Of a stretch of 64,000 bases of DNA, positions 1-64,000 are shown piece after piece. Both the position numbers and the translations under genes were made by a program. The stretch is taken from contig OX637404.1 in NCBI GenBank assembly GCA_951799425.1, positions 17,942,045 to 18,006,044 on the forward strand. Direction: 5' to 3'. Positions within the stretch are counted from its first letter, which is position 1. Each line of letters starts with the position of its first letter. The DNA is from Ilex aquifolium. Taxonomy: Eukaryota > Streptophyta > Magnoliopsida > Aquifoliales > Aquifoliaceae. The notes beneath the pieces were generated by a model that was not told the DNA's origin, did no database searches, and saw nothing but the letters and a program-made list of their open reading frames with translations.

Positions 1-1201
1 TGCAGATTTAATACTATGTAACATAGATATCATGATCAATGATTGTTGATTGAGTAATCTTTCAATTCTTAAGTGAAAGCTCTGTGGTCAATATGAGCCT
101 ATGAGGCCTCTGTTTCAATAAAAAGATTGTTAAATCCATAATCACTCTTATGCATTAACAGTTCTTTTATCATAGGCTGCAACAAGTAATGCAATATTCT
201 ACTGCAATAAAATGGATGTTTCTGCCACTATCAAAAAAATTTGAAGTTGATGTTTGAACTATGAATTCAAAATGCAATGTACGACGCATTATTGGTTAGT
301 GAGCTATCAGATTGCAAGCACATTTATGCACATTAAGTGAAAGCTCTATTCCCTTCATTGTCATGTTTAACTTATTGAGTTGGCAATAAGTTGTGCAGTG
401 CACAAAATTTGTTCATTGTTTTTTTTTTCTTGTGATTTTTTGAGGGATGGAGTGTTCATCAGACCCTAGTTTTTTTGTCCATGGTATTCTTAAAAATTGG
501 TATAAATGATGTGGCTTTGTGCATGGACTGAGGTTAGGACTTCTGCATGGAAAGGGTGAAAACCTTGAGGCTATATTGGATGGGGACTGACAAAATGCTG
601 TGAAGAAACATTTGAATAGGTCCTGTATGGGATATATTGGCGTGTATGACTGGAAGCCTCGTATGTGGCTCGGTGAACAAGTCTTAGCAAAGAATCCAGG
701 TTGAAGCATGTTTGTCAGTTTAAAGCCGGTCAATACCCTAATAGGTGCTGAAAACTTAAACATTTTAGTGGTTCTCTAAGTGCTTTACTCAAGCACAAGT
801 AGCTACTGATAAACTGCCTGAACTATAAATTAGAAAGGACTTAAATATCTGCATGAACTCAATGCTAAATGCACTTGAGGTAGTTAAGATTTTACAGTTT
901 AAATATCTGTATCAATGATCATATTGAGGTTTTTGATTTTGCAAGAAGTTATAAGGGAAGGGTTGGGGTTGGGATGGAGAATTGTTGAATCATGTCCATG
1001 TACTTTAGTTATCTCCATATTGAGGTTTCAGAAGTTGGAAATTGCTGTGTAGGGGAAAAGTCATTGCTACTTGTTCTTCTGACCTATTACTACAATATAT
1101 ACTTATTGTTTCTGGTAACTCCTTGTTTTATGGTAGATCGAATTGAGTGCCAATCACGTTGACTCTGATGTGGTTATTTGTTTTTCTCATTTTCTCCACA
1201 G
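1..1201 (+). other. intron upstream of the SPL2-like exons
   Basis: I see no coding exon here. The sequence is T-rich and ends in a pyrimidine-rich stretch and CACAG, which serves as the acceptor for the exon at 1202. It is read as part of a long intron; the earlier exons of the gene must lie before the window. Confidence 0.6.
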
Positions 1202-3432
1202 GTTCCATTTATTCTTGTTGAAGGTGGTAGGTGGCCGCAATCTGATTATGTGATTGTGAACATGGATGGCTCAAGGCAACCACTACCGCTTACGACAGTT
1301 TATCATCACTTGCAGCCCATTAATGCTACTCCTTATACTTTCCTCCAGGCACTTTTTGGTCATGAATATCCTGTGAGTTCAAAATTATGAGTCACGACTG
1401 AGTTTCTGTGTGTAAAACAAAAAATTAGAATCTGAACATTCTTCTTTCTTACTACTTCTTTAGTTGCATTTAAGTGGGTTTTCTTATATGATCATTCTAC
1501 CCGAGATTTTTGATGTAGTATTTGTTTGTTATCAAAGGTTGGACTGCTGGATGAAGAGAAAATCCTTCAACTTGGAAAGGATATCACTGCAGTTGGAATT
1601 TGCAGTTTGAAAAATGAAACTCCTGAGATCAGATCATGCAAGGATCTTCCCTATTTTTTGTAAGGAAGTTTGTTATAGAAGCATTTTTCTTAGATTACAA
1701 AGTTGGAGTTGTGCTTACATCAACAATTTGTCTAATCCTTCTAAAAGGTCAAAAAATATGACATCCGGTCTTTGTGAAGGATGAGTAATAAGGGTGTAAC
1801 AACTGAACACGTTACTAGCTCTGCTTTTATATATATTCAATCACTATCCACTTGTGTGCCACACGGCATAATATTCTTTTTGTTGATGGGGATGCCATTT
1901 AGTGCTATTGTGACTCATTACATCGACTACTTCTGAGATATAATTGGTGCTTTGGTGCTTTTATAGGTCTGACATGACTAAGGATCAGATGGTGGTGGAT
2001 CTTGCCTTTAAGACAAACGTTTTACTTTGTAGTGGAGTTGTTCTTGGTTCATTGGCAGTAGGCATCCTTGGCTATGCTGCAGTCAGGTACTATTACTAAG
2101 CTATGTAGCCTTGTATTATCTCAGTATTTTTTTGATTGGAGCTTCACTTGGTTGTGAAGAGAGAGTACTGAAACGTTAAACAAATAGAAGGTGGAGCCGT
2201 GGAGGAAGGATATGAAAGGAGATTAAAATCATTTACTTGCATTGGGTTCTGGTGAAATTTTTGTTTGTTGACAGTTCTATTTTATGACAAAAACAGTATA
2301 AAATTATAAGTGAAATCTTGCTTTAATCCAAATTGAGGACAATAACTGGTTTATATGGGTTATCAAAAGTGTTCTTTAAGGTTATGGTATTATTTGTTTT
2401 TTCAAAACAAAAAAAAAAAAAAAAGAAGAAAAATGTGTAAAACTCCAACACCTTCTAGTTCATAACTTATGAAATAAAAATCACATACATGGGGAAGGGG
2501 CTTGTAATAAGAAGAAAAATTAGAGAAGATGAGTTTTAGCATGAAGACAGTCGGCAAATAGAGATTCCAGATCAATTTACTCCTTTGATGGTTTTGCCTG
2601 TCTTTTATTTTATATGCTCTATTTTGTTGGAGTGACAATTTGGGTGGTTACTTCTTGGGACTCCAATCAATGAGGGAATCCATATTCCTAATATTTTCTT
2701 TTTTCTCCTAATCAGACTCTTGAAAAATTGAAAATGCTCCTTTCTTGCACTGGCTCTCCACCTAGTGAAATTCAGCCTCATCAAATAATTGAGGTGAAAT
2801 GTGAGGTTCTGGAACAGTTGTTATTTCATTTGTGGCTCTTACTGGGGGTATAACAGTGGTAGTGGATTTATCTGGTGGATATTTCAAGCAGAATGGAGCT
2901 GCTAAATCCAGGCAAATGATTTAGTTCTTTGAAAAGCTGTGAATTAATCAAGGAAGAATAATTTAAATAATTCTTTCAAGGGTGCCATGCATTAAAATTT
3001 TAAAATTCACTAGAACCCCCAATTGACTCAATTACTTTTGATTGTCTTAATGGCCATCAAAGTTTAAGAGGTTAGAAATAGCATCACCCTTGATCAAGAT
3101 ATTAAGAGCTTTAATCAGATCACATTGATTTGTTCAGGAACTGGAATAGATGGAAAGCATGGAGACAACTGAGGCAGGTCCAGCAACAAAATGCTGCCGC
3201 TAACAATGAGGCTGACTCTCAGACTGTAGCAGAGGATGAGGAAACTGGAGATGTTGAAGACGGAGAGTTGTGTGTGATCTGCCTAATGAGGAGAAGGCGG
3301 TCTGCATTCATTCCATGTGGGCATCTGGTGTGTTGCCAACGCTGTGCGCAATCAGTTGAACATGAGGTAGCACCAAAGTGTCCTGTTTGTAGGCAGACTA
3401 TCCGGAATTCGGTGAGGATTTATGATTCTTGA
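1202..3432 (+). CDS. SPL2: SPL2-like membrane RING E3 ubiquitin ligase, last four exons
   Basis: Exons read as 1202-1372, 1538-1659, 1967-2086 and 3138-3432. All borders are AG/GT and the phases join without a break (708 nt, 235 residues, TGA stop). The upstream exons lie outside the window. The visible protein is the second half of the MAPL/SP1/SPL2 family: the end of the GIDE domain (motifs MDGSRQPLPLTTVY and ITAVGICSLKN), a hydrophobic membrane helix (around NVLLCSGVVLGSLAVGILGY), an acidic linker, then a C-terminal C3HC4 RING (CVIC, CGH, CC..C, CPVC) ending in VRIYDS. Members of this family sit in chloroplast, mitochondrial or peroxisomal outer membranes and ubiquitinate proteins there with the RING facing the cytosol. 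The spacing and the VNMDGSRQPLPLTTVY segment match Arabidopsis SPL2 (At1g54150) better than SP1, from memory. All RING ligands are present and no frame damage is visible, so the gene is probably functional. Confidence 0.87.
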
Positions 3433-4101
3433 GGAACAGAAAAATTACAATTTCCTTGAGTAGCTGTTTGCGGCCAAGGTGTTCACAGGTTTGGTAAAGC
3501 AGTAGAAAACATGTATGGTCTTCAACAGTTATAGGTGAAGCAGTAGCAACAGGAATGCTACGGACTCCTTTGTGTCAAAAGGAGATACAACGAATTTTCT
3601 CAGTGATGTCGTTGAGAAGTATTTGACTTGGTTGGAAAATGAAATTTGGTGTATATATTATATATTTATTTTATATATCGTGCAGAGTTATCCTGATTTC
3701 TCTAGAATCTTGATGCTACCCTGAGCAGATTGGTTTGAGTTCATTGCTTTTTGGCCTTCTCTGGAAAGTTATTTGAAGGTTTTGCCTGTTACAACATCTA
3801 TAACGTGTGTGTGCTTTCTGATGATTGGTGGACCGGCTATGGCGTAGATAATGGTTTTTGCCTTATTGGTGTAGCTTATGGAGGAGATTTTCCCCACTTC
3901 CCATTTGAGGTTAGTCGTCAGTCTGGGTTATCCTGAGCTCTAACTCGATTGTAGGCGCGCAGGGGGAGCCAGAAAGATTGTCATTCACTCACTTTTTGGC
4001 TCCCTGTTTCACTTCTCCCACGTCGAGGGGAGTAGTCAAGTGAAGGACTCTGTAAGGAAGGTAAAAAAAAAATGGTGGTGGTAGTGGGTAGCCAGCCAAC
4101 A
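3433..4101 (+). other. 3' UTR and short spacer behind SPL2-like gene
   Basis: This is non-coding sequence after the TGA stop. It contains an AT-rich stretch near 3650-3690 that could hold polyadenylation signals. No gene is seen. It ends at the 5-bp target duplication CATTT (4102-4106) of the Copia element that follows, so the retroelement cluster starts only about 0.67 kb after the stop codon. Confidence 0.5.
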
Positions 4102-4106
4102 CATTT

Positions 4107-4147
4107 TATTGCAGCATATCACAGCTGCAGAAGAAAAAGGAGAAGTA
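4107..4147 (+). repeat. 5' LTR start of element A (41 bp)
   Basis: The sequence begins TATTGCAGCATATC and matches 14564-14604 with one mismatch. It is preceded by CATTT, which recurs directly after the 3' LTR. The homology stops at the inversion breakpoint. Confidence 0.75.
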
Positions 4148-5211
4148 CTACTATGCACAATAGGATCATCAATCAATTGTAATCTAGATGAAGAAATGTG
4201 CACAAGACGACAATGACAAAGATCAAAGACTGAATTATTTCTAATAACAGAAGTAGAAGCTAGAAAATCTTTATGTTGGGAAAGCTGAGTATCCAATGCT
4301 GAAGAAGAAACTACAATATCCAGCAAGTGATATAAGTCATTCCTCACTTCACCATCCCAATCGTTGTCCAAGACAAAAGGTCCTGAATGAAACAAGAATT
4401 AGAAAAGAAAACAACACAACAAGTAAAAGAATCTGCAAGCTTCTTAGCAGAAAGTAGATTAAAAGAAAAAAAGATGGGACATAAAACACATTTTTCAGAA
4501 TGATGTGCTCCGTGATCCTAACTATACCAAGATGTGTAACTAGAATTTCAGTTACACATTGGGCAATTTTACACAATAAGAAATTGCAGAGCTAATGGTG
4601 GTAAAGAAGGAAGGGCTGCAGACCATATGATCTGTGACACCTGTGTCAATAATCCAAGGGATATTGTCTATACTAGGAGGCTTCTGAGTGTTTGTGAAGA
4701 GGCAAGTAGGTATACCAGACATTCTTGAAGTTGTTGGTACTGTGGTGGCAGAATTGAAGATAGATTGAGTGTGATTAGCAGAATGAAGTGCTGTAGAATC
4801 CTTAATCTGATGATGTTGAAGTATATTCAAAAGTAGCTGATATTGACCCTTGGTCAATGCAACCTTGTCATTGATCTCTTCTTATGGATCAGTTGTTGTG
4901 GAAATGCTGAATTGATTAGCAGATGATCCAATACCTTTTGATTTGTTAAAGAATTTATGGTCTGGAGGATAACCATAAAGCTTGTAACATTTTTCTGCTA
5001 GGTGTCCAGTTAAGTGACAATGAGTGCAGACAGGAGCTTCTGCACTGCCAGCCTTGAAACAATTCTCTAATTGGTGACCTTGAACTCTACAATGAGTACA
5101 AAAAGGTCTTTCTCTTCTTGAATTTCCTGTAGATCTTGAACCAGATCAGGAATTTGTAGAAAAATTCCTGATGGCTAATGCCATAGAATCAGGAGTAGGT
5201 TCATGAGAAAC
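4148..5211 (-). pseudogene. element A gag C-terminus, protease and pre-integrase remnant (inverted)
   Basis: Read on the minus strand, two zinc-knuckle-like motifs come first: CTHC at about 5090, then CTHCHLTGHLAEKCYKLYG at 4985-5040. They are followed by an aspartic-protease motif (PWIIDTGVTDHM, about 4630) and a pre-integrase motif (HCRLVHISSSRLQL, about 4190). This is the standard Copia order. Frames are broken by several shifts and stops, and coding stops at the breakpoint near 4148. It cannot be functional. Confidence 0.75.
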
Positions 5212-5220
5212 TATTTTGCG

Positions 5221-6166
5221 TTGCCTTTTGCTTGGTCAAAAACCTTGTTGTTCCTAACCTCTTACCATTCTCTCTCAATGTATATGTATGATGTATGTAT
5301 GAAGGGGAGTGTCACTCTCCTTTGGAATGATGTCAAAAGAAAGGGCAAGGGAATGGTGGAAAATGAAATGTGCAAGTGGGCAAAAATGCTTTCCAAGCGC
5401 AAGAAGACTTTTGCGTGTCGTGTTTTACTTGGAGGTACTCCAAGGTCGTTTCCTCGGGGAAGGATGTGAATCGTTGAAAGTGATTTCGGTGAAAAGAAAA
5501 TGTAAAATATTTTGTAGTTGAAGTTTGGTTTGTGAGTTGAGTTGTGATGAAATTGGAATAAAACAAGTGTTGGCTAATCCAAAGGGCTCACTCCAATGGG
5601 GATACCAAATCAACTCGAAACCTTCCTCTAATGGTGCGTAAATGAACGATTGATTCGTGGGAAGTGAGGGACTAAAAGGAAGTGAGGCTCCAAGCATAAC
5701 CAGTGACAATCACACTCTCTTCTCTCTCCTCATTGATCACCAAGGCCTCAAAAGTCCAATGAGAGATATGCAAGGGGTGTCCATGGTATTGGAAGAGTCA
5801 GAGTAAGCGGGAGATTGTCTGTGGTGGGACCCTCAAGGCAACAGAGAATGGCAGCAGAATCTGGGTTGTTTCAGCAGAGCGTACCGATACAGCGTACCGG
5901 TACTGCGAACTCCAGTAGCCTCAGCGTACCTGTATGGTTTCTCTGGTTTTCTGATTTCTTGACTTCCTCACTTCCTGAGCTGTCTTCAAGCCATCCTTTC
6001 ATCATCATTTACCTCAACCCATTTGGAAAGGCTTTAAGAAGTACCATTTATCACCTTTTATCTGCAAACACCACAAATCTTCATTAATAGCTAAAGTAGC
6101 ACAATTCCACTCATTAATCCCCAAAAGCAAGTGAAAAAGGAATGTATTGGCACATGAAATATACAA
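5221..6166. mobile_element. unidentified 0.95-kb insertion in element A gag
   Basis: This stretch interrupts the minus-strand gag frame of element A. Gag homology ends at 6176 and resumes at 5211. It is flanked by TATTTTGCG (5212-5220) and TATTTTGTG (6167-6175), a near-perfect 9-bp duplication. A 9-bp duplication is typical of Mutator-like elements, but the ends (TTGCCTTTTGCTTGG and the complement TTGTATATTTCATG) do not form a clear terminal inverted repeat. There is no convincing coding content. A short palindrome GTACCGGTAC lies near 5895. Confidence 0.5.
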
Positions 6167-6175
6167 TATTTTGTG

Positions 6176-6884
6176 CTAATCACCTTTCTTGCTATTGAGC
6201 TAAGGAGAAAACCTTATTAACAGGAGACAAAGGATCTAACAACATGATTTGATCCCTTATATTAGCATAAGAGTCATTCAATCCCATGAGAAACTATATC
6301 ACACAGTCCCTTTGATATCGATCTGTCAAGACTTTCATCTTTCCACAACTACAATCGGGAATAGGATCATAAACTGCAAGTTCATCCCATAAAGTCTTGA
6401 GTTTACCATAGTATAGACTTACAGAGTCATGATTCTGCATCAGATCTGATATTGCCTTCTTTAACATTCGATGACCATTTTACTGTGAAAAATTGTCTTG
6501 GAGCTCACTCCAAACTTCACTTATTGTATCAACAAAAGCCACACTTGGCTTAAGTGCTTGGCTGATTGAATTTTGAATCCATGAAACTACCATATCATTG
6601 CATCGTTCTCAGGTCTCCAAAAGAGGATCATCTGAATTCTTTGGCTTTGGAATTGTTCCATCGATGAAGCCTAGTTTGTTCTTTGCTCAAAGAGCTCTTC
6701 GCATTGCTCTAGACCAAGTGGCATAGTTGTCAATGCTAAGAAGATCAGAAACCAGAGTAACACCAGGGTTATCTCCGCTTTCCAATCGAAAAGGATTCGA
6801 AAAATAATTGAGATTTGAAAATCGTGATGGATTTTTTGTGACAGAAGATGCAGAAATCTCTGCATCGAGTATTGAAGAATCCAT
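6176..6884 (-). pseudogene. element A gag N-terminal part
   Basis: The minus strand from the ATG at 6884 gives a Copia-type gag: MDSSILDAEIS, then DNYATWSRAMRRAL, then a helical UBN2-like region with FLMGLNDSYANIRDQIM near 6280. Length and order match the usual Copia gag N-terminal half. Scattered stops and frame changes mark it as dead. It continues on the far side of the insertion at 5221-6166. Confidence 0.75.
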
Positions 6885-6900
6885 GACTTTCACTCTCACA

Positions 6901-6912
6901 GCTCTAATACCA
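6901..6912 (-). other. primer-binding site of element A
   Basis: The minus strand reads TGGTATTAGAGC directly after the LTR end TCTAACA. It is one base off the standard initiator-Met tRNA primer site TGGTATCAGAGC used by Copia elements. Confidence 0.75.
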
Positions 6913-7090
6913 TGTTAGAAAGAGAATTGCAGTAGAGAATGAAGAGAAGAGAAAAAAAGAGAAAACAGAGAGAGCTAAGACATGAAGAAAATTTATGTAT
7001 GTTCTTATTATTGAACTCGTTACATACAACAATATTTATACACAATTCCTCACCAAGTATCCACATGACTTCACATGGGTTAATTCCAAA
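6913..7090 (-). repeat. inverted 3' portion of the element A 5' LTR
   Basis: The reverse complement matches 14710-14883 of the 3' LTR, including the TCTAACA end. Homology fades near 7081-7094, where plus-strand RNase H begins. It contains the LTR promoter-like stretch GTGTATAAATA. Confidence 0.75.
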
Positions 7091-7094
7091 TTCA

Positions 7095-7408
7095 GATTGG
7101 GCATCTTGTCTTGATCTCGCAGATCTGTCACTGGTTATTGTATCTTCTTGGGCACCTCTCTTCTTTCTTGGAAATCAAAGAAACAGTCTGTTGTTTCTCG
7201 TTCTTCAGCAGAAGCAGAATACAGAGCTATGGCTGTTACATGTTCTGAGCTCACTTGGCTGTGATATCTTCTTACTGATCTTCATGTATCTCATCCACAT
7301 GCTGCTTTGCTTTATTGTGATAACCAAGCTGCCCTTCATATAGCTGCTAATCCTTTTTTTCATGAGCGTACTAAGCATATTGAGCTAGATTGTCATCTTA
7401 TTCAAGAA
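7095..7408 (+). pseudogene. element A RNase H fragment
   Basis: A plus-strand Copia RNase H with [38 protein letters not shown] and [16 protein letters not shown] frameshift lies near 7115 and an in-frame TGA near 7263. It stops at the insertion of element B and continues at 9361. Confidence 0.8.
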
Positions 7409-7570
7409 TGTTAAGAGTATTAGGGTATTATGTGTAAATATTATAGGGTATATACATCTTTTGTATTATTATGAGTTAACTATAAATACAAGTGGTTTGT
7501 GAGAGGTAGGTTAAGTTTTTTACCACTCTCCATCTTTCTCTAATATTGTGTTAAATCTTTTAACTTAACA
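7409..7570 (+). repeat. 5' LTR of element B (162 bp)
   Basis: It starts TGTTAAGAGTATTAGGG and ends TTTTAACTTAACA. The TGTTAAG/CTTAACA termini are inverted repeats, and the primer-binding site follows directly. A TATA-like ACTATAAATA lies at about 7469. Confidence 0.8.
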
Positions 7571-7582
7571 TGGTATCAGAGC
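7571..7582 (+). other. primer-binding site of element B
   Basis: TGGTATCAGAGC, the perfect initiator-Met tRNA complement used by Copia elements, adjacent to the LTR end. Confidence 0.85.
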
Positions 7583-8274
7583 AAGGTTAATTCTTTGAAA
7601 GACTTGATTCTTTGATTATTTTGTTTCTTTCTTTTCTTTCCTTCTCTGTTCTGTCCGCTGTTTCGTGGCTTGGTTGTAAGCACCACGGTCATGATCTTCA
7701 AATCGTGGTTGATGGTGCAATGATCGCACGAGTGTAAGTGTGGTGTAGCTCCATGAATTGCGTTCTGTTAACCGCGATTCGTTAAGGTGGTGGTGGTGCT
7801 GCGCCGTTGTCGGTGGAGGTGTTGGCTGTCAACGGTTTACTGTGGCGGCATGGTGGTTGCGTTGTTGTGGTAGTGGTGCTCGCCGTTGTCGGTGGTTATT
7901 GCGTCGTTGAGGCGGCTGCATTAAACAAAGGGTTTTAGTGAAACCCTAGCAGTGAAGAAGACGAACTGTGCATCACGGGTCGGGTTGCTAAGGCGGGTTG
8001 GGTTATTCTCAAGTCTAGCCCAATCACTAAATTCAACTAGCCCAATCAATAGGCCTAATCAGCAGATCTAGTTGTAACCCAGTCCAGACCCAGCCCAATT
8101 AAGACCCATCCCAGTCTAGTCAACCTAGTCCAAATCCATTAACAGACCGGTTCCTTCAAGAAACTGATTCATTCCCGGTTCATCTCAATCTAGTTCGGTT
8201 CAGGGTTGATTCAGGCCCGGTTCAGCAGTGTTTAGCTCTTCCAAACTGGTTTGCACCGGCTCAAGCATACAATA

Positions 8275-8470
8275 GTCTCTCTTGGTCTGGTTCAGACATC
8301 CAGTAGTCTTTTTTGGTTCGGTTCAAGCATCAAGCAGCTCTTTCTGGTTCAGTTCAGGCATCCAGCAGCTCTTTTTGGTTCGGTTCAGCCACCCAGCACT
8401 CTATTTTGGTCCGGTTCAGCCACGCAGCAGCTTTCCCTGGTCTGGTTCACCCCTGCCGCAGTTGCCTCAT
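8275..8470 (+). repeat. degenerate tandem repeat in element B leader
   Basis: About six imperfect units of 33-38 bp built on TTTTTGGTTCGGTTCAG followed by a CATCCAGCAGCTC-like segment. Because there are few stops, several frames stay open. None of them looks like a real protein. Confidence 0.65.
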
Positions 8471-8596
8471 ATCCTGTTCCAGCATCCAGTTCATGGTTCA
8501 GGTCCAGTTTAGTATCTTGACTGGTTATATTATTTCTTTTTCCAGTCTCTTGGCACAGTTCTTGCTTTCTTTCTTTTGTTTTTCTTTGGTTCTAAT

Positions 8597-9343
8597 CTAG
8601 AGATTTGGGATCATTTGGCTACCATGTACTCTGGCAATGGGAATTTCACTCGTGCATATGAAGTATGCAAACAATATTTTTGTCTGGAGCAGGGTACTCT
8701 GAGTCTTGAGGACTATTACTCTCATGTTCGAGGAGTGTGTGAGGAGTTGAAGCTCTACCACCCCTTTACTACTAATGCAACAGTTTGACAGAAGCAACAT
8801 GAGGATTAGAATGTTGTCCGGTTTTTAGTTGGTTTGAAACCTAAATATGAGTCTTCGCTCTTAGATTTTGGGTGGCTCTAGTCTTCCATCTCTATTGGAG
8901 GTTTTCTCCCATTTCCAGCGTGCTACTTTCTCTACCAGTTCATCCAATACTGAGTCTGGTGTGCCCACTGATCGTTCAGCTCTTGTTGTCCCGAGTAGCC
9001 ATAGTGACAGTTCTCGAGGTGGCCGTGGTAATCGTGGTGGTTGTGGAGGCCGTAGTGGACCTCGTTCTTGTACTCACTGTGGTCGTGGAGGGCACACTGT
9101 TAATTTCTGTTGGGATTTACATAGAAAACCTTCTGGTGCTGCTAATCAGGTTTCCTATCAGGATGACACTTCGGTTGTTGCTTCCATACCTTGGTCAGTT
9201 CCACCAGACTCTAGGTCGATTACTATTACACGAGAGGAGTATGCTCAGTTCCTATCCCAGCAACAGGCTGTTCCATCTTCCTCCACTGCTACTTTTGCCC
9301 AGTCAGGTACCGTTTTCACTTATTTATTGTCCTCCACTCGCAG
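8597..9343 (+). pseudogene. element B partial gag with zinc knuckle
   Basis: It begins abruptly with EIWDHLATMYSGNGNFTRAYE of the UBN2-type gag, so the first 100 or so residues are gone. It continues with ESSLLDF, a Ser/Gly-rich linker and one CCHC knuckle (CTHCGRGGHTVNFC, about 9070-9110). In-frame stops occur near 8787 and 8808, and a frameshift near 8866. Nothing of protease or later domains is present. Confidence 0.75.
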
Positions 9344-9360
9344 TTAAACTTAACAGAGAC

Positions 9361-9446
9361 AAAATTCAAAAGGGCAGTATCCAGACAGCTCATGTTCCAC
9401 ACATTTTCAGTTAGCAGACATTTTCACTAAAGCCTTGCCTTCTCAT
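9361..9446 (+). pseudogene. element A RNase H, continuation
   Basis: It encodes KIQKGSIQTAHV and QLADIFTKALPSH, the conserved tail of Copia RNase H, with a one-base shift between the two halves. It is split from its ending at 14479 by the insertion of element D. Confidence 0.75.
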
Positions 9447-9571
9447 TGTTAGAGTAATCTAGTATATTAACATTAGGGGTAGATTAGTCTTTTTTATTAC
9501 TATGTTTTGCCCTAGTATAAATACGTTTGTAATACATATTTGGTATATTACAGAATCAATAAACATTAACA
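9447..9571 (+). repeat. 5' LTR of element D (125 bp)
   Basis: TGTTAGAGTAATCTAG to AATAAACATTAACA, identical base for base to 14354-14478 as read. It contains AGTATAAATACG as a TATA-like motif and AATAAA near the end. Confidence 0.93.
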
Positions 9572-9583
9572 TGGTATCAGAGC
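9572..9583 (+). other. primer-binding site of element D
   Basis: TGGTATCAGAGC directly after the LTR terminal CA, complementary to the initiator-Met tRNA 3' end. Confidence 0.9.
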
Positions 9584-10143
9584 CTTAATCCCTAACCTGG
9601 TGAACCCGACGGCAAACAGCACTAACGTCATCATCGCCGGTGATGACGTCATCAGTCTCCGACCGTGAACACCACCATCTTGATCGATCCTTCATGGGTT
9701 TCTCATTGGTGTACTCCCTTTCTTGTTTTGAGTTCATCTGGTAAGTCTATTGTGCATCGGCTGTTGCTTCTGGTTCGTGTGGATTTCGGTTTCTTGTGAT
9801 CGACTGGTGGCTGGTTGGACTGTTATTTGATGTTGCTGGTCAGGGGTTCGTACAAAGGTTGAAGACGAAGGGTTTCGTCTGGCTTTGGGTTTCGTCTGGT
9901 AGGGTTCGTCCAGAGGTAGAAGACGACTGTTCCGTGTGGGTCCTCTTCTGTCGGGTCGGGTCTTTTGTGTTCTGTTGGTCCAGAGCTGCTTGGTATTTTC
10001 TGTTCTTGGTCTTAGACTGGTTTGGTTGGAGTTTGGCTATTGATTGCTGGTTTGGACTACTGGTCCTCTCTGTCGGTTCAGCTTTTGTGCTCTATCTGGA
10101 TTTATTTTGGGTATTTTTTTTGGTGAGATTTCTTATTAACATT

Positions 10144-13100
10144 ATGACAAGTGGACACTCTGATTCTCTTCAAGCTATTAGTATCATATTAAATGGTGAA
10201 AATTATGTATATTGGTCTTATGTTATGAAGAATTTTCTGTTGGGAAAAGAGATGTGGAGTTATGTTAGTGGTGCTTTGCAAGTTCCAACAGATTCGAAGG
10301 AAGAGAAATATGCTGAATTAAAGAATACCTGGGAAGTCAACTATGCTAAAATTATCACTTGGATTAACAACTCAGTTGATCAGACCATTGGTGTGCATTT
10401 GGCTAAGTTTAACACAACCAAACAGATTTGGGATTATTTAGCTACATTGTTTGTTCAGTCTAATTTTGCAAAGAGATATCAACTTGAGCATGAAATTCGA
10501 GCTGCACGTCAGGGAGATAAGACCATACATGAGTTCTACTCGATTATGACTAGATTTTGGGATCAGTTAGCACTTGTTGAGCCCGCTGAATTGAGTACCC
10601 ATATGGTGTATCGTACTTTTAGGGAGGAGCAGCGGTTGGTTCAGTTTTTGATGGCCCTTAGAGATGACTTTGAAGGTCTTCGTGGTTCTATTCTTCATCG
10701 TCTCCCACTTCCCACAATCGATGCAGTAGTGAATGAGCTTCTCGCTGAAGAAGTCCGTCTTAAGACTCTTTCTGGAAAGGGTCTTCTTCCATTGCCTAAT
10801 CAGACTGTACTGGTTGTACCACCCAGAGGAAATCCTCATTCACAGACTAGATATCGGGGTCGAGCTGCTTCGGATGAGTGTAGTTTTTGTCGTAAGAAGG
10901 GTCACTGGAAGGCTCAATGTCCTAAATTAGTGAACAAGAATGCCAAAGGGGCCTTACAGCAGCCATTTAGGCCCAAAGATCGTCATACAGCCGCAACTGC
11001 TTCACCAGTGGATGAGACACTCCCATCAGCTCCCAGCATGACTATGATAGCTGATCAGTTGCAGAAGCTTCTTTCCCTTCATCAACCAGGTGCCCTATCA
11101 GTTTCTCCTTCCACAGGTTCATTTTCTATAGGACCTTCAGGTATCTCTCGAACTGCCTGGGTCTTTGACTCAGGAGCCACCCATCATATGACTAGTAACT
11201 CTTCCTTATTTGTTTCTATTGTTTCCCCTCCCTCTATATCTGTTCTTGCAGCCAATGGCACCCAAATGTCTTTGGCTGGTGTTGGAACTATCGTGTCTTC
11301 CCAGCTTACACTTCCTGATGTCTACTATATTCCTCAACTTACTTTAAATTTAATATCTGTTAGTCAGTTGTTTGATTCGGGATTCTTAGTCCATTTTTCT
11401 TCTACTGGTTGTGTTGTGCAGGATCCACGGTCCAAGAAGCTGATTGGGACAGGCCATAGAAATGGAGGGCTATATGTGTTGGATGAACTTCATGTTCCTG
11501 AAGTTGTTGCATCTACTGTTGATTTATCTTCTTTTCAATTGAGTCCAAAATCGTCTAGTTTTTATTTATGGCATTCTCGTTTAGGTCATGTTTCTCATTC
11601 TCGTTTAAGATTTCTAGCTTTTACTGGTAGTTTGGGTAGTTTAGAATGTCATGATATTTCAGATTGTAGTGGCTGCAAGTTGGCTAAATTTACTGCATTA
11701 CCTTTCAATAAAAGTAATTCTCGTTCTCTTGCACCTTTTGATCTTGTACATTCTGATATTTGGGGACCAGCTCCTATTGCTACTAAATGAGGGTCTAGAT
11801 ATTATGTTTCTTTTATTGATGATCATACCAGATATTGTTGGGTGTTTCTAATGACACGTAGGTCTGAGTTCTTTTCTATTTTCTCTACCTTTCGTGCCAT
11901 GGTGCGTACTCAATATTCTTCTACCATCAAATGTTTCCGCTGTGATCAAGGTGGACAATATTCTTTTAGTGCTTTTCGTGATTTGTTGAAATCTGATGGT
12001 ACTATTTTTCAGTCTTCTTGTACTGACACACCTGCTCAGAATGGAGTGGCAGAATGAAAACATCGTCACATTATTGAGACAGCTCGTTTTCTGTTGTTGT
12101 CATTCGGTGTTCCTAGCTCTTTTTGGGGAGAAGTAGTTCTTACAGCTGTTCATCTGATTAATTGTATTCCTACAATTCTTAATTCTGGTGTCTCCCCCTT
12201 TGAAAAACTATGTGGTAAGACACCTGACTATTTCTCCTTACGTGTGTTTGGATGTACATGTTTTGTTCTGCTCCCTAGTGTTAATTGTACCAAACTCTCG
12301 GCTCGTTCAACCTTATGTGTCTTTCTTGGCTACGGTGAGGGACAAAAGGGATTTCGGTGTTATGATCCTAGTACACAGAAACTCTATGTCTCTCGCCATG
12401 TTGTTTTTATGGAGCATATTCTTTTTTTCTCTATTCCATCTAGTTCTTCATCTCTGCATAAGTATGATCTTATCTATCTTGATCCCTTTCCCTCTAACGT
12501 TTCTCCTGATTCTTATGTTGGTGATATGACTGTGGCTGATCTTCCCTCCTCTTCTTCTTCCTCCTTGCTTGATTTGTCTGTTACCCGTCCCCCGATTGTG
12601 CATACTTATGTTCGCAGGACTCCCACTGTCTCCTCCATCGATGTTGTGCCTTCATCTGCACCTCTTGGTTCCCAATCAATTTCTGACACCGTGGATCACA
12701 CTCCTCGTTACCCTCAGCGCACTCGGAAGTGTCCTGACAGGTTTGGTTGGTCCAACTCTTGCTATTCTTCTGCTTTTTGTTCTTTCCTAACTTCTATATA
12801 TTCTATGTCTGAACCAACCTCCTATAAGGAGGCTATACTTGATCCTCTTTGGCAATAGGCTATGGATGAGGAGCTTTCTGCGCTACATAAGACTCGAGCT
12901 TGGGAGTTGGTGCCTTTACCTCCTGGTAAACGCCCCATTGGTTGTAAGTGGGTTTATAAAATCAAAACCCAATCTGATGGTTCTGTGGAAAGGTACAAGG
13001 CTAGATTAGTGGCCAAGGGGTTTGCTCAAGAGTATGGGCTTGACTATGGTGAGACCTTTGCTCCAGTGGCTAAGATGACCACGATTCGCACAGTAATTGC

Positions 13101-14340
13101 CGTGGCAACCGTTCGTCAGTGGAGCCTATCCCAGATGGATGTGAAAAATGCTTTTCTTCATGATGATTTGTCTGAAGAGGTCTACATGACTCCTCCTCCT
13201 GGGTTGCCTTGTAGTCCTGGTCATGTGTGCAAACTTCACAAGGCTTTATATGGTCTTACACAGGCCCCGAGGGCATGGTTTGCAAAATTCTCTTCAGTTA
13301 TATGTGACTTAGGCTTCTGTGCTAGTGATCATGATTCTGTTCTCTTCCTTCGATCCATTTCTTCTGGTTTCATACTTCTATTACTTTATGTGGATGACAT
13401 GATTCTTACAGGTGATGACACTGCTGGAATTCAGTTGTTGAAAACTCAGTTACAGGATTATTTTGAGATGAAAGATTTGGGTCCACTTCGATATTTCTTA
13501 GGGATTGAGGTTGCTTCCTCTCCCAAGGGTTATCTTCTTTCTCAGTCAAAATATGCCTCAGATGTTATTCAACGAGCTGGCTTCTCGGATACTCGAACTG
13601 TTGACACACCCTTGGAGCTTAATGTTCATTATACTTCCTCTGATGGTTCTCTTCTGCCTGATCCTACCTTATATCGTACTATTGTTGGGAGTTTGGTGTA
13701 TCTTACTGTTACTCGTCCAGATATTGCTTATGCAGTTCATGTGGTTAGTCAGTTTGTTGCTGCCCCTACCACACTTCACTGGTCTGCTGTTCTTCGAATT
13801 CTTCGATATCTACGGGGAACATTATATCAAAGTTTATTATTTTCTTCTTCTTCATCTCTGGAGCTCCGTGCTTACTCTGATGCGGACTGGGCTGGTGACT
13901 CTATGGATCGCAAATCCACCACTGGTTTTTGTCTATTTCTCGGTGATTCTCTTATTTCTTGGAAAAGCAAGAAACAAACTGTTGTCGCTCGCTCTTCTGC
14001 AGAAGCTGAGTATCGTGCTATGGCATCTACCACAGCAGAGATAGTTTGGTTGCGTTGGTTGCTTGTTGATCTTGGCATTCCCTTGACTACTCCTACTCCT
14101 ATGTATTGTGATAACACCAGTGCTATCCAGATCGCTCATAACTCGGTGTTTCATGAGCGCACAAAACATATAGAGATTGATTGTCACTTTGTGCGCCATC
14201 ATCTTCAGCTGGGCACGATCTCTCTCTCATATCTTCCTTCTACTATGCAGTTGGCCAATTTCTTCACCAAATCTCACACTATTGCACGCTTTCGTTTTCT
14301 CCTTGGCAAACTCTTGATGTTGGATGCTATCACATCATGA
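10144..14340 (+). pseudogene. element D gag-pol polyprotein with three in-frame stops
   Basis: One frame runs from the ATG at 10144 to the TGA at 14338-14340 (1398 codons) without any indel. Order: UBN2-type gag; CCHC knuckle (CSFCRKKGHWKAQC, residue about 246); protease (DSGATHH, about 342); pre-integrase (LWHSRLGHVSHSRL, about 474); integrase (FIDDHTRYCW and the NGVAE segment); reverse transcriptase (YVDDM, about 1082); RNase H (YSDADWAGD to TKHIEIDCHF). Stops interrupt it at 11788-11790 (TGA), 12055-12057 (TGA, where the family has Arg) and 12856-12858 (TAG, after Gln). The copy therefore cannot make full-length pol, although gag plus protease up to residue 548 is intact. The ATG was chosen because the gag homology starts just after it. 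The frame is also open for 116 codons upstream. Confidence 0.9.
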
Positions 14341-14342
14341 GT

Positions 14343-14353
14343 TTGAGGGGGGA
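14343..14353 (+). other. polypurine tract of element D
   Basis: TTGAGGGGGGA lies directly in front of the 3' LTR and just after the pol stop codon, the expected place for plus-strand priming. Confidence 0.8.
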
Positions 14354-14478
14354 TGTTAGAGTAATCTAGTATATTAACATTAGGGGTAGATTAGTCTTTT
14401 TTATTACTATGTTTTGCCCTAGTATAAATACGTTTGTAATACATATTTGGTATATTACAGAATCAATAAACATTAACA
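14354..14478 (+). repeat. 3' LTR of element D (125 bp)
   Basis: Identical to the 5' LTR at 9447-9571 as read. It is followed by the second copy of the target duplication CTCAT. Confidence 0.93.
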
Positions 14479-14563
14479 CTCATATTCTTCATGCTCATTT
14501 GTCCAAGATGGGAATAGTTAATCTCAATTCTCCATCTTCCCCAGAGAGGGAGGGGGGGGGGGG
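14479..14563 (+). pseudogene. element A pol end and polypurine tract
   Basis: It continues the RNase H tail (SHILHAHLSKMGIVNLNSPS) from 9446, followed by a purine tract that includes a run of 12 G directly in front of the 3' LTR. The G run is longer than in the young element D and probably grew by slippage. Confidence 0.7.
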
Positions 14564-14883
14564 TATTGCAGCATATCACAGCTGCAGAAGCAAAAGGAGA
14601 AGTAGCTGAAATTGAAAGAAAAGGGAAAGGATAAGTTTATTAATTTGTTAGACAGTTAATTTGTTTGTTAGACAGTTTGTTTGTTTGTTTGTAGTCTGTT
14701 GAGCTGTACTACTGAGCTGGAGTTAACCCATGTGAAGTCATGTGGATACTTGGTGAGGAATTGTGTATAAATACTGTTGTATGTAACGAGTTCAATAATA
14801 AGAACATACAGAAATTTTCTCCATGTCTTAGCTCTCTCTGTTTTCTCTTCTCTTCATTATGTACTACAATTCTCTTTCTAACA
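14564..14883 (+). repeat. 3' LTR of element A (320 bp)
   Basis: It starts TATTGCAGCATATC right after the polypurine tract and ends TTTCTAACA. The target duplication CATTT follows. It contains GTGTATAAATACTG as promoter-like sequence. The start is TA rather than the usual TG. An inner TGTTAGA at 14646 was considered as an alternative start, but the match to 4107 and the TSD favour 14564. Confidence 0.75.
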
Positions 14884-15094
14884 CATTTTCACCCAAGTTC
14901 TTGCAAGCATGCTAGTTTTCATTTTATTTGCACTGGATATGGTGTATTAATACGACCCAATTTCATGTTCCAGTGGATCTCGAAAACTAAGACCACCTCC
15001 CACTTGATGTAAGAAATGTTTGAATTTCACTTAATTCTTTTCTCCATTTAGGTACATCCTTGTATCCAACTAATATTTAGCTACGGGATTTCGC

Positions 15095-16385
15095 TCAAAT
15101 GCCTCTAATAAAGTCACAAACCCACACAGCCATCTCTCTCTCTTCCACTTTCATCTCCCAGTTACTATCATACTTCCTCAATAATGCTCTAGCTCCGTCA
15201 AGGGCATCCTCTCCAAGCACCTCCCTAACAAACCCAACACCTCTCTTTCTTTCACACCACTTCTCTTTCCTCTCGCCTGTGTTTGTCAATGCCTTCGCAG
15301 CCTCTACTTCCATCATCCTTCTTTCTTCACTCTGACGCCCTTTAAACGCCGCACTTGCTGAGTCTAGGAACCTACATAAGTACTCCACTCTCCTCAAGAA
15401 TCCTATTGCAAAGTCCCCAGTTGTTGCAATTTTCGCTCAAAATCATGCCTTTTGGCTCCAAACTCCTCACTACTCTCGAGAACTCAGTTCTTGTGTCTGG
15501 GGTGTGATGATTCAGATTGTGTAGTCTAAACTGAGCACAAATGACTAAGGTTTCTTCATGTGAGGAATGATAACTTGGGGATTCAAATTCTTTAGTGGGT
15601 GATTATCAAGCCTATTAATTTGTAAATTGATGTTCCTGGCCTTGGCAAACCCCAAGAGTCGTGACGAATAATTATACCCAGGTGGACCATTTGCAATAGA
15701 AATGATTTGGAAGAAAGAATCTCCATTTTCATTATTGTATTGAATGACACAAGGTCTACATTTTTTACAAATTACAAGAGCTAACTATCTTACTTCTGAC
15801 TCACTTTCTTTTCTAACTAACTGAATCTGTTAATAACAATAATTATATCCTAACTAACTACTGTAACTAATTATGCCAGCTCAGCTCTTGGATCATCTCA
15901 TTTCAATTCAATTGCATGTGCATAGCTCTCTTGAAGTGAATTAGATACATTCTGGTGTGCTGAAACTCCAAGTCCAACCATGCAACCTCAACTGCAGCAG
16001 AGATACTCTATATGCAGCTTCACCTTCATCTATGCAGCTTCCGCCACTGAACACCATGAGAGACCCAATATCAAGAATGTGAAGATTTTGCAGATGATCT
16101 TCTTCTGCGAGAATTTGAAGAATTGAGGAGTTTGCAATGTTGTTAGGGATGCGAAACCTGGGGTTAATATCATTGAAATTAGTTAGGGTCTTCGGAAAAA
16201 ATTTGGTCCAACGGAAGCAAATATAATGGCCTTTGCTGAAACAGAGGAGGTGGTGGGTCAGTGCTCGGAGCTCATGGAGAACGTACAGGAGGTGTTGAAC
16301 ACGAGTCAAGTTTCCAGCAGTGATGGCTACAACACAAGGGTTGAGCAAGTGCTCTGCCCACCTTCCTTCTTTGTTATCACTAGGG
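15095..16385 (-). pseudogene. NSP1: NSP1-like GRAS transcription factor pseudogene
   Basis: Read on the minus strand, 16385-16045 encodes the start of a GRAS domain: NKEGRWAEHLLNPCVVAI, NLTRVQHLLYVLHEL, PNNIANSSILQILAEE, LHILDIG and SHGVQW. After an unrelated insert (15716-16044) the domain resumes at 15715 with GPPGYNYSSRLLGFAKA, NINLQINRLDNHPL, RTEFSRVVRSLEPKG, RRVEYLCRFLDSASAAFKGR and GEDALDGARALLRKYDSNWE. NSP1 is a GRAS regulator of symbiosis and strigolactone genes. The family assignment rests on remembered NSP1 motifs. The N-terminal half is replaced by the tandem-repeat array, the VHIID-adjacent part is deleted, several frameshifts are present, and the final WWKGQ-type end is lost. It is dead. 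Confidence 0.75.
15716..16044 (-). mobile_element. retroelement fragment inside the NSP1 pseudogene
   Basis: This non-GRAS stretch separates the two halves of the GRAS domain. On the minus strand it holds repeated GAAGCTGCAT, then AT-rich sequence with TAGTTAG repeats and TTCAATACAATAATGAAAATGG, which resembles the end of a plant Copia LTR. No target duplication is visible. The nature of the insert is uncertain. Confidence 0.4.
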
Positions 16386-17727
16386 CCTTCACCTCATCGA
16401 GGTTCTCATTATCAATATTCAACTCAAAAATTTTGTTATAAAAAATATTTTGTGAATGAGATGAAATCATTACGTAAATTAAACTATAAAAATAAAATAA
16501 ATACTTAAATTATGTAAAAAAAATTTCTCAGCAAATGAAAGCACTTGACAATCTTGAATCTTTGAGACAGCTGAAAGTTCGGTCTTGAGACTTCAGAAAA
16601 ATTAGAACACTTGAGAGTTGTGACTTGTGAGTTGAGAGAAAATGAGAGTTAAGAGCAAATGACTGAATGAGAGTTCTTTTTTGCAAATGTAGTGGGTTGA
16701 AATGAAATGCGATCAGCTTTATTTATAAATTATACATTAAAAAGTAGCGGTTTATTTATGACCGCTAGTTGTATAAGTGGAGAAAGAAAATTTTTTATGA
16801 CTGTCTCAACCGCTGGCTTAGACGGAAGATAGTCACAGACGGAAAAGACAAGACACTGACACTGAGATAGTTAGTGACTCACAGAAGTCCAAATCCCATG
16901 TGAATGTGGTACTCAGTTGAAAAAATTTGAACTCACCTAACTTTCAACATTCAAATTCTCACCTACCAAATTCTAACCTACCTTTTTTCAAATTCTCAAA
17001 TTCTCAAATTTAGTGGGCGGGATATTGGGTCGGGCTTCGATTTTCGATTTTTGGGCCAGGCTTCGGGCTTCGAGCCGGGTAGTGGGTTTAGGGGTAAATC
17101 CAAGCTCTTTTTTAAAGGATATAGGGCTCGGGCGGGCTAACTATCAGGCCTATCAAAATTCGGGCTTATTTTTTTTGGGCCCGATAACGGGACCCGTTGG
17201 TAACCCGGCCCAAGGACACCCTACCCTTCACCCTCATCAATGTTCTCATTATCATTATTTGACTCAAGAATTTCGTTATAAAAAATATTTTGTGAATGAG
17301 ATGAAGTCATTACGTAAATTAAATTATAAAAATAAAATAAATACTTAAATTATGTAAAAAAAATTTCTCAACAAATGAAAGCACTTGACAATCTTGAGTG
17401 TTTGAGAGAGTTGAAAGCTTGGTCTTGAGACTTCAGAAGAATTAGAACACTTGAGAGTTGTGACTTGTGAGTTGAGAGAAAATGAGAGTTAAGAGCACAT
17501 GACTGAATGAGAGTTTTTTTTTTGCAAATGTAGTGGGTTGAAATGAAATGCAATCAGTTTTATTTATAAATTATACATTAAAAAGTAGCAGTTTATTTAG
17601 GACCGTTACTTGTATAAGTGGAGAAAGAAAAATTTTTATGACTGTCTCAGCCGCTGCCTCAGACGAAAGACAGTCACAGACGAAAAAAGACAAGACATAG
17701 ACACTGAGACAGTCACAGACTCACAGA

Positions 17728-20700
17728 CAGGGCCGGCCCTAGGCCTAGGCCACTTAGTTGGCCGCCTAAGGCCCCCAATTTTTGCAAAATTTTGGGGCCC
17801 CTTATTAAGAATTTTAGTTATGGGTATATATATTTTGGATAGATTGGTTTGAGACTTGAAAGGGCCCAAATTTTATTGATAGGTCTATTAACACTTAACA
17901 ACTTACCTAGAAAATTGCTCCTAGCTGTAGTAGATTGTTAGACTTGTACAAGGAAGGATAATGTCTCACTCTCTCTCTCTCCTGTTAGACTGTTGGACTT
18001 CTATAGCTGTAGTGGATTGTTAAGTTTTAACGCCAGTTTTTTGCCATAATTTTTTTTTTTTGTTCAGGATTTAACGCCACTCTCTCTCTGCGTGAAGTTT
18101 GAATCTGAACAAAGAACACCAAAGTTGGAATCTGAACAAAGAACACCAAAGTTTCATTTTGTTGGAAGTAGGGGCGGCCCAAAGTTGGAAGGTCGTTGCT
18201 ACAAAATTTGTTGCTACAAATTATAACACAAAATTTGTTGCTACAAATTATAACACAAAATTTGTTGGAAAGTTGTTGCTACAAAACAAAAGGATCAATC
18301 CTTGCTGCCAACAGTACCAGGTTGTGTTGTTCTTTAACTTTTATTTTAGTTTAATTTAATTTTTATAAATTTTGTGTTATAATTTTTCATTGTAGTAATT
18401 GCAAGTTATATAATTAGTATGTCTACTCGAAGATATGATTCTGGATGTGAAAAACGTAAAAAGAAGAGAAAACAAGATGAATTTATTGAATCTCAAAAAG
18501 GAGCACTCGATAAATTTGTTATTAGTGATAAACCAACTGCAACAAAAAATTCAAATGATGATTCAACGATTGAACTATTAGATAATATATCAAAATCAAC
18601 GGAATGCCAAAAAGATTTAAAAGAAAATGAAATTAATAAAGAATGTGAACTTGTTAGTGAAGTAGAAAGTGATAAAGAATGTGAAAATATTACTGAACTA
18701 TTAGATTATGTTCCAATAAATATCTATGATCCATGACAATGGAAAAATATTGACACAAAATTAAGAGACTTATTAGTTGAAAGAGGTCCTATTAGGGAAA
18801 ATGATTTAGACTTTCCTAATGATGAAATTAATAGACATTTTTCTATTACATATTACGCTCGAAAATTGTCACACGGAGAAAAGCATGATAGAAAATGGTT
18901 AATATATTCAAAAGATTTAGATAGAGTATATTGTTTTTGTTGTAAGTTATTCAATTCAAAACCTAGCACAAGTCAATTAGTCAATGAAGGAACTAAAGAT
19001 TGGAAAAATCTTAGTTATAAGCTCAAAACTCATGAAACAAATAATGAGCATATCACTAACATGAATTCATGGGTTGATTTAGAATAAGATTGTCAAAAAA
19101 TAAAACTATCGATGAAAATATTCAAGAACAAATTAACAAAGAAAAAGATTATTGGGAAAAAGTACTTGTAAGAATTTTAGCTGTAGTAAAAACTCTTGCT
19201 AAAAATAATTTGGTATTTCGTGGGAAGAATGAGAAAATATATCAAAACAACAATGGAAACTTTTTAAGTTTAATTGAAATGATTGCGGAATTTGATCCAA
19301 TAATGCAAGAACGTGTTCGATGAATTAAAGATGGTGAAATTCATAATTATTATCTCAGGCATAAGATACAAAATGAATTAATACAAATGTTAGCTTCTGA
19401 AATTAAAAGTGTAATCATTAATAAGATTAAAGAAGCAAAATATTTTTCAGTAATATTTGATTGTACTCCTGATGCAAGTGATCAAGAACAAATGACTCTT
19501 ATATTGCGATGTGTAGATATTTCAACAAGTCCGATAAAAATAGAAAAATATTTTTTAGAATTTTTGGAAGTAGATGATACCTCTGGGAAAGGTCTTTTTG
19601 ATGAACTTATAAATGTAATTAAAAAACTTGGACTTGATGTAAATGATGTAAGAGGACAAGGATATGATAATTGATCTAATATGAAAGGAAAACACCAAGC
19701 TGTACAAAAAAGACTACTAGATATAAATCCAAGAGCGTTTTACACACCATGTGGATGTCATAATTTTAATCTCGTACTTTGTGATATAGCTAACTCTTGT
19801 CCTAAAGCCATATCTTTTTTTGGAGTATTACAACGTATATACTCATTATTTTCTTCTTCAACAAAACAATGGAAAATTTTACAAGATAATATATCTATGT
19901 TAACTCTTAAATCATTATCTCAAACACGATGGGAAAGTCGTATCGAAAGTGTTAAAGCAATCAAGTATCAGACTCCGAAAATACAAGATGCTTTAATTCA
20001 ATTAGCAAAAATTAGTGAAGATCCTAAAACAAGGAGTGAAACCACATGCTTAGCTACATATGAGATTGAAAACTTTGAATTTTTATTGGGTATGAATATT
20101 TGGTATGATATATTATTTGTTGTCAACACAGTTAATAAAAATTTACAATCCAAAGACATGCATATTGATATTGCTATTGATCAATTAAAATGACTTATTT
20201 CTTTTTTGGAATCATATAGAGAAAATGGATTTTACTCTGCTTTGATTTCATCAAAAGAGATTGCACTTGAAATGGAAATAGAACCAGTATTTCGAGAAAA
20301 ACGTAATTTTTTTAGGAAAAAACAATTTGGTAATACAATTGAGAATGCAGTAACATTATCAGGTGAAGAGTCTTTTAGAATTGAGAATTTTTTATTTATA
20401 GTTGATCTAGCTATTTCTTCAATCAAGAGTAGATTTGAACAATTCAAAATATATGAAAATATTTTTGGTTTTTTATTTTGTTTTAAAAAATTAAAATCCT
20501 TAGATGATGATAGTTTGAAAAGTTATTGTCTTAACCTTGAAACTTTTTTGAAGCATGACTTATTTTCGGATATTGATGGTTTAGATTTATTTCAAGAATT
20601 GACTGTATTAAGAAAAGTTCTACAATCTGAAATTAATACTCCAGCTGAAACCCTAACTTATATAAAACGATTAGATTGTTTTCCAAATGCATGTATAGCT

Positions 20701-21006
20701 TTTAGAATATTGTTAATAATATCAGTAACAGTTGCTTCAGCGAAGAGAACTTTTTCGAAACTTAAATTAATAAAATCTTATCTCCGATCAACTATGTCAC
20801 AAGAAAGATTAAATGGATTAGCTATATTATCTATTGAAAAAAATATATTAACAAAACTTGAATATAAAAATTTAATCAATATTTTTGCATCTCAAAAAGC
20901 TAGAAAAATATCTTTTAAATGAATATATTTTAATAATTATTGTTTATTAATATGGCCCACTTTCATATTCTCGCCTAGGGCCTCCGGATTTGTTGGGCCG
21001 CCCCTG
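17728..21006 (+). mobile_element. hAT DNA transposon with 8-bp target duplication
   Basis: The element begins CAGGGCCGGCCC, and its right end is the reverse complement of CAGGGGCGGCCC, giving a terminal inverted repeat with 11 of 12 bases matching. A perfect 8-bp duplication CTCACAGA flanks it (17720-17727 and 21007-21014). Removing the element restores the repeat-array unit. It is 3279 bp long and carries a decayed transposase on the plus strand. Multiple C/G-rich CCTAGGCC blocks lie just inside the ends. Confidence 0.93.
18419..20922 (+). pseudogene. hAT transposase (TTF-type zinc finger, DUF4371, hAT dimerisation)
   Basis: Order along the frame: a Lys/Arg-rich N-terminus; a TTF/BED-like zinc-finger region (KWLIYSKDLDRVYCFCCKLF, about 18895-18954); a DUF4371-type core ([51 protein letters not shown]); and a C-terminal hAT dimerisation segment (FRILLIISVTVASAKRTFSKLKLIKSYLRSTM modified from the usual LTIPVTVAS type; LAILSIE). 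This domain set matches the zinc finger MYM-type 1-like plant hAT group. It is interrupted by TGA at 18734, 19321, 19672 and 20191 and by a one-base shift near 19085, so it is not functional as it stands. There is otherwise little decay. Confidence 0.85.
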
Positions 21007-24000
21007 CTCACAGAAGTCCAGACCCCATGTGGATGTGGTGCTCAGCTGAAAAAATTTGAACTCACCTAACTCTCAAATGATTCTCACCTAACTTTTAACA
21101 TTCAAATTCTCACCTACCTTTCTTCAACTCTCAAATTCTCAAATTTTGTGGGCGGGTTATTGAGCCAAGCTTTGGGCAAGCTTCGGTCTTCGGGCCGAGT
21201 ATGTGGGCGGGTTATTGGGCAGTGCTTCAGTTTTTGGGTCGGGCTTCGGGCCGAGTAGAGGGATTAGGGCTAAACCCAAGCCCTTTCTTAAAGGATATTG
21301 GACTCGGGCTCGGGCGGGCCAACTATTGGGCCTATCGAATTTGGGGCTTATTTTTTTTGGGCCGGGTAACGGGAGCAGTGGGTAACCCGGCCCATGGACA
21401 CCCCTACCCTTCACCCTCATCGATGTTCTCATTATCATTATTTGACTTAAGAATTTCGTTATAAAAAATATTTTGTGAATGAGATGAAATCATTACGTAA
21501 ATTAAACTATAAAAATAAAAATACTTAAATTATATAAAAAAAAAACTTTCTTACCAAATGAAAGCACTTGACAATCTTGAGTCTTTGAGACAGCTGAAAG
21601 CACAGTTTTGAGACTTTAGAAGAATCAGAACACTTGAGAGTTGTGACTTGTGAGTTAAGAGCAAATGACTCAATGAGAGTTTTTTTTGCAAATATAGTGG
21701 GTTGAAATGAAATGCAATCAGCTTTATTTATAAATTATACATTAAAAAGTAGCCGTTTATTTATGACCGTTAGTTGTATAAGTGGAGAAAGAAAATTTTT
21801 TATCACTGTCTCAGCTGCTGGTTCAGACGGAAGATAGTTACCGACGGAAAAGACAAGACACAGACACTGAGACAATCACAGACTCACAGAAGTCCAGACC
21901 CCATGTGGATGTGGTGCTCAGCTGAAAAAATTTGAACTCACCTAACTCTCAAATAATTCTCACCGAACTTTCAACATTCAAATTCTCACCTACCTTTCTT
22001 CAATTCTCAAATTTTGTGGGCGAGTTATTGGGCCGGGCTTCGGTCTTTGAGCTGGGTATGTGGGCGGGTTATTGGGCTGGGCTTCGAGCAGGGTAGGGGG
22101 TTTAGGGGTAAACCCAAGCCCTTTTCTTAAAGGATATTGGGCTCGGGCCAGCCAACTATCGGTCCTATTGGGTTTCAGATTTATTTTTTTTGGGTCGGGT
22201 AACGGGACCCGTGGGTAACCCAGCCCATGGGCACCCCTACCCTTCACTCTCATCGATGTTCTCATTGTCATTATTCGACTCAAGAATTTCGTTATAAAAA
22301 ATATTTTGTGAATGAGATGAAGTAATTACGTAAATTAAACTATGAAAATAAAATAAATACTTAAATTATGTAAAAAAACTTTCTCACCAAATGAGAGCAC
22401 TTGACAATCTTGAGTCTTTGAGACAGTTGAAAGCTTGGTCTTGAGACTTCAGAAGAATCAAAACACTTGAGAGTTGTGAGTTGTGAGTTGTGAGTTGTGA
22501 GTTGTGAGCAAATGAGAGTTAAGGGCAAATGACTGAATGAGAGTTTTTTTTTTGCAAATGTAGTGGGTTGAAATGAAATGCAATCAGCTTTATTTATAAA
22601 TTATAGATTAAAAAGTATTCGTTTATTTATGATTGTTAGATGTATAAGTGGAGAAAGAAATTTTTTTATGACTGTCTCAGCCGCTGGCTCAGACGAAATA
22701 CAGTCATAGACGAAAAAGACAAAACACAGACACTGAGACAGTCACAGACTCATAGAAGTCCAGACCCCATGTGGATATGGTGCTCAGCTGAAAAATTTGA
22801 ACTCACATAACTCTCAAATAATTCTCACCTAACTTTCAACATTCAAATTTTCACCTACCTTTTCTTCAACTATCAAATTTTGTGGGCGGGTTATCGGGCA
22901 GGTTCCTATCTTCGGGCCGGGTATCTAGGCGGTTTATTGGCCCGGGCTTCAGTTTTTGGGCCGGGCTTCGGGCCGGATAGTGGATTTAGGGATAAACCCA
23001 AGCCCTTTCTTAAAGGATATTGGGCTCGGGCTCAGGCGGGCCGACTATCGGTCTTATCTGAAGAATCAGAACACTTGAGAGTTGTGACTTGTGAGTTGAG
23101 AGCAAATGACTAAAGGAGATTTTTTTTTTTGCATATGTAGTGGGTTGAAATGAAATGCAATCAACTTTATTTATAAATTATACATTAAAAAGTAGCCGTT
23201 TATTTATGACCGTTAATTGTATAAGTGGAGAAAGAAAAATTTTTATTACTGTCTCAGCCGCTGGCTCAGACAGAAGACAATCACAGACGGAAAAGACATG
23301 ACACAGACACTAAGACAATCATAGAAGTCCAGACCCCATGTGGATGTGGTGCTCAGCTGAAAAAATTTGAACTCACCTAACTCACAAATAATTCTCACCC
23401 AACTTTCAACATTCAAATTCTCACCTACCTTTCTTCAACCCTCAAATTCTCAAATTTTGTGGGCGGGTTATTGAGCTGGGCTTCGGGCGGACTTCGATCT
23501 TCAGGCCAGGTATGTGGGCAGGTTATTGGGCCGGGCTTCGATTTTTGGGCCGAGTAGTGGATTTAGGGGTAAACCAAAGCCCTTTCTTAAAGGATATTGG
23601 GCTCGGGTTCGGGTGGGCCAAATATCGAGCCTATCGGGTTTCAGACTTATTTTTTTTTTGGACCGGAGTAATGAGACCCGTGGGTAACCCGACCCATGGA
23701 CACCTCTACCCTTCACCCTCTTCGATGTTCTCATTATCATTATTCGACTCAAAATTTTCGTTATAAAAAATATTTTGTGAATAAGATGAAGTCATTACGT
23801 AAATTAACTATAAAAATAAAATAAATACTTAAATTATGTAAAAACTTTCTCACCAAATGACAGCACTTGAAAATTTTGAGTGTTTGAGATAGCTGAAAGC
23901 TCGGTCTTGAGATTTCAGAAGAATCAGAACACTTGAGAGTTGTGACTTGTGAGTTGAGAGCAAATGAGAGTTAAGAGCAAATGACTGAATGAGAGTTTTT

Positions 24001-26946
24001 TTTGCAAATGTAGTGGGTTGAAGTGAAATGCAATCAGCTTTATTTATAAATTGTACATTAAAAAGTAACCGTTTATTTATGACCGTCAGTTGTATAAGTG
24101 GAAAAAGAAAAAATTTTATGACTGTCTCAGCCGCAAAGCTCAGACGGAAGACAGTCAGAGGCGGAAAAGATAAGACACAGACACTGAGACAGTCACAGAC
24201 TCACAGAAGTCCAGACCCCATGTGGATGTGGTGCTCAGTTGAAAAATTTTGAACTCACCTAACTCTCAAATAATTCTCACCTAACTTTCAACATTCAAAT
24301 TCTCACCTGCCATATTCTCACATACTTTTCTTCAACTCTCAAATTCTCAAAATTTGTGGGCGGGTTATTGGGCCGGGTTTCGGTTTTCAGGCCGGGCTTC
24401 GGTTTTCGGGCCTAGTAGTGGGTTTAGTGGTAAACACAAGCCCTTTCTTAAAGGATATTGGGCTCGGGCTTGGGCGGGCCAACTATCGGGTTTCGGACTT
24501 ATTTTTTCTGGGCCGGGTAACGGGACCCGAGGGTAACTCGGCCCATGGACACCCCTACCTTTTACCCTCATCGGTGTTCTCATTATCATTATTCGACTTA
24601 AGAATTTCATTCTAAAAAATATTTTGTGAATGAGATGAAATCATTACGTAAATTAAACAATAAAAATAAAATAAATACTTAAATTATGTAAAAAAATTTA
24701 TCATCAAATGAGAGCACTTGACAATCTTGAGTTTTTGAGACAGCTGAAAGCTCGGTCTTGAGACTTCAGAAGAATCAGAACACATGAGAGTTGTGAATTG
24801 TGAGTTGAGAGCAAATGACTGAATGAGAGTTTTTTTTTTGCAAATGTAGTGTGTTGAAATGAAATGCAATCAGCTTTATTTATAAATTACACATTAAAAA
24901 GTAATCGTTTATTTATGGCCGTTAGTTGTATAAGTGGAGAAAGAAAATTTTTTATAACTGTCTAAGAAATTGGATCAGACGAAAGACAGTCATAGACGGA
25001 AAAGACAAGACACAGACTCTGAGACAATCACAGATTCACAAAAGTCCAAACCCCATGTGGATGTGGTGCTCAATTGAAAAAATTTGAACTCGCCTAACTC
25101 TTAAATAATTCTCACCTAACTTTCAACATTCAAATTCTCACATACCTTTCTTCAATTCTCAAATTTTGTGGGCGGGTTATTGGGCAGGGCTTGGGGCGGG
25201 TTTCGGTCTTTGAGCGGGGTATGTGGGCAGGCTATTGGGCCGGGCTTCGGGCCGGCCAACTATCGGTCCTATCGGGTTTCAGATTTTTTTTTTTTGAGTC
25301 GGGTAACGGGACTTGTGGGTAACCCGGCTCATGGACACCCCTACCATTCACCCTCATCGATGTTCTCATTGTAAATGAGATGAAGTCGTTACGTAAATTA
25401 AACTATAAAAATGAAATAAATACTTAAATTATGTAAAAAAAACTTTTTCACCAAATGAGAGCACTTGACAATGTTGAGTCTTTGAGACAGCTGAAAGCTC
25501 GGTCTTGAGACTTCAGAAGAATCAGAACACTTGAGAGTTGTGAGTTGAGAGCAAATGAGAGTTAAGAGCAAATGACTGAATGAAAGTATGTTTTTTGCAA
25601 ATGTAGTGGTTGAAATGAAATGCAATCAGCTTTATTTATAAATTATACATTAAAAAGTAGTTGTTTATTTATGACTGTTAGTTGTATAAGTGGAGAAAAA
25701 AAAAATTATGACTGTCTCAGCTGCTGGCTCAGACGGAATACAGTCACAGACAGAAAAGACAAGACACAGACACTGAGACAGTTACAGACTCACAGAAGTC
25801 CAGACCCCATGTGGATGTGGTGCTCAGCTGAAAAAATTTGAACTCACCTAACTTTCAACATTCAAATTCTCACCTACCTTTCTTCAACTCTCAAATTCTC
25901 AAATTTTGTGGGCAGGTTATCGGGCAGGCTTGGGTCTTCGGGCCGAGTATATGGGCGGGTTATTTGGCGGGCTTCGGTTTTCGGGCCAGGTTTCGGGCTG
26001 GGTAATGGGTTTAGGGATAAACCCAAGTCCTTTCTTAAAGGATATTGGGCTCGGGCTCAGGCAGGCCAACTATCGGTCCTATCGGGTTTTAGGCTTTTTT
26101 TTTTTGGGTTGGGTAACGGGACCCGTGGGTAACCCGGCCCATGGACACCCCTACCCTTCACCCTCATCGATGTTCTCATTATCATTATTCGACTCAAGAA
26201 TTTCGTTATAAAAAATATTTTGTGAATGAGAAGAATTCATTACGTAAATTAAACTATAAAAATAAAATAAATACTTAAATTATGTATAAAAACTTTCTTA
26301 CCAAATGAGAGCACTTGACAATCTTGAATCTTTGAGAAAGCTGAAAGCTTGGTCTTGAGACTTGAGAAGAATCAGAACACTTGAGAGTTATGACTTGTGA
26401 GTTGAGAGCAAATGACTGAATGAGAGTTTTTTTTGCAAATGTAGTGGATTGAAATGAAATGCAATTAGTTTTATTTATAAATTATACATTAAAAAGTAGC
26501 TATTTATTTATGACCGTTAGTTGTATAAGTGGAGAAAGAAAATTCTTTATGATTGTCTCAGCCGCTGGATCAGACAGAGGACAATCACAGACGGAAAAGA
26601 CAAGATACAGACACTAAGAGAATCACAGAAGTCTAGACCCCATGTGGATGTGGTGCCCAGCTGAAAAAATTTGAACTCACCTAACTCTCAAATAATTCTC
26701 ACCAAACTTTCTACATTCAAATTATCACCTACCTTTCTCCAACCCTCAAATTCTCAAATTTTGTGGGCGGATTATTGGGTCGGGCTTCGATTTTCAGGCC
26801 GGGTAGTGGGTTTAGGGGTAAACCAAAACCCTCTCTTAAAGATATTGGGCACGGGCTCAAGCGGGCCAACTATCGGGTTCGGGTTTATTTTTTTTTGGGT
26901 CGGGTAATGGGACACGTGAGTAACCCGGTCCGTGTACACCCCTAAC

Positions 26947-27875
26947 TAGGGGTGTTAATCGTGTCGGGTTAAACGAGTGACGGGTGAAAAAAATATAAAC
27001 TCATACATAACACGTTTAATAAACGGGTAAAAAACTTTAATACGAACACGAACCGTTTAATAAACGGGTAACAGGACACGACTCGTTTAACCTGTTTAAA
27101 AATCGCTAAAAAAAAAATAAAATAAATATTATTTTAACAAATTTTTACACTCCATTTCTTTGCATCTAGCTGTACTTTCCTCAATTGGAGGAGTTTCAGC
27201 TAACAACCAACAGCCCACGTGAAAGCCACGCCACAAAAGTTAGCCAAAATGAGGAGGCCCACTACCTTTTTTTATAGGCAACTAAAGCTTCATCTCTCCA
27301 CTCACTTGTTGATGTGGGGTTCAAAGAAAAGGCAATTCAATGCCTCAAAGTCTCTAACACTTCTAAATTCTTCACTCACTGAAGCAAAGTACATTAATCA
27401 GCTGAATAATCAACTTTGTGCAATGTTATTAATAAACGGAGTGAGGTTTCTTTCAGATGATCCTCCTCCAACAATTGCTTGGTGACAGTTCTTGAAATTT
27501 CTTTGCCCTTCTCATCATTTATGTCCTTTCTTTGTTCTCCGAATCCATAAATCTCTTCACAAGCTTGGCAATTTCTTCTCTTTTCAGCAAACTTTCCTTA
27601 CCCATATCTCTCTTCACTTCCCACCCCACCTTCGACAATAAACTTACTAATATATATATAATAATTATTAATTTATTATTATATTAAATTTATTTAAACG
27701 GGTAAACGGTTGATAAACGGATTGACAGGTCTCACCCGAACACGGCCCGTTTATGAAACGTGTCTGACGGGTCAACCTGTTTACCACCCAAACCCGTTAA
27801 AGTCTCACCCAAACTCGCTTAATTCGTGTCGATTTGTGTCAGTTTATCGTGTTGTGTCAGACTTTGACAGGCCTA
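26947..27875. mobile_element. hAT-like non-autonomous element (MITE), 0.93 kb
   Basis: The left end AACTAGGGGTGTTAATCGTG and the complement of the right end AACTAGGCCTGTCAAAG form an imperfect terminal inverted repeat. Short GTTTAATAAACGGGTAA-type repeats recur inside both arms. No transposase is present. A clear 8-bp duplication is not visible. The left end abuts the last unit of the tandem array. An 88-codon frame at 27219-27482 is not recognised. Confidence 0.6.
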
Positions 27876-28109
27876 GTTATCACCGTTATTACAGTTATTT
27901 CCTACTGAATTGGCTATTGCCCTGTTAGTTCCAACTGATTTCTTTACTACCACCCCTTGTTCAACCACTACATCTCCATCATCCACCTCATTGGCCTGAC
28001 GGTGCTGATTCTTTTTGAGGTTCTAGGATGCCTTGGGAACCAAATCATCAGATATTTTTCATTTCTTGGATGAATCGTACAACGGTGGATGATTTGAAAT
28101 GATAGAATC
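27876..28109. other. unassigned sequence split by the TR-GAG element
   Basis: This stretch and 31446-31751 formed one locus before the element at 28110 arrived, since GAATC is duplicated at both edges. The minus strand has short coding-like runs (for example NQHRQANEVDDGDVVVEQG), but no family is recognised. Confidence 0.4.
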
Positions 28110-28668
28110 TGATGATACCTAGAAAAAAGCTCTAACTATGAGGTCAGACACAGTAATCAGGGCTCCGCAATCCAGACCTCAAGCTCTCATCAAAGAAATC
28201 AAACGGGAAATTGAAAGGGAAACAACTGGCTAGTGAATGGCATCCTCAAAGCAATGGAAAGCTATAATCAAGGCACAAAACTCTCAACTAACCAAGATCC
28301 TCTCCCAAAAATCAAGGAAGATCCAACGGATGAAGGGCAAAGATCTCGGTGAAAATCCCTTAGAGATAGGAATTACACTATAAATACTGTACAACGCCTC
28401 AATCAAGAGGCAGAGAACCCTACTGGCATCAAAGGCATCTTGTAAAACATTTTCTAGATGAATATAGATTCTAGGAGCAAGAGACTCCATTGAAGAGTGG
28501 ACTAGCCGAGCTCCCAAGCCGGTGAACCATTATATTTCTACGTGTTATACACACCACACCTCGGACAACTAGAGCATTCAACCACCAATTCACGGGCCTT
28601 GTAGCTCAGATCTGTTCCTAGCAATTATACTCTAACTCGCTGCTCATTCATGTGAAATAACACCATCA
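28110..28668 (+). repeat. 5' LTR of TR-GAG element (559 bp)
   Basis: TGATGATACCTAGAAAAAAG to AATAACACCATCA. ACTATAAATACTG at about 28378 is a TATA-like motif. It pairs with 30869-31440. Confidence 0.9.
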
Positions 28669-28671
28669 GTT

Positions 28672-28690
28672 TGGCGCCGTCTGTGGGAAC
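28672..28690 (+). other. primer-binding site of TR-GAG element
   Basis: TGGCGCCGTCTGTGGGAAC, three bases after the LTR end. This is the type of primer site common in plant Gypsy-derived non-autonomous elements. Confidence 0.8.
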
Positions 28691-28730
28691 GACTGTTCCT
28701 GTTACAAATAAGCTGATCTCTCAGTGACTG

Positions 28731-29974
28731 ATGGTATCAACTCGAAACATGAGCAGAAGCCAAACAAACCCACCACGAACACAGGATCAGCAGGAAGCCA
28801 CCAACGGCAGACAACCCGAGAACGTCCAAGAGACTAATTCCCCCATTAACAACGAGATGGAGGCCCTTCGCCTAGTCAACCAACGTTTGCTAAGGGAAAA
28901 CGCAGAGCTATCGAAGCTCATACAATGCCCACAAGAGGCACGACCGGCCCAAGAAGGCCAGAATTATCCCCCTCATAGGGAACAACGACACTTGGACCCC
29001 CTTACAGAGGTCAACGAAGGAGGAGAAAGCAGCCAGACCAGGGGGCATGTTCCCTACCTACCCCCTAGGAATGGCCACAACGAAGAAGTGAAAAGTCATA
29101 ACGATGAGGGCGAGAGGGACGATTTTTTCCCTTACCAGCAGGACATGAGAGAGCAGCACTGGGAGCAACGCTTCAAGGACATCCAGCAAGAGCTCAGCCA
29201 CATGAAGGAAGTTGTAAAGAGCAAGACTCCGGTTACAATGGACGCCCTAGTACAACAGACCGAGTCCCCATTCACCACTGGAGTGCTGCACTTTCCTCTC
29301 CCACCAAAGTTCAGGATGCCACAAATAGAGATCTTTGACGAAATGAAAGATCCCGTAGATCATCTCAACACTTACAAGAACCAGATGGAGCTGCATGGAT
29401 ACCAGGATCCTGTACGTTGCAGAGCTTTTGCCATCACGTTGAAAGACTCTGCCCTAGCCTGGTTTCACAGGCTCCCACCAGCCTCGATCTCATCCTTTAA
29501 AGAGCTCTCCATAGCTTTTGTATCTCATTTCATAGGAGCTCGGACCTACCGAAAGCCGAGCTACCACCTGTTGAATGTAAAACAAGGACCCAACGAGAAC
29601 CTACGGTCTTATGTCCAAAGGTTCAATTCAAAATCCATGAAGGTAGAAATTCCAAATGAGAAGTTTGATATCACTGCTTTCATTGCTGGATTAGGAGTGC
29701 AGTCGAAGGATTTGATATTTTCTATATCAAAGAACCCGCAAGCAAGCGTGGCAGAGGTGCTGGCTAAAGCAGAAAAGTATATTAATGGCGAGGAAGCCCT
29801 TCTCTCAAAGGTAGGGAGCTCATCCTCACAGAAGGAAAAAGTGAAGGAAGAAAATAAGAGGGATCGAAGTCCTAGGAAAGAAAGAGGACGAGATAGGTCC
29901 CCAAGAAGAGACAGAGATCGCTCCCCCAAGAGAAGGGAAAATGTCAGAGAACTAGACGAGCTCTTCAGCTCATG
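28731..29974 (+). CDS. gag: gag protein of TR-GAG element, intact
   Basis: An uninterrupted 414-residue frame from the ATG at 28731, the first in the element. Residues about 41-63 (MEALRLVNQRLLRENAELSK) form a likely coiled coil. Residues about 195-330 are a retrotransposon gag (PF03732-like) region with FDEMKDPVDHLNTY, AFAITLKDSALAWFHRLP, FVSHFIGA, LRSYVQRFN and FIAGL. The C-terminal 40 residues are an Arg/Ser/Asp-rich tail with repeated RDRSPRR motifs, likely RNA-binding in place of a zinc knuckle, which is absent. The stop codon lies inside the first unit of the hairpin minisatellite. The protein would form the particle shell and bind the element's RNA. The open frame suggests recent selection or a young copy. 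Confidence 0.88.
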
Positions 29975-30584
29975 AACATCCGATGAGCTCTTCAGCTCAT
30001 AAACTCAAGATGAGCTCTTCAGCTCATAAACATCCGATGAGCTCTTCAGCTCATGAACTCAAGATAAGCTCTTCAGCTCATAAACTCAAGATGAGCTCTT
30101 CAGCTCATAAACATCCAATAAGCTCTTCAGCTCATAAATTTAAGATGAGTTCTTCAGCTCATGAACTCAAGATAAGCTCTTCAGCTCATAAACATCCGAT
30201 GAGCTCTTCAGCTCATAAATTCAAGATGAGCTCTTCAGTTCATAACTTGAGCCAAGCAGCTCACGATGAACTCTTCAGTTCATAACTTGAGCCACGCAGC
30301 TCACGATGAACTCTTCAGTTCATAACTTGAGCCACGCAGCTCACGATGAACTATTCAGTTCATAACTTGAGCCAAGCAGCTCACGATGAACTCTTCAGTT
30401 CATAACTTGAGCCACGCAGCTCACGATGAACTATTCAGTTCATAACTTGAGCCAAGCAGCTCACGCTGAACTCTTCAGCTCATAATATGAGCCACGTAGC
30501 TCGCGCTGAACTATTCAGTTCATGATATGAGCAACACAGCCCACGAAGAACTCCAATAGTTCAGAAAAGAGCCTAGGAGCTCGG
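29955..30584 (+). repeat. hairpin minisatellite behind gag (10 x 27 bp, then about 9 x 40 bp)
   Basis: Ten 27-bp units (29955-30224) contain GATGAGCTCTTCAGCTCAT, in which TGAGCT and AGCTCA pair around a CTTC loop. From 30225 the unit grows to 40 bp. The stem becomes TGAACT/AGTTCA, and a second small hairpin (TGAGC, six-base loop, GCTCA) is added. Units after 30545 decay, yet GAACT/AGTTC and GAGC/GCTC arms can still be found. The array overlaps the end of gag. Its 27-bp period keeps one forward frame open as a nine-residue repeat (SSSAHKLKM type), which is probably incidental. Confidence 0.88.
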
Positions 30585-30833
30585 AATGGGCTATTTAATT
30601 CCTAAAAAGAGCCGTGTAGCTCATGATGAGTTCCCTAGTTCATAAAAAAAAAAAAAAAATCCGGCAGCTCATAAAGTCAATAATTTTGCTTTAAGAAGCA
30701 CTTCTCGAAGCAATGGGAACAACTAGGAACTCGGCAACCGTAGGAAAAGCTGCAGCTCTCTGCACCTCGAGCTCATGCAAATCGAGGTCGATGTGTGGAA
30801 GTCTATCTCAATTCAGCATCGACTCAGCCCCTG

Positions 30834-30849
30834 CCCAAGCTCGCTTGGG
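30834..30849 (+). other. inverted repeat before the polypurine tract
   Basis: CCCAAGCTCGCTTGGG pairs over seven bases with a two-base loop, about 20 bp before the 3' LTR. The purine-rich AAGGGCTGGGGGGCAAC (30852-30868) follows and is the likely plus-strand primer. Confidence 0.6.
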
Positions 30850-30868
30850 CCAAGGGCTGGGGGGCAAC

Positions 30869-31440
30869 TGATGATACCTAGAAAAAAGCTCTAACTATGA
30901 GGTCAGACAAGGAGGTCAGACACAGTAACCAGGGCTCCGCAATCCAGACCTCAAGCTCTCATCAAAGAAAACAAACGGGAAATTGAAAGGGAAACAACTG
31001 GCTAGTGAATGGCATCCTCAAAGCAATGGAAAGCTATAATCAAGGCACAAAACTCTCAACTAACCAAGATCCTCTCCCAAAAATCAAGGAAGATCCCACG
31101 GATGAAGGGCAAAGATCTCGGTGAAAATCCCTTAGAGATAGGAATTACACTATAAATACTGTACAACGCCTCAATCAAGAGGCAGAGAACCCTACTGGCA
31201 TCAAAGGCATCTTGTAAAATATTTTCTAGATGAATATAGATTCTAGGAGCAAAAGACTCCATTGAAGAGTAGACTAGCCGAGCTCCCAAGCCGGTGAACC
31301 ACTATATTTCTACGTGTTACACACACCACACCTCGGACAACTAGAGCATTCAACCACCAATTCACGGGCCTTGTAGCTCAGATCTGTTCCTAGCAATTAT
31401 ACTCTAACTCGCTGCTCATTCACGTGAAATAACACCATCA
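30869..31440 (+). repeat. 3' LTR of TR-GAG element (572 bp)
   Basis: Matches the 5' LTR apart from nine substitutions and a 13-bp tandem duplication near 30905. It is followed by the second GAATC. Confidence 0.9.
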
Positions 31441-31445
31441 GAATC

Positions 31446-31751
31446 AGTAGGAGGTGTGCTAGGGACAATGGTTATGGGGGATTTGTTGCTCAAAGAGGTA
31501 GAACTATTGTTGATTAATTCTTGGTCCTGGTCTTGGTCTTAAGCCCACCATGAATCGCCATTGATATCTCTAGAGTTGAGTTGTACGGATCATCGATGAA
31601 TTATGGAAGGTATAGTAGTGAACCCTCTAACCAATCTAATATGTGATCTAAGGTGGGGTTTGAATGGTCATTGTGTGTTGTGGGGGAGAGAGAAAGGAGG
31701 GGAGAGGGGGAAGCTATGGTATGGTGTTTGATCATTAACCAAAGATAAGGT
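31446..31751. other. spacer between two LTR elements
   Basis: This continues the locus interrupted at 28109. It contains a purine-rich GGGGGAGAGAGAAAGGAGGGG run (31683-31703). No gene is recognised. Confidence 0.4.
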
Positions 31752-33578
31752 TGTGTATCGCCCCAAATCTTGGGGTCCTTATTACTCGTTAATCCTTATT
31801 AATTTACTTAAGGCCTTGATCCCGGTGGACCAATTTCAGCGAAATTCCAGCGGAGTCTCTTTTGTACAGAGAGCTCCACCCAAAACACAACCTATCTCAA
31901 GTCAATTACAATGACCTTCCAAGGTCCAATGTAAACATTTAAGCAATTCTCATGCCTTAAACATTAACCAACAACTCTAAATGTACAAAACATTCATTTT
32001 ATCAAAAGAATAGATACAAATGCCCCATATTACATGCCTTAACAAAAGAATATACTTGTTTTGTATAATTCAAAAATACAAGTCTATCTAAGTAATTACA
32101 ATTAGGAATAAAGGAATCTATGACATCAAAATAGGAGCTCGGACTTCGGCTTTATCATCATGTTGGGCCCAAGTGTGGGCCATCTGCGGAAACATGCATT
32201 GTACTTAAAAATATTTTCCCACAATGGGGTGAGCCAAAGCTCAGTAGGATGTCTTCTAAGAAGTACGCCTCACAACCCAACGGTATAACTCAAGAATAGA
32301 TATATGTAACATGTGACATAAATAAATGCTACCAATGATGCTATTATATAAAGTGATGTTTCATTCATGCAAAAACCAATACTGAACCCACCCCCGAGTT
32401 CCCACGACACATGTGATGCCATGCTCATGAACCAGACACTCCACACCCACACCATTGAGTTATATGCTCACCCAATGACCTTTCATTTAATATCTTGTCT
32501 TTATGGGGTAGGTAATTTATGGAATTCCACCAACGGACTACTAAATCGACATGAATTTTGAGGACATCCCACCCTGGTTCGGCATACACCGACATTTTTA
32601 TGTGTTTTGCACCCGAGGGAGAATTTATCACTTCTTGCTATACCCGGACACATTATCATGTATATTTTTGTGAGACTTAATCGGACCTTAGTCCAATTCC
32701 CAAGCCTCACCCACTCACCTATGTGTTAAGTGATCAACTCATGCACAAACATACATTCCCATGCCAATGCATCATGGATATTGTGTTAAACCCGTGCACA
32801 TTCCATGTATGCCCAAATACAATTTAGATAGACTTACAATCTCAAAATATAGCAAGAAAGCATATATTTCTCATTCTAGTATTTCATCAAACATGTGATA
32901 TGCATCAATTAACCCACATAACATACTCGTCCACACAATGACATTTCATCAAACATGTAGGGTGCATAGATTCATACATATAACATACATGCCATAATTA
33001 ACTTAACAACATGCTCATTTACCTAATACTACAAGTATTAGAATAACAAACTCATCAATCCAAAAGAGAACTCACTAGCTACACTAGACATATGCTAATT
33101 ATACAATTAACATACATATATATTATACCTATATCACATATACCCATTAAATTGAAATTTAGTACTAGGTAGAAGGGAACCCACACCTCTGTAAAACCCG
33201 AGAAAATTTAAACCTTTGTGAAAAAGGGTAAAACGGTAAATTGCCACTAAGGTACAGGTTGTAAACCTGAATTTTTCTAGAACTCGGATGACGAAACGGA
33301 CCTCACCGTTGGATTCGTCTCGCGAAATCTAGTTACCACGACAAATTTCGTTGAATTCCGAGATAGTCGGATTTTTCGCGTTTTACGAGACGAACGGGCC
33401 CCGTGTGACCCTGTACACGAAATTTTTTATAAAATTTCCAAGTTTGGGGAAATATTAGAGACAAGTGAAATAAAAATATTTTAAATTTAAATCGGGACGA
33501 AATTTAATCGTTTCGGGGTTAAAACGGACCCGGAAAAGAGAGGTCGTGTGGCGCGTTGTGGGCCAAGTGTTCCAAGGG

Positions 33579-33586
33579 TATATAAA
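33579..33586 (+). promoter_or_regulatory. TATA box of the 4-kb LTR
   Basis: TATATAAA lies in GGGTATATAAAGGGGGGAAA and is followed about 30 bp later by TTTTTCCCCCATTCTTC and a pyrimidine/purine-rich leader. This arrangement fits an LTR promoter. Confidence 0.55.
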
Positions 33587-35174
33587 GGGGGGAAAATCAG
33601 ATTTTTCCCCCATTCTTCTTGCCGTTCAGCCGATAGAAAAGAGGAGAGGGAGAGAGCTTGAAATCTTCACTTCTCTCTACGATCTAGAAGGCTACGAAGC
33701 TCGGATCCATTCAATCCAAGAATTAAAGTCGCTCTACTCATCGAGGGCTACGCGGCTATACCAAAAAGCACAAGTTTTACCGAAGGTCAAGGTACGGGAT
33801 TTTCGGGAAGTGAGGGTTTTTGCTTGAATCGGGTCTTGGAACTTCCCTTGGTCGTTCCTCACGCTTCAAGAGGTAGGGTTTCTTCCTAATAAGGTTTATT
33901 CCAAGCCTATAATGTTTTTATGGAATGGGTAGGATGATAGCCTATGTATCTCTTGGCTATTGTTGTGAAATTGGATGAATTGGGTATTGAAATGGGTAAA
34001 AGAAATCCTAGCTTGGATGGATATTTGGAAGTTACTAAATGTGATTTCTATGATTGGATATGTGAAATGAACCCAATGTGAATTCATGTGTTATATGAAA
34101 TTGTGGGCGTGTTATGTGTCTATATATATGCCTCGAAATTTTAGTATGTTGATAACATGCTTGAAATTTGTATTATGGGAATTATATGCTTTTGATATGA
34201 TTTTGCCATGGAATATGAGAAATGTGTTGAGAATGTTCATATGTCACTCATATCATATCGAACATTGTATTGGTGTTGCAATGGAGCACCACATTTCATA
34301 TGCACGGGAACATCGCATTTTAGGAGGTGTGTGTGCATGGTTGTTTGTCTTCACCACACATGGTGGATGACGAGTGAGCTCGGGTAATATGGGTCGATGA
34401 CCTAGACGAGTCGAATGGTTTATATGTTGATAGGGTTGGGGTAGCAAGAAGGGCTAGAAAATCCCTCGGGTGAGAGACCCGGTGATTGGATACGCACTCC
34501 GTTGGTATAAGAGCCCATAAAGTGTGTCGGTGTACGCGAAACCGTTGGTGGAAGTCCATGAATTCCGTGTAGGTTGGGTGACCTTTGGTGTGAGTCCATG
34601 AACATCCACCCCTACAAAGACCCTAGAATGAAATGTCATTTGATGTGGAACATAAATGACGGATAGATACACATTGGCACTTGCATGTGTAGAGGAGCCG
34701 GGAAGGGCTCGGTTGATGTGCATGAGTGAGTCTCACCTCATTTCATAGCATGGCATTACATGTTTCAACATGGAATATATTCTTGTTGTGGATTGTTGAT
34801 TGATAGCATGTGACATTTCATATGTATTTAGGTTGAGGAGTAGCCTCTTTAGGAGATACCCTATTGAGCGTGGCTCACCCTTTATGGGAAAAACATTTCA
34901 GGTGTGGGTTTTGCTCCGGCGGATGGCTCATTTGGAGAGCATCAACCATGAAGGGGGCCGGCTTGTGGCCTTAGTTTAAGTTTTGTAAAACCTTTAACAA
35001 AATTCCATTTTGATGTATATATATTATGGAATGAATTGTAATAGAGATTGTATGAGTTGGGTATTATATGGAAAATCTCATTAAACATGTATTGAATGAG
35101 TTTGGAGTGTATGGGGTAGCTTTAAGGATGGTTTGGAGGGGAAAGAAATCCATTTTTATGCTCACAGTCTGAAA

Positions 35175-35572
35175 ACCTACCGGAAGGTGTGTGTCGGCCT
35201 TCCGGAAGGTTTTGCTAAAAACCCCAGCTTGCCTTGTTCACAGCTAATACCTTCCGGAAGGTTTTGCCCACTGGAATGAACCTTCCGAAAGATTTTAGCT
35301 ACTGGAGTAAAACCTACCGGAAGGACTTGTCTACTGGAATGGACCTTCCGGAAGGTTTTGCCTTGGGTTTCTTTTTGACTGCCGAATTCTTCCGGAAGGT
35401 TTTGTTTTCTGGAATGAACCTTCCGGAAGGTTTTGGCTACTAGAATGGACCTTCCGGAAGGTTTTTGCTATTGATGTAGACCTTCCGGAAGTTCTTGAAA
35501 TTGATTCTTTTCATTTAACTGTTCTTTCAGCGACCTTCCGGTAGGTGTATGTCGACCTTCCGGAAGGTTTTT
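35175..35572 (+). repeat. array of CCTTCCGGAAGG palindromes
   Basis: About 12 copies of AACCTTCCGGAAGGTTTTG or close variants lie in 400 bp, 30-50 bp apart, separated by short sequences such as CTACTGGAATGG. Most copies keep the full 12-base palindrome. Exceptions are one-sided changes such as CCTACCGG and CCGGTAGG. The first and last pairs share the same dimer arrangement. Confidence 0.85.
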
Positions 35573-35806
35573 CCAAAAAAATTTGAAATTTTCAAAATGC
35601 TTAGCCATGCTTTTGGGCTTTGTTTTCTTTGGTTCCTATGACATAAATGGACATAAATGGAGGTATAATTGACCATGTGGATGGTAAATCCGATTAAAAG
35701 CATGTGAATGACGTGGTGTCGGGTTATACGACTATCACGAGTATTTCCGCGGGTTGACGGATGGTCAACGGTTAATAAAGGACCCCCGGAAATTTGGGGT
35801 GTCACA

Positions 35807-36490
35807 ACCTCTTAGAAGCAAGTGGTGGTGAAGAAGTTCCTTGAAAACCCACAAAGCCTCCCACAAACCCTTAACCCGAAATTGGTGAAAAATTTGTCAA
35901 TCTTGGTGTTGATAGATAGCCCTCGTCGTGTAGAGCAACTTTAATTATTGGTTGATTGAATTCCAACAGTCGGATCGAAAGATATTTACAAAAGAAGAAG
36001 GGGAAGTGGAAGAGTTCTTCCAAGCTCTCTCTCTCTACCCAAATTTGCAAGGAATGGGGAAGTGGAAACTTGTCTTCCACTTTTTGGCCCCTTTATATAT
36101 TAGGTGTAGAGCTTGCCACATGTTCTATTTCTATTGGTTGAAAATCTTAGAGAGCCAATCATATTCTGACACGTGTCATATTTGGATAATGTTAGTTGGA
36201 TAGGTATTTTAATTATATCACGAGTCCCATGAATAAAATCCAAGTTATTGGACTTGTAATCGCGTATCACCCGATCACGTATTTTGCCTCGTAATACGTG
36301 AAAAATTTAACTGTCTCAAAATTTAACGAAATTTGTATGCCCAACTCATTTTTGTGAGACGAGTCCAATGGTGAGGTCCGTTTCATCATCTGAGTTATAT
36401 AAAATTATAAATGTTTAACCTTGCTTAAATGACATAATTATCGTATTACTCATTTAATCGATTTATTAAATTTTTTGGGTTTTACGAGCT
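35807..36490 (-). repeat. inverted fragment of a related LTR
   Basis: The reverse complement aligns with about 33190-33870 of the preceding LTR: AAACGGACCTCACC with TTGGA, CAAATTTCGTT, and CTTCTAAGAGGT against CTTCAAGAGGT. It contains TTTATATATTAGG (complement of a TATA region) near 36090. It lacks both LTR ends. Confidence 0.65.
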
Positions 36491-36590
36491 GAGTATGAAT
36501 TATCAAGAGACGGCAAACTCCTTTTCTTTTGATAAAAAATAAGAGATTTTCTGTTTGAGATTGCCTTGTGTTGTGGCCCATTTGGCTAAA

Positions 36591-36654
36591 ATATATATTG
36601 ATTCTGAGAATGACAACATTGACCAACAAATAACCCAATTGTCGTTCTTAGAAT

Positions 36655-36706
<52 letters not shown>
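36591..36706. repeat. stem-loop beside an (AT)n microsatellite
   Basis: Arms at 36591-36616 and 36639-36664 pair over about 26 bases with two mismatches around a 22-base loop. An (AT)n run of about 46 bases follows directly (to about 36706). Confidence 0.75.
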
Positions 36707-36708
<2 letters not shown>

Positions 36709-37832
36709 CCCTTTTTTCTTAAATAAGGATTTCACTTTCAGCCAGTCCCAGATTGGTCTGAGCTCCAATTAGGTTGATTGTTGATTCAACTTAATGCCAT
36801 TAATGCTTTGGGACAAGGATAAGCTAGCTACTAGTCTTGCATAGAGATTTCTATCTATCTATAAGGAAAAGGGCTGATCGTGATGAGAAAGAATAAATAT
36901 TCAATGTAATGGGAATACCATGTGAGCAGAGTCATCTGGTATCACTATTTAATAAAAAATCAACAAATGAGAAAAGTTAACAAATGAAAGACCATACAGG
37001 CATGAGGTCTGAATGTGTAGACGCTGCATCAACATTAGATAATTACAAGACTTGAACACACAACATAAATCCTTAAAGGGTTTCCACCATTAACCTGGGT
37101 AGTAGTACAACAGAAAAAAAAATTTGTTCAAAAAATCGGTCTTTGGGTATCCAGGCATGGTTTATGCCTGGATCTCTTATTTAACCATGGTTGGATCTCT
37201 TATTTGAGCTTATCATATGCTTACCGTGGGCTTAGACATTGATATCCATGCCTACTTTTTTTATTTTTCTCATACATTTTGACAAACACTTGGTTTGCAA
37301 AAACACTATTATTTTTTTCATGCATTTTGACAAACACTTGGTCAATATTGCAAAGTGATTCGCCAATTACAAGTAAGAGTGGTCTCAATTTTTTTTTTTT
37401 AACTATTTTTTTTTAGGGGGAAAGGGAAGGGGGAGGGTGAGAGTGGTCTCATATGCATAAAGAATGAGTTTCAAATCTAGAATTAGAAAAAAAAATCTAA
37501 GAAAAAAAATCAAAGTGTTTTCAAGAGGCGGACTCATATTTGAAAAGGAAAAAAAAATCCCAAATCATAAAATTTGAGGTTAGATCTGTGAACTACATAC
37601 AAAATTTAGAAAGATATTATCTGAGCTTGAAATCTAGTGAAATTATGTCTGTGGGGTATTCTGATGGGCTCAATTAAATATGATTTTTCTGATGCTAGAG
37701 TAATGCAAAGTTTCGATCAAATTGTAACTTTGAGCAGTCAGTTTCCTCCCAGCATATTTTTATGACTTTTTGATTTATTGTAATCTTTGGGCCCATGGTC
37801 ACTAGACATGCAATTTGGTGTTTGGGTGTTGC
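36707..37832 (+). other. non-coding stretch, probable intron of RSH1-like remnant
   Basis: No gene is seen. A 20-base TTTTGACAAACACTTGG-type segment occurs twice (about 37278 and 37325). The stretch ends in GGGTGTTGCAG, an acceptor for the RSH1-like exon, so at least its right part is probably intron. Confidence 0.45.
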
Positions 37833-38290
37833 AGATGTCAGTGCAGGAGTTTCCAGCAAACTCAACCATGATGGATTTGTTGGAAAAAGCTGGTCAAGAA
37901 AGCTCTAGATGTACTCCATATGGATTTTTAGTGAAGGAAGAGCTGAGGCTAATGAATAGAATTAATTCATTGTTGAATATACAATTCCCGAAATTCTCTC
38001 ACATAAATCCAATTTTTTTCCAAATAAGGGGTAGTGTAATAAAGTAAAAATACGAAAAAATCGGGATTGAAAAACGTCCATTGTCTAATGGAACTGTGAG
38101 CTTGTTAGTGATCCCACCTACAAGTTAAAAATAGGTGATATGTAGAATTAACTCCAACCATACCCGATAAGTCATTAACAGAGTACAGGGAAAAGATTCA
38201 GCGCATGTATGACCAAGTTCTAATTGTACAAGGCAAGTGCCTGCCAGCAGCGGCATGGTTGGGTGGAGAAGCTGACCCTTGGATGTTTTC
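37833..38290 (+). pseudogene. RSH1: RSH1-like (p)ppGpp synthetase, C-terminal remnant
   Basis: After the acceptor at 37832 the frame reads [20 protein letters not shown] and [16 protein letters not shown]. An AT-rich insert of about 100 bp (37963-38085) interrupts it. Sequence from about 38090 gives [10 protein letters not shown] and then [22 protein letters not shown]. These are, from memory, the C-terminal blocks of plastid RelA/SpoT homologue 1, which makes or degrades the alarmone ppGpp. Stops near 38140 and the insert break the frame, and no catalytic domains are in the window. It is a decayed tail, cut off on the right by retroelement sequence. Confidence 0.68.
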
Positions 38291-38379
38291 TATTTTTGCA
38301 GTGTACCATTTACTGGCCAATTATTTATTCTTGTATATGTGATAAACATTTATACAAACAGTGCAGGAATGCGGAAATG

Positions 38380-38813
38380 TGAATACATAAAATAAGTCAT
38401 ACTCAGTTACGATCTAAACACAACGAATCAACAAATTTGAATACTGTTTTACTATTCCTTCCAAACCTCCTTGAGAATCATGAACACCTTTGAACATGAA
38501 CACTTCGACTCACGATAAGTTAGGATACACGAGCCAAACCCAAATTTCCACCATTCTAGAGGCTCACACAAGTCACAATATAGAGAGAGATTGGAGAGCA
38601 TCAATCGTAGTAATTTTTTATATCTCACGTGTTGGTAGAGTCCCACTATATATAACATATGTGGGGATAAGGTGGAGAGATTTTAGGAACCAAATCCATC
38701 GTTATCTAGGCTTGACCAAGGTCAAGTTAATCCAAACACTGACCATCCTTATCTATTTGGATTGTGAACGCCAATGGGCGCCGATCCGACTGCATATCCA
38801 AATGCTAATATCT
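38380..38813 (-). repeat. probable 3' LTR of element E
   Basis: On the minus strand TGCGGGTGGGAGA, a plausible polypurine tract, leads into TATTAGCATTTGG. A TATA-like stretch (GTTATATATAGTGGG) follows near 38645. The left limit is a guess, set by where RSH1-like sequence ends. Confidence 0.4.
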
Positions 38814-39779
38814 CCCACCCGCACATGGCAATGACAATGTTGCAATATTCATCTCTCTGCATAACTCTATCATTGTGACTATTCATATAGACTAAAGAAC
38901 AGTGCGACCGCTGAGTCCACTTGCACTCGGGAGCACTACACTAGAAACCTTCTCAGGCCAGCATAGAGACATCAATCCTTTAGAAAACAAGTAAAGGAAT
39001 AAAGTAACTCACTATGCCCCAGACCTATTTCATTACACCGAGTTAAGTATCTCATGCTTTCCTAGCAATGTCCTGGGAGACCGAATCAATCATGGTCCTA
39101 GGTAACATGCCAAAGTAGCAAACATCAATTTGTCACTCTATGAAATAGTCAAAGGTCACATAGGGCACAATGTCAGAACAATTCATGGAAAAATTATCCT
39201 TTGGGACTCACATAGTAAGGAAGTAGGGATCCATTCACTCACCTCCTTGTCTCGTTCGTCAAGCACATGTATTATGAAGTACATGTTATAGTGGAGTAAC
39301 TCTCCCAGAGAGTGTATGTCATAACCTCTAACACTGTACAAATCTTAGTCTAGTCACTCCCCGAGTGTCTAACCCGAGTCCTCGCATTGCTCGCCACTCG
39401 TGGCGCCAAAAATGTAAGATCTCACATCTGGATATCAATACATGTATAATGGATAATGGATAATGAGCATATTCATTATCTGTCTCTATCACTGGATCTC
39501 ATCTTGGTTCTAACCAAGGCAACATGTATTCGTTAAATAATAATGTCTCATCTTTGCTCATTATCTCAAGCGCCAAAAGTGATTGCTCATGTGAGTGAGC
39601 CAATCCAAACCTGATGACACACTCAATAATATATATGTGTTGAATGTTATTTATGCCACATAAATAAGACATGATAATTAAAAAAAAATGCCATGTGCAT
39701 AAGCAATAAGATATCTATTCAAACATAAAAGAAATATCCAACAAATGGTCAACTAATACAATCAAATACTATGCAGCAC

Positions 39780-42700
39780 AAATGCCCTAACATGAGCTCT
39801 ATACACATCTCTAGGAGTTGGCTTAGTTAGGGGGTCAGCAACCATGTGGCTCATAGGAATGTATTACAGGACCACCTCTTTTTGTGCAACTGTCTCTCGA
39901 ATAAAGTTATTCCTCGAGTCTATGTGTTCGGTTCTTCTATAACACTTGGGATCCTTGGAGAAAGCAAGTGTTGCCATGCTATCACAATGTATTGTCATTG
40001 GATCTGATGCATCTGTGACAAATCCAAGATCCTCTAGGAAACTCCTCAACCACATTGCTTCTTGAACCGCTGACATACAAGCAATGAACTCTGCTTCCAT
40101 AGTGGAAAGGACTACACATGTCTATTTCTTGCTACTCCAAGATATGGAGCCTTGGTTTAGCAAAACGATGTACCCTGATGTTGATTTACGCTCATCTAGG
40201 TCATCACCCCACATCAACATCGATGTAACCAATAAGTCGTAAATCCGAACCCTAATAACATAGAATGTAATCCGAAGTCCCCTTAAGGTAGCAGAGTATC
40301 CTTTTGATTTCTTTCCAATGAACAATCCTAGGATTTGCTTCAAACCGGCTGACTAACCCAACCACATAACATATATCAGGCCGAGTACACATCATAGCAT
40401 ACATCATCTTGCCAACTGCACTGGCATATGGGAAACGAGACATCTTATCATTTTCTTCAGGAGTAATAGGGAAATCCTTTTGGCTTAGGCCCTCGTCTTT
40501 AGCTATAGAAGTGTCAATGGGTTTAGCATTGTGCATATGAAAATGTTCAAGGACCTGCCTTAGGTAAGCCTATTGGGACAAACCAAGTAGTCATCTTGAA
40601 CGATCCTTACAACGAGCACATAACTTACTTCACCAATGTCCTTCATCTCGAAATGTGAGGATAACCACCCTTTAGCAGTGGCAATCATCTCTTTTTTATT
40701 CCCAGCCAATAGAATGTCGTCAACATACAAACAGAGGATAATAAAACTTCCTTTGGATCGCTTAATTTACACACAGTGATCTTCTTCGACCATCGTAAAC
40801 CCATCATCAATGATGGCTCGATGAAATCTCAAATACCACTGTCTAGATGATTGCTTCAAGCCATAGTAGATCGATTGAGATTGTAAACTTTGTGCTCTTG
40901 ACCTTCCATAAGGAAACCAATTGGTTAATCCATATAGATCTCCTCATCCAGTTCTCCATTGAGAAATACAGTCTTAACGTCCATTTGGTAAAGTTAAAAA
41001 TCTAAGTTTGCGACAATGGATAAAATGAGTGAATTGAAGCAAACCTCATTACCGGTGAGAATGTTTCTTCATAGTTTATTCCCTTAAGTTGGGTAAATCA
41101 TCTTCCTTGCGTTTGATTTTGAGAACCTATTTGTTCCCAATGGTCTTGCGCCTAGGAGGAAGGTCAACCAAGTCCCAAACTTGATTGGTCTTTATAGACC
41201 CCATTTCTTCAATCATAGCATTCATCCGTTCTTTGCTAGCAACAGATGAGATAACATGTCGATAAGTCTTAGGCTCATCATTGTAATGGACAACAATCAT
41301 GAAAGTTTCCCTTTCAATCTCAAATCGATGACGGGGAATGTTTTCACATTGCTCTTACGCAGATGAGTACCAGAAAAACTCTCATTCACTGGCAATGAGT
41401 CACCGAGTAGTAAGTCGCTCCCACTATCTCCAGGAAGTTGAGAATTTTTTTTCTCTGTCTTAGCTGGACTGATAGATGCACTAAGTTCCTAATCATCCAA
41501 TTCATAGAGTTCCATCCTATGACCCACCTCGCTTCTGCTAGGGAAATCCTCCTCGAGAAAATCCATATATCTCGACTCAATTTTTGTCACACTTCCATTT
41601 GGCTGCTCCTTAATGAACACATAACCTTTGGAGTGTTCAGAGTACCTTATAAAAATACACTTCTTACTCCTAGGTCCTAACTTCCCATGCTTATGAGAAG
41701 TATTGTGTAAATAAGCTTCAGATCCCCATGGCCGCAAGATACCTAGATCAGGCTTCTTGCCGATCCATAACTCATAGGGAGTGGAAGATACTGATTTGGA
41801 GGGTACATGGTTAAGAATGTAGGCCACAGTCAGTGAAGCATCTCCCCAATAAGAGATAGGCAAATTAGCTTGCGCCATCATCTATCTAACCATGTCTGAT
41901 TCCTCCTCTCTGCCACACCATTTTGTTGTGGTGTGATGGGAATCGTTAACTTTCTGATAATTCCCATGATCAGATAGATACTTGTAGCCTCGATCAGTTC
42001 TTAAAGCTTTAATTTTTTTGTCCATTTGATTCTCAACCTCATTCGTGTAAAGTCTAAAGCAACCTAATGCTTCTGACTTATGGGAGATCAAATAGACGTG
42101 CCTAAAGCACATGTAGTCATCTATGAAAGTGATGAAATAGGAACCACCATGCCTTGCCCTCATATTCATTGGACTGCGGATATCATAATGAATTAACTGA
42201 AATGGGATGTATGCCCTTGTGGCCTTTCCAAATGGTTTTTTGGTTGCTTTTCCTACTAAGCAATATTCACATGTGGACAAATTAATTTTAGTGAGTGGGC
42301 CCAAAAGGCCTTCTCGAGCTAATGTAGTCATTCTATCTTGTCCAATACGGCCTAATCTACATCATATTGTTGTTAATTCATTCTGATATCTGTGGCCCAA
42401 TGACTGTGAGGGCAAGGCATGGTGGTTCCTATTTCAAACGGTTTTTGGTTGATTTTCCTGCTAAGCAATGTTAACATGTGGACAAATTAATTTTAGCGAG
42501 TAGGCCCAAAAGGCCTTTTCGAGCTAATCTAGTCATTCTATCTTGTCCAATATAGCCTAATCTAGCATGTCATTTCACATAATCAATATGAGAATTATCA
42601 ACAGAAGTTAGCAGATAAAACAAATCATTATTCATACCAGAATAAATAATATCCAAAATCATAAAACCATCCAAAATAAATCCACCACCATAATAAACTG

Positions 42701-43600
42701 TCTCATGGTAAATGTCAACTTTATTTCTCTCAAAACTAAAGTGAAAACCTAAGCTAAGTATAGAAAGAACTGAACATAAGTTTCACCAAATCCCCGAAGT
42801 ATAAAGTACATCATGAAGATACAATGTGCTCCCATGTCGCATCTTTAAATTGTAAGTATCAATGCATTGCACCTCCAAACTGGAGTCGTTCCCCATGTAG
42901 ACTCTCATACTTCTAGCCGAAATCGATGATACTCCAAGAATCAGTTTCGATCCCTCGCTAAGTGGTCGGTTGTCTCTGAGTTTACAATCCACACTGGGAG
43001 AGATTTAACAACATATACACTAGATGTAACAAAGCATGTAGAGCAAGAAATAAGATCATGGAGTACCTTCTTCGCCTCAATGCATTCACGAACGAAATGG
43101 CCCAATTTTCCACAATTATAGCAAGTCATTCGGGACTTGTCTTTTTTGCCAGCTCGTTTTCCTCTTTTTCGTTTGATGACCTTCTTAGGCTTGAGTGCAC
43201 ATTCCCTTTGTTTGAAGCTCTTCTAGTCTTCTTTCGGCCAGACTTAAAAGTCCCGCGAGAACTGGATTCAACAACATATGTATGAGAGGGCTTAGCTGTC
43301 TCTAGGTGCTCATCCTCCAGCTCCAAATGACTCACAATGTCCTTGAATGTCCTAGCATTCTCGTTGTGTGTCATGTTTACCCTAACGTGCTCCCAAGAAT
43401 TGGGAAGGGAATGAATCACAGTCTAAACCTGCTACTCATCAGTTAAGTCATTTCCAACTACCTTTAGCTCACATATCATGTTTGACATTACCCTTAGGTG
43501 TTGTTTCATCGTATGATTAGCACGTTTCTGGTAACCGTCAAACCTCAATGTTAGGCTACGTAGCTTCGTCGCTGAGGTAGCACCAAACTTAGCTTTGAGA
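39780..43600 (-). pseudogene. element E gag C-terminus and pol, decayed
   Basis: In minus-strand order: gag (LRSLTLRFDGYQKRANHTMK, then NSWEHVRVNMTHNENARTF); zinc knuckle CYNCGKLGHFVREC (about 43100); protease site changed to VNSETTDH from the usual DSG; integrase (CEYCLVGKATKKPF, FITFIDDY, 42300-41880; then NLPISYWGDASLTVAYILN and LGPRSKKCIFIRY); reverse transcriptase LCLYVDDILLAG (about 40730); RNase H with STSGYIVLLNQGSISWSSKK, MEAEFIACMSAVQEAMWL and RRTEHIDSRNNFIRE. Stops and shifts lie between every block. The integrase region carries a local duplication with inversion at 42130-42590. Confidence 0.82.
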
Positions 43601-43605
43601 GCTTC

Positions 43606-45710
43606 TGTAAACCCCCACACTCTTATTCTTATATAGCAAGTAATTATTTTTGAAATGCTAACATAGGTGATGAGGTATGCATGAACCCTATAAATTGTAA
43701 TAGTAGGAATAAATACTAGGGAGACAAATTGATTGTGAAATTTAAATTTTGGAGGTGTTTAAGGTTGATAAGGGTAACTAAGCAAAAATATTAATTTTTA
43801 GGTCAAAATAATATTATCATTGAACATGGGAGATCTAAAAAAAAAAAAAATTGGAATAGCCGTTTAGCACATATAGCGGTTCGGAGGAATAAAATAGTAA
43901 TTTTAGTGTTTCGAGTGTAAATTTACTTTAGTTTTGAGATAAATCATAAAATTAAATATTTTTAGGTTAAAATAAAATTAAAAATGAATCCGGAACGTCG
44001 AAAAATCTTAGGATAGTCATATGGATCAAATTTTTTAATGTGTAGTGGCAAAACCGTAATTTTGGAGAAAACTCAAATCAGCCCATGAACAGTAAAAAAC
44101 GGGACTGCTGGGTTTAAACCCAGATTTCAGCCCATTTTTCTTCCATTTTTCTCACATCTCTCACTCAAAACTTCTTCACCCATCTTAGAACTATGGAGAG
44201 AAAGAAAGAAGAAGAGGAAGAAGAGTTCTAGGGTCTGGGCTTGGCTTGAGAAGCTTGGAGATCAAGCTTGGAATTTTGATTTCTAGGAAGGGGTTTTCTT
44301 CCATTCTCTTGCATTGATGCTGGGGCATACATATATATACATTCTTTTGATTCTAAATCTTATATACTTGCTATGAAATTGTTGATTCTTGATATTTATG
44401 CAAATGTGGTCATGTTTTAAACAATGCTATGGTGGAATCACCATTAAAACTCTTTTCTTGGTCTCAAACCCTAGTTCTCAAGGAAAAGGGGTTTTTCTCT
44501 TGATTTTTCATTGATTCTTGAATTCAAAAACTTTAGTGCTTGAAATTGAACCACAAAATGATATTTATGAGGATCTCTTGTATATTTTCTCACATTGTCT
44601 CTATTGTGCTACTTTATGAGAAATTTGGGGATTTTTGGGAATGGCTTGTTGTTTTTGAGAAATTGTGGATATTGTATTTCTTGTATGGTTGTTTTGATGA
44701 ACATGGGTGAGAGGTTCCTTGTAAGGATGCTCATGCCAAAAAAAAAAGACCTTGAGGGTGAGAGGTTCCTTGTAAGGATGCTTGAGAAACCAAATATTGA
44801 GGGTGAGAGGTTCCTTGTAAGGATGCTCATGCCAAAGAAACAAGACATTGAGGGTGAGAGGTTCCTTGTAAGGATGCTCATACCAAAGAGAACAATATTA
44901 TATCATGTGTGGGTTATTGGTTTACTTTTGGGAAATTGTATGGCTCCATGTTGGTAATTGGTTTCACCTCTCCGTTTAACTTTATTGTTGTTCATAAACT
45001 AGAGATCTATTAAAATGTTACGATTTTCCTTCAAAAGTTATATATATGATATTTGTGAAACGAGACCGACTTGTTTTATATGTTTCTAAACCTTGTTCGA
45101 GTTTGGAAGGATTTTCCTACAGAGCTTAGTGCTCACCCCCTACAAACAATATCTCTTTTCAGATTATGGCCTAAAGGAGGAGCTTAGAGTTGATGAGCCG
45201 GCACAATGGGAAGCTCCAATAGACGGGAACGTGGATCCCGAGATTGATGCCTAGAGCTACATGCTCTTAGGTTCTACCCTATGAAGTTATTTTGAGCCAA
45301 TGTAATGTCAATATTTTTGGTTATTCCGCTGCAAGACAAGTTTGATTCCTTTGGATGTAATTGTCATAGTTTGGCATATTCTTTTGGATACAATGACCAT
45401 GATTTGGCATAATCTTTTGAGATGATGTTGTAGATATCATGTATGATGAATGAAATTTCTTTATGGATGGAATTTATTAGTTGCTCTCATGATGTGTAGG
45501 GTTTTAGATAGTAATGTCGTCCAAAGTAGATATGGACTGTTTTAATGTAAAAGAAAAATTGCATGTGGTTATATGAATATGGATAAATGGACCCGGTGTG
45601 GTCAATGTAGTATAATTGCACAGGTTGTGTTTTGGGTAGAGCTCCCCGAACAAAGGAGACTCTGCCCGAATTTTGTTAAATTAAAGACCCCCGATTTTTG
45701 GGGCGTTACA
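43606..45710 (+). mobile_element. solo LTR F1 of a Tekay/Del-like Gypsy element
   Basis: It is 2105 bp, TGTAAACCCCC to GATTTTTGGGGCGTTACA, with a perfect 5-bp duplication GCTTC (43601-43605, 45711-45715). It has a leader-like purine-rich stretch with GAGAGAAAGAAAGAAGAAGAG near 44195 and a tandem repeat at 44705-44885. No internal region or second LTR is present, so it arose by recombination between the two LTRs of a full element. Confidence 0.85.
44705..44885 (+). repeat. tandem repeat in solo LTR F1 (51, 45, 51 bp units)
   Basis: Four copies start at 44705, 44756, 44801 and 44852 with GGGTGAGAGGTTCCTTGTAA. The core TCCTTGTAAGGA is an inverted repeat. Unit lengths are multiples of three, so one frame stays open (ERFLVRML repeated), which is probably incidental. 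Confidence 0.88.
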
Positions 45711-45718
45711 GCTTCCCA

Positions 45719-46030
45719 CAAGTCAAAGATAGTAGAATACCGCTCAAACTCAGCCAGCAGATCATTATGCATACTGCTCAACAACATGATGTGAGCTATG
45801 CGGCTTTTCTTAAGCCACTACCGGTATGTATCATGATTTTTGCGATTTTAAGCACCAGACCCCTGCTCAAGTTCATCCATGGCACCATTTAAGGCCTCTA
45901 TGACCTCTTGTTCATCAAGCACATATTGAATTTTGCGAAGCCAGATGGCATAGTTGTCACCGTCAAGTTTTTCACCCTTGTTCAAATCAGCAATAATCTG
46001 TTTTAAAGCCATGAATAATTGTATTCGATG
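45719..46030 (-). pseudogene. element E gag N-terminus
   Basis: The frame from MALKQIIADLNKGEKLDGDN at 46030 through IWLRKIQYVLDEQEVIEAL and IMLLSSMHNDLLAEF ends in DLWEA at the solo LTR. It continues with EALKAKFGATSATKLRSL at 43600. Residues WEA coincide with the duplicated GAAGC, showing that the LTR split a continuous gag. Confidence 0.82.
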
Positions 46031-46066
46031 CACAAAAGGTAAGAATGCAATCATAGCATATATCAC

Positions 46067-47330
46067 ATGTTCGATGATATATTTTCAAAATTTAGCACCA
46101 TATATTCCAACATTGTATATTTATCACAAATTTAAAAATTAAATAAATATCAATCAAGTATAAATTCATAAAAGAAACATCGCTATACTCAGAATCACAT
46201 TATGCCATAAATGCTCAATTAATCATTATTTAATTGATTTTGCTCAAATATACCATTAGTTCCTAGGGAATAATATTATTTTATTCCAACCAAAAAAATA
46301 TATTTGATTGAAGCACAAATTAAAGTATGCTTTATCCCCGATAAAAATTCATGCTACTATTTAACAATTATGTTCAAGTATTCCAAATAAATGAACTAAC
46401 ATGCTAAATAATACCAACATGCACCAATCATGTCAAAAATACATAATATAATATTCCAGAATACCAATTATACTAAAAAGTGATTTTCTGGAATTTCTGC
46501 TATTTTCTAGAATTTTTTCTATAATAATATAGCCAATTATGTCAGAAATAATCATCATGCTTCATTTAATCCAAAATTCAGATATTACAAGACTAAAAAA
46601 CTCAAAATATCAAATAAATGTCCTTATGAATTTTTCTGATTTTTTCTCGAATTTCTGGAATTTTTAAATAGCATAATAATACTTCAAATAAATGAACAAA
46701 TATGTTAAAATGATCATCATACTTCATTTAATCCACAATTCAAGTTCAAATAGTATAAAATTCAGAATGTCAAATAAATGGCCTACTAAATTTTTTGGAT
46801 TTTTCTTGAATTTCTGAAATTTTTAAATAGCATGATAATATATCCGCCCATTCTCATGCGTGGAGAGTGACGGAAAGTGCGGGATCATGATGATATCCGT
46901 TTTTTTTTTTCCTATTAACTCATATTCTTGTGCAGAATATGATGATAAATTTTTTAGAATTTTTGAAGTTTAAGTAATTTTTTATATTTTTTATATTGCC
47001 AAAAAATAAAATGTAAAAACTCACTCCCTCACTTAGGAGCTTGAAAATCTATTCAAAGTTCAGTGGTAGGTGAGACTAAGCCTAAGAAATTAATGGGTTC
47101 TAAAAATTCAATTTTTGAAATTAATTAGCTATTTTTTATGAATAGGATGACCTTGCTTCGGGGCTTCAATGTCTTGAGCTCATATGTGCCAAGCTCATTA
47201 ATCCCGAGCTTCCCTTGGTCACGTCCTGACTCCATGCTGTAGCCCAGTTCAAGCCCAGAGGGGTATTGCCTTGATGGGCTTCTCAGGCCGCTATCTATGG
47301 GCTCGAAGGGTCTTGGGCCCAGACTTAAAT
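46067..47330. other. AT-rich spacer with a two-copy repeat
   Basis: No gene is seen. A segment of about 120 bp occurs at 46557-46679 and again at 46729-46850 (CTTCATTTAATCC to TTTTTAAATAGCAT), with differences. Confidence 0.5.
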
Positions 47331-48051
47331 TTATCATTATCAGCGGCCTTGTTCATAACACACAAGAAGCAAGACTTATCATACAGAATCTTAGAGGGTA
47401 AACATATTATCAGTGGGAAAAATTACAGCAGTATATCCAAAGAAAAGAAAGAAAGAACAACAACATACTTTATTTCCTATCCCCAAAAGTCCAGCAATTA
47501 AACGGAAGGAAGATAATATAACACTTGAAGAAGTTCCAAGCATACTTTGGTTATTCAATGGAATGGTTCATGTTAGCAAAGACAAATAACTGTAATCCAA
47601 CTCTACTCTCACCAGCTGCATTACGAAAAGATGTAAGGCTACCAAGTGCTTCAAACACTGGAGCTGATAGAGTACGTCCAACATTATACATCAAGATCAA
47701 CCAACATAAGAATGTCTAGTGTGAATACAGGTATAAAAGTGTACTATAGAAGTCCTATGGCAGATAGATATAGCTGTCATGGTAAGTACATTTACAGTGA
47801 TGGGAAATTAGAAATGCAAAGGCTTCATTCAGTTGATGTCGAGGAACAAATCAGAGTAGCAACTTTCTCTGTAACTCAATCTAGTTTCAATTATTTATTT
47901 TGTTGAAATCTGACAAATTAATTACAATGTTGCAAGATTAATGGGAAGTTCATTGCAGAATTTATCGTAGATGTCTTGAATGAACAACTTTTAAATACAA
48001 TAATTACATGAGGTGCAATATGAATACATATGGTATCAGAAAATACTGCTC
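47331..48051 (-). other. probable 3' UTR or spacer behind the unidentified minus-strand gene
   Basis: Non-coding sequence downstream of the stop codon at 48052 in the minus direction. Short open frames are present but none is recognised. Confidence 0.35.
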
Positions 48052-48180
48052 ATGTTTCCTTGTTGGAGACTGCCTCTGGAAGTTTAAAGGTGGGAGGTTT
48101 ATCAACACCCCTCCTTGAATACTCCCTCCATCTTCGAGCTGCTGCAGCAGCTCTTCGTGTTTTCTCTGTCACTTCCTCCT

Positions 48181-49420
48181 CTGCAACAGTCATGTATAAC
48201 CTTGGTTACATTTATGGATTGAAGCAAAAGCCACATTTTGAGACATTTTCTACCGACAGAATTTATGTTTTTCTACTGATAAGATCACACTCCAGCGTGC
48301 TTTGACTTATCTCAATAGATTCGATTCTAAAGTAGCACGGACTGCAAAAAGTCGAATATGAGAAGTCTTAACCACAAAACCCCCAGAAGAAACCAACACT
48401 TAAAATAAATGAAGAAAAATAGAACAGAAGTATTGTGCAAGTACAAATTGTTCTAGTTTGAAGGAAGTTTAATATGTAAAACCAATAAACTGAAAAACTG
48501 TCTAATGGAACTTCTTGTCTTATAAAGACTTTGCCTTCTTGAGATCAAGGGTTCAAGTCCCCTTCCCTCTTCCCCTTCCCCTCCCAAAAAATATATATAT
48601 ATAAAAAAAAAAGTTCTCTGAAGGACTTACTCAAAAGAGAAAGCCAGTAACGTTGAGGCACAAAAATATTTTATTGTCTAAAGATTGGGGAAACTTGAAA
48701 TACAATTTCATTAACGTTCTCATTTGACTTTCTTTTTAAGTTCACTATCGTGAGTTTCTCACCACGTTCCTTACACTTTCAAGGTTAATTTGACATCAAC
48801 CCTTACTGTAATTGCTTGTCTAGTCAAATTCTACAACTAAAGGAAAACTAGCTAAATATATTTATATATATATTTAGCCAAATATAATATGCTTTCGATG
48901 TTTTGGTAATTCAACGATCACCTAAAATTTAGAATACAAGATTATGGTCATTTTTCAAGATAAAGTTGAGAAATACTTCAGCAGTGTTCATGACGAATAC
49001 TTAAGCAAGCAATTGGTTAAGTATAACTCTAAGATTTTATACATGATCAATGCTTTATCGTACACAGAATGTTAGACAACTAGGAGGCATATATTTAAAA
49101 ACTAAGTGCGGCAAAAGTGCAATTATTAAAATCGTCATGTGGTAAGGCCAAAAAGGTTAGAATTAAAAATGAATAATTCCTGAAACTATAAGAGTAGTAC
49201 TAATAGTATATTAATATACATTAAAAGAAAATTAACTTAGGTAGTTTGAACATGTTTATAAAAGACCTAGTACTGTACCAGTGAGAAAGAGTGATTTGAT
49301 ATATATCGATGGTAATACGAGAGATGTATGCCAAAATTAACTTTCAATAAGATAACAAAAGACGATATAATAACTAATGGATCAATGGAAACTATGGTAG
49401 AGTACAATAAAGAAAGAAGA
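48181..49420 (-). other. intron of the unidentified gene
   Basis: Located between the two exons. No coding content. A tRNA-like B-box word GGGTTCAAGTCCCC at 48549-48562 beside a short A-rich tail could be a SINE relic, but no A box or full unit was found. Confidence 0.45.
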
Positions 49421-49470
49421 TTTAGGTAGCCGACCCCAAACTGTTGGGATGAAGCTTTGTTGAGTTGAGA
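49421..49470 (+). mobile_element. 3' tail of an RTE-type LINE
   Basis: TTAGGTAGCCGACCCCAAAC, then TGTTGGGATGAAGCTTTGTTG, resembles the conserved 3' end of plant RTE LINEs. No poly-repeat tail or duplication was identified. Confidence 0.45.
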
Positions 49471-49987
49471 AAAAGCCACCAGTGATTTCGGTGAGAGGCC
49501 AAAGTTTTATAGTACCATTGTGGATTGTTTGACACGACAAAAACCATATACCCTAAATAAAAACATAAACGAGCAACATAATTGTTGGAAACCAACAGAG
49601 AGAACATAAAATGCAGAAACAAGTACAGAAATAAATGAAAGCAGTATATTAAAAGTAACATTAGCACCAAGTCATGGAGCCTCTCAAATGAATTATAAGA
49701 AATTAGCCATTTCCTTCAACTAAATCCTTCTTACCTGTATTTTGGTATTCTTTGGGTTTACCCCAAAGGTTGCTCCAGTATGAATCAGTTTTATTAGAGC
49801 CTTTCTGTTTCACCATCCTTGATTTAGCTTGCTCCTGTAAAGAATTTATAGATGTCACCCATCAAAATTCATGCACATGAAAAGTACATCTGCCTAGCAC
49901 CAAAGAAACATGAGGACCACATTCAATTGCTGAGATAAAGGAATCTACATTAGAAATTTAGAGAGAGAAGATATAAAAAAATATGAT

Positions 49988-50154
49988 TGTAGTGGGCGGT
50001 CAGTGCACGAGACTCCCGCCACTATAGAGTTTGTAGAGGGTTAGATGTATGCAGCCTTCCTCCTACATTCAAAGAGGCTTTTTCTGCGACCCGAATCCTT
50101 GACGCGCCGTTCATAATGGAGCAACTTTACAACTACCCCAAGACCCAACCTCAT
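49988..50154 (-). mobile_element. Au-type SINE
   Basis: The minus strand begins TGAGGTTGGGTCTTGGGGTA, with an A box in TTGGGGTAGTTGTAAAGTTG and a B box in GGATTCGGGTCGC. It continues with CAGAAAAAGCCTCTTTG, AGGAAGGCTGCATACATCTA and GCGGGAGTCTCGTGCACTGA, and ends near a short T-rich stretch. This order matches the widespread plant Au SINE from memory. Length about 165 bp, near full. It lies beside or inside the unidentified minus-strand gene. Confidence 0.8.
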
Positions 50155-50264
50155 GAAATATGATTGGAGTAAACTACAAAAATAGAAATGGAGAGGAAAT
50201 GAAGATTAAAATGCAAAATTGAGAGTGAAAATTTTCATTATCTAGATTTGAGCATTAATAAGAA

Positions 50265-50515
50265 GATCACGATGATATAGCTCATCGAATCAAAATAGGT
50301 TGGTAGAGGAGAAGTGACTCTGCATGTTATGCTACAAACGAATAAGGATGTTTATAAGGTCACAATATGCTTTACATACAAGTATGACAAAACTAAGCAA
50401 CAATGCTATCACAAATGAGCGTAACCAACATGAGACTGTCAAGACGGAGTGGAGGTAAGATAAGAAATTACTGAATTAGGAATGAATTCAAGCATGAGAA
50501 GGTAAGAATAGCATA
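50265..50515 (+). pseudogene. RTE-type LINE reverse transcriptase remnant
   Basis: The plus strand gives DDIAHRIKIGW, then SACYATNE, then MSVTNMRLSRRSGGKIRN. This follows the C-terminal order of plant RTE reverse transcriptases (HRIKxGW, VLCDKxVP, MSVAEMRMLRW). Many stops are present. Confidence 0.5.
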
Positions 50516-51020
50516 AATTCAAAATAAATTGAGAAAACCTGATTAAAAAAGTTGGCAACATGTACAACGAAGATCAATAAATGCACCAGTGAAGAAGAAT
50601 GACATTTTCAACATTAGTAGAAGTAGTTTTCAAACACAACACAGGAGGCAGAATCACTCACACAACCAGACCTCAACAACAAAACACAGAGGTCAAGAAA
50701 CAATAGAAACAAGTGTTGGGCGAATAAATCTGAAGCAAAGCAAGCCAGAAACACCAAATAATATGGCTAGGTAAACAGATCTGGAACACAGTTGAAGTAC
50801 CCAGGCCAAAAACACCAAAAAAAAAGATGGCAAGGGAACAAATCCAGAGCTGTTCTGATTTAACTGAAGCCAACTGCGGGCCAACCAAAGCACCACAAAG
50901 ACAATCGAAACCCAAAACAGTGTTGTGGACACTTATATAGTTCAAAAAATCCCTCTAAAACACTTAATCACACCGGGGCATCTCAGAACTTCGAAAAAAA
51001 CAAACACTAGAAGATAATAG

Positions 51021-51037
51021 TGTAAACCCCTATGTAT

Positions 51038-51073
<36 letters not shown>

Positions 51074-52956
51074 GTCCTATGTGTTGCATGCATAAATGAT
51101 GAGTTGGGAATAAGTTGTATTAAAAGATATTAGGTATTTTGAATCTTATACTTATCATTGGGAGAAGTTAGGAAGAGAATAATTAGATATTGCCTTAATT
51201 TTTTACATATAACTTTTTAGTTTAACATTAGATTGAGTTACAAGTTTGACAGAAGAAATTATATCCCAAGAGCTACAAAAGTGTATTTTACAAAGATTTT
51301 GGAAATCGACTTTTAACAAGGCCCAAATTGCATTGGAAGTTCATACAGGAAGTGGAGTTACGTTCGAATGCAAGCCACGTTCGAACGAAGCAAAGTTACA
51401 GTACTTTGGTGTCTGATAGATATTGAGATACTGGGAGCAAGGCATGTTCGAACACATGGCACGTTCGAATGTAAGTGCGATTTTTATTGTGATCAAGTTC
51501 GCGTCGACTGTTCAGATTCTGACCCTATAAATACCTGATAAACATCCCTTACATAAATTTCAGTAGTTTTCAACACTAGGCAACCCTAGAGAGTGAGAGA
51601 AAAGGAGAAAACACAAGTTTCGAAGAGATTTTCACCTCAGGAACAGATCGAACACGCTAAGTTTACGTACAAACATCGGATAAAGGTAGAGGTTTCTTCC
51701 CAAATCTGTCCATTGATGCTAGGGTAACTATGTAAGTATGTTTTAAATTCCTATCTTAGTTATATGGTAAATATTCATTGATTCTTTAATTTCTTGCAAT
51801 TACTAGAACGTTGTTAGCGGGATTTATGTTTTATAACGCAAAAACTCTTGTTTTTACTTCTGAAACCCTAAACTTTAAATAAGTAGAGGTTTTACACATG
51901 TTACTCGCTAATTCTTGAATTACAAACCCTAATTCTTGATTTTAATCAAATAAATTATGATTTGAAGATCTCTTACATGTTTTCTTGAATTATTCTAGTG
52001 AGAAAGTGATTTGATGAAAGGTATTGGAAATTATCTCTTGTATTGGGGTATGATGCATATGGGTTACCTTCGACCGGGTATCGTAGAGTGTTTAGATGTT
52101 TATGGGACCTTGAGGGATACCACTGTTTCCTATCACTCGTAGTGGGTTGGTTCCTCGCGGGGTTCCAAACACTATTCGTTCACCGCATATCGAGGCTGAG
52201 GGATGGTATACGATAATCCTACGAATGATTTGTCCCTACCGATGCGTCGATATATGCTCTTCCAGAAGTTGTTTGTAATGTGACCCTATGGGGTGTTACT
52301 TTAAGAAGGTGAAATTTTGTGGGTCAGGATATTTTCGTTGTGTAAATGCACTGTAGTCAAGCTTGAATACATGAGATATGTTGTTGAAATTGGTTTATTG
52401 TTTGAAAGTTTGTTTATTTCTTCGTTATTTTAATGCATTCAACGTAAACTTGAAATCTTATAAATGTTATTGTTTTACTTCAAAGGTTATATATGATATT
52501 TTGTAAAGTGAGACGACCTGTTTTTATATGTTTTAAAACCGGGTTTGAGAGGATGTTGCTACAGAGCTTAGCGCTCACCCCCTACAATCAATATTTTTCA
52601 AATTTCGAACTTGAGGAAGATCTCGGCCTAAAGGAGCATGTAAATTGGGAAGCTGGGATTGACAGTGATAGGGATCTCGAAGCGTATGTTTGGAGATGTT
52701 ATTTTAAATGAGGGATTTTAATTATTTGGGTTTTATTAATGTATTAAACATTCCTTAGATGATTAGCAGTTTTGCGAGTAATATTCTTTTAGTTGTGGAT
52801 GTAATCTCCAAATTTCGGATATTGGTTTTGGATTATGCTTTAGTTACTATGAATAATGAATGAATTTCTTGTTGTTTATGGATATTATTAGTTGCTCTCA
52901 AGGTATGAATGGTTATTAGTTAGTAATTCCCAAATGGTGGAATTTGGGCCGTTACA
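51021..52956 (+). mobile_element. solo LTR F2 of a Tekay/Del-like Gypsy element
   Basis: It is 1936 bp, TGTAAACCCCTATG to AATTTGGGCCGTTACA, flanked by AATAG (51016-51020) and AGTAG (52957-52961), a duplication with one change. It shares with F1 the CAGAGCTTAGCGCTCACCCC segment (52560) and GGCCTAAAGGAG, so the two are related. No internal region is present. TATAAATA at 51526 and four TTCGAA sites upstream look like its promoter. Confidence 0.82.
51363..51533 (+). promoter_or_regulatory. promoter region of solo LTR F2
   Basis: Four TTCGAA palindromes lie at 51363, 51380, 51447 and 51464, mostly in ACGTTCGAA context, in two pairs each 17 bp apart. TATAAATA follows at 51526-51533 and a transcript-leader-like region begins about 30 bp later. 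The regulatory role is inferred from position only. Confidence 0.5.
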
Positions 52957-53720
52957 AGTAGGGGCTAGAACAACCCAAAAAAATTGTCGAAATTTGTCTG
53001 TGCACTATTCCGATGACTGGAACAGTAGCCTACAGTCAAAAATCACCAAAAATAATGACAAAACACACCAAGGAGAGCTGGGCTTCTCACGAAACTCTTC
53101 TTGGGTCCTAGTCGGCCTCCTCAAGTAAGGATCCAAGCAACAAATCTCATCAAATTGCCCGAAAATACCAAATCTGACAATTCGACTCTATTTCGCCGAA
53201 AATCATTCAAATATAGGAAACTCTTTTTAGATGACCTCAAAAATTATGAAAAAAACACCATAATTACCAAGGCACAAATTTGAGTCGGAACATAGTTGGA
53301 GTCACCGAAAATTGCTAATGTCATTTTTTTGGCGATGATGTCATTTTTACAACTAACTTTTCGACCATTAGAACCAATCCTCCTAATCGTTTGTATTGTG
53401 TTGTTCTTGCAATTATTTGCTAAAAAGAAAAGAAAAAAGAAATTCTATGATACCAAGTTAAAAGGTAAAGTTGATATTAGGGTTTAGGAAAGAAAGAGGA
53501 AGGGTGGGAGAGAGAGAGAAAAGGGAAAGAGGAAGGGCGGGAGAGAGAGAAAAGGGAAAGAGATTGGGAGGAATAATTAGTGTGTCGGCTATGTTGCCCT
53601 ACACTCTCTTGTTTATGGCAAACTGATATTATGAGAATTACAATATTACCCCACACTACTAATAATATAAATAAGAACACTAACGGAGGAGTTATTGCGA
53701 CATCACAATATCAAGACGTT

Positions 53721-54182
53721 GAAATTGAATAGTCAAGTATTCAAGTCTGAATTGAAGCCGGATTGATCACTATTTCTTTTTGTCGTATAGTAGTAGTTAG
53801 GTTTTAGTTTAGATTTTCATTTTATTATTTTTTATTTGTTTTTAAGTATGCTTTTCTTTTTTAGCTTTGTAATTTTTTTAGACTTTAGAGTTGTTGCAGC
53901 ACCAGGTATTCCTACCTCTTTAATCTTTGTTCATTATTTTTACTGAGCATTTAAGTATCTATTTTTACATTGACGACCATGTTGAATTTAGGTTGGGGGG
54001 TGAGAGTGTGTTTGATGTTGTGAACAATTTCTATTTTATTTGAATTTTATAGGTTTATTTATAAAAAAAAACAGATTTGTTAATTGTTTTGAATTATGAT
54101 TTTATGACTTGACTAGCATTGGGATAGGAAATATTTAATTGGGACTTGAACTTGTTTATATTTAAGCTTATTATAGAAATTT
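53721..54182. other. spacer left of the LINE
   Basis: AT-rich sequence; no gene or repeat recognised. It ends with the first copy of the LINE target duplication (54183-54199). Confidence 0.45.
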
Positions 54183-54199
54183 ATAGTATGTTTTAGTAT

Positions 54200-55706
54200 T
54201 TCCTGATCAGTTGAGAGAGGAGGTTATGAGTTGTGATGTGGTTTTGAAAGATAAGCCAGATAGATTGAGATATGGTAGGGGACTAGTACTGGTAATTTTT
54301 CAGTCAAGTCAGCTTGGCAGAGTGTTAGGTGAGCTGGTGAAAGGATGGAATCTGCTTCTATTGTTTGGAATATCAATACTGCTCCAAGTGCTCAGTTAAT
54401 TGGATGGAAAATTTTAATGGGGGCCTTGCCTGTGGATGCAAGAATTCAGAGGTTGGGTATTCCCATTACTAGCAGATGCTGTATGTGTTATGGGGAATCT
54501 GAGAGTGAGGTGCATCTGTTTGTGCAGTGTGATTTTGCTGCTGCTATATGGCGAAGATTTGCTGATCTGTTTGGATTTTCGCTTATTGCAGAGGAATTGC
54601 CACTGGTCAGGCTTAAGAGGCTTTGCAGAATTTTCAGAAAAAAGTCAGTATGCCAGGGATTGGCAAGGAGTATTGCCTTGTTAATCTATTGGCAAATCTG
54701 GAGGGAGAGATGTAGGAGAGTATCTGGGGAAGGGTCTTTGAATTCTTATTGTGTTTCTTAAGATTTGTAGTCTTTTGAGATATCAGGCGAGAAATGTGAG
54801 GGTGAGGGTTAAAGAGACTGAAGAAGAGAAGATGGTTTTAAGGCAGCTCAAGGTGGAGGTTGTTTGTAGGGTGCTTACTAAGGCAGTTTGGGTTGGCTGG
54901 AAATTTCCAAGTGCTGGGGGTGATGAAATTGAATGTCGATGGTGCCTCGAAGGGGAACCCTGGTCTAGCTGGAGGGGGTGCTGTTCTGCGAAATGAGTGG
55001 GGAGGTTTGGTTCTAGCTGCTTCCTTCTTTTATGGGGAATGCACTAATATGAAAGCTGAGTTTTGTGCTTTACCGAATGGGTTGGAAATGGTGGTTAGAT
55101 ATGGACTGTTGCAATACGAAATCTGGATTAAATCTGATTCGTTGGTGTTGGTGAACACGGTGTTAGGAAATAGGGAGTGTGCATGGCCTTATCTGATCAT
55201 TTTGGAACAGATTAAGGTTCTTCTTGGAAGGATGAATTTTCAGTTAAGTTGTGTACCGGGAGGCGAATTCTGTAGCAGATGGCCTGGCTAATAGGGCTGT
55301 GCAAGATTGATCATCCTCTGACTTTACTGTTCGAGGGCTGCCTAGTTCAGTGATGAGGTTATTGGTACAGGATCAGCAGATGCTGCCAGTTTTACGGGCC
55401 AAGCGTGTGGTGAAAATCGATTATGGGTAGAATTGTTGCTGACTATTTGGGTGGACTGTTGTTTCGGTGGAGGTGTTGTTTCTGGCAGATGATTAAAGCC
55501 AAATCTGGCTTTTCCTCTTTGATGCACTGCAGATTTCTGATGGATGCACTGCTGGGGTTTGCTGGCTGGTGGACTGCTGGTTGCAAAGGAACAACTTTAG
55601 ATACTTTGTCATGTTTTGGAGGATTAAAGCCATGTTTTGGCTTCTTTGTTTCTTGTAATTCTTGGCTTTCATCAATAAAATTTTTCTCATTCTTAAAAAA
55701 AAAAAA
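54200..55706 (+). mobile_element. 5'-truncated L1-type LINE
   Basis: It is bounded by a 17-bp duplication ATAGTATGTTTTAGTAT (54183-54199 and 55707-55723). It ends with AATAAAATTTTT (about 55674) and a run of A. The 1.5-kb insert keeps only the ORF2 C-terminal part. 5' truncation, an A tail and a long duplication are the normal result of target-primed reverse transcription. Confidence 0.92.
54286..55290 (+). pseudogene. LINE ORF2 C-terminus: zinc-binding region and RNase H
   Basis: 54286-54740 encodes FFSVKSAWQSV and then the zf-RVT type zinc-binding region (WKILMGALPVDARIQRLGI, CCMCYGESESEVHLFVQC, WRRFADLFGF). 54860-55290, in a shifted frame, encodes a plant LINE RNase H (LNVDGASKGNPGLAGGGAVL, KAEFCALPNGLEMVV, WIKSDSLVLVNTVL). 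Stops and a frameshift lie between them. Reverse transcriptase and endonuclease are lost to 5' truncation. Confidence 0.85.
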
Positions 55707-55723
55707 ATAGTATGTTTTAGTAT

Positions 55724-56540
55724 CATCAGTTGTGTTCCCAATTGAAATTGAGTGCACATCTCTCAATAAGCTTCTTTTCTCTATGTTTACCATTGTATAC
55801 TTTGTCATTGACATTTTGTTACTTAAACGTGATGTTAGCTGTGGTTTGTTGACTAGGTAAAAGATGAATGATTTAGCCAATAGAATTAGACGATAAAGTA
55901 TTTGATAATTTCCTTCAAATGAAAGCGTGTGCATAATTTAAATGAAAATTTTCTGAACTTAGTAACTTATTGATGCATGAATTATTTTGAAAGAATATGG
56001 CACGTGTTTGATAAAAGATAAAACACATGCAATTTTAAGTAAACATTTTGATACGCCAAATAATTAGCTTGAGACATAAATAGATAAAAAAAACTTCAAC
56101 TTATCAAAATGGAAAAAGAAAATGACAGAACATGAAGATGAAGATACCAGGACTTTAGTTTGTCTCTTCTCCCATCGGGTGCTTGCCTGCCACATTAAAA
56201 GTGAACTAATTAATAAGGAAAGCAAATAATAACAATAATCATTGTATGAAACATTTTAACTGTTTTATGTGGGAGCTCTTCATAAATGATAAACTGGAAA
56301 TTAATGAAGATTTATACAAACACAAAGCTTTCCTGAATAACTATTTCAAATCATCACATCACATATCATTGATGGTGTAAAACTGTTCAAAGAGCTAGAC
56401 ATAATATTTACTAAAGAACCATAAATGCTTGAACCACAGACAATTTACTCTTTTACTACAACTTCTTTTGGGGTAAGGATTGCCATCCACTAAAATAATG
56501 AACAATTTTTGCAAGTAAAAGAAAGACGAAGAAGAAAAGA
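55724..56540. other. spacer between LINE and element G
   Basis: No recognised gene. A minus-strand stretch near 56170 (GGCAG acceptor, then GKHPMGEETN and a stop) could be the end of an exon, but nothing supports it further. Confidence 0.4.
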
Positions 56541-56683
56541 GAAAATATTATTACGGCACTTAGTTTGTGCAATCACTTTATAACCTAGGATACACAATAG
56601 AGGCCCATATATAGTAGAAGTAACAAAAAATAAAGTGAATGACTAAAATACCCCTAATATTAATATGTTACAACACTCTAATA
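56540..56683 (-). repeat. 3' LTR of element G
   Basis: On the minus strand it begins right after a run of 18 G (56684-56701 as C on the plus strand). Its first 45 bases resemble the element D LTR. The far end is set only by analogy to the 125-bp LTR of element D. Confidence 0.5.
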
Positions 56684-56713
56684 CCCCCCCCCCCCCCCCC
56701 CTCCTTTCAAACT

Positions 56714-58129
56714 TGATGAGTGCATAATATTGCATATTTTGTCTCATATCATTCATCTTAACTTTGTTTGTTATCTATTTACTTACTTTAGTTTAGTTTT
56801 GTGTTTTATAGAAAATCTTTGTGCTTGTCGGAGAACTGATGTAAAGGCAAAACTTTGGGAATGAGCTATGTGAGCCTGGAGTTGAACCAATAGAAATTCA
56901 GAAAAAGTGAGGTTTCCTACCGGTTCATCAAGCAGCAGATAGAGGTTCTACTGGTAGCTGTAAATTCTTATCGGTTGAAGCAAAATAAAAACTTTGCTAC
57001 CAATAGGTCATTACTTTCCTACCTGAAAGTTCAAAACAGAGAGCAGTTATACCAATAGCTTTGAAGAGCTACTAGTTCACCCAGTTCATTGTGTGGTTCT
57101 AGTTTCCTACCAGTTCATGTGAAACAATAACTTTACTACCTGTAGGTCTGAACTTGCTTCCTACCAGTTCATCAATGTTTTATGCCAGCAAGAACTCTTT
57201 TTGGAAACAAATCGGCTGGGGATTTTTAAAGCATCCTATTGGTGGAAAAATAAAAAGGAAGAATTAGCCAATATTTCCTATAAATACTAAAGCTAGGCAA
57301 GGGGAATGGATCCATCGTTACTATTCTTCTACCATTCTTTCTTCTCCAACCTTAGAAACTAGGGTTTTATCCTTTTAAGTTTTCTACATGTTCTTCGTTT
57401 CTTATTTAATTTACGCAGGAGGGAGTTCATTGATTCTATTTCCTGTAATCGTTTATAGTTTCAATTTCAATTCAAGGTACTTTGTTATTTCAATTCAAGT
57501 TCAATTTCTCTTTTATTTATGATCATGTCTTCAATAATTTCTTTTAGTTTTACTTTTGAAATGAGTGAGTAGTCATTTTTGATATGATCGGATGAAGGAT
57601 TCTTATCCATAAATGGGTAATTTGACCTAATTAGGGTTTATGGTTTAAAGTTATTTCATTAATTGACAGTTGATTTTGGAAATATAGTTGATATGTATAT
57701 CTCTTTACTTATCCGTAGACAATTAGTTTTCACACGGATAATTCTTGGAATCACTGCAATCAATAGGACTGTAATTCTTTTACCAATTAATTCAATCAAT
57801 TTAAATACACATTTGTTATTTTCTTGATTCTAAATTGAATATTTTCCATTCACTGGCGTTTGATTACAATCTTGAGCGAGTTATAAATTAGGTCAAAATT
57901 TCAAATTACAGTGAGATTGTCCGGTTTCTTTTAAATATTGTACCTTAGTTTATTGTTTTTCAAAACACTTTCAAAATTCAAGAGTTTTACTTTTCTTTTT
58001 ACTCATCATCTTTGAGTTACAACTGTTTTCCCTGAAGAGACGACCTCGATAATCGACCGAGTTACTAAATGATATACTTTTCTACGCTTGGGAACCCATT
58101 TATTATTCACCCACTTTAGAGGTCAAGCA
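56714..58129. mobile_element. solo LTR H
   Basis: It is 1416 bp, TGATGAGTGCATAATATTGC to AGGTCAAGCA, flanked by a perfect AAACT duplication (56709-56713, 58130-58134). Removing it rejoins the 3' end of element G's pol (CATCATGAGTTT on the minus strand) with its polypurine tract. The TGATGAGTGCATAATAT start and GACGACCTCGATAATCGACC near the end resemble LTRs of large plant Gypsy elements (Athila/Tat type), from memory. The region 56900-57180 holds degenerate repeats of TTTCCTACCGGTTCATC. Confidence 0.78.
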
Positions 58130-58134
58130 AAACT

Positions 58135-61100
58135 CATGATGTAGTAACCGAGAACATCAAGAGTTTGCCAATTGCAAGGTAGAAGGAAAAAAAGGTAGAG
58201 ATATGGTGCCCAGCTAAAGAAATTTACAGTCAATCTCAACATGTTTCGTTCGCTGACGAAAAATTAAATTGTGAGCAATTTGAATAGCATTGGTGTTGTC
58301 ACAATACATAGAGGTAGGAGCAGATAAAAAAATGTCAAGATCAACAAGCAATCATCGTAACCAAACTATCTCAGCGATGGTAGTGGTCATAGTACGGTAC
58401 TAAGCTTCATCGGAGGAAGAAGCAACAACAACAGTTTGTTTCTTATTGTTCCAGGAAACAACATAATCACCAAGAAAAAGACAAAAATTAGTGGTGGACT
58501 TGCGATCCATAGAATCACCGGGGCAATTAGCAACTAAGCAAGCCCTGAACTCCATAGAAAAAGAGGAAGAAAATAATACTCTCATGTAGAAAATCTCGAA
58601 GATACCGAAGAATGCGGAGAACAATAGTCTAGTGAACAGTAGCAGGTGAGGCAACAAATTTGCTAACAACATGAATGACATAAGAGAAATTTGGGCGAGT
58701 AACTGTAAGATACACTAGACTCCCAACAATCAACAAATTTGTTGATTGTAGGATCAGGAAAGAGAGTATCATCAGAGAAAGTATAACGAACATTAAGGTC
58801 TAAAGGTGTCTCAATGGTCCAATTATCTAATAAATGAGCTCGCTAGATAACATTTTGAGGTATACTTGAACTGAGAGAGGGGACAACCTTTGAAAGAGGA
58901 AGCAAACTCAATCCCAAGAAATACCGCAACGAACCTAAATCTTTCATCTCAAAATAACCCTACAATTAATCTTTCAATAGTTGTATTCCAGAAGTGTCAT
59001 CATTTGTAATAATCATATCATCAACATAAAATAAAAGAACAATAATACCTGAGGAAGTGGACCACAAAAAAAATAGCAGAATCATGATCACTGGCATGAA
59101 AACCCAAATTCCAGATGACTGAAGAAAACTTGACAAACCATGCCTTGAGAGTTTGTTTAAGGACATATAAAGTCTTCTGAAGCCTGCATATTTGACCGGC
59201 ACTATGAGGCAGTCCAAGAGGAGTCATAAAAACTACTCAAGATAAATCTCCATATAGATAAGCATTTTTCACATCAATTTGAGACAAGCTCCATTAACGA
59301 ATGACAGCTATTGCAATCATAGTACGAACAGTGGTCATCTTAGTCAGAGGAGCAAAAGTCTCATCATAATCTAGGTTATACTCCTGAGCAAACCCCTTTG
59401 CTACTAACTGAGAGTTGTATCGTTCCACAGAACCGTCTAATTTGATTTTGATCTTATAAACTAACTTACGGTCCATGGTGCGTTTGCTAAGGGGTAAAGA
59501 GACTCACAAGCTCAAGTCTTATGTAAGGCAGATAGCTCCTCACCCATAGCCTATTGTCAAAGAGGATTAAGTGTAGCCTCCTTATAGAAGGTGGGTTCAG
59601 ACAGAGAGTTTAAGTAAGAAAGGAACAAAAGTTAGAAGAACAGCAAGAGTTGGAGAAATCAAACTTATCTGGACACTTCCAAGAGCACTGAGGATAGCGA
59701 GGAGCATGATCAACAGTGTCAGAACTTGATTGAGTGACACAAGAAAAAAGAGGAGGCACCACATCTATAGGAGAGACAACTGGAGTCTTGCGAACATAAG
59801 TATGCACAATAAGGGGATGGATAACTAATAAATCATAAGGAGAATGGGAAAGGGATGGTAAATCTGACGCAGTTATATCACCAACATATGTATCATGAAG
59901 AATACCAGCTGGAAAGGGGTTAATGTAAATGAGATTTGATTTATGTAGAGATGAAGAACTGGATGCAATTGAGAAGAAAGGAATATATTCCATAAAAATA
60001 ACATAGTGAGAGACATAAAGCTTGTGAGTAATAGGATCATAACAACGATAACCCTTTTGACCCTCACCATAATCAAGAAATACACATAAAACAGAACATG
60101 CAGAAAGTTTTGTACGAAGAACATAAGGGAGCAAGACAAAACAAGTACAGTCAAACACACATATAGATGAATAATTAAGTAACTTACCACACAATTTTTC
60201 AAATGAGACATCAAAAGTGAGGATAAAGAACGAAATTCCCCATCAATGTACTCTCAAACAAGAGTGAAATTTCTCATCAATGTACTCAGTTCCATTGTCA
60301 CTACGAAGGACTTTGATTTTGGCATCAAACTGAGTACCAACTATTTTATGAAAAGAGCGAAAGCAAGAAAAAACTTCACTTTTCGTGCGCAATAAGTAAA
60401 TTCAATTAAGACGAGAATACCAATCAATAAAAGTGACAAACCAACACGAAAAGTCACCACACATCAGAATAAATGATAACAAAAGGAACAGTGCTTTTAT
60501 TATTAGTACTAGGATAAGAATGCTTATGCTTGGTAAATTCACAAGTATCACAAACAAAAAATTGTCTATTACACTACTTTACTAGACTAGGAAAAATATG
60601 TTCTAAAACACCAATTGAGGGATGTCTCAAACGCCTGTGCCACTGTAGTAAGATATAAAAGGCTGAACCATTTTCTGCCCAAAGAGCTTGACAAGGGGAC
60701 TGAGGGAAAACTTCATCATCCAGGATATACAGACCACCATGTGCTCTACCACTCCCAATTGTTTTTCCCGATTCCAGTTCTTGAACGTTACAATGAGTAG
60801 GAAAAAAATCATTGAACAATTCAAGGATTTAGTATTAATACTACCAACAGACAATAAGTTAGTAGAGAAATTAGGAATATGAAGAACTGAAGAGATGGAT
60901 AAGGAGGGTGAGCAATAAATTGAAACTTTCATGGAAATCAAGGATAAGGATCCATCTGCCACCTTGACTTTATCCCTACTTGAACATATAGAATATGAGG
61001 AGAAAAGACTAGAAAAACCTGTCATGTGGTCTATGGATCCAGAATCTATTATCCAAGGAGCATATAAGGATAATGCAATAAACACACTAGATATACCGGT

Positions 61101-61612
61101 GTGATTAAAATTGGAGGAAGATGAATGATTAAGAGCTGGGGTAGAGGAAGCATCAAGTCGCACCATCAAGCACCTACGAGTCTGTATCTCATCCTTCGAA
61201 AAGGTAGACAGGGTGATGCCACTAGACTGAAATAGAGTCTCTGAAGAATCAATTGTAGGACATCCAGTCAACTTCCAACAAAACTCCCGTGTATGTCTTG
61301 TCTTCCCACAATAATCACACTTCTACTCATCTCAGTAGACTTGGACATGGCTGAACTCATGTCGCGTTAAGGGATAACAGCCAATGCAGACTGTTCCTAA
61401 GTAGGAGCATAAATTATAGCAATCCTCTAACTTTTCTCTTGCTGAACATGGGCATAGGCTTCCCGTAAAGTAAGAAATGGACAACAACCCAAATCTAAAC
61501 CCAATCTGATCATATTTAATATTAAGACCCGCAAGAAAGCTATACACTCATTCATTTTTCACCATCTGTAGAAATTTAACGGCATCATTAGTACAATCTG
61601 CTGTGAAACTCT
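58135..61612 (-). pseudogene. element G pol and gag C-terminus, decayed
   Basis: In minus-strand order: gag end VYSFLAGLNIKYDQI (about 61540); knuckle CDYCGKTRHTREFC (61321-61275); protease PWIIDSGSIDHMTG (about 61045); pre-integrase LQWHRRLRHPSIGVL (about 60640); integrase C-terminal part with VFDCTCFVLLPYV and VFLDYGEGQKGYRCYDP (60150-60040); reverse transcriptase LVYKIKIKLDGSVERYNSQL and FYVDDMIITNDD (about 59030); RNase H SMDRKSTTNFCLFLGDYVVS (about 58480). The integrase linker and reverse transcriptase segments match element D closely in wording. Stops are frequent. Confidence 0.8.
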
Positions 61613-61620
61613 GGTAGTAG

Positions 61621-62436
61621 CATGGTTATCAGAACTGAACCGATAGAGGGACTATGTCAATGGTTCGCCGGTTCAACCGGTAGGTTAACTGGTCGGACCG
61701 ATCGTATAATAAAAAAATTATAATTCATAATTTAATTAAAAAAATATGAAGAATATATTTTTCGACAATAAAAATTATAATTACATTACAATAAAAATCA
61801 CAATCACAATAAAAATTACAATCACATTACAATTAAAATTCCTAATTAAACTTGGAATTTCCTTCCACGCCTCCCAAAGACTCATGATCACAGCCTCCAA
61901 TCCCCACTGTCACTCTGTGATCAGACTCTTTTTTTCCTCTTTTCTCTCTTCCATACAAGATGCAAGTTACAACCCCTTCATATTCAACCTTAACTATTTT
62001 TTGTCTTCCATCAAGTGCGTTGTGTTGCTGCTTTATGTGTGTGAGATTGAAACAGAGAAAGATTCAGAGAGAGGGAAATAGAGCAAAGGCGAGAGATTGA
62101 GTGGAGAAGCAGATCGAGACTCGAGTTCCAGAGAAGGATGCTTGTGCCTGTGCGTCGTCTGGACCGGAGAAGAAGAGAAGACAAAGATATATGTGGTTTT
62201 CATTGATTTAGGGCTAAATTTGCCCCAAAAATAAGTTATATATATATATATATGAGGTATTATTTGAACCGTCGGGTTATATGAACCGTCCGGTTCACTG
62301 GTTTTCACCAAAAATCGGCCGATTTTACAGTTCTTTACCTGTTCAAGTGCTCAAGCAGTCTATTAAGCAAATTGGACCGGTGTAAGGCCCAATTCACGGT
62401 CTGACCGGCCGGTCCAGTTCGATTATGATAACACTG
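61621..62436. mobile_element. hAT-like MITE, 0.82 kb
   Basis: The left end CATGGTTATCAGAACTGAAC and the complement of the right end CAGTGTTATCATAATCGAAC form a terminal inverted repeat. GGTAGTAG (61613-61620) and GCTAATAA (62437-62444) could be an 8-bp duplication with three changes. It interrupts the gag frame of element G. Several GGTTCANNGGTT-like words (GTTCACTGGTTTTCACC, GGTTCAACCGG) recur near both ends. No transposase is present. Confidence 0.7.
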
Positions 62437-62850
62437 GCTAATAATCAAACTCCTGCCATAAAGTAGTCAACTCCATATAATAAACTGCAAGGGTCTTATT
62501 TTTCTAATTGGTCTCTCACACTTTCTTTTGAAGATCATACGCCTAAGCATTATTGCCCTTTAGAGAATACGTATGGAATGCAGTAGTCCAAATCTTATGT
62601 TATATCAAGTAACAGAAAACCACGACTGATAGACGGTTGCATTGAGTTAAGCAACCAAGACATAACCAAAGCCTTCTCAGATTTCCACTGCTTTAACAGG
62701 ATACCTACCTCACTTGGCTTAATTGCTTCCATCCAATTTCTCAAGGCTAATTTGGAGAGAAGTGTTGTTTGCAAGATCACCTAAACGGCTCAATCCACTT
62801 CCTCCGATACTTACCCCGACATTAGTAGATGTTGTACTACCTTCAGACAT
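62437..62850 (-). pseudogene. element G gag N-terminus
   Basis: The minus strand from the ATG at 62850 reads MSEGSTTSTNVGVSIGGSGL, SLQISLEKLDGSN, ALVMSWLLNSMQPSISRGFL and ALAVYYMELTTLWQEFDY, a typical plant Copia gag start with several stops. It is cut by the MITE at 62436 and continues as FLQMVKNE at about 61560. Confidence 0.75.
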
Positions 62851-63574
62851 GCTTATACATTAGGGTCAACACAAAATACCAAACAATCACAGTAAAAAAA
62901 TAGCCCACAACCAAAAAATACCTACAATAGCATCCAAACCTTACCTGTGGAACAACCCAAAGCAACCCAAGGCTCCAATAGCCTCTGCACAATGACGGGA
63001 CGCAAGAAAGAACAATTTTTTGTGGTGAACAGTGCTGCTAAATCACTGTTTGGGCAAATACTCCTCAAAAAACCAATCTGAATCCAACAAAAAGATATGG
63101 GCTCTCTACAACAGCCCTAATCGACCCTATTCGAACTGGTCAAACCCAAAAAACTTGAAAAAAGATTTAAAAATTGAAAAAATCAGACTGATGACTTCAA
63201 AAAAAATCACCATAATTATCTAGAGATGATTTCAGTTCATCTCTGAAAAAATCAAAAAATTTCAACATGGGTGGGTGCTGACATCAGCATGTCAGCGTCT
63301 GACAGATTTCAGTGCTAACTTCACGAGGTAATTTCTGACCAATTCCAACAACTTTAAGACGTTAAATTGTCAGGCTCTGACGTCAGATTCTCAGCGTCTC
63401 ACAGATTTTCGAGCTAACTTCTCGAGGTAATTTCTAACCTATTCTGACAACTTTGAAACACTTGGAATTAACGTAAGTGAAAAGGGATACAAACTAAGTG
63501 TAGAGCCCCCGTATATATAGTCAAATAATAAAGGTACAATAAGGATAAACTAGGAAAAAGAAAACCCTAATAAA
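62851..63574. other. leader or LTR sequence between two Copia elements
   Basis: No gene. The right part should be the 3' LTR of the element at 63575 (its left end was not located), and the left part the leader of element G. Two tandem copies of about 95 bp (about 63285-63370 and 63380-63465) share GCGTCTCACAGATTT-like and GAGGTAATTTCT segments. Confidence 0.45.
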
Positions 63575-64000
63575 CTAGGAAATATCTCCAACACTCCCCC
63601 TCAAGCTAGGCGCAAAAATATCAACTAAGCCAAGCTTGACAACTGAGTCCTGAAGAATGGATAGAGTGACAGGTTTTGTGAAAACATCTGCAACCTGATC
63701 ACTAGTCCCCACAAACAATGGAGTGACAATACCACAACTAACCTTCTCCCGAAGAAAGTAAACATCGATCTCTATATGTTTCGTCCTCTCGTGTAGTACA
63801 GAGTCAGAAGCGAGCTGAATAACAGATCGATTATCACAATATAATGTGGATGGAGAAGTCACTGGAAATCCCAACTCGCCAAGAATTGATCGTAACCAGA
63901 TAATCTCACACGTGCCAAGTGCCAATGCCCGATACTCTGCCTCTGCTGAAGAGCGGGAGACAACCGCCTGCTTCTTGCTCTTCCAAGAGATAAGATGAGT
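63575..64000 (-). pseudogene. 3' end of Copia element K: RNase H, polypurine tract, LTR start
   Basis: Minus strand, running off the window on the right. [53 protein letters not shown] and DVFTKPV mark a Copia RNase H. The frame is open over the 142 codons visible and ends within the LTR. The polypurine tract GCTTGAGGGGGAG (63594-63606) and the LTR start TGTTGGAGATATTTCC (from 63593 leftwards) follow the usual order. The rest of the element lies outside, so whether it is intact is unknown. Confidence 0.8.

Follow-up and report, generated by a model that had tools for sequence, protein, structure and literature searches.

A hairpin-unit array behind gag in a pol-less LTR retrotransposon of Ilex aquifolium: a probable Retand/Tat-type repeat tail

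The window analysed here is a stretch of 64,000 nt of Ilex aquifolium (contig OX637404.1 of assembly GCA_951799425.1, positions 17,942,045-18,006,044, forward strand), and positions are those of the window unless another sequence is named. At 28110-31440 it carries an LTR retrotransposon of which both ends are present, with two LTRs, a target site duplication (TSD), a primer binding site (PBS) and a polypurine tract (PPT) (Table 1). The LTRs differ by 9 mismatches over 560 aligned sites (a proportion of 0.016) and by one 13-nt indel. The original prediction called the element gag-only, and the ORF list bears this out: within 28110-31440 no ORF of at least 150 aa other than gag was found on the sense or the antisense strand. 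The element therefore presumably moves in trans. The gag stop codon falls inside the first unit of a tandem array of 27- and 40-bp hairpin units, which follows directly 3' of gag and extends towards the PPT. Just before the PPT stands an inverted repeat whose arms are perfect over 8 bp in 59 of the 75 places where the fetched loci have the PPT core exactly, and whose 2-nt spacer exists in several different versions. Genome-wide (800 Mb) the LTR-PBS junction occurs 1875 + 1869 times at up to 2 mismatches and the PPT-LTR junction 694 + 683 times at up to 3. Rfam gave no match to a known RNA family at the gathering score in 28100-31450.

Table 1. Features of the gag-only element in window coordinates
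Feature	Position	Strand	Basis or remark
Target site duplication GAATC, left copy	28105..28109	+	Direct sequence reading; right copy 31441-31445
5' LTR (TGATGATACC...CATCA), 559 bp	28110..28668	+	Aligned to 3' LTR
Primer binding site TGGCGCCGTCTGTGGGAA, assigned by position	28672..28689	+	3 bases past 5' LTR
gag ORF, C-terminus ..DELFSS*	28731..29975	+	ORF list; PF03732 Retrotrans_gag, E 2e-15
Ten 27-bp class-A units, hairpin TGAGCT-CTTC-AGCTCA, 5/10 perfect	29955..30224	+	
A/B junction unit TGAGCT..AGTTCA, G-T pair	30225..30264	+	
Five 40-bp class-B units, two hairpins: TGAACT-NTTC-AGTTCA and TGAGC-N6-GCTCA	30265..30464	+	
Diverged end units U6, U5, U4, U3, U1, recognisable in other copies	30465..30646	+	
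8-bp inverted repeat GCCCAAGC-NN-GCTTGGGC, just 5' of PPT	30833..30850	+	
Polypurine tract region, 5' of 3' LTR	30853..30868	+	Direct sequence reading
3' LTR, 572 bp	30869..31440	+	Sequence comparison with 5' LTR

Outside the element the window contains a tandem repeat of 31 bp that includes palindromes of the CCTTCCGGAAGG type (35233-35491), two to three tandem copies of a unit of about 0.75-0.85 kb upstream of the element (24500-26750), and three ORFs on a single strand (681, 266 and 493 aa; 9745-14340), which on reading resemble a Copia gag-pol.

The array opens with ten 27-bp units, as had been predicted, but they do not all carry TGAGCT-CTTC-AGCTCA; the hairpin is perfect only at 29982, 30009, 30036, 30090 and 30198. 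An A·C-type mismatch is present in 4 of the 10, as TAAGCT..AGCTCA (A-C) at 30063, 30117 and 30171 and as CGAGCT..AGCTCA (C-A) at 29955, whereas the earlier description named only the wobble units at 30144 and 30225. The first of these indeed reads TGAGTT..AGCTCA (T·G). The variation of the loop among units and the 40-bp units that combine TGAACT..AGTTCA with the second hairpin TGAGC-N6-GCTCA were likewise seen in the sequence. Towards the end of the array the stems are partly broken, by A-C in U6 and by G-U and A-C in U3, and the 40-bp end unit at 30465 (TGAACT..AGCTCA) is A-C as well. The unit at 30225 does join TGAGCT to AGTTCA. Its status as a proven wobble intermediate was not upheld, because it can equally be the junction of class A and class B: in 74 arrays the junction is G·T in 30, A·T in 42 and G·C in 2. 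G·T units also amplify, since 61 of 90 of them sit away from the A/B junction.

Copies of the element were collected elsewhere in the genome in two ways. The 40 best matches to an array query (L009-L048, the last being the window's own copy) all contain the array by construction, as they were chosen by it. A gag like that of the window was found in 32 of them, and in 18 of these 32 the ORF, counted from stop to stop, reaches 408 aa or more. In eight loci (L019, L024, L028-L032 and L035) nothing matched the gag or the LTR of the window over the roughly 2.5 kb covered before the array; they have the array, the stretch behind it and the PPT in common with the window. The sense-strand ORFs of L019, L024 and L029 contained no gag in the stretch covered, where gag could sit further upstream, and in L019 and L029 antisense ORFs are found upstream of the array in place of gag. 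The second set was chosen by the PPT and blind to the array (the first 40, in list order, of 70 listed new places; 1,377 PPT-LTR junctions were counted). The expected recurrence of the array in other copies was seen in 37 of these 40, within 1.7 kb before the PPT, and not in three (L063, L066 and L072). In these three the array may sit beyond 1.7 kb, because the array of the reverse transcriptase (RT)-bearing relative described below lies upstream of antisense ORFs. Over both sets an array was present before the PPT in 77 of the 80 loci covered. The units that passed the filter numbered 1-21 per array for class A and 3-27 for class B in 75 arrays, L050 and L088 being excluded from this range as their arrays continue past the end of the sequence fetched. 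Of 25 copies whose two LTRs were compared, 2 have identical ones, which indicates that the family has moved recently.

A second unit type, A2 (TAAGCT-TCAA-AGCTTA), occurs at 2964 + 3069 places genome-wide at up to 1 mismatch. Among 100 places listed, 20 A2 clusters were found on C1, of which 7 begin 5.61-5.70 kb past a same-strand PBS among those listed; for one further cluster the distance is 4.2 kb. The relative with its PBS at C1:6523205 is known from three 1-kb slices (RT, array and downstream). It has an exact LTR-PBS junction and, in a slice of 1,001 bases, an open 333-aa reverse-transcriptase frame (RVT_1, PF00078, E 5.6e-33), which by its motif we take to be of Ty3-gypsy type. None of the 16 C1 matches among the 150 listed in a search with PF00078 fell, by eye, inside the 100 PBS elements listed. 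The array of the relative lies about 2.2 kb past the RT slice and consists of 54-bp dimers in which TGAGCT-CTTC-AGCTCA alternates with the A2 hairpin (L090 1-690, C1:6528800-6529489); the 3' LTR lies beyond the slices covered. In L090 the second-type units have G-T at the changed pair in 3 of 12 before the degenerate end. The downstream slice contains antisense ORFs and no PPT. A relative with RT and a similar array fits the mobilisation in trans that is supposed for the gag-only copies.

Two antisense ORFs of this slice gave no match to Transposase_28. Such matches were obtained in the antisense ORF of L063 (385-1485; E 2.2e-9, above the cut-off) and in that of L029 (862-1512; E 4.2e-4, below it). 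According to a 2025 Retand survey (PMC11963269), about half of the recently active Retand elements have a tandem array that lies between pol and the 3' LTR. The survey also describes antisense Transposase_28 ORFs in Retand elements and predicts that this domain binds DNA. Tandem arrays are also described in the text available of PMC7004042 for pol-deleted Ogre elements. The position of a tandem array past pol and before the 3' LTR, which is described for Retand/Tat, recurs in the array of the relative and, before the PPT, in the 77 loci. The array in the window is probably the tail, made of hypervariable tandem repeats, that belongs to a Retand/Tat-type element of Ty3-gypsy, carried here by a young pol-less, gag-only derivative; the assignment is by array position, with the Transposase_28 match of L063 in its favour.

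The original prediction held that both arms of the hairpins had changed together and took this to suggest that a folded RNA, or a DNA palindrome, is maintained. Change within unit classes was followed in 1,799 units of 77 arrays, all of them free of inserted bases and of gaps (up to 5 in U1) and no more than 6 differences away from a class. U4 was excluded from the unit counts and its first hairpin, which has a 5-nt loop, from the alignment of unit types; L063, L066 and L072 were also excluded. Loci with more than 80% of their units in common were treated as one cluster, which gave 67 clusters from 77 loci, and 31 from 40 for the set of private haplotypes. In the stem pairs of 1,518 units (594 of class A and 924 of class B) 746 cells showed a one-sided change versus 11 a two-sided one, so that within a class the arms seldom change together. 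The first hairpin contains a mismatch or a wobble in 168 of the 594 class A units and in 399 of the 924 class B units.

These counts bear on the proposal that the array is a series of multivalent hairpins selected, as folded RNA, to serve as the packaging or dimerisation signal of a trans-mobilised RNA. The RNA of a gag-only element would have to be packaged with pol, and similar arrays are present in gag-only copies and in the RT-bearing relative, as this proposal would have it. However, one-sided changes dominate, and the distinct variants have no preference for G·U over A·C (24:24 overall and 14:14 among those shared). Shared changes away from Watson-Crick, present in three or more clusters, comprised 14 to G·U, 14 to A·C and 11 to other mismatches. 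Stem and non-stem columns varied alike, the ratio of stem to non-stem variants being 37:31 for those in a single cluster versus 43:42 for those in three or more (Fisher p 0.74; 67 clusters). Selection on RNA folding did not emerge from these comparisons. Counts of cells are uneven, with A·C:G·U at 133:28 in class A and G·U:A·C at 352:99 in class B.

The most recent changes were read from 137 private haplotypes, each at most 2 substitutions from a haplotype present in at least 3 of 31 clusters. They contain 91 stem changes: 81 losses of a Watson-Crick pair (35 gave G·U, 28 gave A·C and 18 gave another mismatch), 7 one-sided restorations to Watson-Crick (from A·C or G·U) and 3 from A·C to another mismatch. 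A two-sided change was found in none of the 137. This implies that template switching is not frequent now. By quasi-palindrome correction, in reverse transcription or in replication, such switching would copy one arm onto the other and so make or tidy hairpins free of any function. It is a mechanism published for RNA genes (PMC8794818), and it would suit the difference between A and A2 units, which disagree in the whole 4-nt loop and in both partners of one pair, the other arm bases being equal. Against the absence of two-sided changes in the private haplotypes we regard template switching as an unlikely source of the two-sided differences, albeit one compatible with the explanation preferred below.

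Of the private changes 124 of 171 are transitions, including 55 C>T and 36 G>A. A Watson-Crick pair of which each base undergoes a transition is always a Watson-Crick pair afterwards, and matching changes in the two arms therefore prove little. Compensation would show only as a shortage of one-sided states, and within classes there is no such shortage. Double transitions in class A numbered 1 in paired columns versus 1.6 expected, and 13 versus 18 in unpaired stem columns. In class B they numbered 6 versus 2.8 expected in paired columns and 44 versus 70 in unpaired stem columns, in five clusters; this result leans towards pairing being favoured and counts against a reading by drift. The sense strand of the array folds better than 20 of 20 dinucleotide shuffles (z -9.4). 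The antisense strand also beats its shuffles (z -12.4), with a lower energy than the sense strand. A good fold is expected because the array consists of palindromes, and with the antisense strand folding better the z-scores were rejected as proof of selection. The argument for RNA maintenance from the array is weak.

At the oldest level 15 aligned hairpins standing for the unit types were compared, the structure being chosen from these same sequences and ancestry being uncorrected. With a mean diversity of 0.24 the 4-bp core of the dyad varied less than the loop (0.68) and the flanks (0.47), and less than random columns (permutation p 0.005), which counts against drift. Two-sided changes were present in three pairs, a number reached by 21 of 500 shuffles. 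Only 4 of 500 shuffles attain the observed covariation score, 0.260, and the number of two-sided cells, which also counts against drift. When the structure was slid by +1 column the score was still 0.210, with two two-sided pairs. No single pair was significant over the 15 unit types (best 0.07, 0.08 and 0.25), and the A·T state of one pair, common to three unit types, may be one event. The covariation is thus seen as an excess over shuffles, tempered by the slid control and by the uncorrected ancestry; the excess of compensatory change is weak and appears only across old unit types. The conserved core and the covariation favour the folded-RNA signal, whereas the score of the slid control stands against it along with the one-sided changes, the absent G·U preference, the many imperfect first hairpins and the better fold of the antisense strand. 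On this balance we consider it quite improbable.

The same alignment can be read for a dyad that need not fold at all. GAGC-N6-GCTC and its variants would then be a putative pair of half-sites for a dimeric protein that binds DNA or RNA, for example the antisense-encoded Transposase_28 of Retand elements, and the multiplicity of the sites would matter rather than their folding. Sixteen hairpin types were considered, of which 15 have the N6 spacing, and the 7 second-hairpin types keep GAGC in 7 of 7 and GCTC in 6 of 7. A Transposase_28 ORF is present in L063, and the domain is predicted to be DNA-binding in the portion of PMC11963269 that was available. On the other hand A2 (AAGC..GCTT) and the first hairpins of class B (GAAC..GTTC) alter the half-site, and L063, which has the best Transposase_28 match, is without an array in the 1.7 kb before its PPT. 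A half-site function seems very unlikely.

The reading that best accommodates these observations is that a repeat tail of an already known kind descends from a founder dyad that has been amplified and is drifting. Further gag-only copies carry such an array, as do copies that have antisense ORFs upstream in place of gag, and the RT-bearing relative has one past its RT. Copies differ in how many units they have, the unit types diverged long ago, and the changes that individual units gather are mostly one-sided. Slippage or template switching during reverse transcription, or else unequal exchange, would make the arrays longer or shorter, and RT-bearing relatives would supply the pol that replicates the gag-only RNA. 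A founder palindrome, which may itself promote template switching, would be the source of the small dyad that the unit types share. The two-sided differences of the arms set old unit types apart and do not require compensation as their cause.

Several known systems resemble this tail. Macas et al. (2009, in Gene) are cited on such arrays in the Retand literature, and Chaparro et al. (2015) in that on TR-GAG elements. From the parts available of PMC7004042 and PMC11963269, the arrays of Retand/Tat elements, including pol-deleted Ogre, lie before the 3' LTR and consist of short, family-specific units in variable number, and in Ogre the array is retained in a pol-deleted derivative (PMC7004042). 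Unlike these, the holly units are small dyads, with at least two dyad types within one array. In a word search of the accessible text 'hairpin' occurs in neither paper, 'secondary structure' does not occur in PMC11963269, and 'palindrom' occurs not at all in PMC7004042 and twice in PMC11963269, the place displayed being the title of a reference. Among the best-ranked literature matches, in part the first 20 of 323, 12 of 1,103 and 10 of 274 and judged by title and opening of the abstract, no description of hairpin-unit arrays in Retand elements was found. TR-GAG elements, as described in the available part of PMC8704663, share with the window element two LTRs and one GAG ORF without pol, and the TSD, PBS and PPT of a TR-GAG are present here too. 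The moving example given there belongs to a COPIA subfamily, unlike the window element with its PF03732 gag, its relative with an RT of apparent Ty3-gypsy type, and its hairpin array that begins at the gag stop. The linker of Sireviruses (PMC2829016) likewise combines repeats that precede the 3' LTR with an inverted repeat located at the PPT; however, Sireviruses are Ty1/copia elements, their inverted repeat spans the PPT/LTR junction and their repeats are copies of the PPT.

In the accessible text of the Retand survey (PMC11963269) the origin and function of the repeat arrays are still given as unknown. The holly family supplies units by the thousand from a single genome, A2 alone accounting for the places counted above, and old constraint is separable from recent drift because old unit types coexist with young copies. 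It also illustrates a trap, in that a transition-rich array makes matching changes in two arms look compensatory even in the absence of selection for pairing. One wider proposal is that the multivalent array of dyads or hairpins is a common cis-signal by which the RT-bearing Retand family mobilises its gag-only and other incomplete relatives. The redundancy of the array would let single units decay, and constraint would therefore show only when old unit types are compared and not inside an array; we regard this as quite unlikely. Whether as RNA fold, as binding site or as substrate for template switching, any function of the dyad would need to tolerate many broken units per array.
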